From NCBI GenBank assembly GCA_033819885.1, contig JAQYUZ010000006.1, forward strand, positions 310,001 through 374,000: a stretch of DNA of 64,000 bases, given 5' to 3'. Made by a program: the position numbers and the translations under genes. This DNA is from Microbotryomycetes sp. JL201. Taxonomy: Eukaryota; Basidiomycota; Microbotryomycetes. The notes under the pieces are model-generated. The model worked only from the letters and a program-made list of their open reading frames with translations, was not told the DNA's origin and made no database searches. Position 1 is the stretch's first letter. Every line of letters begins with the position of its first letter. Positions 1-64,000 of the stretch are shown here, piece after piece.

Positions 1-34
1 CAGAGCGGCTAGGTTCCTCGTGCACAGGCTAGCA

Positions 35-2717
35 ATGTTTCTGTACAAGCGAGGATTCCTCGCCACAAATGTCTTTTACGACTTGCTCGTGCTCATTTGG
101 AAAACAGTCATCACGCTCTTCTTTCGCGAGATTCGCAGCAGAGGTGCATGGAAAGTGCCCAAGAATGACGAAGGCGCGGTCATCTTTGTCGTCGGTCCGC
201 ACCACAACCAGTTCCTCGATCCCCTCCTGCTCATGTCCGAGGTCAGAAGAGAGGCCGGCAGACGCATCTCGTTCCTGGTCGCAGCAAAGTCGATGGACCG
301 CAGGTTTATCGGCCAGGCTGCGAAACTGATGCAGAGTAGTCAGTCTCAGCTCGCGTCGGTGATAGACCCCGCTTTGCCGCAAAAGCTGACGCTGCTGTCA
401 TTTCGTCTCCAGTCCCGGTCGCGCGCGCACAGGATCTCGCCACCGCCGGCAAAGGCACAATTTCCGTCTCGTCGGATGACCCTACGGTTATCGTCGGCAC
501 AGACACCCAGTTTACAAAAGACTTTGGTTCGCCGCGATGCCAGATCATGCTGCCCCGATCTCTTGGGTCAGTCGCCGTTGAAGTCACAGAAGTCGTTGAC
601 GATACGCACCTCAAGATCAAGAAAGAGTTTAATAAGAAGGCGGTCGAGGGCCTCAAGGCAAAGGGCGGAGCCGGTGTTGCGTTCAAGGTCAGCCGACAAT
701 TTCGTCCACTGGTTCTTTGTGCTTGATTGACAATTTTGAGCTCGATCAATTAGGTTCTGCCTCACGTCGATCAGTCACAGATGTACTCCTCCGTGTATCA
801 CAAGCTGTCAGAAGGTGGCTGCATCGGCATCTTTCCCGAAGGCGGCTCGCACGACAGGACCGACCTGTTGCCGCTCAAGGCTGGCGTGTCAATCATGGCT
901 TTGGGCGCACTCTCGTCAAACCCGGATCTCAAGTTGCGCATCGTTCCCGTCGGCCTCAGTTACTTTCATCCGCATCGTTTCCGCAGTCGAGCCGTGGTCG
1001 AGTTTGGCTCACCAATCGAGATTCCGACTGAAAGGGTGCGAGATTTTGAAAAGGGCGGGGAAGAGAAGAAGAAGGCAATTGGAGACGTCATGCACCTGGT
1101 CGTTGATGGACTCAAGTCTGTCACGATTCGGGCGCCTGATTACGATACGTTGATGGTGAGGAGCATACAAAACGTCCGGCCCTCGTATGAAACTCATTTC
1201 TTCTCTCACTACAGCTTATCCAAGCGACACGACGGTTGTACAGGCCGCCGGGCCAACATTTGACTCTCGGCCAGATCGTTGAGCTCAACAAGCGGTTCAT
1301 TGCCGGCTATGAAGCATACAAAGAGGAGCCGCGCGTGATTGACTTGTCCAAGCGCGTCAAAGAGTACAATACAAAGCTGAGGTATCTCGGACTCAAGGAC
1401 CACCAGGTGAGCATGATTTGGAGCAAGGTCTCGCGGGTGTTTGACATTGGCGGTGGACTGCGCAGGTTGAAAAAGTCTCTAGGGCTTGGTGGAAGTCGTT
1501 CGCTTTGCTGGCGTACAGGCTCGGTCTCGTCAGTGCTTGGGGAACTCTGGCTCTACCCGGTGTGATTCTCAACGCTCCGATTTTCATCGCCGCAAGCTAT
1601 ATTTCTCGAATCAAAGCCAAAGGTGAGCAGGGCCGTTGTCGACGCCAGCCATCTTCGTCGACTGACAAATACCATTTGCCCGTTTGTAGAGGCTCTCGCA
1701 GCTTCGACAGTCAAGATCAAGGGCAAAGACGTGCTCGCTACTTGGAAAGTGCTAGTCGCGCTTGCCGGCGCCCCAGCCTTGTACACGATTTACGCGATTG
1801 GCTCCGTTATTCTTGCCCACAAGCTCAATCTGCCGCCTAGATACAAATTGTGGGCACCTATTGCAACGCTCACGGGCTTGCCGATGATTGGGTACTCGGC
1901 GCTCAAGTTTGGCGAAGTCGGCATGGATGTCTACAAGTAAGCATTGCGGCGGCACTGTCCGTGCTTCTCAAGTTGATTTTCTGGTAACAGATCTCTGCGG
2001 CCGTTGTTGCTCTCGGTCGTGCCCGGGCACGAGAAACAACTCGACAAGCTTCGAACGATGCGCATGGCTCTGTCCCAAGAGATCAACGAGCTCGTCGAAG
2101 AGTTGGCTCCAAAAATCTTTGAAGACTTTCACTCGAACAGGATCGTCCCACCGGCTGCGAAACCTGCGCCAACGTCTCACGCTCACCCTGGCATGCCAAG
2201 ACGGCGGTCAACGTACGGTCCGCAGGGTCAGGGCACGTTCTTCACGCACCCAATGAGTTCGTTGTCTTCCTCTGGTCCGAACGGCGATGCAGTCTTGCTG
2301 ATAGGACCACTTGCAGCCTGGCTCGATGAGTTCTTGTTCGGATGGTCTCAAGCAAACTCGAAACGCAATGCGGAGGACGATGACGCAGCGAGCGATACTG
2401 ATTACACGACCGGCACCCGATCAGGATACGTCTCTGGCTATACGACCGAAGAGCCGGACTATGACGAGGTCATCACTATCTTGTCTAAAGAGCAAGGCGT
2501 TGATCCAAATACGACTGGAGCTTTGACAGGTACCGGCGGTGCATCGGCGGTGCCTGGAGACTTGTCAAAGTACAGGAGGAACTCGAGTCGAGCGAGATCA
2601 CGCAGCCAATTGGATCTGACAGCTTTGAACAAGGCAGTCTCGTCTGGCGTGCAACCTGGATCGTCTTCAACAACAACCACAAACAGATCAGGACACGATG
2701 CTTCAAAAGATTCGTAA
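35..2717 (+). CDS. SCT1: Glycerol-3-phosphate / dihydroxyacetone-phosphate sn-1 acyltransferase (Sct1/Gpt2 family)
   Basis: Acylates glycerol-3-phosphate (and DHAP) at sn-1, the first step of phospholipid and triacylglycerol synthesis, in the ER membrane. Seven exons fit: 35-338, 413-687, 754-1155, 1215-1406, 1466-1622, 1690-1936, 1991-2717 (2,304 nt, 767 aa, the usual length for the fungal family). Acyltransferase block I reads GPHHNQFLDP, carrying the HX4D catalytic pair; block III is FPEGGSHDRTDLLPLKAG. Hydrophobic segments follow in exons 5-6 (ALPGVILNAPIFIAASY and the ALYTIYAIGSVILA region). The C-terminal tail is Ser/Asp/Gly-rich and probably regulatory. The ATG at 35 gives the expected short N-terminus before the first membrane segment, but the window starts only 34 nt upstream, so a further 5' exon cannot be excluded. 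Assignment is confident; Sct1 versus Gpt2 is arbitrary. Confidence 0.93.
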
Positions 2718-2987
2718 GATTCTTCTTTTTCTTTTTCACTCTAGAATTTGGATTCGGGTGGATTTTGTTGGTGTGTAACTCGTATCCTCTTAGCTTTTTT
2801 TAAAGGCATAGGTTGTCAGTTGTTCCGATGTGTTGGCTCGGCCACGGATGACGTGGTTTCATGTAATGATTTCAAGTGCGCTCTATCGCCATTTCCGATC
2901 TTCAAGAGATCATTCATTACAAGATTGCGACGCAAGTGCACAACAAAGAATTCAAGACGAGAACGAGGATGCCTGCTCACTCGCGAC

Positions 2988-5411
2988 TTAGCTGTGGGGC
3001 ATGCCTCTTTCTAGACCTTCGATTTGCTCTAGCGCAGATGCACTTGTCCAAGCAGCCAACGACAGGGCCTTGATCAATCTGTAACCCCCCTCCAGGAACG
3101 TCAGCGAATCGAAAGCATCTCGTGCGACCGCCAAAAAAAAGGCAATCACGCAAGCGAGGACGTACATCTGACAGTCTTGTCTTGACAATCCGAGTTCGAC
3201 AACGCATTGCTCGGCGCTCTCTTGATCTGCCGTCCTCAAACTCGACCACAAAGTACAAACTTCCATCACGTCCAACAACTTTTTGACCAAGATCAACGAC
3301 CTATGGTCGACGTGTTGCTTTGCCAAATTGACGCATATCGCAAATGTCTTTTGGGTTCGAGTTCGAGACGTTTCGTAGGCTTGGATCACCGTGTCGGGCA
3401 CGTCTGAGTCGTCGCTCGTCATGGCCGCTTCAACGATTGTTTGATGCAAGACAAGATCGAGTTGCAACAGGCTGCGCCTGTGGCTGGTGATGAGACTTTC
3501 AAGGTCAAATTGGCGACGAGCAGTCTCCTCGGGCGGGTCGAGAGCAGGCAAGGCTTTGAGGTGCGCAGCGCAAGAGTCAAGGATGCTGGCTCCAGAGTCG
3601 AGACTGTTCCACAGAAATGCCAGAGAATGGTCGTTTGTGGCGAGCCCTGCTGCGATGATGTCAGCTTGGAATGGCAGGAGCTACGACGAAGGGAGATGAA
3701 ACTTGCCGTGCCGCTCGTCACAAAATCTGCGGTACAGCCCGGAAACAGCCACTTGCATGGGCGCGAGCTGCTTGCCAAGCTCGGTCCATCCCATCTCACG
3801 GTCTACGAGCAAGTTGAACCTGATGCTCACATGAGGTGGTCGAAACACGTCAATCTGTGGAAGCAACGCCTCCAATTCATCATTCGTTCTGCAATTTATG
3901 GACGTCAGTAGGCCACAAAGTGCCTGTCATCGCATCGAAGCACTCTGCTCACAGGGCCAATGGCTCGCCATGAGTCGCTGCCGTTTGTGCGTCCAAGCTC
4001 TGCAAAGAGGCCCAGAATGTCAATGGAATGTCATAGATGTTGCCGTGAAGTTGACTTGCGATGATGTGCCGGCCCAGCGGACCTTGCAGAATGTCCAACT
4101 GCTTATCCGAGACTTCGCCCGCCCGAGCCAACATGTGCCTCATCTGATCTGCCGCCGCCCGTACAAAGTCTCGTGTCCGGCGGGTGTCGTCACTCGTGAG
4201 GCTAGCACATTGGTCGAGGGCCAAGAGGGTATAAATCGTCTCAATTCCGGGTCGGTCTTTGATGCCGCTCTCATCGAATAATGCGTATGATCTGTTGGCG
4301 AGGGCACGGACGGCATCCTTTCGCCGTTTTCCGTATTGAAGGTATTGGTTGAAATCGGTTTCTGCATACGCTCCGCCCTCGGGGACTTCTGTTGGTGTCT
4401 CCACTTCGCCTGCTCCGACAATGACCTGCAGTCATAAGGTCAGGGATTCTCTCGTCGAAAAAATACTACACGAGTACTCACAGGATGATCTGAGAAAGCT
4501 GCCGAGCTGGCGATCATGGCCGAGCAGAGACACTAGGTTGACAATGATTTCAGCCGAGTCTGCTCGCCTCGCTTTGTGCAATCCTTACTTCTGCTGCAAT
4601 CTCTGCCTCCCTTGAGCTACCTCCTGATGCGTGCAACAAGTCCCGGTACAAGTGGTAGTTCATGCCTGGTACACACGGGTTGGCCATCACAAACAAGCCT
4701 GTCGAGCAGATGTCAGCCTCGTCGATAAGCGATTACGCCAGAAGGAGCCAGTTGTGCCGGAGCCGCTGACTTTCGATCAGATGAAACGTCAACGCGCCGC
4801 CGAGGGCGAAGCGGGACAGTTCGTCTTGTGTCTTGATGATGTCTGAAGTCGGTCTGGGGGCGCGGATTTTGAGCCTCTCGGTCGCTGTGAGAGCAGAGTG
4901 GATGACTCACTGTTGCGGTCCAGCTTCAACTTTCTTCGTCTTCTTGCGAGCTTCTGGCTCGCCTGGACACCTGCGAGCATGCGATCTCAATCAGTTGCAA
5001 TTCGTCGGACTTGAGGAGTCCCCGCTGGCCTTCGCTCGGCAATGGGCAAAACTCCGCTCGTAGCCGCAGTCTGGATAGCAAGGTGTACTTGCCTCAGACT
5101 TGCCAGTGCGCACGCAACACATCCTGCGCCCGCTGATGGCCATTCGCACCGGATTCGCCGAGCTCGGCATGCCTGCAAGCTCAGAGTCAGCCGAGTCTGC
5201 TCACGGGTACGTCCAGAGGCATGTCATGTGTACTCACACCGCATGCCAGACGCTTCTTCGGCTTTGGTGCCGCGCGCGCCTTGGCCGCCGCTGCCGTGGG
5301 CGCTGTAGGATTCTCACGCACAGGCGGTTGGATGGGCGCAACCGCTGACGGGTGATTCGGATCATAGCCCTCGAAGCTCGCGTACATGACCGTCGAGCCG
5401 TTGCCGTTCAT
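2988..5411 (-). CDS. Zn2Cys6 fungal transcription factor
   Basis: Nuclear DNA-binding regulator; targets unknown. The N-terminal cluster is complete once three exons are joined: first exon 5411-5238 ends in KKRLACG, 5172-5093 carries ACRARRIRC and CVACALASLR, and the next exon (from 4970) begins with the sixth cysteine, CPGEPEARKKTKK. Spacing is C-x2-C-x6-C-x8-C-x2-C-x6-C, the textbook pattern, followed by a basic linker. The last cysteine is only in register if intron 5092-4971 uses a GC donor (AG/GCAAGT). Downstream exons encode a helical region resembling the fungal middle-homology domain (DELSRFALGGALTFHL, then GMNYHLYRDLLHASGG, then the large exon near 4400-3950 and the last exon ending LERGMPHS at 2988). 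The start could lie further upstream, since the frame is open to 5588. Family is confident; individual middle junctions are approximate. Confidence 0.82.
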
Positions 5412-5632
5412 TGTGATCCATGCACAAGGGCCAGGAGTCAAGTGAAGGACGGTGTCTGCGAGGAGCCTAGGCCTTGCATCACAATAGAAAACAGCCGCGT
5501 TTTTCGAGTTGGTTGACAGAGGTGCCAAGTCAGAAATATTCGCATTTGCTCTATGGCTCATAAAACGCAAGCACAATTTCCCCCACATCCCGAGCTGGCA
5601 CGTGACCTTTTGTCGAAGTTTGCCCCTGGTAA

Positions 5633-7523
5633 TCAGTCAGATCCTTCATTTTGCTGGCCTGTCAGCTCGGTCGTCTCGTCCTGCTTGTAAAGATCCCAGA
5701 AAAGTGCTTGCTTGACACGCGACCGATTGGCCTGGAGCTGGACGAGAACGTCCTTGTGAGTGGCATGTCCGGACCGAATAAACTGCAGGTATGTGGGCCG
5801 GTGTTAGCTGCACGCGAGAATATCAAAGCCTTGATAGTGGAATGGCGGAATCTCAAAGCCTTGACAGTGCAGTAGCGGAAAAGCTCGCTCACTGTGGAAG
5901 TCATTGCCGGAGAACCCACGTATATGTCTGACAAGACGTCGCCGTTCTCTGCAAACAAGTCACGGTGCGCTTGCTGCAGAGCTGAACCTGCAAACGACAC
6001 CCATTCGTTTTGCCCCTTGACAAACTTTCCTATTGTGGCTTCAGACAAGACAAAGCCACCGAGTGTTGTACGGTCCAGGCAATCTGCAAGTGCACGTCAG
6101 CGCGCAATTTGACTGCTATCAAGAGGACGCGCCTCTACAATTGACACGGTACACGCCAATTTGTTTTTTGGTGAGCTCCCGCACTTCTCCTTGCCAATCC
6201 ATACAGACTTCAGTATAGCCCATATCATCGAGAACAGAGTGTTGTGTGTAGTAGAGCGTTTTGGGAACAGCATCTTGACCGCCTGCAACCGTATGCACGT
6301 CAAACTTGTGATAGACCGTGCCTCTGACCAAGCTTTGATCTTGAGCTTTCGCCATCTGAAGCACTTCACCGAACGCTGAGCCAAGTGTCGCTTCCGCCGT
6401 GCCATTTTTGTCTCTCATCAGGTTGAGAATATGCACTGGCCCAGAGTACTTGTCTAGCAGTGCATGAAAATGCAGCTTGAGTGGCTCGACAGAATCGTCC
6501 AGAGGCTCGTGAATCGTCACATCTGGACCGCCCTGGAAAGACAGCTTTTCTTTCCACAGTAAAGGAACGCTGGCGCGAGCTTGCACAAATGACATGGTCT
6601 TGTTGTTGGATTCGTACCTCAAGATCGTCTCGGTCTCGGCGGCATTGGAACAGTTCCCGTACAAGTCAATGCCACGTTTGCAGAAACGCGGACCGGCTCT
6701 AGCCCAGCGTCGTCGCGAGATGACTTTCAGTAGAACCATTTCATTACCGTGCTTGACGACTCGACTGCCGAAATAGCCCTGACAAATAGGCACGGCAAAC
6801 GAACGCTTGTCAAACTCGTGGCGCAGACTTGGGTCGAGAGCGTCCATAATGCGAAAGAGAGGCGACAGCAAATACAAGTTCCAGATGAACTGGGGGTCGG
6901 AATTAATGTGGCGCGTGTCGACTCCAGCGTGCGTGTTCGAAACCGGCGATGACTGGAACGCCGTGGCGTTGCCGCGAGAAGCTGGCTGGAGAGCCTTGAG
7001 GGCGTCTTGAACAAGACTCGCCTGGTCCGACAAGTTCAAAGTTGCATCCCACATGTTGCTCGCGGAGAAGAAGAATTCTGACGTGCTCAAAAACTTTGCA
7101 AAGTTGCCCATGTCGACTTGGGTTTGTGAAGGGCTGGAAGATGGAGTAAGTGTCTGAGAGTAACGCCGTCCCGTCTCGATCGAGTAAAAGATGACTTCTT
7201 TGACAAGTTCGGCGCCCCAAGTTGAAGTAGAAGCAGGCTGTGCTTCTCGGATCAGAACGGCAAACATTTCTATCGGTAGAGCCGACCGATCAGTCCAGTC
7301 CGGTCCAAGCTGAAGAACCGCCCTACATACCTTTGAGGTGAAGAAACACTCCAATGCACGCGACGACCGCCTCTGCTTGGTCTGCATCGAGCTCGTCCAG
7401 TTCGTTGAGTGGCGAAAAGTGGGCATTCAGCACTGGTTCTCCCTTTTCCTCTGCGTGCAAGAACAGACAATAGCCATTGTCTTCGAGAATGACAGCGTTG
7501 GGCAACGCGTGCACGAGCATCAT
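5633..7523 (-). CDS. Sac-domain phosphoinositide phosphatase
   Basis: Predicted to hydrolyse phosphoinositide monophosphates on membranes. The body of the Sac domain is one long exon from about 7270 to 6133, with ARAGPRFCKRGIDLYGN, NAAETETILRYE, SFVQARASVPLLW and HILNLMRDKNGTAE in the usual order. The catalytic loop falls across an intron: exon end RVNCR plus DCLDRTTLGGFV, giving the CX5R(T) signature only if intron 6132-6084 is spliced from a GC donor. A later exon gives FIRSGHATHKDVLVQLQANR and the frame ends at 5633. An N-terminal exon (ATG at 7523, MMLVHALPNAVILEDNGY) precedes the Sac domain by one intron. The protein is shorter than Sac1 and Fig4 and no C-terminal membrane anchor is visible, so it is probably a soluble or peripheral Sac family member. 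The arginine inside the loop (CRDC) is unusual. Confidence 0.8.
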
Positions 7524-7859
7524 GTCGTCCAACCAGGCGCGGCGGCTACAGAGCCAGAGCAATCCCGAAAGGCCGCGGCGGCCTGATGAGGTTAGCCCCT
7601 GGCACGTCGAGCCGAAGCATGCCAGGTGATGAATACTACTGAGTGACATCGTCTTGACTTAAGCGTTCGTAAGCGCGCGCCGCAAATCAGCCTCGACCAC
7701 GTAGCAAGCGATGAGAACGCGATACATGGGGCAATGTCTAAAAGCCAGATCTACGGTGTCCAGAGAAAGTAAAGAGAGACTCTGCTCAACAAATTTAGAC
7801 AAGTGCTTAACAAAGGACAAGAATGATACAGAGACCAGCTCTGGCAAGAATCCGGACCA
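7524..7859. other. Intergenic gap between the Sac protein and the next gene
   Basis: About 336 nt lying upstream of the Sac-domain start and downstream of the stop of the next minus-strand gene. It should hold the Sac promoter and possibly a 5' leader exon; the frame upstream of 7523 stays open to about 7649. I saw no RNA gene or repeat. Confidence 0.5.
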
Positions 7860-8817
7860 TCACATCAAAGGAGACTCTTTCTTGACTTTGACTTCCATCT
7901 TGAGCGGTGGCGCCCTCTCGTCGAAAGCCTGCAGCATAGCGGAATCGCGCTCGTCAATGACGTGAATGTCATTCCAGTTGTCGCCGTCTCCATCCATGTC
8001 TCCCTCTTCGAGCACGAGCTGTTGACTTGCAGATTCGAGGTGAGCTTGCCTCGCCGCGGACCACTCCATCAAGTCGTCTTTCGGGTATCGCTTGTGCAAG
8101 CGCCTCTTTTGTTCCTTTGGGGTGTGATCCACAAGCACGCGCTTCTCGATCGCCTTTGCCGATCCTTCAAACACTGTACTCCTCTTCTGCAGCTCGCCAC
8201 TGGCAGCCGCGTCACCAAAAGTCCTCTTCTTGTCGTTTCGTTCTTTGACTGGTTCGGTCGTCAAACTTCGTCTTTCCAATCTGCCGAGCAAGCTTTGACG
8301 GTATGCGAGTTTGGCTTGTCGCTTGTTGACCGGTTGACCATTGCTGTCTGTCAACTTTCTCCTCTGTGCCAGTAATGATTCCAAACCAGTCAAATGACTG
8401 TAGACAGGCTCCACGTCGTCATCGTCGTGGTCGTTCAGCCTTGATCGAGACGAGCCCTCAAACGTTGGCACCACCGAAGGTGATCCGAAAGTGTCGCTGA
8501 AAGCAGTGTTGCGAGTGTTGCGAGGCGGTCTCAGCAATTTAGCCGTTCTCCTCCTCGGTAGATGGTCCTTGTACGTTCTCAATTGTGCCGCAACATCTGT
8601 AGACGGTCAAAGTATCGTCGGACGTGTGTCAGTAATCTTGTTTCTGCGCGCGTTCAAACACTTTCTTGAACCCTCCAAACTCACATCGCTCAAACAGGCC
8701 AGCTTCATCATCGATGACAGGAACGTCTGGCACGTACCGCCGTTTGGCGATGGTGCGCGTCGCCATGACGGGTGAAGCGGCCGCAACGGCCAGCGCGACG
8801 AGCGTTTCAAACCGCAT
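7860..8817 (-). CDS. Unrecognised basic, low-complexity (probably nuclear) protein
   Basis: Two exons, 8817-8685 and 8596-7860, joined by a clean GTGAGT...CTACAG intron, give 289 aa. Across the junction the protein reads AGLFER-YVAAQLRTYKDHLP. It is rich in Arg, Lys and Asp, with a short aspartate run near 8420, several basic patches (RRRTAKLLRPPRNTR, KEQKRRLHKRYPK) and an acidic stretch (LEEGDMDGDGDNWND) before a lysine-rich C-terminus. This composition suggests a nuclear or nucleolar protein. The first ATG (8817) would add 17 hydrophobic residues resembling a signal peptide, but the next ATG (8766, MATRTIAKRRYVPDVP) fits the rest of the protein better and I favour it. I do not recognise a family and propose no function. 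Confidence 0.6.
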
Positions 8818-9279
8818 CGTCTTGTCTTATCGAAGCAAGCGAATCCGGCGCTTTTTATATACGTCGGGACGAGATTGTGCGTAGACCAAACGGGCGCGTG
8901 TATGTCGTGGCAAACCAGTTGCGAGACGGTAAAGAGTAGGGCGCGTGAGAAAGCCAAAAGGTCAGGCGCGTCTCGGCGCGAAGCTCAAATTGTCAACTTT
9001 GGCCGGTGGGGCGCGACGTGACGCGACGCGTTTGACCGTTGCACACGCCCACCACGTGCAGCCACTATATCTAGTGCAACACGTACCATCGAACAGCCAC
9101 AAGATAGCAATGCCAATGCAGACCATACATCGCCACACATGAATACACACGCCCAGCCTAGAAAGGGCCGTTTGACACATTCTTGTAGGTCTCGACGACA
9201 TCCACTCGCAATCGAACACGCGGGATAGGAGAGATGACGCGACCTGATCATACAAGGTCGGGCCAAGTCAGGCAATGTT
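8818..9279. other. Intergenic region, promoter of the 7860-8817 gene
   Basis: Roughly 460 nt between the 5' end of one minus-strand gene and the stop of GPI1. A CACGTG core lies near 9052. No convincing ORF, tRNA or repeat was seen. Confidence 0.45.
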
Positions 9280-11875
9280 TCAACTCCGCGCGCGTTTCAG
9301 CCCGCGCGGTGCGGCAGAGTTTGGCTCACCCGAAAATAGTCGTCCAAGCAGATAAATCGGGGAGTAGTGCGATGCGAGTCGTCTTGACAATTGCAAGCTG
9401 CACACAAGACGAATGTCAGACTGTCCACCCACTGAGCCGCGAGGAAGTAGGACTCACTGCTGAAAAAAGATGCCAGCCAAATGAACCGGGTTGTTCTGAG
9501 TCATCCACGGCTCGTCAGCAAGACAAACTTGCATGCGCACATTCACCATCAGAATGCTTACGGTCATGTCGAGCACCAATCGCTCGTCTTTGACTCGCGG
9601 AACGAACTGAACACCGCCTGCACAGCCGCCAGAATCAGCGACGAGTTATTTCTGCAGATGCCGTCTTTGACTCACCGGGCAGGCGAGCTGGGTCCTTGAA
9701 TCTGAGCATGACGGCAAACAAAGGAAAGTGATTCATGAACGCCAAGATGGTTTCGAGGGCAGCGTGGAGCAGTACGATCCCGAGACGGCTCTGGCACACG
9801 AGAGACTGTCAGATGACGGCTGTGGTCGATGACTCTCTGCGATGAGCTTACCGCAGCGAAAGCGAGATAGTAGACGAGCACAGTTGGGAACAAGAACGTC
9901 GCGAGCGTGAACAGGATCGTGCCCAGCAGTAACTGGTCAACTTCGTACACGGCAGGTTCAACTCGTTTGCGCAAAACGTTGTACTTTTTGCCTATGCAAG
10001 CGACTGAAGATTAGTCTCACGTTACACACTGTCAAGAGCCCGTCGTTATGCTGACCTCTGAAGATGTTGAAGAGCGCGCCGAGCATCGACACGTGCCAAC
10101 GAAAGATGAACGTTGCCATGAGATAGAACACGAACAAGTGCAGCGTCAAAACGGCCAGCAAGTCGCTTGCGACCGAGATGAACATGGTCGTGCCGAGCAG
10201 ACCCGACAAGCCAACGATGTAGACGATAGATGGAAGGTGAGGCAAGATTCGCTTGAGAGCGTCTGTTTGGAGGTGCTTTCAGCCATCATTGCGTCTGTGT
10301 TCCGAGTCCTCACGTACATTCTTCCCAGAGGCCAGTTCCCCACAGAAACCAATCGCAAAACAAGCTCGCCAATTCGAAATTGAGCTTTACGCCTCCGGGC
10401 CAGTCGTTGAGCCACAGAAGGATGTCTCTCAACGATGACAAAGTCAATCTCTGCAAAGCGGAACGTATCAAGATCGCGCGCCGGTCCGGCTTGGCGTGAA
10501 CATGTGGCGTACCTGGACGAGCCCCGCTAGCAATCGGCCAAGGTACTCGCTGTTCTCGCACACAAAAGAGGTGAAAGCACTACCAACTATGACATCGTTG
10601 GCGATGAGCCACATAGTGTTGTAAAATCTACAGCCATCGTCAGCTCGAACATCGTGAGAAGTGGCAGCATCGAGACGGACTGAATGTAGTGCGCACATCC
10701 GAGCGTTAACGTCGGCATGTCGGTCGACTCGGCGGAAGCATTGACAGTCTGCCGTATTAATGAAAATTGTGAAGGCCAGGACAGACCTTGTGAAAGGCGC
10801 GTATCAACTTGCTGAACTACATGCAGAGGTCCCGTCAGCAGTGACAGGATCAAGAGGTCAAGTATGGTAGACGCACTCGTGGCAGACAAGTCCTTGAGAG
10901 CTGTGCCACCCATGACGGGCAACTCCCAGGTTGCGATGCGAATCAAGAACCGGGCCAGTCCGCCGGCAGTGTGCAGGACGGGTCTTACGACTTTTTTCAG
11001 AACGCGAGGCACGCCAAATGTGGGTCTATACGAGCTCGTCGGTGGAATGACCTTCGCCGTCAGGTGTGGCGCGAGGTTGAGCTGCACGGCAGGGGATCGG
11101 TGAGTGCTCCATTCATCTCGATTAACCGACAATGACGCACCCAGTCGATGACTTGATGCAAATCTGCTACGCCGATGGGTTCTGAGCTCATTGCGCTCGT
11201 AAAGTCGAGTTCTGACAGCCGCCTGAGCTTATCTGACAACGCCAGTGCCTCTGCCTTGTCCGTGTCCTCTCTTTTGAGCTTGGCACGTGCCCGCTTCGAC
11301 AGTCTACGTCTGCGCAAGGGTGACACGAACGAGTTCAAGTCGAGCTGTAACGGTGACAGCGAAAAGAACTGGAGCTGAGTGCGATTCGGTGGCGTATACG
11401 TGACCATTGCAGCTCGTTCGGATGCAGCCAAGAGGGTCGTACTGTGCGGCGAGCTGGTTTCAAAGGTGAGCAGATTATCTTCGGACGCATCGCTTGTGTC
11501 GACCTGTTTGCCCTTTGTGATGATCCGGCCGACAATCGTGAGTCCGCGCAGGCTGCCTTTGAGCTTGTCGTTCAGGCGCGTCATCGCATCCTGTCGAGAT
11601 GAGGCATAGATAGAGCCTGCAATCACAGTCGCGTGTAGACCTCGCCAACCGAACAAGTACATGTGAGCGTCGGACGCGGCCGGTTCGCGACAGCACGGCA
11701 CCGACGTCGGAAAGAAGACATAGTGCTCGGGTTCGGGCGCAGGCGGATGCACTGTAGGTGGCGCAGGTGGGTCGAGCGGCAACTGATAGATCGCACTCGA
11801 CCTGCGTGACGATGACGAGTTGAGCCGAGGAAGCCATGGGCGGGGTTGAGGTGACGGCGAAGGCGAGAGCGACAT
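9280..11875 (-). CDS. GPI1: GPI-GlcNAc transferase subunit Gpi1 / PIG-Q
   Basis: Subunit of the ER complex that transfers GlcNAc from UDP-GlcNAc to phosphatidylinositol, the first step of GPI-anchor synthesis. The conserved C-terminal half is unmistakable: GVKLNFELASLFCDWFLWG, PSIVYIVGLSGLLGTTM, KKYNVLRKRVEPAVYEVDQL, LLGTILFTLATFLFPTVLVY and FMNHFPLFAVMLRFKDPARL, spread over short exons from about 10,400 to 9,670. The last two exons give GIFFQ-HLQLSRRLASHYSPI and the stop at 9280-9282. The first exon starts at the ATG at 11875 (MSLSPSPSPQPRPWLPRL) and ends near 11,143 at HQVID-W; it is Ser/Pro-rich and poorly conserved, which is normal for this family. Several multi-spanning segments are present. 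About eight exons in total; the middle junctions were not all fixed to the base. Confidence 0.9.
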
Positions 11876-11900
11876 TGCACGTGACGTTGAGCTTGAGGGC

Positions 11901-12122
11901 TCAGAATGATCCTCGTCGTCTGAGGTGCTCTTTTGCGCTCAAGGCGTAATTGTCTTGGCCCTGCATGACGTATTCGAGGATCAGAGCGAGTGATCGGTCA
12001 ACACTGCGCGGTCCGGACTGCGTACACGACGAGCTCACCTTGCTAGAGACGGTAGTTGCGAGCCTGTCGAGAGCTGACAATGCTATGGCGGCGATGCAGA
12101 CGACGGCCGCGAGCGCGAGCAT
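11901..12122 (-). CDS. Candidate 47-aa single-pass membrane protein
   Basis: Two exons, 12122-12039 and 11960-11901, joined by a GTGAGC...CATGCAG intron, make a 48-codon frame including stop. The product starts MLALAAVVCIAAIALSAL, one hydrophobic helix, followed by DRLATTVSSK and a polar tail, GQDNYALSAKEHLRRRGSF. It lies between the start of GPI1 and the start of CMS1, transcribed away from the latter. The in-frame splice, membrane-like N-terminus and tidy basic C-terminus argue for a real small ER or mitochondrial membrane protein, but I do not recognise its family and short ORFs arise by chance, so confidence is moderate. Confidence 0.5.
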   Translation of the reverse strand: MLALAAVVCIAAIALSALDRLATTVSSKVSSSCTQSGPRSVDRSLALILEYVMQGQDNYALSAKEHLRRRGSF

Positions 12123-12178
12123 CAACGCGTGCTCGTCTGTCGAAAGTCAACGTTGACCTTTGACCGCGCTCGACGAAG

Positions 12179-13455
12179 ATGCCTGCCAAAGCTCAGCGTG
12201 CAACAGTCAGCGGCACAAAGCAGCAGCAGCCGCTCAGAAAACAGCAGCCCAAAGCCCAGCCAGTGAGCGGCGATGCGCTCGAGGACGACTTTGCGTTGGA
12301 GGACGAGTTTGTGGGATCGCCGAGCGACGACGACGGCGGCGAGCGAGTCGACGGCGGCGCAAATGGCAACGTGCCGGCAGCAATAGACCCTCTGGAGGAA
12401 GATGAATTTGCTGCAGCGTCAGACGACGACGAGCAAGACACTCAACGGGCCCGCAAGCGCGTCAAACGCGACGACCATTCTGCTAAAATTCACAACGAAC
12501 ACCGAGTAGACCCGGCGGCCGCCAGCACGAGCACCTCATCAGCTCAAAAGGACAAAAGAAGGCAAAAGAAGGAGCAAAAGAGGGCGAAGCTGCAAGAGCT
12601 GGGCGTCGGCGAGGCAGAGAACCTCGGCTTGATGCCTCCCGAGATCCTCGCAGACAGGTTGGCAGACAAGCAGCGCAAAGCATTGACGAAAATGTCTGCC
12701 ATCGAATTATCAGATCTCAGGATACCTCGTGAGCTCCCATCGAGCCTCGTTAGACGCTCCCAGCGCAATCGAGAGCTAACTGACTGGCGAAATGCCGCCA
12801 CTCTCGCAGAATCATTCCTGCTCGACACTTCCGGCGTGACAGCTCGAGACAATCTAGAAAAATTTATCCGAGAAGCACTCCCAACGATGCCGTCGACGCT
12901 GGCCAAAGTACCCAAGATTGAAGGCGCGCCACGAATTATTGTCGTTGCTGGAGCAGCTTTGCGCGTGGCAGATTTGTGCAGGTGCGTCCAGCTTTGCAAC
13001 GGCTGTCGCTGAGAAGCCGCTCTGAAGCTTGATTGAATGCACTCGTTTCAGGGAAGTCAAGCCGTTCAAGACGAAAGAGATTGACGTCGGCAAATTGTTT
13101 GCGAAACACTTCAAATTGGCCGAGCACGCAGAGTACATGACAAAGACGAAAGTTGGCATCGCCGTCGGAACGCCAAACAGGATCGGCAAGCTTTTGTCAG
13201 AAACAGGTGGGCATGGCATAGAACGACCGCAGGCACGTTCAGACGGTATTGACGGATGTCGACGTGCCTTCACCCTTAGAATCACTCAAGTTGCTGCACT
13301 TGTCTCACATCATTATTGATTCGAGCCATTTGGACGCCAAGCAAAGGTCATTCTTGGACATGCCAGAGGCGCGTGACCTGTTTGAGCTCGTCATTGGCGA
13401 CAAGGCCGTCATGGAACGGTTCCGGCAAGACAAGCTCAAGCTCGTTCTGTTTTAG
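12179..13455 (+). CDS. CMS1: Cms1-family 90S pre-ribosome protein
   Basis: Member of the Cms1/CMSS1 family associated with U3-containing 90S pre-ribosomes; expected in the nucleolus. Exons 12179-12981, 13052-13206 and 13280-13455 give 377 aa. After an acidic, Lys-rich N-terminal half (a KDKRRQKKEQKRAK stretch is an obvious nuclear signal) comes the conserved core: APRIIVVAGAALRVADLCR, VKPFKTKEIDVGKLFAKHFK, then VGIAVGTPNRIGKLL and HIIIDSSHLDAKQRSFLDM. This is a degenerate helicase-like fold. Intron 2 has two candidate acceptors: AG at 13242 is out of phase with the upstream exon, so I use the AG ending at 13279. The gene diverges from the small membrane-protein gene with only about 57 nt between start codons. 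Confidence 0.88.
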
Positions 13456-13556
13456 CATACTGTGTGTATGTGCGCGAACATGGATCGGTGCATGTATGCT
13501 AGTACAACATGGTCGAGAGGCCGATACAGAATTGCAGCCGCGCGTGCGAGCGCGTC

Positions 13557-14091
13557 TTAGAATCCAAGCGGGTTTGTTCTCGACGTCAGCCGAGTCCCTG
13601 CAACCGTGCAAAACACAGTCAGCGAGCGTTTGCAAGCATACTTTGGAGCTTGACCGACATTTCGGCACCTTGTGCATCGATTTGCGGTAGCCTCTGTCTG
13701 TCCTTGAAAAGGTTGTGTATTTATCCTTTGGCGGCATCTCGTGCTCTGTCGGCAGGAGTAAAGCCGTTTGCTGTCGAGATGCACGACAGTCAGGCGGTCA
13801 GCGTGTGCGTGTCAAAGATTGTGGGCACCGAGGAAGCGAACTTACGAGGGCGCGCGTCGGGACGCCTTCTGTACTGAGTGTGCCAATGACGTGGTCGACT
13901 TGTTTCAACCTGAGTCTTGCTCTCAATTTGCGAGTCGGCGACATGCGCCACGGGTTCTTCCTGCGTCACAGAAAACGGTGGCACGGTCAAGATCATCGCT
14001 CGGTCCGGCGCCGCTTCTACGACGGATGCACTGACCACAAGAGTCCTCTGCCTTGATTCAACACCAGACTGGGCGAGAATGCGCCAAACAT
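13557..14091 (-). CDS. MRPL31: Mitochondrial large-subunit ribosomal protein mL60 (Mrpl31)
   Basis: Four exons, 14091-14036, 13960-13846, 13770-13659 and 13597-13557, sum to 324 nt and 107 aa. The product begins MFGAFSPSLVLNQGRGLLW, continues KNPWRMSPTRKLRARLRLK, and ends with the family's hallmark tail: EMPPKDKYTTFSRT, GYRKSMHKVPK and WTRLTSRTNPLGF. The tryptophan codon at the last junction is created by splicing, which fixes the donor at 13658. It resides in the mitochondrial matrix as part of the 54S subunit. The gene converges on CMS1 (about 100 nt apart) and diverges from the SERCA gene (about 140 nt between starts). None of the single open frames here looks like a gene alone, so it is easily missed. 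Confidence 0.9.
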
Positions 14092-14102
14092 GGTGACCGT
14101 AA

Positions 14103-18111
<4,009 letters not shown>

Positions 18112-18258
18112 AGACGGATCAAGAAACGCATCTCATATAAACCAGGAACAGTCGTTTTTCTTTAGAAAAGTTTGCAATACAAATGATTTCTCTTTCTTTT
18201 CACCAAACGTCAAATTTCACTCTATAACTGAACTTGACGCTTTTCTTTTCTGGATAAG

Positions 18259-19731
18259 CTAAGTGAAGCCGAGAATGCCACGAGGCCTGTATGGGTTTGA
18301 AATGGCGTCGATTTCCTGCTCGGTTAGTTTGATCTCGGTCGCTTTGACTAGCTCTTCGATCGAGTCAATGTTGGTTGACCCAATGATTGGAGCGGTCACG
18401 AGTTTGTTGCTCATGGCCCAGGCGAGAGCGACTTGAGCCATCGTCAAACCTCGTTCTTTGGCAATCCTTTCAACTCTGTTTGACGAGGCGGATGCATGCG
18501 TCTGAGTCAGGGCCAGCTTTATGAATGATACAGCTCAAGGCCAAACTCACGCTTCGTTGATCTCCTGTAGCGACTTTTCCTCATTTGGGTTACCCAAACC
18601 GACAAACTTTGCGAAATTGGGGTCAGTCTTTGCGCGCGTCGTGTTTTGCTCGCGCCAAGGCCGAGTCAAGTATCCACGAGCCAACGGACTCCAAGGAATG
18701 ATGCCTGTTCCAAACGTCTCGCAAACCTTGAACATTTCGCGCTCTTCCTCGCGATAGACGCAGTTGTAAAAGTCTTGCATGCTGACAAACATGGTCTGGC
18801 TTCGCGATTTGGCGTAATTCTGCATGGCGTGGAATTGGTACGCATAGCAAGAAGACATTCCGACATAGCGGACCAAACCCATTTTGACGAGGTCGTGCAG
18901 GGCGTCCATGGTTTCTTCGATTGGAGTTTCATAGTCGAAGCGGTGGCACTGGAGCAAGTCAATGTAATCAACTTGCATGCGCTCGAGCGAGGCTTTGACG
19001 CTGTCGAATATATGTTTTCGAGACAAGCCGTGCGCATTGACGTAGTCTCGCGAATTTGGGTTCTTGAGCTTTGAAGGATGGGACGTGGGGTCCTTTTGGA
19101 CTGGCATGCAAACCTGACCTCACACGTGACGCACGTGAGTAACCATTCGACTGTTCCGGTTCCGTGGGAGATCGCCTCACCTTGGTGAGGATTACCACTT
19201 CTTCCCGCGGGATGTTGTATTTTTTGAGAGCTTTGCCGACGATACGCTCGGAATCGCCGTTCGAATACACATTAGCCGTGTCCCAGGTGTTGATGCCCAT
19301 GGCAAAAGCGCGCTCAAAGTGAGGCAAACTCTCGTCTTCGTCCAGAACCCAGTCGGCCCAGCCCTGCAGAGGACAAATTGTCAGGTCATACGTGAAACGA
19401 GAATCGGCGTGGATGTACCTTATTTCCATAGGTCATGCAGCCCAAGATCACTGCAAAACGAGGGCGGAAGGTGAGGATGAGATTACGCCTTGCGGACCAG
19501 TCGACCGCGGCAGGAATGCGCGTATTCTCCAGCAGCCAATAGGCCAAAGCACCGCGATGGTACAATAGGCAGACACTTGAAGGTGCCAACTCGCTTGCAG
19601 CCTCTTCCGAAGTACATGCATGTGGCCCTCCACTTTGACGTAGCAGTTCGCTCACCTTTCGACACCTTGAGGCCGCACTTGCCCAGGTTGACGTAGCCAA
19701 CTTGAGGAAGATCAGTCTGTTCGCTGCTCAT
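18259..19731 (-). CDS. Aldo-keto reductase
   Basis: NADP(H)-dependent oxidoreductase with a TIM-barrel fold; substrate unknown. Five exons in phase: 19731-19656, 19450-19419, 19363-19181, 19113-18551, 18475-18259 (1,071 nt, 356 aa). Catalytic tetrad positions are visible: Asp and Tyr in NTWDTANVYSNG, Lys in VVILTKV, His in LLQCHRFDYETP. Later come MGLVRYVGMSSCYAYQF, GTGIIPWSPLARGYL and the cofactor-binding end VTAPIIGSTNIDSIEEL. It resembles the fungal AKR group that includes yeast YPL088W and versiconal-acetate-reductase-like enzymes; family membership does not establish the substrate. The second exon is only 32 nt (VILGCMTYGNK) and the first intron is about 205 nt. It converges with SERCA and diverges from BCKDHB. 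Confidence 0.92.
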
Positions 19732-20144
19732 AGTTGCTGCGTTTGTAAATCCCGAAGGAGAGAACTGGAAGACAAACTTGTGACGCCAGGAAGCTCATTT
19801 CATCCGCGCCCGGATGTGGAGGCCTTTCATCAATGCAAGCTGGCTAGGTCGTGGATTGCAGTACAGCTCTTAAGAGAACGTCCCGGCTGTGGCGACAGAC
19901 CGTAAATATTCATTGTTTGTCATTCGCATACCGGCCCCGGTCCGAATCAGCGATTCTGCATCGTGGCACTTCACGGACCGGTACCGGATGGGATCCAGAT
20001 ATTTACTGAAATAGTAATTTGCATGATTAAAGTCTTGCTTTGCGATAAAGTGCTATGCAACTTGTTCCGTCGGACCGCTGGCCGGCGGGGCTCCTCAAGC
20101 TCCGTGGACGTTTCGTCGCTCTGTGCCAGTCCACAAGCCACAGC
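19732..20144. other. Divergent promoter region between aldo-keto reductase and BCKDHB
   Basis: About 413 nt between two oppositely oriented start codons. It contains AT-richer stretches near 19,905-19,925 and 20,000-20,040. I saw no RNA gene or repeat. An in-frame upstream ATG at 20055 would extend BCKDHB by 30 residues. Confidence 0.5.
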
Positions 20145-22148
20145 ATGTCTCGCGCGGCCGCCAGGATACTCGGACAGCAATGCAGAGGGCGTTCTGCAGC
20201 TGGAATGCGGCGCTGGCTGACGACCTCGCCCGTGTCGAGCTCAGCCAACGCTCAAAAGACGGTCGTGCCCGAACAAATGCCGACGGTTGCAACGTCTCAG
20301 CTGCTCAAACAAACAAGAGAAGACGCGCTGTGGACACCTGGGCTCAGATGGCGCGATCAAGACCAAGTCGCAGTCGGAAAAGCCGAGGATGCGCAGGCAT
20401 TGGCCGAGCACGACCTGAAACCGGTCGATGAAGGCGGACGAGAGACATCAAAGATGAAGTGAGGTCATCAAGATTTGCAAAGTCAATCTTTCGGCTAACA
20501 AACCGCCTGCAGCATGTACACGGCGATTCGAGACGCACAGGCGTGAGCAGAGAAGCATACCACGTGACTTTTGAACCGTGTCCTGATGTCGCCGCTGTAG
20601 TACGACACTGCGCAAGGACCCCTCCTCTATGATCTTTGGTGAAGACGTAAGCATGCATCTCGCTTTGGCGATCGGGGCTCTAAGCTGACACTTGTCACCC
20701 ATAGGTGTTTTTTGGTGGCGTATTCAGGTGCGCGCTGTGGCAGTGTAAGCGGATCACAAGCAGGACCTAACAACAGCGTATGCATATAGGTGTACTATGG
20801 GCCTTGCAGACGAATTTGGTTCGTTAGCTTGCCTCAGAAGCCAGAGATCAGTGGGCTGACAATCTCCTGAAAGGCCAAGACCGAGTGTTCAACACGCCGC
20901 TGTATGCCAATCTGGTGCACATATATACCGCCATGACCCTGAATATTTATCCTCTACAGCACGGAGCAAGGTATCGCTGGGTTTGGTATCGGGCTTGCCA
21001 CGATGGGCCGGACAGCTATCGCCGAGCTTCAATTCGCCGACTACATCTTCCCTGCGTTCGACCAAATTGTCAATGAGGCCGCAAAATACAGATACCGGTC
21101 GGGCGGCATGTACAATTGCGGATCTCTGACATTCAGGAGTCGTGCGTGACGTTTTCGCCGAGAGTCCGGGTCTAGACGTTGACGCTTTCCACTGCGCAGC
21201 TTGCTCGGCTGTCGGTCACGGCGGCTTGTACCATTCTCAAAGCCCGGAAGCCTATTTCTTGCAAGCGTCAGGTATCAAGGTGAGCGTCCCGTCCAAGTTG
21301 GCCCACGGTAGATACTGAAGTCTTTTTGCTACAGGTTGTCGTTCCACGGTCTCCGATTCAGGCGAAGGGCTTACTATTATGTCAGTATTTTCACAGCGTG
21401 TTTGATCTCAGCCGCTGATTTCAGTGCGATCGCAGCCGCTATTCGAGACCCGAACCCAGTCGTGAGTCCGTTCTAGTCAGATGCACATGGGCGCCATTGA
21501 CCTCTCGAACATAGCTCTTCCTTGAACCTAAGATTTTGTACCGCTCGGCTGTCGAGCAAGTGCCGACCGCCGATTATCAGCTTCCATTGTCTTCAGCCGA
21601 AGTCTTGCGCGAGGGATCCGACTTGACGATCATCTCGTACGGCCCACCGCTGTATACGATCGAGGGGGCCTTGCATTTGCTGCAGAACCCGACAGAGGAC
21701 ATTGCGCATCTGATTCCGCAAGACATGAGAAACCTCAAAGTTGAGCTCATCGACCTGCGGACGATCGTACCCTATGATGCAAGTTTCAGCTGCACACCTG
21801 CGTGCACAATGCTGGAAACTGACGTCCTTGTCAACAGATCGAAACAGTCGTCAAGAGCGTCAACAAGACGGGCAGGTGCTTGATTGTTCACGAGGCTGTC
21901 AAAACGGGTGGCGTCGGCAGTGAACTCGCAGCCGAGATTCAAGAGCGATGCTTTTTGAGGCTAGAGGCGCCGGTGCAACGCATCACAGGCTGGGATACGC
22001 CGTTCGGTCTGGCATACGAGAAATTTTATCTGCCAGACCAGATTCGAATCGTAGGCTCGCCATCGATCACGCTGTGTTTGCCCGAGCGAGACTGACGGAA
22101 CCTCTCGATCGACAGCTTGACTCGATCATCAACACTATGCGTTTCTAG
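20145..22148 (+). CDS. BCKDHB: Branched-chain alpha-keto acid dehydrogenase E1 component, beta subunit
   Basis: Mitochondrial matrix E1-beta; with E1-alpha it decarboxylates the keto acids of Leu, Ile and Val using thiamine diphosphate. Thirteen exons fit: 20145-20458, 20513-20542, 20601-20646, 20705-20727, 20790-20818, 20874-20901, 20960-21141, 21200-21279, 21335-21380, 21436-21461, 21515-21778, 21838-22050, 22116-22148 (1,314 nt, 437 aa). Hallmarks: [96 protein letters not shown] and the end [10 protein letters not shown]. The N-terminus from the ATG at 20145 ([20 protein letters not shown]) looks like a mitochondrial presequence. Intron 21779-21837 must use a GC donor (GAT/GCAAGT) to keep YD-IETVV in frame. 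Six exons are 23-46 nt. Confidence 0.93.
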
Positions 22149-22228
22149 GCAGTCAGATATTGTTTGCAACAATGTGTCGAGTCGAGCTACAACATCTCAG
22201 GTCCCAGTAACTCGATCTAGTGTCAATC

Positions 22229-25200
22229 CTATTCGTCGTCTTTGTACACTAGTTTCTGAATCCGCACAGCGATGGGTTTCGTCACGGGCGCGTTCGCCGG
22301 CACGACCACATTGCCGAATCCATCAAGCGCGAGACGCTGTGTGCAGTACTGGCGTCAATTGAGATTCTCGCAAAAGCAACGTCTGAAGACTGACCTTGAT
22401 GATGCCGTCGTTTGAAGGTTCAACTTTGGGAGCGTGACCCGCTTCGTAAACGAGCGCACGATCCCACTTGACACTTTTGACCGTCTGTGGCTGGCTCGTC
22501 GGCTTGCGTGCACTCGCCGATGTGACAGTCTTGAACGTTCTTACGGGACTGACAAACTCTTCTTCATCACCAGCGCCCCTGAAATGGCTTGTGAGCGTTC
22601 GGTCGTCACCGCCTTGACCTAGCTCTGAATCGATCAAAGCAGCCTCGGACCCGTCCGTACTGCTTCTCAGCGCGTTCCTTCTCTTCGCAGCCCTCGCCTC
22701 TCTGCCTTCCTTGCTGCTTGGCCTTCCAAGAGCACCTTCACTAGACAAAGTTCTTCGAATCTTGCTTGTAGGCGAAGGAGGTCGATTGCAATCCATGACA
22801 ATCGTCTCGACTTGCAACTTGTTGACCGAAATTTGGTTGCGCTTCGTGTTCTTCTGAGTCAGTCGGTTCAGTTCATCTTGAGTCAACGCCGGTATGGGTT
22901 TCAAGACAAGTGGAGACCTTGATGGTACTCTGGGTCTGTAGTCTGATCCGTCCCTGGCAATCGGAGCAATCACGACATCGGCAGAACCAGAGTCCGAGAC
23001 GGTCGAGTCTATCGAACCTTCTTTCTGAAATGCGCGAGATCGCCTGGTCGGGCGAGGACTCCTCACGGGACGAGGAAGAAGCTCTGTAGCAGGAGACGCG
23101 ACCATGGGCGCTGCTACAGAAGCGTCCGCTCCGAGACTGTCGCTGTCAGACGTCACTGTTCGAGTCCGCTTCAATCGCGCAGCTCGCAGGACGGCGCTGG
23201 ATCCAAAAACCGCGAGACCAAGCACCTCAGTGCCACTTGATGCCCCCAAGTCATCTGCCGACGCCGTGAGCGCAGAAGGTTTGCTATCCAGCGGCGCGGG
23301 CCTCGGCAACAGCATTCGAGGCGGTGACGGCGGTCTCGTTCGGGCAGGCGACGGTGAAGAGGACCCTTCAGGCGGTACCAAGGCATTCGCCAGAACTTTT
23401 TCACTTTGTTGAGGGCGCGGCAGCAAAGCTTCTATCGGGGCTGGTCTCGGAAGCAATGATACTTGCAAGCTCGTTGCCTTGGTATTATAAATTTAGTCAA
23501 CCGCACTCAGTGACAGCTTCGAATCATAACTCACTGCAGATTCACTAACCTCCGTTGCCCGCTGAGCTGATCGCTTTTCAGGCGAGCGATTCAAACTCAA
23601 GGGAGCCGGCCGAGGAAGGAGTGGCAAGGAAGCGGGTTTCTTTGGCGTCTCAGCGACCGCCGACTCGATAGCAATTGATTGAGGTACCGCAACATGCTCA
23701 GTGGGCGCTGTCGGCTCACTGATGCCTTCCGACGCAGGCTCAGCTTGGGCTTCGCCATCGAAAGCACCCTCGGACTTGATTGATTGGGGTACACGACTGA
23801 CTGGCGTGTTCGATCTTTCGCTGGATGCTGTCGAAGCTGTCGCCGGACGTTTGAGTGAAAGCGATGCCTTCGATAGGGAATTCTTCGCTGCGGCAGTCGG
23901 CATTAAAGATTTGCTGCCGACCCGCGAAGGCTGATTTGAGACTGAAGACCGGACAGAGGTGGCGAGAGGTCGACCAAAGACGCCGCCTTGTTTCGGCAAA
24001 CCTTTACGCTCTATCACTGGCCGAACTACTGTTGATCTCACCGATACTGTCGTGGGAGCCGGAACCCGCGAAGTAGTCGTACTGGCGGATGGTCTCGCTG
24101 ATGAACCCAAACGAACGTTCTCACGCGCTGCCACTGATGCGGTGGGCCGCATAAATGAGGGCTGCTTGGCGACAACTTTAGGCTTGACTGGAATTGACTG
24201 CAACGCGGCCGGCGCCGGCAATCTCGATGACGCCGAAAGAGACGGATGCGGGATCTTCCGTGCTATTAGAGGGAGGGCTACTGCCTGTGACAAAGTAGTG
24301 GCGGCCAAAGGCGGAGCCGTCGCAGTTGCACGCTGAGCAAACACAGGTTTCGAGACTAGCTTTGAAAGTTGACGCTTTGCTGCAGGAGCTGCAAACACTG
24401 AAGCAGGCGGTTCATCTTGTAGCGATTCAGGTAGGCGTCGCGGTGATCTCCTCTGCGACATTGTGAGAACCGACGTGCGAGTGGGCGAAGGGTTCTTAGT
24501 CGGTGTCGCAAAAACCTTTCGCGGTGAAGTCCGACGAAGCTGCTCGAGCGGAAGGGAGGCTGGAGTTTCTGTCAAGGAAGCTGGATCCGCATCTTAAGAG
24601 ACACCCAATCTTATCAGACAATTCCTTGAGCTCGTTGTGGAAACTCACCTTTGTCAATCGGCCTGGTTCGTGGCGAGTAGGCAACGCTGGGCGCCATGAT
24701 TGCCGGACCATCTAAAGCCTCGACAAGACCCTCGGTCTCGTGTTTTTGTTGCGGGACGGGGAAGGGAGATGGTGCGTGCATCATCTCCACATCGCTTTCT
24801 ATTCTGCCGAACTGCAAGCTTTTCTCGGGCTCGACGGGCAATGTTATCACAGACGGTACGTTGTCCGATTCGGTCAGCACTGAACATTCGTCCGAGTCTA
24901 CCGAGTCGACGACAGAAGTTTCCTGGCGAGCATCAATGATTGACTGGGTCGAAGCCAAGTTTTGCAGAGAGTCCGTGTCCGACTCTTGAATCCTAGCTTC
25001 CACATCGGTATGCACTGTCATTGAACCTTCCGACTTGGCATCCGAACTATCGTCGCTCTCGCAGTCTGCCATTTCAAGCGGCCTCGTCACGAAGTCCATG
25101 TCATCCGCGCAAATGTCTAAAAGGTCGCTTATACTCTGTAGCTCCTGTCGCGCTGGTTCGAAGAACCCGCTCGATGTCAAGCTCGGCGTTCCGCTTTCGA

Positions 25201-25837
25201 TCAGTCCGAATTGAGATTCGCAATCGTCCTCGGGCGCGCCTTCTTCTGCTAGCCAGGTCTGCTTATAATCAGACTCGACTGTCATAGAATCAACTCTGAG
25301 AGCCAAGAACACGTGTAGCAGTTCTTGGTCTCGCTCGGGCGTCGAGGATCCCGTCGGATATTCTCCGAACGTCTCGTCATCCTGCCATAGATCCTGTTCA
25401 AACGAGCCCTCCGCGTCGGCGTCTGTGAGTTCATCAGAGTCGTAACCTATTGCGCCGACAGGAATCATCCGTTCCCTGGGCATAACGTCTGCAGGAGCGA
25501 CAAAAGTTCGGACCGGTGGCGATGCGGAATGGGTGGATTCGAAGCTGGTGTTGAACGAAACGTCCGCATCCACGTGAAATCCGGTTGGATCAGTGACGTG
25601 CTTCTTTTGCGGCGATGGACCCGTAACATGTCGCAGACGCGATGGAGGCCGACTGGGCGATTGTCCAAACGGCTGGCGACTAGATTTGGACGAGCCGGGT
25701 GGACTGTGCAACATTGAATTCTCTTTGTCGCCGTTTATTGATGCCGGGGTGGCAGGCTGTGCGCCTGCATTTGGGGAAACGGCCGGCGATTGTCGCACCC
25801 CGTAAGCGGGCGGCGTGCTTGCCTTGCTGGCAGACAC
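22229..25837 (-). CDS. Large disordered protein with LLPRPAP repeats
   Basis: Four long exons read as one gene: from about 25837 to 24649, a second exon to about 23540, a third from about 23478 to about 22400, and a last exon ending at 22229; roughly 1,150 aa. Composition is Ser/Pro/Thr/Asp-rich with basic patches and no globular domain that I recognise. A short motif, LLPRPAP or close variants, recurs at least five times around the exon 2-3 junction. The C-terminus is better ordered: SVKWDRALVYEAG, DGIIK-RLALDGFGNVVV, and the end RIQKLVYKDDE; I have the impression that similar ends occur in other basidiomycete proteins, but I cannot name the family. Probably nuclear or cytoskeletal scaffold. 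The true start is unresolved: the frame is open to a potential acceptor near 25855 and the first in-frame ATG is 25714. Confidence 0.75.
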
Positions 25838-26368
25838 ATTTGGAGCGAAGATGCCTGTGGATCAGGAGCTCTCATATATCAGCGCACTGCTGTCCTGTGC
25901 AGACGTGTGTGGGGCGCGTCTGACTGACGTTCTTGTTTGTTGTTTGCGGCAGGACTGCGCTCCCATAGCACCGCACCGGGTCCATCGGGCAGAATGAGCG
26001 TATCCCGCCTCGAAGTTGGAGTTAGAACAGTGCTCGATGACGATCTTATCTTTTGCGAGCGAGTGCGCCGCTTAAAGACGACCGATCCGGCGCTTGACGG
26101 TGTTGAGTGAAAGCGCGCAACGGCGTCATGTACCGGCGTCGATGCCATACAGCCGCGTAGGGACTCTTTTACAGGGAAAGCAGCTCGAGACTGCACGGAG
26201 CACGGGTGAAGACGATGCGACGAGACTGCAGGGTGCAGGAGTTTCGGGCGCAGGTGCGAAACTGCCGTCAAGTCGCATCACGTGACATTCGACAGTGTAG
26301 ACACACGTCAACCAAGCAGGAAATTGTTAGAAAAGGTAGACTTTATTGTACAACAAGCAAAAACAAGC
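25838..26368. other. Intergenic region upstream of the LLPRPAP gene
   Basis: About 530 nt between RPC31's stop and the 22229-25837 gene. It probably contains that gene's first exon and promoter. A TCACGTGAC site (core 26279-26284) is present. No other coding frame was convincing. Confidence 0.45.
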
Positions 26369-27280
26369 TCAGAAAATACCTCCATCATCGTCTCCACCTC
26401 CGCCTCCGCCCGCTCCCAGTGCATCGAAATCGTCCTCTTCGCCGTTGTCAAAGTAGTCCATTTCGTAGTCGTTGCCGTCTTCTTCTGCCTCATCATCATC
26501 GAGCAGCTCTGGATCCTCCTCGCCTTGCGAATCTTCCTCCTCTTCTTCTCCATCCAGCCCACCCTCCTGTGTCACGTCGTCCAGGCGCAGCTTCCTGCTG
26601 CCGGGAACTCGACCTGTAGAAACACGGCTGTCAGTTCGGAGAGAAAGGTCGACGAGCGAAAGATACGAGTCCAAGCATTCGTTTGACTGAAACACACCCT
26701 GGGCCAGCTTGCGACGCTTCTTCTTCTCCAATAGTGCCTCAAATGATGCTGCTGGGTGAAGTGCCTTGTCCCATTGTCGATCGGCGTGCAGCGCTGCCAG
26801 AGAAGGGTAGCCACCGACGGACGACGAGCCTTGCTTTTTGAAACGATCCTCCCAGCGCTCAATATCTGCGCAAAGAGAACTGTCAGCTCCGTATCTATTT
26901 TGTGGAACCCGAATGGCCAATTACTTGAATGTGCTTCGTTCGAGGCTCCGTCGATGAAGAACGGCGTCAGCTTGAGGTCTTGGATGTTGCTGTTGTAGCG
27001 CGCGGCAATCACAGCTTCTCTGTCCGTCGGCCACTCTGTCTGCACAGTCTCGACTCGCTGCCGCACAGAAAGGCCGAGGGGTCAGCGCCGAGCGAGGAAA
27101 ACAAATTGTCCAGTAGCGGCCAACGACGACCACATGGCTTACCGGGTACAGCTCATCTTTCATTTCTTTGGTCTGAGCAATGATGTCAGAGTATAGCAAG
27201 TGGCCGACAGGCATGTTGCTACCGCCGCGCCCCCCTCCTCGTCCGCCTCGTCCTCCGCCTCGACCGCCTCTGGCCGCCAT
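26369..27280 (-). CDS. RPC31: RNA polymerase III subunit Rpc31 / RPC7
   Basis: Subunit of the Pol III-specific initiation subcomplex, nuclear. Three exons, 27280-27143, 27057-26925 and 26865-26369, give 255 aa. The N-terminus is a Gly/Arg-rich tract (AARGGRGGGRGGRGGG) followed by MPVGHLLYSDI and the conserved LYP; the middle has NIERWEDRF and a KKKRRK basic patch; the C-terminus is strongly acidic (GEEEEEDSQGEEDPELLDDD, then NDYEMDYFDNGEEDDFD) ending DDDGGIF. This Gly-rich head, conserved centre and acidic tail arrangement is diagnostic of Rpc31. The tail is encoded by simple GAA/GAC-rich sequence, so its length may vary between strains. Confidence 0.88.
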
Positions 27281-27546
27281 CGTGATACAGTGCGTGTCGA
27301 GATCGACTCAGGCGAATTTTGAGGACGGCTAGCGAGAGGCGGGCGTTGTAAGTTGGTGAGGTGCTGGTGCAAAAGCAGATTTGACGCTTTGGCCTCTACG
27401 AGAGGTTGAGGACGTGAGTCTTTAACGGTCTCTCGCAGCTCCGATTGGCAAGAGATCGAGTGAAGACAGCAATTCTCCTCTTCCGTGCTCCGTCAAAGAT
27501 AGTGGAATTGCAAAATTGTCTACGCCTCAATACCGCTTTATGGGGG

Positions 27547-28370
27547 TCAATCGACCACATCAACATTCTGCGATGGTGAAGGTGCACGACTGGATTTTTC
27601 GAAATGACTTTCGTCTGCATACTTTGTCATATGTCCAAACCATCTCCGTGGCTGGACTTCTTCCACAATAAATTCGGTGATGCAGCAATTACCTATTCGC
27701 CCTGACAATGCTTTTGTGACAGTCTCTTCAGTTCCGGGAATTGCGACTGCATATGCTTCCTTCCTTCTGAGGAGAAGGTCTTCGACTAGATGTCGAATTG
27801 CGCCACCATGTGAGGCGAGCAGGATCCGGTACGGCCTTTCACTCGTGGATTGCGGCAAATTTGACAGCCTTTCGTCCCAAAACGACATGAGTCGCTCTGT
27901 CAGCTTGGCACCTGACTCGATCGTGCTCTTGCACGACTCTGGCAAGTCGCCCCATCGTTTGCCTTCAAAATCTCCAAGGCACTGGGCATTCTGGCGTCAG
28001 GCGGGACCCCGAGGCATTTGATGCAGTTGGAAGCCTCCAAGCTCACTCTCTCGCGTATACGCTCGTCGTTCTTGAGCTCAACTGCGTCTGTTTGAGCAGC
28101 GTGAATGGCTTCGGCAGTCTGCGGAGCTTTTGTCAGTCTGTTTGTAAGCGAACTGCTTGAAAAGCATTCTCCGTGCACCTTTCTTGCTCTCTTGAGATCA
28201 GAAGTCCACATTTCGTCAAAATGTACAGAAGACAAGTACCGGGCCAAAACAGCCGCCTGAGCCTCGCCTTGGCGGTTCAATGTAGTGTCAAGATGTCCTT
28301 GGATTATTCTCGCCACATTGTGGTCCGTCTCGCCATGCCTGACGATGGTAATGACGGCTTGGCGACCCAT
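27547..28370 (-). CDS. Histidine-phosphatase-superfamily (phosphoglycerate mutase-like) enzyme
   Basis: Three exons, 28370-28179, 28118-28047 and 27990-27547, give 235 aa. Starts MGRQAVITIVRHGETDHN: the RHG phosphohistidine motif plus the E/T that follows in phosphatase-type members. Then LARYLSSVHFDEMWTSDLKR (second Arg), CLGDFEGKRWGDLPES, and ILLASHGGAIRHLVEDLL with the second catalytic histidine. This is the branch of small broad-specificity phosphatases (yeast Det1/YOR283W, TIGAR, CobC-like) rather than glycolytic phosphoglycerate mutase, judged by the short loop after RHGET and the overall size. The substrate cannot be told from sequence. It is presumably cytosolic; no targeting signal is visible. 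Confidence 0.88.
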
Positions 28371-29286
28371 GGCGAGGGTGTCTGGCTCAGGGTTGCATCA
28401 CTCCGTCCATGGCGGCGGTAAATCGGCGAAAGGCCGGTGCACGCTTTCATTGCAGGAGCCGCTCGGCTTTGCGTTAGCTAGGAACGAGTTTTGCGTATGT
28501 ATTTGATTGAGTGGAAGAATGTTCAGCCTACCATGTGACCCCCTATTCTGTGATCGACCTCCTTTCGGATGCAAGTCCTACAATTTGTTGCAGCAATTCG
28601 ACTCCCAAGGCAATGATTCGAGTTCTTCCGAGTGTGGTGTAGACGTGTCCTGTACAGAACTGCCTAAAATAGACCTGCGCGCGCACATCTTTTGACAGCA
28701 AAGTGTCTCAGCAACAGAGATCACGCGCACATCACCACTCAAGAACTTGGCCTCAGACCCTCAGTGGAGTCACAAGCTTCCATTCATTGCCGTGCACGCG
28801 CAGCTACTGCCCTGCGTGTGTAGTGTGCAAGCAAGCGCGGACCGGTCTTCGCCTTTTTGAAAGTCCGCCGGCGTCGCTCCTCGTTAGGGACGCACTGGCT
28901 CGAGTCGCGTGGAGACCTTCGCTCGCACCTTCGGATAGACGATAGGACTCGCCCGAGGTTGAACATCGCGAAGCAAGGTGAGTTCATGCACACCGAAACG
29001 CAGCGGATTGGGGCCCGGGCATGCGTTCGAGAAGACTGACCCACCGCAATGGATCTGCGTAGCGATCAGCAATCACTCAACGCTGCTAGTGCTTGAAAAC
29101 GTCTCGACCCTCGCCGCGGCCGTCGCCAGCTGCGTCTACGGTCCTACATCTGTGTATCGCGGACCGCAGCCAGCCTGCGCCGACGATCACATTTCCGCGG
29201 TCGGAGGGCGAGCACAAGCGCACACGAGTGGTCACGATCAGTCCATCCGCGGCGCGCTCCGGCTACAGTAGCCAAGCTTGAAGCAG
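28371..29286. other. Long intergenic / 5' leader region of the Q-rich regulator
   Basis: About 915 nt, the largest gene-free stretch of the window, lying between two divergent genes. It is consistent with a long promoter and spliced 5' leader for the large regulator downstream; an acceptor-like CTACAG occurs at 29263-29268. Short plus-strand frames (for example the ATG at 29050) show no conservation I can recognise. I looked for a tRNA B-box-like sequence and found nothing convincing. Confidence 0.5.
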
Positions 29287-32200
29287 ATGCAGGCGGCCGT
29301 GTCTCCGCCTGGGAGCGGCATCGCTGCAGCAAGCGGCCAAGTTCTGTCCCCCCAAGCGCAACCAAATGGACAATCGCCTGCACCAATGGCCCACATCGCT
29401 CAGCACCTGGCTGCAACACCTGGAGGATCTAGACCAGCGGACATCAACATGGCCCAACTAGCACTAAGCAAATCCAAATTGACACCGCCAGACGCCAATT
29501 CTCTCTCGCCACAGTCGCCCGCATTCCCTCAGTCGGTCAGCAACATCGACACGCACTCCGGCCTCGACGCACTCTCACCATATCATGCGACGGTTCAACA
29601 GCCGCAGCAGCTTGCGAGCGATTACAGCGTCAACGTAGGCGGTGGCACGAGAATGGTTTCTCGGACCCTCAACATGGACCTCGATCCGAATTCATACCCT
29701 CCTTCGCCAGTCACGCCGCTCTCTGGACAGTCCTCGCAGGGAGCTTCCACCCCAGGCTCGGCTACAGCAGTTCGAAGTAACAACTATTTCACGGCGGCAC
29801 CGTCGCAATCGGCCGTACCGACAGTGCAAAGGCATCATCCATACGCACATCCTACTCACCCAGTGCGGTCAGCCACCCAAATCGGCTCCAGCTCCTCCGC
29901 TTCGCAAACTGCCGCCCTGTCAGCACTCTCGTATCTGAATCCCAGCGCAGCTGGCACGGCCTCTGAGATCGGGCTAGGCTTGCCAGCGACTTCAATGCAA
30001 CCCGGGCAGCAATCAGCACAGCCGCTCGTTCCGCCGCAGCGTGTCCACTCGGCCCCGGCACATATTGCACCCTCAGCGACGTCAGGCGCGACTCCGACTC
30101 CGCTCCCTCCCCACCCTGAGCTGGAGCATGCAGCAGAAGATCCAAAGACTCATTTGACTACTGCATGGAACGCAGTGGCCAGCGCTCCTCCTGCACCGAT
30201 ATCGCTCATCACACCGGTGAACGATGGCATGATGCTCGACGCCCGATCAGAGCCATACTTCGATGCCCAGTATCAACATTCGGCACCGCCGTCGATATCG
30301 AGCATGGCTCCAACGCCAACGTCAACGTCATTTCCGCCTTCACAGCATGGAATGCCCGCACAGCCACCGTCCTCCGCTCCGTACATTGGGTACACTGCGC
30401 CAGATAGCCAACAGCCTACGGAACCAGTCAAAATCGTTGGCGTCGAAACAGTTGCAGCCGCGATCGCTCTGCTCAGAAACAGATTACCCATCGTTGAGGC
30501 CGCACTGTCGTCGTCACCGACAGAGCCCGGTGAGGACGAGGAAGAGATTTGGAAAGGCGTGGAGAGCGCTTTCAACGAGCTACAACGCCTTATGATTGCT
30601 CGGAAAGCCACGCGCCGATCGCTCAAGACCAGGTCTGGAACCATCAAAGCCAGCGCAGCGGCAGCAGCGGTAAGACGCCTTCTTAGACTTTTGATCATTT
30701 GTGCTGATATGCATCTTGGAACAGCGCGTGTATGCCATGGATCTCGAGTCGAGCGCAAATCCGGAAATTAGGACGTCGCAGCCGTTTCTCAACCCGCCAC
30801 CGCCCCCGCTTGTGCACTCGCAATCGTCACCCGATGGTTTGCCCACGCTCGCTGCCCAAGCGAACGCTCAAAGGGCTGCGCAGATGCAAGCAATACAACA
30901 AGTGGCACAGGCGCAAGCCAACGTTGAAGCCGCACAACGACAGCAAGCGGCTGCGTTCGATCAAATGCAGCACATGGAAGCACAGGCGCGTAACCGAGCG
31001 GACGAGCAACGGTTCCAAGCAGAGGCCGACAAACAAGCGAGGTCAGACGCTGAGGCTGCCAGTCAGGCTGAACAGGCAGCTCGGGAACAGCAACAAGAGC
31101 AGTATCAAGCGGCGCTGGCTCACCAACAAGCTTTGCAGCAGCAGCAGCAACATCAGCAGCAACAGCAAGAAGTACGCACTGTGTCTTGAAACACCGACAG
31201 CGGTAAGAAGCTGACTATCCACTCGTAGGCTTTCCGCCAGGCACAAGAGCAAGCGCGGCAGCAGCAGTTGCTGGATGCGCAAGCGGCGTCACACAACGCG
31301 AATCAGATCCAAAATCAGCTCCTACAACAGCAACAGCAACAGCAGCAGCAGCAGCAGCAGCTCCATCACCAGCAACAGCAGCAACATCAACAACATTTGT
31401 TGCAGCAACAGATGACTATCCAGCAAGCGTCGAGTCAGCAACAAGCCATGTCGTACCTACCTCCCAGCGGTCCTGACGATTCTGCGTCCACAACACCACT
31501 TCCACCACCTCCCCCGCCGCCGACTGCAATCCCATCCCATCTCTCATTGAATACGACTATGCCTCCCGCTACTGCTCCACACCCGATAATCTCTCCGACT
31601 TCCAGGACGGGTAGCCCTTTCACTGGCGCTGCTTCTGGCTCGTCTTCTCTCGCAAACTCTACGATTTATTCATACGATTCAGCTGGAGACTCGAGCATGG
31701 GAGCAGCTCACCTCGGGAGCAGTGTCGCCAGCGCTGCTTTTCAGGTCAACCCGGAACCTGTACACGCCTTTGCATCTGTCGACAGTACTACCGGTCGACC
31801 TTTGTGGAACGACGCTGCCACTCATGCAGCGCTTGTCACCGCTGCCACTGACGTGGTCACCGCCGGCATCAACGCCTCGGCTGGAGTCACTTCGCCTCCG
31901 GCTGCGAACGCCGTGCTGACAGCCAGGCCTTCGCGCTCGAGAGCCGCGTCAGGATCTGTGGTTACTGCGTCTGGGTCGCGGTCACGGGCGGCTTCAGGCT
32001 CAGGCTACCAGTCTCTTCTCGAGACGAGATCGCGTGCGGCCAGTTCGGCGAGCTCTGCATGGGGCGGACCGCTCGAGCGTGATGAGGACGCTGACCAACT
32101 CAGGGAAGATGACGAAATGGATGACGAGATTGAGGTCGAGATGCGCGAGGCGCGACAGACGAAGAAAATCGGGCCTGGCACAGTCGTTCCTGGTGTCGAT

Positions 32201-33802
32201 CCGGATCTGCAGGAACGAATGGATCCAGTCTTTGTCACGTTCTTAGCAGATTTGTGTTCAAATTGTGAGTGGCGTTTTTGGACATTGTTGCGGCGTGTGC
32301 TGACGGAAAGTGTGTCTTTTTCAGTGGAAGCTACAGACGCCAAAGGCGAACCGATACATCAGACTCTCATGGCCAAGAAGATGGAAAAGCTCGACCAGTG
32401 TCCGACTTTTCGGCCATTCAAGTTCAGGATCCAGGCTTTCACTTCTGCGTTCACCGAACGGTTGCTCGAATCTGGTTTTGAAGAGTCCGAAGTGCCGATC
32501 AAAAAAGTTCGACAGTATTTATGGGCTCAACCTTTCATCTCTCGGTTCAACGATGATGGGAAGAAGGCCAAGGTAAGTCTTTCGGCCGATCATCACAACG
32601 GAGTCGAGAACTGATGCCGCGTCTGTTTCAGTCGAAGGGCAATCATATTTGGACAATTGAGGCCAAGAAGTTGCCGGATCGCAAGTGGGCGTTCCGCGAA
32701 TTCACGCGTTGCATCAAAGGTCAACACACTTCAATCGCATATGTTGGAGTGCCATGGTCATGGACGCCGCGCGTGTGGGACCCTCAGGCTTCCATTCCCC
32801 CCGAGGATGCCACATTCAGGATCCTCGGATCCTGCCCCACCTGGCTGAGGTGGGAAGAGCAGACGTTGACAGGTGTTCCCCCCGAGTCGGCTGCCGGAGA
32901 GGCAATCGAGATCGTCGTTGTTGCTACCTTGTCCGATGGATCGCCTGAACTGCAGGCGAAGGCGTCATTCCGAGTAGCGTCTGCCGATATGAACACAGGT
33001 CCGACTGGTGAGTTCCTTTCCAAATTGCCAAAGCGCTGTTTGTTCATGATGTGTCTGGAGCAGATTCCAACGGTATGCCGGACTTGCCGGCCTTGTCGAT
33101 AGACAATCTCGGTCTTGGGGATAATTCGTCCATGGCCAGTCCTGTCGAGCCTCAACGTCGCGCGCAGTCTCGGCACAGTTCATTTTCGGAAGCACAAAAG
33201 CCTCCTTCAATGACGACGAACGCTATGCTCGACGCTCAATTCGCGCAACAATTGTTGCCGTCGCTGATGATCAATCAAGGCCACACACCGCTGTCGGCAT
33301 TGGGCACAATCAGTGGACAAGACATGGCCGTCACTCCCGCAGTGTCGCTACCTCCAACGTCTGGCATCGACCCGGGCTCGACAATGTTCGTAAACCCTTC
33401 ACAGACGACTGGCATGCAAATGGACAGCTCATTCGAGAATCAGGCATCGCTGCACCGACACTATGCCGCTTTGAATCAAGAGCCACTCGTGTTCGAGCAG
33501 GCTGCGCCGGATGCTGCCTTGTCGTTTGCTCCGCCACCAGATCTGGTTCAATCTGCCTTACAGCAAGCAGCTTTACAGCCCACCGGACGTAAGTTGACCG
33601 TTCTCTGAGCTGAGCTGGCCGCGGGACTGAGCTCTGACCTGTGCGCTTCCTGTATTTGTCAGTGGCCGTGCACAACAGCAATAATCCGAGCATGTGTCCC
33701 ACGCCGCTCAGTGAAAGCAGTGGCCTCGGTACTCCGTCCGGCGGCTTCTTGGGCGAACAACTAGGAAATTTCACACTGTCTGGGCCTTCTGTGCCCCAAT
33801 GA
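29287..33802 (+). CDS. Large Q/P/S-rich putative transcriptional regulator
   Basis: Seven exons in phase: 29287-30669, 30725-31171, 31229-32264, 32325-32572, 32632-33007, 33064-33588, 33663-33802 (1,384 aa). The N-terminal half is Ser/Pro/Gln-rich; then a coiled-coil-like Gln/Ala region (AQANAQRAAQMQAIQQVAQA) leads into poly-Gln tracts near 31,125-31,170 and 31,320-31,410 and a poly-Pro run. A conserved globular part begins at DPVFVTFLADLCSN and includes LMAKKMEKLDQCPTFRPFK, EVPIKKVRQYLWAQPFISRF, NHIWTIEAKKLPD and YVGVPWSWTPRVWDPQASIP. I believe this domain recurs in other basidiomycete regulators, but I cannot name the family. The Q-rich activation-like tracts suggest transcription; DNA binding is not shown. 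The start ATG is the first in frame after a stop; an upstream exon is possible. Confidence 0.8.
31125..31440 (+). repeat. CAG/CAA-type triplet tracts encoding polyglutamine
   Basis: Two runs of CAG and CAA codons inside the large regulator, at about 31,135-31,170 and 31,320-31,430, interrupted by His codons and by an intron at 31172-31228. The mixed codon usage suggests selection for polyglutamine rather than pure slippage. Lengths are likely polymorphic. Confidence 0.85.
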
Positions 33803-34016
33803 GCGAGCGCACGCATGCGTCTGGCCATACCTATCTTGTACTACTCATGAATATACAACATATTGTTGCCAATCTACACAGCTGCAAACTTGTACCCAAA
33901 GTTTCGCTCGAGGTTGCGCGTCATACTTGCTGCGCACTCGTTCGCGTTGCAGTTCGCGTGCCCGCACGACTTTTTCTCGGCCCCCTCTCATACGTGTCGT
34001 CCAGAGCAGGTTTACA

Positions 34017-34688
34017 ATGTCGGCTGGTCCCTCTTTCAGTCCGCCCGAGCCGTCTCTGCTACTGCAGTCGACTCCTTCACCACCACCGCGTAGAGGCCTG
34101 AGCGCCGAGCAACGACACAGCCCCCCTGCACCGTCTGTCGTCGCCTCAGCCTGTCCATCATCGACATCATCCTCTCCAAGAAACCATTTCAGGTCTCTTG
34201 CATTGTATGAGGTTGCTCAACTAGATCCAAGCGCTCAGTTCCGGTGCAGAGGCGACGGAAAAGGACTCGAGCTCGAGGCTGCTGCGGAGACTTCATCCCC
34301 GGCGGGTACACAAAGTACAAACATGGCTCAAAATCAAGCAGTGAAAAGTAAGCGAATTTGATTTCGGGTTGCGTCCGCGATCTGGTTTCGTAATTTGTTT
34401 TTTTGGCTGACTCGGCAAGGCTCCTCAGAACCACACGACTCACTCGCGAGTCAATCACGATCGATTCCGAGTGAGCAAGACGGGTCGCCGCTCGTCTCAT
34501 CTAGCACGACTACACGATCATCGTCCGCCACTCCTCGAGCGCAATCGCCACTGGCAGCCTCGCTGCAACCGACAAACACTTATGATATAGTCCAGGCACA
34601 ATTAAAGCACGTCGTCGCTTCGCAACTCAGGCGTGGTTACTCGACGCCCGTAGCAAGCGTCATCGAGTATGGAGAGATTCCTTCTTGA
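34017..34688 (+). CDS. Small Ser-rich protein, unrecognised
   Basis: Two exons, 34017-34347 and 34420-34688, give 199 aa from an ATG in good context (TTTACAATGTCG). The N-terminal half is Pro/Ser-rich (MSAGPSFSPPEPSLLLQST, PSSTSSSPRNHF), then LYEVAQLDPSAQFR; the second exon is Ser/Thr-rich and ends with a more structured piece, DIVQAQLKHVVASQLRRGY followed by VASVIEYGEIPS. That last segment could be a short amphipathic helix used as a binding motif. No family recognised. Tandem to the Q-rich gene (214 nt downstream) and convergent with the kinase gene. Confidence 0.6.
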
Positions 34689-34935
34689 TCGACTCGCTGC
34701 TTCTTCTCCTAGGCATGCATGTTTTTCCCTTTCTTGACACGTATACACGGGTGCCCTTTCTCGTTCGTCAGGTTGTATGCATTTGCAAAAGATTCTTCAC
34801 TGTGCTTCTGGCTGAACATGAACGGCTTCGTTATCATCAAAGTGTTTTATGAACAAATGAAAAACCTGAGTGAAAACACTACGCAAAAGGCATACAAGTC
34901 ATGATAAATGCAAAGAAAGGAGGCAAGATTTCATT

Positions 34936-37900
34936 CTAGTGTCGTCGACGCTCTTGTCGAACGCGCTCGCGTTCGGCCTTGATCAGCCGTTCGAGTTCGG
35001 CAACGACTTGTGTCATCGGAGGCCGGTGAACAGCTTCTTGAGACCACATGGTGGTCATCAGGTCGACAATCTCTCCACCCCACACTCGCCGAAGGGACGC
35101 GGTCGACGGCCTCAAATTTTTGTGGCCGACTTGATCGTAAATAGCCTGCCAGTTGCCCCAAAGTTAGCACGCGCCCGTTTGACAGAAATCTATGCACTGA
35201 CATGCTCGTTCATCCCTTCGAACGGATACCGCTTGACTGCTTGATGCCATTGCAGCGCTTCCCAAAAGACGAGGCCAACAGAATAGACGTCCACCTTTTC
35301 ATTGTATCGAGGATGGGGCACCCAGAGCTCGGGCGCCTGCCAATTGACCGTGCCCACAAGAGATCTAATCATTGCTCTTTTCGAGTTCTTTATCTACAGT
35401 CACCTTTGTTAGCGCAATCCACGTCAAGCCACATGATCAGCACGCTCACCTTGGCCAACCCAAAGTCTGCCAACTTAGCGACGCCGTTCGCCGTGATCAA
35501 GATGTTGGACGATTTGATATCTCGGTGAATGATCGTTGGAGTGCGCGTGTGCAAGTACCCGAGACCGCGAGCAATCCCGAGCAAGATCTCGAGCATGTTG
35601 AGGAAAGGCGGAGGCTCGACCGCTCGGATGTAGTCAAACAAGTCGCCGTTGGCACAGAGCTCGGTCACAATCATGACGGGCACCGTACTCGGCTCTTTTG
35701 GAATCGACACGCCAATGAAGTGCACAATGTTCGGATGACGCAAGTCTCTGAGCAGGCCGAGCTCTTTGATGTCCATCTCTGTTAAATGACCCCGGATATC
35801 GGCGATAGCTATCGTCTTCTTGCGATAGACACCTTTGTAGACATCCTGAAGAACAGAAGACGGTCAGGCATTCGCTGTAACAACCGCCATAGCTTGCTTT
35901 ACCTTGAAGCCACCAGAGCCAACTTTTTCGAGCTTGGTCAATTTCTCAGGCGCGATCTCCTTGTCTTGCAGCTGTAAACTCTCGAGATCGAGCGCGTTGA
36001 CTTCCTCCTGCTCGTCCTCCTTTGTCTGCTGTGGAGATTTGGGCTTTTCCGGACTCGGCGAGTGGCCTTCTCGCATGAGCAGGGGCGTGAGCATACCACG
36101 GCGAGGCTTTGGTGACGCGGCTGCACGTAGTGCTTCGGTCTTCGTCTCTGCGCGGGCAGTCATGACAGAAGCGTTCGACACGGTCGAATCACACGATGCA
36201 GTGGATGCATCCGAGTCGAGCTGCTCATGAGTTTCACGCTGTACAAGCTCGTGATTAATTGAGGTCGAAGGAAAGCGTCAAGTGAGCGACCACTCGGCTC
36301 ACCCATTGCAGCAGTGCTTGCACTAGCTCCTTTTTCGTGCCATCAAGCTCAACGCCGCGTTCCTCGCACAGACGCAGCAACTCGTCCCGTCGGTACCGGA
36401 GCAAGGTTTTCGACGTTGCAGTCATCACATCGACTTCGTCATCTGCCCGGAACGCCGTCAATGCCCGATCGTGCTTTCATACTAGCCCACAAGACTCACC
36501 ATTGTCGTCCATATCGTTGCTCTCATCGTCAACCTCAACGGATTGCTCGTTCATTTCTTCTGGCTCCTCTTCGATGAGTGGAACGACCTTGCCGTTTCTC
36601 AATTGACGTGGGCCTCTGAAAGCGGCTGTCAGCGTTTGGTTGTCTTCCTTGTCAGAGAGCTCGTCCGCCGATTCGTCCCCGCTCTCGTCATCTGCATCGG
36701 ATGGAGTCGCCGTTGAGACTTGACGTTTCACTGTGCGCCGAGGAGTGATATCCGATACTGCCGTGTTCGTTTCATCCAAGTCCATGTTGAGGTCGTCCGC
36801 CGACACCGAGTCTCCACTCGACGAGTCTTCGATCGGAGTTTGAACGATCCGCGCGGTTGCCTGGCTTTTGGCCGCCCTCGACGGTCTCGGCGATAGGGCT
36901 GAAGACGATGTCGCATTTGTTCTGCGCGTGCGATACGCGATCGGTGTGAATGAAGGTAGCCGATTCGGCACCGTGTTCTCCGTCTCAAGCTCGTCGAGCG
37001 CTTCAAGATGGTGGCGTCTGTGTCGGAAGCGAGGTGACTTATGTTCTTGTTGTAGCACTGACTGAAGGCGCTTGCCGATCTCATTCTCATCAAATTCTGT
37101 GGTCACTTCGAGCAGGGAAGACCTCCGTCTGGGACGTAGTCGGATAGCCGATACAGGCTTGCTGGACTCGTTGAGCGTAGCAGCGGCGAAGACGTCCGTG
37201 AGTGACTCGCTCCTGGTTCGCATGTGTCTCGGCGCGCGACCTGGTTGATTCAAGTGCTTATCTTCACCGTCACCGGCAGCCATTGAACTCCGTGAGCTAC
37301 GCGTCCGACCGAGTCGGCGGTGAGGGCTTGGCGCTGGTGATGCTTCATGGCTCGTCAACGGCCGAGGCGAGTCCGAATCCGAATCATCCTCGTCAGTGTC
37401 GACTGCGTAGTTAGTTGTCGAATTTGACCTTGCTCGCACAATCCCTTTAGCGAGCGCAGCTTTGCTAAGTGAACCTGTCGCGGCGAGGGTGCGATGGGTG
37501 GCGTGGGCGTAAAGTCGTGCAAGCTCTGAGCGAGTCAGACTGCACAGCTCGCGCGCGCTCGCCTCGTACATGCAGTAATCATCTGAAATAATGCCAATCG
37601 TCAGCCGCGAAGCACGATGCGCGGTCGCGATGGCTTACCTTGCTCTGGCTGTTCATCTGCCATAGTTGCCGAACTCGAGTGTGCGGTGCTCGAGCTCGAG
37701 TTCCGTCGGCTCGTGCGCCTGCTTGAGCCATCTCGATCGTTTCCAGGTCGGGAACGTCTCCGCTTGGCTTGCGAGCCATCCTTGTCGTGTTCCGAGCTGC
37801 TGTCGCGGCGTGAGGTCGAGCCTCTGCCGGGTCGCTTGCGCTTGGACGACGGCAGGCTCTCCTCTGCCTCGTCATCTGCAAGACCAAGTAGAGCACCACT

Positions 37901-38512
37901 CATGCGCCGAGCTACCTTGTGACCGATTGGGGCCGTCGCGCCTGCTGTAGCCGGTTCGTCATTCTCGGCGTCACGTGAGCGCTTGACGAGCATTGTCGCA
38001 GACGGCCGAGCGACGGTGTGATTTAGTGGCAGTGTACCCAAAACAGTCTTGGTGGTTTGTCGAGTCGTCTTCGGTTGGGTTCTGAGAGATCCGACGACTT
38101 TTGCTGCAGCGAACTGCCCGTGTTGAATGATGGTCGACTGCGCAGCCAAAGACCGGCGTCGAGCAAGCGCAGGGGCGCCGCCGTGATCAGTGTTTGCTGT
38201 CAGATTGGCGAATGTCAGGTGAACCCTGTTCTTCGCTGCAGTATCGTGGATGCAGGGCAGCGAGCTTCGGCGCAAGTTGAGCGAAGAGCGTGACGAGTCG
38301 TGACGAGCGTCCGGCGCTGCAAGAGCTGTCGAGTCGCAATAGGGTTGGATCTGCAATGCTGTGTGCTTGCCGTGCTCAAGTCGCTGTTGCTTGTAGAGAT
38401 GGGCCGGCAGCGGCTCGACCGAGCTGCCGGGAACTGGCGCGTGCACACGTGAGCGCTTCGAAGCAGGCTCTGGGGCGATCGGCCTCGTCCTCAAAGTGGA
38501 CTCGGATGGCAT
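34936..38512 (-). CDS. SAP-domain protein with C-terminal TKL-type kinase domain
   Basis: Seven exons in phase: 38512-37639, 37582-36500, 36442-36303, 36238-35903, 35845-35450, 35387-35202, 35145-34936 (3,225 nt, 1,074 aa). The first ~650 residues are disordered, Arg/Ser-rich and nuclear-like (SSKRKRPGRGSTSRRDSSS). A SAP-type helix-turn-helix follows (LLRYRRDELLRLCEERG, then GTKKELVQALLQW), a DNA/chromatin-binding module. The C-terminal ~300 residues are a TKL-like kinase fold: LEKVGSGGFK-DVYKG, KELGLLRDLRHPNIVHFIG, IIHRDIKSSNILI, LADFGLAK, GTVNWQAPELW, VDVYSVGLVFWEAL and RPPMTQVVAELERL. The beta3 motif reads TIAIADI, with Ala (about residue 826) where the ATP-anchoring Lys is expected, while Glu of helix C, HRD and DFG are present. 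Domain identities are confident; catalytic competence is uncertain. ATG 38512 is the first clear one, but the frame is open further upstream. Confidence 0.85.
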
Positions 38513-38904
38513 CGAGAGGCGCAACGAGGCAGCAGGCGCCGCGCCGTGTCCACTCGAGAGTGAGAGTCTGCCTGGGTTAAAGTGAAACCTTTTCAGTCAA
38601 CATCTGCCTGCTCTACACGCCCAAGCTGCAGTCAGAGTTACCTTCAAGCTGTTCCGAGATGTGTCGCCTAGCGAAAAAGCCTACAGGCGCAGTCGAACTC
38701 GTAGAGCGCACTCCGTGAAAAAAGGAGGTACTAGGGAAAATGACCGAGCTGCAGCAGAGCCCGACCTCAGAAATCGGATGCCTATTGCGCGCTTTCCATG
38801 CTCGGATGGAAGAGAGAACGACAAGTTGCAGGCGCGGTCATGCTGCTGTCGAAAAAGCCACGGCACTACGTAGCTACACAACAACAAAATAAGAGCGCAA
38901 GACT
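38513..38904. other. Intergenic region upstream of the SAP-kinase gene
   Basis: About 390 nt between the 5' end of the SAP-kinase gene and the stop of the next minus-strand gene. It should contain the promoter or a 5' exon. Nothing else recognised. Confidence 0.45.
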
Positions 38905-40786
38905 CTACCTCGAGCTTTGGCTGCCACCTTGCCCCTGTATTGTGGTGGACCCGCTCGGCTGGTTGTCGGGCGTGTGACTGTGGCGGCGGTTCGCGCTTAC
39001 AACGCTCCGACTAGCGCTGCTTCGTGACCGTGATACGCTGCGGCGAGGGCTCTCGCTGGATCTTCTCTCAGGCCAATCAACGTTGCCATGGGGAATATCA
39101 ATGTCGGCAAACACCTCATTGTCTTCAATCTTTTTGTGTATGCTCTCTCGGGGCTCGATGTGCCTCTTGCGAGCGTCTTGCAGTAAAGCATCGTACTTTG
39201 CTGCAGTGGTGTCTCTCACATCGTACACCGAACGAACGATAACACCTAGAACGACAAAGGAGCTGACGATCCAGTTGACCTGGCCGAAGCTGAAAACGAA
39301 TGTCAGCCTTGAAATCTCCCGCCGAGCAGAAAGCTCACTCGAACGGGTCGTCTCCGAGCCTGTCAGTTCAGATTGTCAGATCCGTGACAGAACTATATTT
39401 AAGTCCCGTGCGTACAATAAGAACTTTTGCAAAGCCTGAAATGAAAGACGGAAACAGCCGTCAGACAGGGAGGAAGCGAGCAGTGCAGGCCGATCGGACT
39501 TGCCATGATGTGGTGACCTGCAAAAAGTCCAGCCCACAGCAGGTAGAAAAAGATGGATACGCCCCACTTGAGCTTGTTCTCGTGCTGCCAGGTCCAATCG
39601 ACTGCTCGTCTAGAATGGAGCAGGCGAGCGACCCTGCATTGTGTATGTGAGCGACTTTCGATATATAGAAGCGTGTATCCACCCACGTCATCTGCACACT
39701 GTGCGACCGCTTATTGTGCGGATACGCCAGAAAGAGCAAGACGGCCAAAACGAGGCCGAGGAGAACAAAGGTGAACGTCATGGCAAAGTACCTCCATTTG
39801 ATGCCGTCGATGCCAAATTCTTTGTTGCAGTGCGCTTGAGTAAAGTTGGTTGTTCCGAAATAAACCCACGAGAAGATGCCTGCCGAATACGTCAGCGCGA
39901 AGCATTACCGAAGCAGTGCAAGAGAGCCACACCAATGTAAAGCATCAGCTGCACGACAATGAAGCCTTTGACAGCCAGCAGAAGCTTTGGTCGAGGAATA
40001 GGTTTGAACACCGGATCCTCGGCAAGACTTGCATGCTTGTAGATTGGCTGAGGCATCGGATGTCCAGCCTCCTGCATCTTCTTGCGGCTCTTGCGTGGAG
40101 GATTCATAAGCTTGCCTCTGCGCGGCTGGTGATCGGCGTCCTTTTCGTATTCGTTGAACGAGCCCTTGATGTGCCCGTGTTCTACAATCGAGCCTCCACC
40201 ACCTCCGCTGAAAGCACCAGGTGATGACATTGCCGCACCGAGCCCGACTGGCACAGTGGACACGACATAAAGCGGAACATAGTAGAAATGGAAGGCCGAC
40301 AAGCCTTGCACTTGCAGTGTCCGAAAGAACAAGGCGGCTAAGGCTCCTTCTGACGCTGCCACCTGAAACATGAAGTTGTAAGGCGCTTCAATCGTCCTTG
40401 ACAAGATGAGGAGCACGACGTCAGCAACGAGATCCAGACTGCAGCGCGTTCGCTTTCTCACAGCAAGTTGGTGAAAATGAGGTTGAGAAATGTGCTCAGA
40501 GTCCAGACAAAGGTGGTTGCCGGACCAGAAATGGGAGGCATCGGACATAGCGCTATCAAATAAGCCCTGTGGCTTAGCGTCTGCGTGGCGTGGCAGCTCG
40601 TAGCCGACTGACCACAACAAGTTTCTCTTGCAGCTGAACACCACTCGCTCTGTGGAGATACGCGTCAGAACGAGCCCTACTACGGTGAATCGCACGACTC
40701 ACGATGGACATGCCCCCACTGCACTCGAGAAAATTCTTCTGAGGCGCCCACCAATCCCCCACGTTGCTGGTTATAAATCCAGCCAT
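38905..40786 (-). CDS. Multi-pass membrane protein, family not recognised
   Basis: A many-exon gene; starting from the ATG at 40786 (MAGFITSNVGDWWAPQKNFL). About six hydrophobic segments are visible: TTFVWTLSTFLNLIFTNLL, a weaker one around HFYYVPLYVVSTVPVGLG, LLLAVKGFIVVQLMLYIG-IF, MTFTFVLLGLVLAVLLFLAY, GVSIFFYLLWAGLFAG and VNWIVSSFVVLGVIVRSVY. A long Gly/Lys/Pro-rich loop (about 40,230-40,010) separates segments two and three; the C-terminal tail after DTTAAKYDALLQDARKRH is Ser/Arg-rich and cytosolic-looking. Junctions I trust: SVQMT-RAVDWTWQHE, HHIM-ALQKFLL-LGDDPFD-FGQVNW. The intron 39503-39436 has to use a GC donor (ATG/GCAAGT) for this frame. Topology suggests an ER/Golgi or plasma-membrane protein; I cannot assign a function. 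N-terminal exon joins are tentative. Confidence 0.65.
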
Positions 40787-41437
40787 GTCGGTCTGGGCAA
40801 GCAAGCTGACCCGCTGAAGACCTGTGCACGGTGTTTACAAAGGGGAAAACGGAGGCCCACCCCGCGCTCTTTCAGTCGGGGCGCCGAGGCAAAGAGTCCG
40901 CGGAGAAGTGCGTCCTGAGGAGTCTCGTGGCATCGGAGGCGCACGGTCGAGGCAGTGCTCGTGCACCAATCCGGTCCGGAATGTCTGGTCAATATCTCGT
41001 GACTGTTCAATGCAAACGCGGGCTTTCAGAAGAAACAAGCTGCAAGCAATTGTCAGCTGCAGCAAGATTTCCACTTTGAACCCAATGCTATTGAGAGCGC
41101 GCAGACGTTCGAAAATTGATCAGAATAAAACGCATGGTCATGAGTGGTGCGCTAAGCTGCGTTCCCTCTTCACGTGACCCGACGCGCGCGACGGAGGTTC
41201 CGAATCGAGACAGCTTGGCATATTCCCTACGCTGTTCCCGCAGCTGTGACTGCTTGTCAGGCCTTGACTTACAACGCTGGACCAACGCTGGACGAACGCG
41301 CTCCTGTACGACCGATCCGACCTCGACGACGGCAGCGCACTAGCTGTCTCCCGCCAGCCTGGATTCGTGACAAATAGCATCATAATCTTGTCAGGTGTGC
41401 AAGTTCGGCGCCAGGGCTGCTTGTCAGGTGGAGCGCC
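40787..41437. other. Divergent promoter region between the membrane protein and PAC1
   Basis: About 650 nt between two divergent start codons. It contains a TCACGTGAC site with core CACGTG at 41171-41176, the kind of element bound by bHLH factors such as Cbf1; binding is not shown. No coding frame looked real. Confidence 0.5.
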
Positions 41438-43290
41438 ATGAGCTCCGTGCTCAGTGAACGGCAAAAGGAGGAGCTGTGAGCCATCTGTCACGTCTTCAGA
41501 CTCCACTATGGTCGTTGTCACGCATCTCACATCTATACTTACCGCCAGACATCGGTCCATGCTGGACTATCTCAGCACAAATGGCTTTCAACAAACATTC
41601 GAGGCGCTCAAGAGTGATGCCAACCTCGAAGACTTTCAACCAGACCCGAAAGCGAAATGGACTGGGTTGCTTGAAAAGAAGTGGACAAGCGTGATCAGGT
41701 TACAGAAGAAGGTGGGTCGGGACGACGACGCTGGCACGACAACTTTGCCCGCTGATTGCGCGCGAAACAAATCAGATCATGGAACTAGAAGCAAAGAACG
41801 CTCAACTTCAAGAAGAACTGTCTTCTGCTCCGTCAAAGAGACCGTCGGCGTCGTCGCCAGATTGGGTGCCGAGAGCACCGGCCCGCCACTCGTTGACTGG
41901 ACACCGCGCACCTATTAACAAAGTTGTATTCCATCCCACATTCAGCCAACTCGCAAGTGCGAGCGAAGACACGACTATCAAGATTTGGGACTGGGAGACT
42001 GGCGATTTCGAAGTAACGCTCAAAGGTCATACAAAGGCAGTACAGGACGTCGACTTTGATAGCAAGGGCAACTTCCTAGGTGAGCATCACATCATAGATG
42101 TCGAAAAATAATGAGCTTAGACGAACGGACCTGCAGTCTCCTGCTCATCGGACCTCACAGTCAAGTTGTGGGACGCGAACAACGAGTGGAAGAATACAAA
42201 GACGCTTCACGGACACGATCATTCTGTTTCAGCAGCAAGATTCATGCCGAATGACGATTTCGTTGTCAGTGCAAGTCGAGACAGAACGATACGGATATGG
42301 GAGATGGCAAGCGGGTAAGAAGCTCTGAATATCCATTGAACCATGAGCCGATGGATGATCCCTGCAGCTTCTGCGTCAAGACGTTCTCCGGACACGCAGA
42401 GTGGGTTCGAAACGTCCTGCCGAGTTCGGACGGTAGACTACTCATCAGCTGCTCCGTCGATCAGGTAAGCAAGTTCCTGCTTGTGACCGAGCATTGTTGA
42501 CCAATTCTGCTGCTACAGACTGCAAGAATATGGGACGCACAGTCTGGAGAGACCAGAATGGAACTGCGGGGCCACGAACACGTCATCGAAGTCGCAGTCT
42601 TTGCTCCAACAGCGGCTTACGCGGCTATCAGAACGCTCGCAGGACTTTCAGTTCGTACATCACCGCTATCCTGTCATGTGCGCAGCTGATTGGACGATTT
42701 ACAGGCGCCAAAGACTGCAGAAGCCAAGCAATTTGGCTTATTCGCTGCAACAGGATCTAGGGACAAGTCGATTCGGCTGTGGGATGTGCAGAGTGGGCAA
42801 TGTCTCAAGACATTAGTCAGTTGTTTTTCTATTATCATGACTTGGCGTGACACTGATCTGAGCTTTGTGAACCAGGTTGGACGTTAGTCCCGTTGCGCGT
42901 TTTCATCTCAGCTTGCCTCGGCTAACGTACTTTCACCGAGATAGATGACAACTGGATCCGAGCCCTAGAGTTTCACCCATCCGGCAAGTTCCTCTTGTCG
43001 GCGTCTGATGACAAAACCATGCGGGTGTGGGACCTCGAGACCGGCCGGTGCACCAAGACGATCGAGGCGCACTCTCACTTTGTCACGTGCATGGCATGGG
43101 GCCGGCGGCTGGCGTCTGGGGGTTCGTCTGGCTCAGCAAACGGCATGACAAACGGGACAAGCGATTTCATGCCCGTTAATGTTGTTGCCACTGGCTCTGT
43201 TGACCAATCTATCAAGGTGAGTCTTTGCGAGTGGCGTGAATTTTCGCGTTGTCTGACAATGCTTTGACTATCAAGGTCTGGTTGCCGTGA
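41438..43290 (+). CDS. PAC1: Nuclear distribution protein PAC1 / LIS1
   Basis: Dynein regulator acting with NudE/Ndl1 at microtubule plus ends. Ten exons in phase: 41438-41475, 41549-41711, 41776-42079, 42137-42314, 42368-42464, 42519-42650, 42705-42815, 42876-42882, 42945-43216, 43276-43290 (1,317 nt, 438 aa). N-terminal Lis[31 protein letters not shown]; a short coiled coil ([15 protein letters not shown]) follows; then seven WD repeats, each with its WD dipeptide ([68 protein letters not shown], and the last, VDQSIK-VWLP). Exon 8 is only 7 nt (GTTGGAC), confirmed because splicing it in creates [14 protein letters not shown]. The first exon is 38 nt and the last only five codons including stop. 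Highly confident. Confidence 0.95.
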
Positions 43291-43580
43291 GCGAGTTGTC
43301 CGGAGCAATTCTTTTTCATTTCTAGAAGCGCGTTTCGCGAGAGAGCTCGAGCATGTTGTCTCATTCGCCAGTTTTGTAACACAGATTGCACGAAAGATAT
43401 CTTGGCAAGCATCAGTTATCCTGAGTACGAAAGCGCGTGGCTCTGCCTCTTCGCATGCACTTGCTGTTGTACAGCGGCGCTGAGAGTCCAGCCGCGGCCC
43501 GGACACCGGCGGCCGCGCCGACTGTCGCGGCAGTTGCTGAGCCGCTTGCTCTCTGCTTTCTTTGACACTACTCTACAAAG

Positions 43581-45277
43581 ATGCAAGCGTCCGCTGTCAG
43601 ACGATCATTGGCCAACATCACCAAGAAGCATGCCGATGACATTGTCGTAAGTCGAGTCGTCATCTTGTGCAGGTCGACAGGCCGAGAGATGCTGACACGA
43701 GAGAGTGGCCCCGGCGCAGTTTGTGACGAGCTTGCGCACGCCCGTCGGCAAGTTCAAGGGAGGCTTCAAGGACATGTACCCGGAAGAGCTGCTGTCGCAC
43801 GTGCTCAAAAGCACGAGGGAACGACTCGAAGCGATGGGCGTCGACGTCCAAGGCGGAGTTGTCGAAGACATTCACGTCGGCACAGTTCTGATGGAGCTTG
43901 GCGGCGCAAAGAGCGGTCGATTGGCATCCTTGGACGCAGGGTGCGACACCAATGTGCGACTTTGCAGCGTTCCTTTAGATGCTGATTGCAGTCTCGGCTC
44001 CGCCCCCCGGCTTGCAGTTTCCCCATCGTCTCTGGCTTCAAGGCTGTCAACCGACAATGCGCGTCGTCGCTTCAGTCTGTCACAGATATCGCCACGTCAA
44101 TCCAGGCTGGCATGATTGAGTGCGGTATCGCCGCCGGTGTCGAGCACATGACTCGAGACTATGGTGTGAGTGGCGAATGCTCCAGCTCTGTTGTCAAACG
44201 CTCGCACTGATGCACGCTGTCTCCACTAGACTCGCGCTATTCCCGTCAACATCTCCCCTTTCATCAAGAAGAGCCACTCACAAGACGCTCAGGATTGCTT
44301 GATGCCGATGGGAATCACGAGCGAGAACGTCGCAGCAGAATACGGGTACACTCGCGAGCAGCAGGACGAGTGCGTCACGAGACTGCAGAATTAACGTGAC
44401 ACGAGAGCTGATATTCGCTCGATCAGATTCGCTTGCGCGTCGCACGCAAAAGCAAAAGCAGCCCAGGACAAGGGTCTGCTCGCCGAGGAAATCGTGCCAA
44501 TGAAGGTCCGATGGGTCATGCCGGCTGATGGAGAGAAAGCAGAAGTTGTCGAGGAGCGCTTGATCGAAAAGGACGAGGGAATTCGACCGCAGACGACAAT
44601 GCAGTCGCTCGCAAAGCTCAAGCCCGCGTTCAAGGCTGACGGCACGAGCACGGCTGGCAACTCGAGTCAAATCTCGGACGGTGCAAGTGCAGTTACCCTG
44701 ATGAAGAGGAGCTTGGCAGACAAGCTCGGTCTCAAGCCGCTGGCCAAGTGGGTGGGATCAGCCGTTGTTGGCGTACCCCCAAGGGTCATGGGTGAGTCTG
44801 TGCGTCGTGACCTCATCGTAGCGGAAAGCTCATGCACGCGATCTTGGACAGGAATTGGCCCAGCTTTCGCTGTGCCGAAGCTTTTCGAGCGATTCGGCGT
44901 CACCAAGGACGACGTCGACTTGTGGGAACTCAACGAGGCATTTGCCACCCAATCTTTGATGGTTATCGATACGCTCGGACTCGATAAGAACAAGGTCAAC
45001 CCGAAAGGTGGCGCCATTGCTTTGGGGTGAGCAGTGGAGCAGGTGTGCTCCAGTGCATAGCTGAGTGTCCTCTCGTTCACAGACACCCTCTCGGGGCCAC
45101 CGGCGGTCGTCTGCTCTCAAGTTTGATCTATGAGCTGCGTAGGACAGAGCAAAAGGTCGGTGTCGCTACATTGTGCATGGGCACTGGTGCCGGCAAGGCC
45201 ACTCTTATCGGTGAGCAGTCCTCGCCTCTCTCGAGCCGGAATTCCAATCTGATGCGTGAATCTCAGTTGCCGAATGA
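43581..45277 (+). CDS. POT1: 3-ketoacyl-CoA thiolase (peroxisomal POT1/FOX3 type)
   Basis: Cleaves 3-ketoacyl-CoA in the last step of beta-oxidation. Eight exons in phase: 43581-43646, 43720-43940, 44018-44165, 44230-44369, 44427-44791, 44852-45026, 45083-45210, 45267-45277 (1,254 nt, 417 aa). Catalytic elements: nucleophile Cys in VNRQCASSLQS, NEAFATQS, His in GHPLGATGG and second Cys in LCMGTGAGKA. DDIV-FVTSLRTPVGKFKGG at the first junction and GITSENVAAEYG match fungal POT1; the C-terminus ATLIVAE is similar to that of Yarrowia POT1. The N-terminus (MQASAVRRSLANITKKHADD) lies where POT1 enzymes carry a PTS2, but the spacing does not match the R-L-x5-H-L consensus. No PTS1 is present. Enzyme identity is confident; location is less so. 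Confidence 0.94.
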
Positions 45278-45471
45278 TCGGTGCAAGAACGTGTGTAGAA
45301 TAACGAAGTTAGATTTGGGCTGTTGCATTTCGCGGTTCGTCATTGTGTTTGCGCGCTTCCGAGATGGCATCCGTCATTCCAGCGCGAGTCTCGTTCTCGC
45401 CCCGGTCTCGTCCTCGTCGATCGGCCCCTCCGACCAACGTGCACCGTTCAACCGCCATCGCAAGGAGTGTC

Positions 45472-46415
45472 ATGTCTGCTGCAGGCAGCAGCGGGTCGCA
45501 GACACGTCGCGGCGCGTTCATCGTGTTTGAAGGCCTAGACAGGTCAGGCAAGACAACACAGGTCGCCAAGATCATCGAGAACTTGAACTCACGAGGTGTA
45601 AAGGCCGTCGCATGTCGCTTTCCCGGTCAGTCTCGGCGTTCAAAAGGACTTTGGCGGTCACGTCGCGGCGCGTCAGCCGCAGACGCTGAAGCAAGGAGCA
45701 TGAGATTTCTGCAATCTTTGTCATTTGATCGTGTCACATTCAAATATTCTTGCACAAGTCAGTCCAATTGACAATCTTGGCTGCTCGCAGATCGGACTAC
45801 CTCGACGGGCAAGATGATTGATTCGTACCTGTCACAAAAGTCGGATCTCGACGACCGGGCAATCCACCTTTTATTCTCGGCCAACAGATGGGAGCGGGCG
45901 TAAGTCAATGTCAGGTAGACTCGTCCTTCCAAAGCTGAATGGTGTTTGCCACTAGTCAGGGTATCATCAAAGAGGTAGAGCAAGGCACGACAGTCATTTG
46001 TGATCGGTACGCGTTTTCTGGAATCGCATTTTCTGCCATCAAGGTCAGTCTAAAAATTATTCATGGGCTCAGATCCAAAAATCTGAACGTCTCTGACCGG
46101 CAGGGACTGTCGTACGACTGGTGTCGAGCACCGGACATTGGTCTGCCTGCTCCAGATATGACCATGTTCCTCGACTTGTCGCCCGAAGTGGCAGCGCAAC
46201 GCGGTGGTTACGGCGAAGAACGGTACGAGACTTCGGCCGTTCAACTCGCCGTCAGACAAATGTTCAAGCGGCTAGGAGACGAGGTCGGACAAGACAGGTG
46301 GACAGTGGTCGATGCAGGTCGAAGCGTCGCTGAAGTGGAGCAAGAGATTGTCAAAATTGTGGACAAGGTACTTTCCACTGCGGTCGGATCGCTGGGACAG
46401 CTATGGACAGCTTGA
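45472..46415 (+). CDS. CDC8: Thymidylate kinase
   Basis: Phosphorylates dTMP to dTDP. Four exons, 45472-45625, 45791-45899, 45956-46043, 46104-46415, give 220 aa from the ATG at 45472. P-loop FEGLDRSGKTTQ, then CRFPDRTTSTGKMIDSYL, the DR(Y) motif VICDRYAFSGIAFSA with GLSYDWCRAPDIGLPAPD, and MTMFLDLSPEVAAQRGGYG, which forms the LID region. The P-loop arginine (DRSGK) marks a type I enzyme. An in-frame upstream ATG at 45364 would add 36 residues rich in Arg/Ser with no acidic residue (MASVIPARVSFSPRSRPRRS), a plausible mitochondrial presequence; the gene may therefore encode two forms. The 3' end converges on the 5-phosphatase gene with about 97 nt between stops. Confidence 0.93.
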
Positions 46416-46512
46416 ACGGCAGAGTGTCCATATTGCATTTGCGACAGGAATATGACAATGTCTAGTATCTACGATGCGGTAAGGAATCTGTGAGCCTGGT
46501 CGCGTGTGAATA

Positions 46513-49500
46513 TCACTTGCCGGCGTAATACTCGCGAGCGTCATGTAACAAGCCAGCTTCGACGCCAATCCAGGAAGCTTCAACTTCCTGCCAAACTGTT
46601 TCTCTGCGCGATGGGATGATAGACTTGACCTAAACGGCCACACAGAGCGTTTTATTATCTCGAGACAGATTGCGACAGTCGATCGGTTTCTCACCTGCAA
46701 GTCAAATGCTGAAGACACGGGGCGATGATCTGATACATTGACCTCCCATCGCCTGTACTGACCCTTGACCGGCAGAATTTTGTCTGCTCGGTCCGCGCCT
46801 GCAGTCCGGATCGCCATGAGTTGCACGAAAATGTACCACACGAAAGCCAGAACGAGACTCACGGTGAAGAATGCGGTCACACCATGCAGGGATACGCTTC
46901 TTCGCAGAGCTGTCATACTGATCTGTTCCACGATCGTATCTGAGAAACATTTTTTTAAGCTCTCACGTGCCACGTGTTCTTACTCAAGCTGACTCACTTG
47001 TACGTGGGCGCGAACGTGATGGCAGGCTCTTTGAACGACTTGAGTCTGAAAGTCGGGTTTGTGGCGAGACCTTTATTGAGCTGATCCAGCGGCAGAAGAT
47101 CTGTGAACGTGCCGTTCTCGACAGCGGCGACGACATTGTCTCGTCGAGCGTCAATCCGATAGTTTAAATCGCCAGAGAGAATGCAAAGCTCGTGATCGAA
47201 GACGGCACTGCCATCGCTGCCGAGTGCGTACGCGCCAGGCGAGGTTGAGCCGAGTCCGACAAACGAAGAGCGGTCTTCGAGGATGTCGACCAAATCTTGG
47301 TCACGCTCTCGACGATGTGACTGGCCGGCAGCCTGTCTCGAAACGTTTGATTAAATCACAGAACACGTCAAAAACCCTCATCGGAGCGCACGCACCAGAT
47401 GACAGTTCACGAAACAGATGGACGTATCGTCGACAACGAAGCGAGTTAAAATGGCACCTTTATTCCCGTAGCGTCCACCCATGCCAGTCTTGACTGTGAG
47501 CTTCGCGGCGTCTCGCAAACCAGCCGCCTCGGTCGACTTCACAAACACGCAGCTGAACAGCTGCTCGATAGACTACTATCAGCAAACGCGCGACTGCAAC
47601 TCGGCATCTGAACGCGAACAAACCCCAATCATGTCGGCGACATGCACGACAGTGTACGGCGTTTCTGGTGGCATGGCTAACCGCACTGCTTGCACCAGCC
47701 TGTCATGCCAGGCGCGGTAGCTGGACGAGACTCCATCCGAGAAACCGCCGTTTTGCTTCTTGCCAATCAACATTGACTCTGAGACAAGCGGATAAGCGAG
47801 ACCATCAATAAATCGTAATTCTCACGTACTGGCAGTCAGCTTTTTGTCTTCAAGATCGATCTGCAACCAATTGTAAGCCTGAATTTGGCATTCCACCCGC
47901 GAACGACTTGCGCTTACCATCTCTTGGAAACCGAAGGAAATAATGTCAGGACTGTCTACTGACGACAAGACGTCGTGCAAGAAATTCAGGTTGTCGGCAG
48001 TACCGACGAGGTCCGTAGGCTTGGCAGCGTCGATGTTCCAGGTAACGCACAGCGCGCGGATCGTTCGATACGTGCAGAATTCGGGTTGACGCAGCATAAG
48101 TTCGGCGTCTGCGATAGGTGTCAACAACATGTACGCCATTTTGAATGCAAAGCGGGCCTCACCGAGCCAATCGTCGCGGAGCAAACCATCCCAGAGCTGG
48201 ATGGTCATCTCGCTACCAAGGGAGGCGACTTGAAGGACTCCATCCTGTAATGCTGATTATCGTCAGTCAAGAGACAGAGAACCCGCCAATCAGAGGCTTG
48301 CCGTGCGAAGCGTGGACGGATCCACGACTATTTTGAGAATAGGATCTTTGTGTGCCTTCCAAGCTTTGTGAACGGTCCATGGCTCTTGTGAGACATTGTA
48401 TGCATAAATATAGCCTGTCCGGAAGCCCGCCCACAGCAATTTTCCAACGCCTGCGAGCGCCGTGACCATAAACGTGGACACACGCTGCACTCGGACGCAC
48501 TCGTACGAAGTACGATCCCAGACTGAGATATACCCGTTGTCATGTCCAAGGAAAGCGAAGTGTTCTTGAGCCGGGACAATAGCACTCGCGGTCACCGCGC
48601 CAACCGGCCCAGATGCATCGGTAACGAGCTGGGGTCGCGGCAATAGCGAGAACGTCCGCGCCCCGGTTGGGTCATACACTCGCACTTGCGGTGAGCGAGA
48701 TGCCAGGGCGGACGCAGAGTGCTTCGTTGCCGGCCCCGACGATGTCCACAAGTCAGAACCCAACAATCCAGCAAAGTTTTGCTTGTCGGCTGTCCGTTGC
48801 GATTGGTGCGGACCGTTCAGATTGGGAGCGTCATGCGAGTCAGACGTTCCCCAGGTGAACACTTTACCTGCCTCGTCCAGAGTGACCATCATACGTCCGG
48901 AGCGAAAGATGGCGCTGACTGACGAAACATGAATGTGAGGCCTGGAGTGCGTGACTTTGGCTAGATGTGTATCGATCTCGAACAAATGTCCATCTTTTGT
49001 CCCGACCCAGGCGTATCTGTCATCGTCCTGAGGCGCGTCGATGCTGCCAGCTCGAAACTCGACTGCTGTGATCTTAGTTTCGCCCGCAGGTGGCATGATG
49101 GCTTGTGGCGAGCCGCCCGATGTCGACCAAATGTATACATGGTGCTGACCTGTCACTAGCCGCTTGCCACGAACCGCAAAGCTGTGAACCTGACCGGGCG
49201 AGTGAATCGGTTTGCGGTTTCGCAGAGCAGGCGGTCGTCGATTGGCAAACGTCGCATCCGGAAACTCCTGGGACCGGTCGACTGGAGCGCCTTCCTCGTC
49301 GTCGTCTGAGGAACCAGCCTCACCCGATGCGGTCAGCGTGTTGACTCTGGGGCGCACTGGTGTGACAGACACGTTGACGGCTCGCGAGGGTGGCGGGGGC
49401 GGAGTCCAGACACTTTCGCCTGCTGCATGCGCCTCTTTTGCTTCCGAGCTTGTAATCTCTGTATGCGGTCGTGCTGGGATGGCAGGCTTGCTTGAGATGA

Positions 49501-50428
49501 TGGGTTGCCGCGACGGCATTATGCAAGGCGAAGGGCTTCGACGAGGTGGATGTGGCACGATCCCATTCTCCGGGGAAGATGACAGCGCGGCCGAATCCGA
49601 CTCGGCCCGCAACCGTCCTGCAGGAATTGGCGTGGGTGCCAACAGACCATGGTTGTAAACCGAAGTCGTGGCGGCGATCGTTGCCGCTCGCAACGGAATC
49701 GGCGGCGGCGCTCGGAATGAGCTCGTCGGATCCAGTGTCGGTCTCGGAGGTATGATTGGAGCAGGTGGTTTCGCGGAGGGTAGCGGTCGCGCATGATCAT
49801 GATCGACCGGCTCAGGACTAGCTGACCGCGCAAAGGATGAAATGGTGTCGGTTGAGCTGGCGATGGATTTCGCAGACGAGGTTGTTTGCGTTCGGCGGGG
49901 AATTGGTGGAGACTGAGATGACAACCGGCTAGCCGGCTGTTTGTCTCCTAGCTCGCCACTGCAAGCGTCCTGGGCTCGAGCCGTGAGAAGGTCGCCGCTG
50001 TCTTCGCTGGCTTGGCTGACATCAGATGCTCGCTGTGGAGGATGTGGGGGAGGTCGGCGGCTGGCACTGGACGCTGTACGAAACAGTTGCGAGTCGGATT
50101 CGGAGGGCGTGACGTTTGAGCTCGGCGGTGCGGCCGAAGCGGCCCTGAAGCGTGGTTCGGGTCGCGGCGGAGGTGTCTTCCTTGCAGGTTTGGAAGATGT
50201 GTCACTTGAGCTGCTTGATGTTGTCGCTTTCGGGCTTGATGCTTCAACTTCGGCGCTCGGTTGAGCTTCGGTCTTTGGCTTGCTCGCGACAAGCGATGCT
50301 GGCTTGAGCTTGACTGCATGCTTTGGAGGCGGAGCAACGCTCGGATTTGGTGCCTGCGTCGTCGACAACTGCTCGAAGCGAGCGCGCAAGTCCTGGACGG
50401 ACGAAGGCTCAGGCGGCGGTGAGCTCAT
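46513..50428 (-). CDS. WD40-repeat inositol polyphosphate 5-phosphatase
   Basis: Removes the 5-phosphate from inositol lipids or polyphosphates. The first exon (ATG at 50428 to about 48,300) encodes a ~360-residue Pro/Ser-rich disordered head with poly-Pro SH3-ligand-like stretches (KTPPPRPEPRF, WTPPPPPSRAV), then a beta-propeller: VHSFAVRGKRLVTGQHHVYIW, RYAWVGTKDGHLFEID, HFAFLGHDNGYISVWD, KLLWAGFRTGYIYAYNV, and next-exon MTIQLWDGLLRDDWL. Smaller exons encode the phosphatase: CVTWNIDAAKP, DIISFGFQEMV, SGDLNYRIDARRDN, KEPAITFAPTYK, KKRIPAWCDRIL and VSDHRPVSSAFD, ending LLHDAREYYAGK at 46513. The arrangement of a WD40 head and 5-phosphatase tail is known from fungi and plants. About nine exons; the internal boundaries of the phosphatase part are approximate. 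Confidence 0.9.
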
Positions 50429-50704
50429 CGCGCCGGAGCGGCAGGCATTCACTCAGCCCGTCCAGCACGCCCGTTCCGCCGCTGAACTCCTATTGGTATT
50501 GGTGTAGATGCGCCGGCTCAATTGCGCTGATGCAGGGCGGAGGAAGAACGGGCGTAGCCGGATGCGCGGTCACTTATTCGACAATATTTGTCATTTCATC
50601 TATTTGTTCACTGCATCATTCCATCCCGAGGCTACAAGGGCGGGCACCTACTCCGCAGATTGGTACGGACACATATGAGCCCACATCAGAGACATTTAAA
50701 ACGC

Positions 50705-52515
50705 TCAGGCCCCTGCCTTTTCGAGTTCACTTGATGGCTCAGCCACAGTCCACATTGTGTATGGTCCCGATGGAGTGTCCATCGACCTGCAAGGGGCGAG
50801 AACTGTCAGATTCAGTTCGGTGTTCGTTGTGCCACCAATGCGTACACCTTGCATCAGACCGTTCACCACCGACTGAAGGTAGTCTGCAGCGCGACACAGA
50901 AGCTAGGTCAAAGATCACTCGTACGCCGCTCGAAAGGCACAATCAAAACGGCATTCGTACCTAAATTGTTTTGTCTCTCACATGCCTCAGCCGCGATGGC
51001 GGTTGCCTTGTTCCAAGTCATAGACTCCACCCAGCCATTGTACGCGCCAAGGGCTTGCAGGAACCCTCCTCGCTCCTTGAGGACCGTGTTGAAATAGTCT
51101 GCGCCCCTTTTTACATTGAACTCGCTGCTCAGCCCCATCAGAGAAATCATCAGGGAAAGCACTCGTCCACGTATGCGCATTGAAGCTCACGGATTATTGC
51201 AGTCGCCGCCAGGAGCGTCGCTACACTTGTCTGTCGTGATCTGAGCCCGTCGTCGTCAAGATCGAGCTACTTCGTGTAGCATGCTCGCATCACATGCATA
51301 ACGCCGGCTCACCTGCATCAGTCCCCAAGAAGCTGCGCAGACATGAATCAGTTTGTGCCCATGGTGCGTCTCTGACAATGTGAGATTTTTCAGGACAGCA
51401 CTTACCACCCCCTGGAGCTACTGCGTCTCCTGTGGCGTGAACAAGTCAGCCCTGGACACCGCCACCCACAAGATTGTGTGACCGTCCAACTGACCGCGAC
51501 AGGAGCTCTCCGTCATTGCAATTGAGGCAAGGAATACAGGAGGAAGCTTCGTTTCTTTGCCAACGTTGTTGAACAAGTCCACCCACTGACTGCACGCTTT
51601 GAATGGTTCAAGCTTTACCGCTTCTTCCAACTCGATGTACTTGAGCTGCGAAATCTCGATATGCGGTGGTGTCCATGGAGCATCCTTGTCCTGTTCACTC
51701 AGACCGCAGCTGGTATACAAGCTTGTCAGCGGTAAGAGGAGATCAGAATGTACATGATTGACTTGAGCCATGACTGCGCTCCATTAGGTCCGACGCCTGG
51801 TCCCGACTTTTCCACCTGGAGCCAGGATGACTGTAAGTGTTTGCCCTTCATGGACAAGTACTAGGCTATTCACCGCGCCGCTTGGGCCGCAGATTGGATC
51901 TACGACTCCAAACATGCCTTTCTTATTGCCTTTCGATGTTTTTGCTTGAGTCGCGGCAGTTGCTTCCGCCTCTTTCGCGTTGAACTTGCTAGTCGAGGTG
52001 GCGACCGCTGTTTTACTTGCGGGTTGTTCAGCTTCAGCGCTTTGGGAAGGCTTCTTCACCGGATTCGTTTCTTCAATCGTCGCATGCAGAGTGTCCTCGC
52101 CGGCTGATGGCTGCAGGTGGGAAGGTGCGGTGGCTTGGCCGCCACTCCCACCCTTGGAAGTGAGACTGTCCATCGCATCCGGCCCTAGCCACCATAGAAG
52201 AGCAATAAGAAGTATAGCGACGACAACACCAATGCCCATGCGCATGTACAAGCGCGTCTGCGGCGCATGTCTCGGTTGAATCTGTTGACAAGTCAGACAA
52301 GAATCCCAGGACTGACTCCCGAGACTGACTTTACGACAATCGCTCCCCCTCTCCTCGGCTGAATCAGACTCGCTGTCGCTGTTGGTCCATTCTTCTTTGG
52401 TGCTGAGTTCTGCTTCTGAGTCTGGCCACCGGTGCTTGCGGTGGCTGATTCGCGCAGACTTATGCGCTGGATGAAGCAAATACCGTCGGCCATCCACTGC
52501 CAAACTCTCGGACAT
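50705..52515 (-). CDS. Membrane-anchored lytic-transglycosylase-like (SLT/lysozyme fold) protein
   Basis: About nine exons. The N-terminus (ATG 52515, MSESLAVDGRRYLLHPAHKS) is charged and cytosolic-looking; then one membrane helix, GIGVVVAILLIALLWWLG, and a Ser/Thr/Ala/Lys-rich stalk, making a probable type II membrane protein with its domain outside or in the lumen. The domain reads CGPSGA-SSWLQVEKSGPG, VGPNGAQSWLN-LYTSCGL, TPPHIEISQLKYIEL, PPVFLASIAMTESSC (catalytic Glu), SWGLMQ-ITTDKCSDAPGGD, FNVKRGADYFNTVLKERGG, LGAYNGWVESMTWNKATA and CERQNNL-DYLQSVVNG. GLMQ and AYNGW are classic SLT/goose-lysozyme motifs; I recall similar secreted proteins in other basidiomycetes. The substrate could be bacterial peptidoglycan or a glycan of the fungal wall. 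The last intron is optional; the stop is at 50705-50707. Confidence 0.82.
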
Positions 52516-52672
52516 GTCGCTGTATGCGAACCTATCCGGATATCCTGGAACACCGTCGACTTTGCAATCTGGGCACAGTGAGACTCCTCGGTGAACCTCC
52601 GCGGCGCCTTCGCATCCGGCGAAGTGAGCCGCGCGTCGTTGACCACATTCAGCCAGACTCAATTCACCAGGT

Positions 52673-54566
52673 ATGAGCCTGCTGGACCTGCCCACGGAAG
52701 TCCTGCTCGAATGCTTTGGATGGTGTGCTCCTCAGGCAATCGGCCGACTGCGGCTATGCTGTCAAGCACTCAACCACACGGTACACGAGCACGCAGAACC
52801 GCTATTTCGAGTGATAGCGTATAGACATGGGTACTTGGACCCTCGAAGCATGGGCTCGGCAGCATCTGCCTGTATCGTCGTAGGACAACCCAACTTGGCC
52901 GACACGTTTGACCCACAAGAACTACAACGGGCCGTCCAAGCTCAGCAGTCCATGCTCTTCCGCGATGCCGACAGCTGGCAAGAGCTTGGTAGGTCCTTGC
53001 GCGGCTGCCGATCAACTTGCTTGACTCTCTACCGCTCACAGTCCGCTACCGAAAAACGGTCGACGATGCTTGGTCGAACATGCAGTCTCAACAGCGTTGG
53101 ATACTGCTCGATACGCATGGCGCACGAAACGTTCCGCTGCATGAAGGCTTGTTCCGCTTCAAGCTCGACGTCGGCGACGATTCCCCATTCGTTCTAGCAA
53201 GTGGGCTGCTCGGTGGCCTTCTCGCCTTCAGCCTGGACGGAAAATGCGTATGGAGCAACCCAGAGCCTGCGCACCCCTGGCCGCACGTGGAAGCCTCAGA
53301 GGGCTATTTGATACAGTCGATAGGACGAGACGAGCGGCTGGATGAGGACCATCTCGTTGTTTGGAGTCGAAACAATTACGACCAGTCGCGAATAGTGGCC
53401 GAGGACGTGGACATACTCACTGGTCACGCCTTCGATGCCAACATTCCTCAGATTCAGCGTTTCATGCCGATGCGATGGATCACACTGCCTGCCGAAGTCA
53501 GGGCGACCAAGTTGCGCTACCCGTACTACCTCGGGGCCTCGGTAGCCGATCGCAAATTGTTTCGCCAGGATTTAAGCAGCGATGAACTTCCAAAAGCCCT
53601 CGACATTTCGGATCTGTGGACCACGCCAGGGATGCTGGACCCGAGCGTGCGCTACGTCGAGATTCTATTCGAACTCGCACTCGTGGCTGGCTCGAAAGCA
53701 ATCACCGTTTGGGATTTCCAGTCTGAATCAGGAGATGGGAACCTTCTGACCATGTTTCCGCCGTACCCACCTCCCGAGCTTTTGGACAAGCCGGTGCACC
53801 ACTATTTGGACATGCAGCGCCAGCCAATGTTCTCGGCGGTACATCATGATTGCGTTGGCGGGCATGGCCGCAATGTCGTTGCGACGACGTACTTTTCCAT
53901 TGTCGACTCGCCTTTCAGCCACGCGATCGATGGCGGCAAGCTGCTGTGGATGTCACAGTTCACTAACTTTTTGTCATCGAACCAATACTACGACCTTGAA
54001 GGAGTCTGTGTTGTTTTACGCTCGGTAGGCTAAGCCCAGACTCGATATATTTCAGAAAGCTGACCGGCTTTCGCCAGGATGTTCGCATAGTTCAGCTCTC
54101 GGTCGAGAACGGACGATGTGCTTTCATCGGTCAACCTACAGACCGAACATTCGCCCTATTCGCCTTCAATCTCAAACCATGGGCGAATGACCCAGAGTTT
54201 CAGGAGCAGCCACCGAGACCAACCTGCTTGTGCTATCCACTGCCTTTCTTCGGCGAGCCGTCTCGTCTCGAGATGACGGGCGATCAAATCTACGTTCAAG
54301 CTAGCGCTGCGTTTCGACCAGACGAAGGCGAGTTTCGAGCGGCATACGAAAACGCAAGGGAAACTTGCCTGCCTGACGGGTATGCGGGAGACTTTGCATG
54401 GGAGTCAATGTCGGGTAAGCTGATGTCGCCTGTGTGGGAGACCCGGAAGGAAGCACAGATGCAATCACTTGACGAAGAGTGGCAGAAGCTTCGAGTTCGA
54501 GCCAGAGCAGAGCACCCCATCGAAGGCAATGATGCATTTCTGGTGTTTGAATTTGTAGAGTCTTGA
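52673..54566 (+). CDS. F-box protein
   Basis: Likely substrate-recognition subunit of an SCF ubiquitin ligase. Three exons, 52673-52988, 53042-54024 and 54078-54566, give 595 aa. The F-box is at the very start: SLLDLPTEVLLECFGWCAPQ, then IGRLRLCCQALNHTVHEHA. The remainder has a regular beta-rich character (FVLASGLLGGLLAFSLDGK, ALVAGSKAITVWDF, GRCAFIGQPTDRTFALFAF) suggesting a degenerate beta-propeller, though repeats are too divergent to count. The third-exon acceptor is chosen at 54077 because the nearer AG at about 54055 is out of phase. It diverges from the SLT gene with about 157 nt between starts. Confidence 0.85.
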
Positions 54567-54825
54567 TTGCGTCGAGCTTGCATTCGAAAAGTCCTAGCCA
54601 AGCATATTTATGACCGAATAGGCGACGTTTAGGTGGGCGCCACATCCAGGTTCCAGTCCGGCTGCACCCTTGACCGCACGTGGCACTCATCCTCGGCTCA
54701 ACCTACCGTCAGTCAAGCTTCTCCGCCTTGACAGGTTGACGCTTGCGACGCTGGCGCGCTCGGGTCCGTGCTGAAGCTGCTCGTTCAACCTGACACTGAG
54801 CGCATACACACCTCCGTAACTCAGC

Positions 54826-56457
54826 ATGTCAACGACCCCTTCATCAAGCAGCCAAAACGCCGTTAGCGCGTCAAAGTACCTTCACCTGGCGCCCGTCGCA
54901 GCTCAAGATGCGTTCTCGCGCGACCAGATCCGCCAGCTCGTACTTGAATACATGACAAGCTGCTGTTATGCAGACAGTGCAAAGGCATTTGCTCGCGAGG
55001 TTGATTCTTTAGATCGAGCAAGCACCACAGAGCAGCCAAACGGGGATCAGGCACGAGATCCGACACACGATAGGAATGCAACTTTGTCGGACAGGCCAAC
55101 AACACCGTCAGAAGACGCCATGGAAGGTATTGAGCTTACGTCTGCGGCTCATCAGGGCTCACAAGGCTCGGACGACGCTCGCAAGCCCGACTCAGCGATG
55201 GATGAGGACGGTGTGGCGTCAACCACGAGACCTATCCATGGCAGAAATGTGGTATTCCGGATAGAGCGAGAAGATGTAGACGACGAGGCTGCGGGCGAGA
55301 TGGACGTTCCGTGCTCCTTGTTGACGAGCGAACAGCTTGTTGACCTCAACCTTCGCCGAGGTGAATGCCTCAGTGCCACGCGGCTGGGTCTGAACTAACG
55401 CATCGCTCTAGACATTCGCGAACACATTTGGAATGGACGGATATCGAACGCTGTCGACCTCATCAACGAGCATTTCCCGACGGTGCTGTCCGAGAACGCA
55501 GATTCAAAGATTGGTGCGTCATCTGTCCAAAGCTGCGAAGCGACAAGTTTTTTCGTCCCCACACCTTCCAGTGCTCGGTCACCTGCCATGGACGGCGTTC
55601 CAGCGTCCAAGTCTGCCGTACCAATACTCGGCGCCGCATTCGGATCTTGGTCGCTGTCTTTGCAACCACAGATTCTGGCCCTTAATTTGCAACTGCAGTC
55701 GTTCGTTGAGCTGATGCGATCTGCTCATGCGGTTCCGTCGGCGCCGGCAACTCCTACTCGCCACAATAACCTCAGCGACTCTCTATACTCGGAGGCTGCC
55801 ATGTCGGCATCAACATCGTCAATTGGGTCACTGTCTGGCAATCACTCTGTATTGAATGTGGCTATCGCACAAAGCCAGGCCTTGAACGCCAAAGTACGAC
55901 AATTGCCGCCCGGCAAGGACAAGGAGAAATGGGAGCAAGAGTGCATCGACGTCAGTGGATTGATGGCATACAAGGACTTGGCTACTTGTCCAGTCAGAGG
56001 ATACCTCGCTCAAGAGAGGCGTGAAGTGCTCGCAGAGCTCGTCAACGCCGCGATTCTTCGTGAGTTTTACGAAAGGCAAGAGTGAGGGTTGGCATGACCT
56101 GACTTGCACGGTCATAGAGCGCACTGGGCGAACGCCGATACCAGTCATGTCTCTTGCCGCAAGACAATGCGTTGCCATCTGGTCGACCTTGAGCGAATGG
56201 AAAGTTCAGTTCCCGCCCGCGCCGCCGTCAAGCTCAAAGGAATCGAACAACAAGAGCAAGACCAGGGTAAATGAATCCGAGGCATTGCTGATGGAAATTC
56301 TCGCAAACTGATTTGAGCGCCCGTCGAGCAGACATTCCCACGTTTCGACTTGCGCACGTTTTTGAGCGAAGGCGATCCGCGCCCGTTGACTACGGAAACG
56401 GCGACAGCGACCAATGGCGACACTGCAGCCGCCAATGGCAATGTGCCTTCCGTGTAG
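54826..56457 (+). CDS. LisH-CTLH-CRA protein (GID/CTLH ubiquitin-ligase type)
   Basis: Four exons, 54826-55360, 55412-56059, 56118-56266 and 56332-56457, give 485 aa. LisH near residues 30-65: FSRDQIRQLVLEYMTSCCY, ADSAKAFAREVDSL. After an acidic linker comes CTLH: VDLNLRR-DIREHIWNGR, ISNAVDLINEHFPTVLSEN; then ILALNLQLQSFVELMRSAH and, near the end, CPVRGYLAQERREVLAELV with MAYKDLATCPV, the CRA region. This domain order is that of Gid8, RanBPM/Vid30 and relatives, scaffold subunits of the GID/CTLH E3 ligase. There is no SPRY domain, and long Ser/Ala-rich inserts interrupt the CRA, so it is not a plain Gid8; I would call it a RanBPM-like member lacking SPRY. The C-terminal tail is Thr/Ala/Asn-rich. 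Confidence 0.85.
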
Positions 56458-56697
56458 GCAGCGTGAGAGCCGTGTGCTGGATCGAAATAGTAGTGCCTCG
56501 AACGATTCTATTCCCTTGTTGTATCTCGCTTGCTTTCAATGTCACGCAATGATCTTGCTTGTTTGCAACAAGACATTTTCGCAATCTAGAATAGGCACGA
56601 CACGATTTGCTTTACGAGTCTGTGGCATACTTGTCGCGGATACTGGCAAAGCGAGTTCGTTAGCGTGTATGCGGTGAAGACTGAAAGCGACGTGGGC

Positions 56698-57319
56698 TCA
56701 CTCTTGCCACTGTGATATCATGTCCGACGAAAAACAGCGTTGCGTGTCAGTATCAAGTGCAGGAAGAGTAAGGGTCGCGCCTTGCGGCTGAACTGACCTG
56801 CTTGCCCTTGTTGTGTGCATCCCACCATGCGGTCGTCACCTTGTCAAAGCCCATGCCGAATGCGAAGGCGCCTGTCGTGCGTAGACGATGATGTCGTGGC
56901 GAAGGAGGAGAGGCCGAGGACGAGAGCATGCAGGCAACGAGTGATCGAAACGTGATCCGCAGTTCACGGTAGGCAGCCAAGGTTCGAACAGAGCAACACA
57001 GGTCAGCGCTATGCTCTGCCAGACCGTCACAAGCGCGGCGGGCGTGGCCGGCACGGACGAGGCGACGCAAAACCTTGGGCGGCGTGGAAGCGCAGGGACT
57101 GACCAAAGAAGATTGTGCCGACGTAGACAGAGTTGCGACTGAACAAGTTTGTGAGCGATCGAGTAACCTGCACGAGCGTGCGCGTGTCAGTTTGTGCGTC
57201 GTTGAGACGGCCGAGCTGCGATTGGCCCCGGCAACGGCGGCGAGCCAATGCCAGTGCAAGTCGCGGCGCATGACTAAACGCCGTCGTCTTTGACACAATC
57301 AATGAGCACTCACAGCCAT
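56698..57319 (-). CDS. QCR9: Cytochrome bc1 complex subunit 9 (Qcr9)
   Basis: Small single-helix subunit of respiratory complex III in the inner mitochondrial membrane. Four exons: 57319-57314 (Met-Ala only), 57167-57104, 56871-56798, 56709-56698 (Trp-Gln-Glu-stop). The assembled 51-aa product contains VTRSLTNLFSRNSVYVGTI, FFGAFAFGMGFDKVTTAWW and DAHNKGKQWQE, matching the yeast protein closely, including the SRNSVYVGTIFFG helix start and the WD.HN.GKQW end. Introns take up most of the locus, three of them splitting a 156-nt coding sequence. It diverges from the GLTP gene with only about 79 nt between start codons, so the two probably share a promoter. Confidence 0.93.
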
Positions 57320-57398
57320 CGTGTGCGGGTCGCGAGTGGTGATGTGGCCTGAAACTCAAACGAGTCCGCGTCAAGTTGGCCCTTTCGCATCTGCTGCA

Positions 57399-58421
57399 AT
57401 GTCGACATATTTCGAGACGGTCAAGCGCGTGAGTGAACTTTGCTGAGTGACACGGGGGCTCTTGCCAAATCATTGTGCTCATCTAGACATGCTGACGCCT
57501 CCCGTCTGCTCGCGCGTGCGCAGTCGTTCGTCGATGTGCCCACAGAGCCGGGCGTCGACACGATCCAGTTCCTGGAGGCGACAGAGGGACTAATCAAGAT
57601 GTTCGGTACGTACGAGTCTGATGCTGCAGGCTCGAGATTCACGATGGGCTGTGCACGAGCCTCTCACTGCGCACTCGACGCCTCCAGGTCGCGTGTCAGG
57701 ACACGCGCGATCGAGCATCCTCAATCACCACAGGCTGACAGCGCATCTCTCGTGACCCAGACTTGCTTGGAAATCCTTCCTTCACCGTCGTGCAAAGTGA
57801 CATGAACGGTAACGTCAAGGTCAGTTTCCGCAGAGGCTCGTGCGCTGTCCTCCCTCCCACGTCCGCCAACACTGTGTGTCGGTCTACCGCAGAAAATCCG
57901 CGACCGCTTCCTGGCGACTCCCGATAGATCGGCAACGCTTGAATCGCTGATGGAGAACGAAAAGGGAGAAAAGAAAAAGACGGCCACAGAAGGCCTGCTG
58001 TGGCTGATTCGGTAAGGCTGCCGCCTCCACTTTGTCATGTCTGTCACGGCTCAGCGGACTTCGCCCGACAGTGGTCTCAAATTCACTCAAGTTGCACTCA
58101 AGCGCAGCCGGCAGAACAAGCAAGAAGAGCTCGCAGACAGCTTCTCCGAGGCTTACGCCGTCACGCTCAAAAAGTATCACAGCTTTGTGATCAAGCCAAT
58201 CTTTGCTGCAAGTTGTATCCTTGTTGGCACGACGAATATTGCTGACGAGGCTCTCCAAATCCTACAAACAGCTCGCCATGAAAGCCTGCCCTTACCGCGC
58301 CACTTTCTACAGCAAGCTAGGCCCGCCAGAGGCAGACATTGACGGAGAGCTTGAGAAATGGCTCGCAGCCCTCGAAAAGATCATTGCTCAAGTCGAAGCT
58401 GCTTTCGAGCGGGGGCAGTAG
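57399..58421 (+). CDS. Glycolipid transfer protein (GLTP)
   Basis: Moves glycosphingolipids between membranes. Six exons in phase: 57399-57428, 57524-57605, 57761-57819, 57893-58011, 58072-58207, 58272-58421 (576 nt, 191 aa). The product reads MSTYFETVKR-SFVDVPTEP, GVDTIQFLEATEGLIKMF-D, LLGNPSFTVVQSDMNGNVK, ATEGLLWLIR-GLKFTQVAL (the conserved Trp that stacks the sugar), LKKYHSFVIKPIFA and LAMKACPYRATFYSKLGPPE. These are the D/N/K/W/H recognition residues of the GLTP fold. The join IFA-LAMKACPYR requires intron 58208-58271 to use a GC donor (GCT/GCAAGT); GT alternatives are out of frame or insert a foreign segment. Small cytosolic protein. Confidence 0.93.
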
Positions 58422-58642
58422 TGCGTCTCAGCAATGCTCATTCGACAAGATCTCACAAGCTGACGTGATTTTCGCATCACAGCACGAAGGGCATGTAGAT
58501 GTGCTCCGCACAAACGTCGCGAATCTCGGGCAGGGCGAGCAGGTTCTCGTTGTCGCGAGATGGTCAGCACGGTCAAACGCGACATATGGATGTATGGATC
58601 TTGCATTGCATTCGGCATTTCGGCACACCGACCAGGCTGTCG

Positions 58643-59934
58643 CTAGAACTCTTGCGTTCTGCTCATGTGTTCCAGTTCTTCCCGCGATGCCAAGTCCGCT
58701 GGAACGACGTTGAATTCGATCGAGTCTGCGCTCAAATCGGGTTGCTTCTCCTTCATTCGTCGCTCGTTCTCCTTTGTCAACTTTTCGAAATCAATGTCAG
58801 GCACCTGAGGCATTAGTGCGCCTTCATTCGCGAGCCTGTCTGCTTGTTCGTTTCCGTCGATACCGACGTGAGCTTTGACTTTTACGAGCGTGACATTCGA
58901 TAGCAACCCGCCTTTGCTCTTGCCTTTATCAGGGGCGCGCAAGGCGAGTAGTGACAAGACGTAGCGAATCATGTCGACGTTCATGACGGGCTTGCCGCTC
59001 GAAGCCCGCCATCCATTTCGTCGCCAACCGGGAATCCACTCGGAAAAGACTATGAATTCGCCTTGGTTAGGCAACAAGCGAGGCCAAAGCTTTCGGACTG
59101 ACTTGAAATGGTGTACTGCGAGTCTGTGCAGATTGTTAGCGGCAAGTGTGGCATCGGATCCGTCTCAAGTATCCGTGCGACGGCCTGAGTCACGAGAACG
59201 TCAGCAAGCATGCAAGTTGTGTGATGTCCGCTGAATCCATACGTATATTTCAGCTCGATTGTTCGTTTGTGGATTTCCTGGCAGACGTTCGGCGAGATTT
59301 CTGGGAGTACGCTTCAAGTCAGCAGCTGTACACGCTCTCCGTTCGATCGTACGGACATCGATCCCTCTTCGTGACCCCAAAATACGCCGATCCCCGCTGT
59401 TGCACCATGTTGACCATTGCCTCTCGAGCTGCCATCGCAGAAGACTGTTCGCCCTGGCACCGACGCGCTCGCTCTTGTGCCAAAAACAGGGTTGGCAGCT
59501 CTAACACGTTTCCTCGAGCTATATTGCGGGACCTTGCCCGACTGCATGCCTTCGCCCTCGTCATCGATTTGAGTTGCGCGACGCTTCAAAGTTGTAGAAT
59601 TCGATGCCCCACTGAGTTGAGTTGACGACGACGTGATCCGACCTTTGATGTACGCTTCAGCTTCTTCTTTAGTTGGGAACTTTTTATGCTTGGCGCCTGG
59701 AAAGCCTCGGACCTGTCGCTCAGCGTCGGCCCTGCAGGCGCTCGTCAGCGTCAAAACAGCCCTACGGAGCAGGAGAGGGAGAGAGAGACGCACCACACAG
59801 AGTATACCCCTGGTTTCCTCCCGACCTGTACTGGGGTCGCCATGGGGAGCGAGTCAGTCTTTGGCATCGACTGTCACGCGTACTTTGCACGTATCGCAGG
59901 CGTTCTTACCAGCGTAGAATCCAGGTTTTGCCAT
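58643..59934 (-). CDS. RNH1: Ribonuclease H1
   Basis: Degrades RNA in RNA-DNA hybrids, in nucleus and possibly mitochondria. The N-terminal hybrid-binding domain spans three exons: MAKPGFYA-VQVGRKPGVYSV, W-ADAERQVRGFPGAKHKKFP, TKEEAEAYIKG. After a basic linker comes the RNase H fold: VFCDGSSRGNGQHGATAGIG (first Asp), PQTNNRAEIYAVARILETD (Glu), LTICTDSQYTIS (Asp), VTLVKVKAHVGIDGNEQADR (Asp), completing the DEDD set. The exon with EIYAVARILETD is reached over an intron of about 100 nt. C-terminal tail of about 50 residues is charged and ends HMSRTQEF. Start at the ATG 59934; six or so exons, with mid-gene junctions approximate. Converges on GLTP. Confidence 0.92.
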
Positions 59935-60404
59935 GCTCCAGACGCGCTCGACGATCCTGCTGAGCGGACCCACGGTGACGTTCGAGTGGAAAGACGGTCG
60001 GCACGTGACCTCGGAAGGGGAAGCCGAAATTGCCATGACGACATTGGCATTTGACGGCACTCAGATCACTAGAACCTTGGCCCAGATGACAATTCTCTGG
60101 TCTGAGAGGCCACCTTTCTTTCGTATAGGTCTCGTTCTGCCAGGACAGCAGGAGAGCGATTTCGGTGTACCGAGCCCCAATTCGCCGTGTGGCACGCAGT
60201 CCTGACCGTATTTTGTTATCTCACTCTCCAATCCGAAAGTGCGTTTTATGCGGTACATGCCGATGAACGAGTGAGTGATGGATGAGCGAACAGTGGACAC
60301 GCCTTTTGGCAAGAATGAGCACGGCGAGGCTGCTTGCTCGTCATTCGCGCTTCTATTGCTCGGGAACTCGGTATCAAGACCAACTGTCTAAGCCGCACCA
60401 TCAT
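59935..60404. other. Intergenic region upstream of RNase H1
   Basis: About 470 nt between the RNase H1 start and the stop of the next minus-strand gene. A CACGTG core is at 60002-60007. A 90-codon plus-strand frame begins at 59933, overlapping the RNase H1 start codon, but has no recognisable domain and no typical splice or codon signals. Confidence 0.5.
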
Positions 60405-61791
60405 CTAAAATCTGAACCCAAATTCCCTAGCCAGGACCGCTCGCATCGCGCCAACCTTGAAAGCCACCCACTCAACATCGGTCTCGTCCCCTTTGATGCC
60501 ATCCTTGGTGTATAGCTTCGCCATGTGCTTTTGGGCGGCTTCAGCTTCATTGCCTTCGCGCATGTCGATGGGTGGCGGGCCAAAGCTGAGCGTGCGACGA
60601 GCTCCGCTCGGCAACAATCTTGAAACCACCTGCATAAGACCGAGTGTCAAAGGCTGAATGAACCCTCTACATGATTGCTCCTCACGAAAAAATTTACGAA
60701 AGGCGCATCCGGATGAGTTTCGCTGGATAGCAGAGTGATCTGGATCAATGGCAACATCTCGCATTGTTGGATGAAACCTACTTGTAGTATGTGCTCATCT
60801 TGATATCGTCTGGGCTGATCGTTTGCAAGGTAAAGTGGACACACGGCGTAAAGTATTCGCCGGCTGCGAGTTCGGCCGACTGCGGGTCGCGCACTTTGAC
60901 ACCCTTTGGACACACCCTTCGATAAATAGTGAAGCCAGGTGCTGGATCTAAGATTGAGTTGCTGTTTCCCGTCGGCAGATTTTCCGCCTTGAGGTAGAAA
61001 GATTCGACAGGGCTGAGCGAAGAGGACGTCGCACCATTCTTCAATCTCATTCTGCGAGTTGAAGTGTCAATCAAACCGATACAAGGGGAACGTGTCTCGA
61101 CTGACGGTTTCGGACAGCCGCCGCCGCCAAAGCCCACGTCACAAACAAACCGCCGACCGTCACAGCCAAGCCAGTCGACGATCAACAACTCGTGCGTGAT
61201 CGAGCTCCACCAGTAACCGACGTCTTTCGGATCCTTGCCACGATGCAAGTACACCCTCGTACCGACTTCGCTCACGCGGAATCCGAAACCTATCGACAAA
61301 ACGCCACCGATGAGTCCGAGTTGCTGACAATAATCCGCCGGACACTGACCTCGTAGAAGCGCAGCAAATAGAGTGTTGAGGGCGTAGCAAAAGCCCCCTC
61401 TGCTCTTACCCACAACCCGGTCAAAGTTGCCCTGCATCCCCGCGAACGAGGTCACGTGAGCCAACAACTCCGGAAAAGTAAACGTCAAAAGGCATACCTT
61501 TGTAAGGAGTTCCATACCGATACCTCGTCCGAGCTTGATATCGTCTTGATCATTCCCATTCCAATCCTTGACGTGCAGGGATGATGAATCGTACGGTACT
61601 TGAGTGTGCGACGCCATCATGAGCGTCGCGAGCAGGTCCAAGCTCGGCTCTACATGCGCAAGCTCTTCAGACAGTCCAAGTCTGTCGAGATACGCAATCG
61701 TGTCGGCTTCACTGAGCACGGCGAGACGCGGAGGCAGCACGGTCGAGAAGTACAGCGATTCGGCTGGCCGTTGCACCGGAGCTCGCTGCAT
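60405..61791 (-). CDS. Arylamine N-acetyltransferase family protein (NAT)
   Basis: Acetyl- or malonyl-CoA:arylamine transferase; fungal members often detoxify aniline-type compounds and benzoxazolinones. The long first exon (ATG 61791, MQRAPVQRPAESLYFSTVLP) carries AYLDRLGLSEELAHVEPSLD, LATLMMASHTQVPYDSSSLH, the catalytic Cys in KSRGGFCYALNTLFAALLRG, LIVDWLGCDGRRFVCDVGFG (catalytic Asp in DVGFGG) and QSAELAAGEYFTPCVHFTLQ. The catalytic His should be SSITHELLIVDW, just before. The 3' exons follow from splicing at 60788 or so: MSTYY-NETHPDAPFVNFF, then VVSRLLPSGARRTLSFG and the end VLAREFGFRF at 60405. The first exon appears to include one long frame without introns. Substrate unknown. Confidence 0.85.
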
Positions 61792-61972
61792 CTCTTCCAA
61801 AGTGTTTGTTGAGGAAACCTCAAGACGGTGGACGTGTGATCACCGTTTTGGGCCGAGCGATCTGACTCGACAACATCCGGCAGGATTTATTTCGACGGAA
61901 ATGCGCTGGATATAAAACGACATATATGAAGAATACAACACAATGAGAGAGCCATTCTGGTATGCAGGTTAG

Positions 61973-63725
61973 CTAATCCAAACTCATACGCGTCGCCGCC
62001 GGACCGAGTGGAGCGCCGGGCCCGGAGCTGCTCGGCATCGTGTCGTCTGCTTTCACAGCTGCGAATCTGTACTTCGGCACTACGGGCACGTATTTTCGTC
62101 AGTAACCCTTCGCCTGGATACCGAAAGCCGCACTTACTTCGCTCTTTCAATCCGCGGCCGAAATTACTCATGCACAGGCCAGTCATGATAAAGGTAGCGA
62201 CTAGGAACACGAGAGAGACAACCGAGAACAGAGTCAAAGTCTTACGGGCCGCAAGATACCTGTAACTCGAGTCGGCGTCCCAGATACGCACGAGCTGCGA
62301 AGCACACTTTTTCAGCCACAGGCGACAATATTTGGTGCAATAGTGACATACCTTGTACAGAAAGTATGCCATTCCGGCCAGCTGGAAAGCCATAAATAAG
62401 AGTGTGCCCCATCTGATTTCTCTGCGAACAAAAATCTATCGGCCGTGGGTCAGCGGCAGGCGCTTTGAATTTCTCGCCTTACTTACAGCACCAAGGGCAA
62501 GCACAACCAATAGGACTGGAAGGGCAGCTATTGTGATGGCAAATTCGGCCGTGGGTGTACCCGTCACTAGAACCAGGAATTGTACACAAAACGCGACGAA
62601 CACGAAGGAATCAAACTGCGGAGGTCAACATGAGCTGTCTTGCGTTGTATCGCGGTCGCCGAGCTCACCTTGAGCAAGCACACGAAACCTTGATAGTACG
62701 CGTACATCCGCTTGATGCGCAAATCCGCTCCCAGGCTCTTGTACAAATTCCAGCCGAACTCGCCGTAAAGACGCCAGATCATGTACATCATGACCAGGGT
62801 AAATGCCGCAATGACGGCGGGAATAACGGTCGAGAATGTCTTGGCGTGTTCGCGCACATCTGGGACATCCGCATTCGAGCCTTGCACGGCCGTGACGAGC
62901 TGGGACGGCAGCAAAGACGAGTAGACAACCATCGCGAGCTGCATGAACAGCAGGAGGACCAGGGTCAAGATGTTCTTCTCTTGAAGTGCATCGAGAGCGA
63001 TCAACAACTCGAATATGCTGCCCAGTACGAAATCGGTCAGAAATCACGTGAGCAAAAATTGCACACAGAGAAGTGCACTTACACAGCCAGGATGAACAGG
63101 GACATGTACGTTGCTACTGACTCGAGCTTCGGAGCTTGATTGAATGTGTCTGAGAACGACAAGTCGCCAATACCCTGGAAAGAAGCCGACGAGTCAGATC
63201 CGGGAAGGCTGTGTGGGTCAAAGCCTGATTTTCATGGTAGCCAGACGCACGTCGTTGATCGTCTTGTAGATCATGCCGACCATGACGAGGACGACAACGC
63301 TCTGCGCGACGATCAAGCTGAGAAATACGAGCTGGAGGCGGCGTCAGCCGAGTACGGATGGGATGCGTCTCGGGGGGAAAAGCTCAGCTCACTTGATTGA
63401 TTGTTTTGTATGCCCTGAAGAACTGTCTGATCCGGCCAGGGTGTGGTCGCTGCTGATGGGCACCTGTCGCTGTTTCGGACGTCGGCGATGGCTGCTGTTT
63501 CTCGTCAATGACGGCCGACTTTGACGGGTGCGACGGCGTAGAAGCCGAGTTGTATGTCGAGTAGCCATACTCGTCGTCTGCGTGCATGCTCCCTGTCGGT
63601 GTCGCTCCAAGGGGCATGGGTGCGAAACCGGTGGCCTGTGCATGCTCAAATGGCTCGGACGACGCAAAATACCGGTCTGCTCGGGCATGGCCAACCTCTG
63701 GGTAAGGCGCCGACATCGGCTGCAT
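61973..63725 (-). CDS. Multi-pass Golgi membrane protein, UPF0658-like
   Basis: From the ATG at 63725 (MQPMSAPYPEVGHARADRYF) a disordered Pro/Ser/Thr-rich head precedes about seven hydrophobic segments: YKTINQ-LVFLSLIVAQSV, YMSLFILAVIFELLIALDAL, NILTLVLLLFMQLAMVVYS, VIPAVIAAFTLVMMYMIWRL, FVFVAFCVQFLVLVTGTP, IAALPVLLVVLALGAIFVR and LTLFSVVSLVFLVATFIMTG. The loop DIREHAKTFSTVIPA and LYKSLGADLRIKRMYAYYQ looks like the fungal UPF0658 Golgi protein family (fission yeast C23H3.04c and relatives) as I remember it. The last intron joins GLKER to MPKYRFAAVKADDTMPSSSG and the stop at 61973. Molecular function is unknown in the family. An alternative N-terminus, MNFSSAAPESAPPRVPNEMK at 63840, is in another frame. 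Confidence 0.7.
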
Positions 63726-63990
63726 AGCCGGCGCGGCTCGCTGGCTCGTTGCTGAAAGGAGCTTGGGCTCGAAGTGATGATTTCATTTCGTTCGGGACCC
63801 TCGGCGGTGCAGACTCAGGAGCAGCACTCGAGAAATTCAAGATATACTGGCAGTGGGTGCTTCAAATTTCATTGGTGATTCTACATACGTATCTTAGGCC
63901 CTCAGAGACTCCGACCGGACGGCCCCCTTTTTCGCTCGTCGGTCGGCAGACGCTGCCCCCCACACATTGTTCAGCGTTCCAGGTGCCACC

Positions 63991-64000
63991 ATGGACGCCA
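63991..64000 (+). CDS. Possible first codons of a plus-strand gene running off the window
   Basis: The last ten bases, preceded by a Kozak-like GCCACC, read ATG GAC GCC A. The preceding ~250 nt are free of minus-strand coding sequence and would be a divergent promoter shared with the UPF0658-like gene. Only Met-Asp-Ala is visible, so this is a guess from start-codon context alone. Confidence 0.3.

Follow-up and report, generated by a model that had tools for sequence, protein, structure and literature searches.

Can a protein kinase that carries alanine in place of the VAIK lysine still be an active enzyme, and what would it do when joined in one polypeptide to a SAP-like module? This question is raised by a gene on the minus strand of a 64,000-nucleotide stretch of DNA from Microbotryomycetes sp. 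JL201 (the window, 54.75% GC), which belongs to a genome of 17.15 Mb in 92 contigs. An earlier note on this DNA described the product as a fusion of a disordered nuclear head, a SAP module and a TKL-type kinase that either binds nucleotide differently, as WNK does, or signals as a pseudokinase.

One gene for the SAP-like module and the kinase

Spliced translation of seven exons, from the start ATG at window position 38512 to the stop TAG at 34936-34938, gives a protein of 1076 residues (Table 1). The six introns are all of the GT..AG type, measure 56-64 nt and keep the reading frame. Each contains a branch-site-like YTRAY motif, the copy closest to the acceptor lying 15-18 nt away from it; when the intron cores were shuffled, all six carried the motif in one of 2000 draws. 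The coordinates, the strand and the joining of the SAP and kinase parts in a single gene had thus been read correctly, and the translation confirmed that exons 3, 4 and 5 are in phase with canonical splice sites. An artefact of the gene model could in principle take two forms: the SAP and kinase parts could be separate transcripts, or the alanine could come from a sequence error. We regard either as very improbable, given the six frame-keeping introns with their branch-site-like motifs and the nature of the codons concerned. The GCC codon of Ala826, within an exon, agrees with neither Lys codon at any of its three positions, and turning the AAG codon of Lys811 into a Gly codon would take at least two base changes, so that neither swap can be explained by a single base error. 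An alternative exon restoring the VAIK lysine, which the earlier note had considered, is unlikely as well, because Ala826 is located inside exon 5 and the flanking introns are only 57 and 56 nt long.

Table 1. Positions of the gene and its features in the window, with the basis of each assignment.
Feature	Window position	Strand	Basis or remark
Whole gene	34936..38512	(-)	7 exons, 1076 aa; canonical splice sites, frame, branch-site-like motifs
Exons 1-7	38512-37639, 37582-36500, 36442-36303, 36238-35903, 35845-35450, 35393-35202, 35145-34936	(-)	
Basic clusters KRKRPGR and KRRRSR, residues about 224-256	37745..37843	(-)	Candidate nuclear localisation signals (putative function)
Exon 2 start, residues about 293-354	37395..37580	(-)	SAP-like helix order, low-confidence model
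SAP-like module, residues about 666-699	36303..36404	(-)	For: Pfam profile, structure model, Foldseek; against: PDB sequence search
Kinase domain, residues 800-1058	34993..35938	(-)	Spans introns 4, 5 and 6; Pfam, PDB search, alignment
Lys811 codon AAG	35903..35905	(-)	Final codon in exon 4; stands at the third glycine and aligns to the WNK1 beta2 lysine
Ala826 codon GCC	35801..35803	(-)	VAIK lysine position
Glu839	35762..35764	(-)	Helix-C glutamate by alignment
HRD motif, 918-920	35519..35527	(-)	Spliced translation
DFG motif, 938-940	35459..35467	(-)	Spliced translation
APE motif, 963-965	35328..35336	(-)	Spliced translation

A lysine in the glycine loop and an alanine in beta3

The kinase domain matches PF07714 over nearly the full profile length (144.7 bits, E 4.1e-42) and PF00069 nearly end to end (E 7.2e-40). 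Its key residues are G806, G808, K811, A826, E839, H918-R919-D920, K922, N925, D938-F939-G940 and the APE motif. Measured by what defines the protein kinase superfamily, the domain is of full length and contains HRD, DFG and APE, and it lacks the VAIK lysine of beta3: the sequence of this strand is TIAIADI, in which Ala826 takes the place of that lysine. The earlier description of this alanine, and of HRD, DFG, APE and the helix-C Glu as intact, proved accurate, and Lys922 and Asn925 are kept too. The glycine loop reads GSGGFKDVYKG, Lys811 standing in place of the third glycine. The catalytic loop reads HRDIKSSN, which we take to indicate Ser/Thr specificity.

The alignment with WNK1 places Lys811 on the beta2 lysine of that kinase in an ungapped block (GSGGFKDVYKG and GRGSFKTVYKG, respectively), and Ala826 on the Cys of its VAWC (VEVAWCEL in the PDB entry). 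The GGFK lysine, one of the candidate replacements named earlier, therefore coincides with the lysine that does this work in WNK1. Two reviews state that WNK1 Lys233 (printed once as Lys223) substitutes from beta2 for the beta3 lysine and treat it as essential; according to one of them, its mutation abolishes activity (PMC10211241, PMC4718504). The two proteins are alike in lacking the beta3 Lys, in having Lys at the third-glycine/beta2 place and in keeping the helix-C Glu and HRD. A comparable move of the lysine, to the glycine loop/beta2, is reported for POMK, which, unlike the protein studied here, is a sugar kinase without canonical HRD, DFG and helix-C Glu (PMC10211241, PMC12599244). Three other lysines, Lys815, Lys820 and Lys821, were set aside as replacements, since we judge from the alignment that they lie either beyond the loop or within the turn between beta2 and beta3.

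From the sequence and its likeness to WNK1, our preferred reading, held with moderate confidence, is that the product is a Ser/Thr kinase, probably nuclear and tethered to DNA, that is catalytically competent by means of a displaced lysine. Lys811, at the start of beta2, would reach into the ATP site and take over the role of the missing VAIK lysine, forming a pair with the helix-C residue Glu839 in the manner of the WNK1 beta2 lysine, and Asp920 and Asp938 would act as usual. The SAP-like module would tether the enzyme on DNA or RNA, where it may act on nearby chromatin proteins. Of the two options that the earlier note had offered, the WNK-like one fits better than the pseudokinase, because the GGFK lysine meets the WNK1 beta2 lysine without a gap.

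A pseudokinase, in which phosphotransfer is lost, Lys811 is incidental and the protein serves as a chromatin scaffold, seems to us possible but rather unlikely. It would account for the loss of the VAIK lysine, and it would not be out of place among TKL kinases, the group with the most pseudokinases, mainly from plants and fungi, according to one review (PMC10211241). A precedent of a kind is reported from Phytophthora infestans: PITG_14137 likewise combines a kinase domain with a chromatin-related part, but its partner is a histone-lysine methyltransferase and not a SAP module, and its kinase is described as inactive in the CMGC section of that study (PMC3019232). What speaks against such a loss is that HRD, DFG, APE, the helix-C Glu, the HRDxK lysine and the Asn are all kept, and that the lone lost residue is offset by a lysine at the very place that replaces the VAIK lysine in WNK1.

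Both positions were compared with other kinases of the same genome. The set comprised 54 rows, the window gene included, and drew on 77 loci that overlap in part (L001-L080, leaving out L009-L011, the gene itself). These rows are a sample and not the whole kinome, the genome search reporting 153 kinase matches; the loci were chosen from kinase-family or kinase-query hits and by pattern search, some mostly for a start near the beginning of the profile, and the group labels of the rows (CDK, CAMK, STE, AGC, TKL) are our own reading. No fewer than two rows, L024 and the second of L004, have the look of chance matches, and each of the two sites was unreadable in 14 rows. Lysine occupies the beta3 site in 39 of the 39 other readable rows, in a control that leans toward Lys and makes Lys-less kinases easier to miss, because its profile was seeded from 17 own kinases (fragments L040 and L047 among them) picked by a pattern requiring the beta3 Lys. 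The third-glycine site holds 31 G, 5 S, 2 A, 1 T and 0 K in its 39 other readable rows, which bounds the frequency of Lys there below roughly 8% by the rule of three. The joint loss at beta3 and gain of Lys at the third glycine are suggestive but no proof; Lys811 may be incidental, as the site varies (non-Gly in 8/39 rows, one of them probably a chance row). Searched across the genome, the pattern G.G.FK.V, to which intron-split motifs such as that of the window gene are invisible, gave 13 matches and its reversed form 9; none of the nine matches translated was a kinase by eye, and the others were three further matches and a poly-G one (L027).

Two side observations came from the same survey. 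Loci L071 (contig C6) and L075 (contig C89) have near-alike kinase N-lobes (GRGGSGFVLRCVRRKDGLEYAIK / GSGGFGFVLKCVRRIDGLECAVK) and are perhaps a lineage-specific pair. On contig C21, two kinase matches of equal score are present in opposite orientation (G000:C21:14551-14913 (-) and G000:C21:203940-204302 (+)), which might reflect an inverted duplication, whether of the genome or of its assembly.

Kinship of the kinase domain

If the lysine is displaced as in WNK1, it could have been inherited rather than acquired independently. The assignment to TKL was therefore weighed against membership of a divergent fungal branch of the WNK lineage, a reading that concerns origin and not activity and so overlaps with the preferred one. 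The PDB search with the kinase domain returned an EGFR chain in the top row with two domains at 62.3 bits each, followed as leading single-domain matches by the TKL kinases MAP3K12 (DLK; 121 bits) and CTR1 (117.8 bits), and lower by a Src-Abl ancestor (114.7 bits), B-raf (109.1 bits) and WNK1 (103.5 bits). WNK1 thus scores below MAP3K12 and CTR1 and near B-raf, and the order of these last two flips in pairwise blastp, where DLK has 126 bits, WNK1 111 bits (35% identity across 219 residues) and B-raf 108 bits. With the N-lobe alone, the tyrosine kinase ABL1 came first and no WNK appeared among the best 60 of 357 matches; with the catalytic-loop half, CTR1 came first and WNK1 stood close after MAP3K12 and MLT. 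DLK also shares a short helix-C region with the window protein, whereas in the sequences compared MAP3K12, CTR1 and B-raf keep both the VAIK lysine and the third-position glycine. Basidiomycete TKL proteins with GGFKDV and VAIS- or VAIA-type beta3 strands probably exist and provide a lead.

Descent from the WNK lineage gains from the identity to WNK1 just given, from its lead over B-raf in blastp, and from a genome search with WNK1 as the query, in which the best match was exon 5 of the window gene (59.7 bits, the next 51.5 bits), in a search run exon by exon where exon size affects the scores. A 13-kinase tree, computed after masking the two trait residues, had no starred branch, and the AU test rejected neither a clade of the window gene with WNK1 (p 0.409) nor one with TKL kinases (p 0.283); the gene itself was weakly joined (64/52) to a long-branched CAMK-like row of its own genome, a join flagged as suspect. 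On the other side stand the higher scores of DLK and CTR1, the presence of the LHxRxPxIxHRD stretch in CTR1 too, and differences from WNK1 in the motifs: Ala and not Cys in beta3, DFG and not DLG, GTVNWQAPE and not GTPEFMAPE in the activation segment; the SAP-like module also sets the protein apart from WNK1. On balance we consider a WNK origin improbable and TKL the better, plausible guess for the group. Of the earlier TKL-type label, the higher ranking of MAP3K12 and CTR1 over WNK1 stands in its favour, while the N-lobe search is led by ABL1 and the tree settles nothing.

A search of the own genome (E up to 0.001) turned up no close paralogue, the next best match being a kinase on contig C27 (43% over 109 residues) that keeps AVKEV intact; a six-sequence FastTree grouping of the window gene with this kinase (0.838) was not relied on. 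No relative turned up in the viral and prokaryotic contig collections, which contain no fungi, a result that says nothing about rarity. Another kinase lineage, the fungi-specific FslK, is related to tyrosine kinases; its ATP-binding residues are described as conserved, unlike here, additional domains are given for 16 of 241 members, and the study found none in the Ustilaginomycotina, the Pucciniomycotina and the two Cryptococcus species that it covered (PMC3937382).

The SAP-like module, the N-terminal head and their meaning

The SAP-like module is the softest part of the observation. The earlier note had located a SAP module at about residues 664-698; a SAP-like match does lie nearly there (Table 1), but its PF02037 score of 16.3 bits in the whole protein, or 22.8 bits for the cut-out segment, is under the Pfam gathering cut-off of 23.9 bits. 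A genome-wide search with the SAP profile gave six matches with E up to 1, among which it ranks third (21.7 bits, E 0.0037). The PDB sequence search with the segment found nothing convincing: the best match, a kinesin-like motor protein, had E 0.036, and the SAP domain of Hcc-1 had E 0.16. A single-sequence AlphaFold model of the SAP exon has three helices and a mean pLDDT of 83.8. With this model, Foldseek returned 68 matches at E up to 10, none under 0.54, with endonuclease VII, a mycoplasma ATPase and Rho in the top rows; the best 50 of the 68 include five entries titled SAP domain (1zrj, 2rno, 2do1, 1h1j, 9q80), as well as DEK, PIAS-1, Ku, Tho1, FAN1 and Rho entries. The segment is SAP-like in sequence, may have the SAP fold, and is probably a DNA-binding module.

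Ser, Arg and Ala are abundant over residues 1-650, a stretch that also contains basic runs, including those at residues 224 and 250; upstream of residue 800 there are 14 S/T-P sites. No convincing Pfam family was found in residues 1-353, where no match was better than E 0.13. The composition and the basic clusters suggest that the protein is probably nuclear, and the labels nuclear and disordered given earlier to this head should be read as predictions on the same basis. The start of exon 2 was modelled with a short helix, a long one and then another (mean pLDDT 52.3), and possibly represents a second, degenerate SAP module.

Neither a SAP-kinase fusion nor a fungal kinase with a displaced lysine was encountered among the matches listed or in the portions seen of the open-access literature (including PMC7586955, PMC2838846, PMC5052723 and PMC1420674). 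As a tentative and broader proposal, which we hold with less than even confidence, the catalytic lysine may have been relocated to beta2 independently once more, besides WNK and POMK, and become fixed in a fungal TKL lineage together with a SAP module; this would constitute a family of chromatin-bound 'no-lysine' kinases whose members have gone unnoticed under the label of generic or dead TKL kinases. If Lys811 does work as envisaged, the WNK answer to a lost VAIK lysine either evolved another time or extends by descent to this fungus, and either origin would help in asking how catalytic lysines move. Kinome surveys that use the VAIK site to declare a kinase dead would then call for caution, although a lysine in subdomain I is already accepted by at least one survey (PMC3019232). 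Tethered to DNA, such a kinase would be an uncommon component of nuclear signalling.

Other coding regions were noticed on the minus strand of the window. The stretch 60778-61839 matches arylamine N-acetyltransferase (PF00797, 47.1 bits), the best stretch covering 25 profile positions; a long open reading frame at 48290-50452 has a partial CDC20/Fizzy WD40 match (PF24807) that at 43.9 bits does not reach the cut-off of 200; and 6119-7426 encodes a SacI homology (phosphoinositide phosphatase) domain (E 6e-51).
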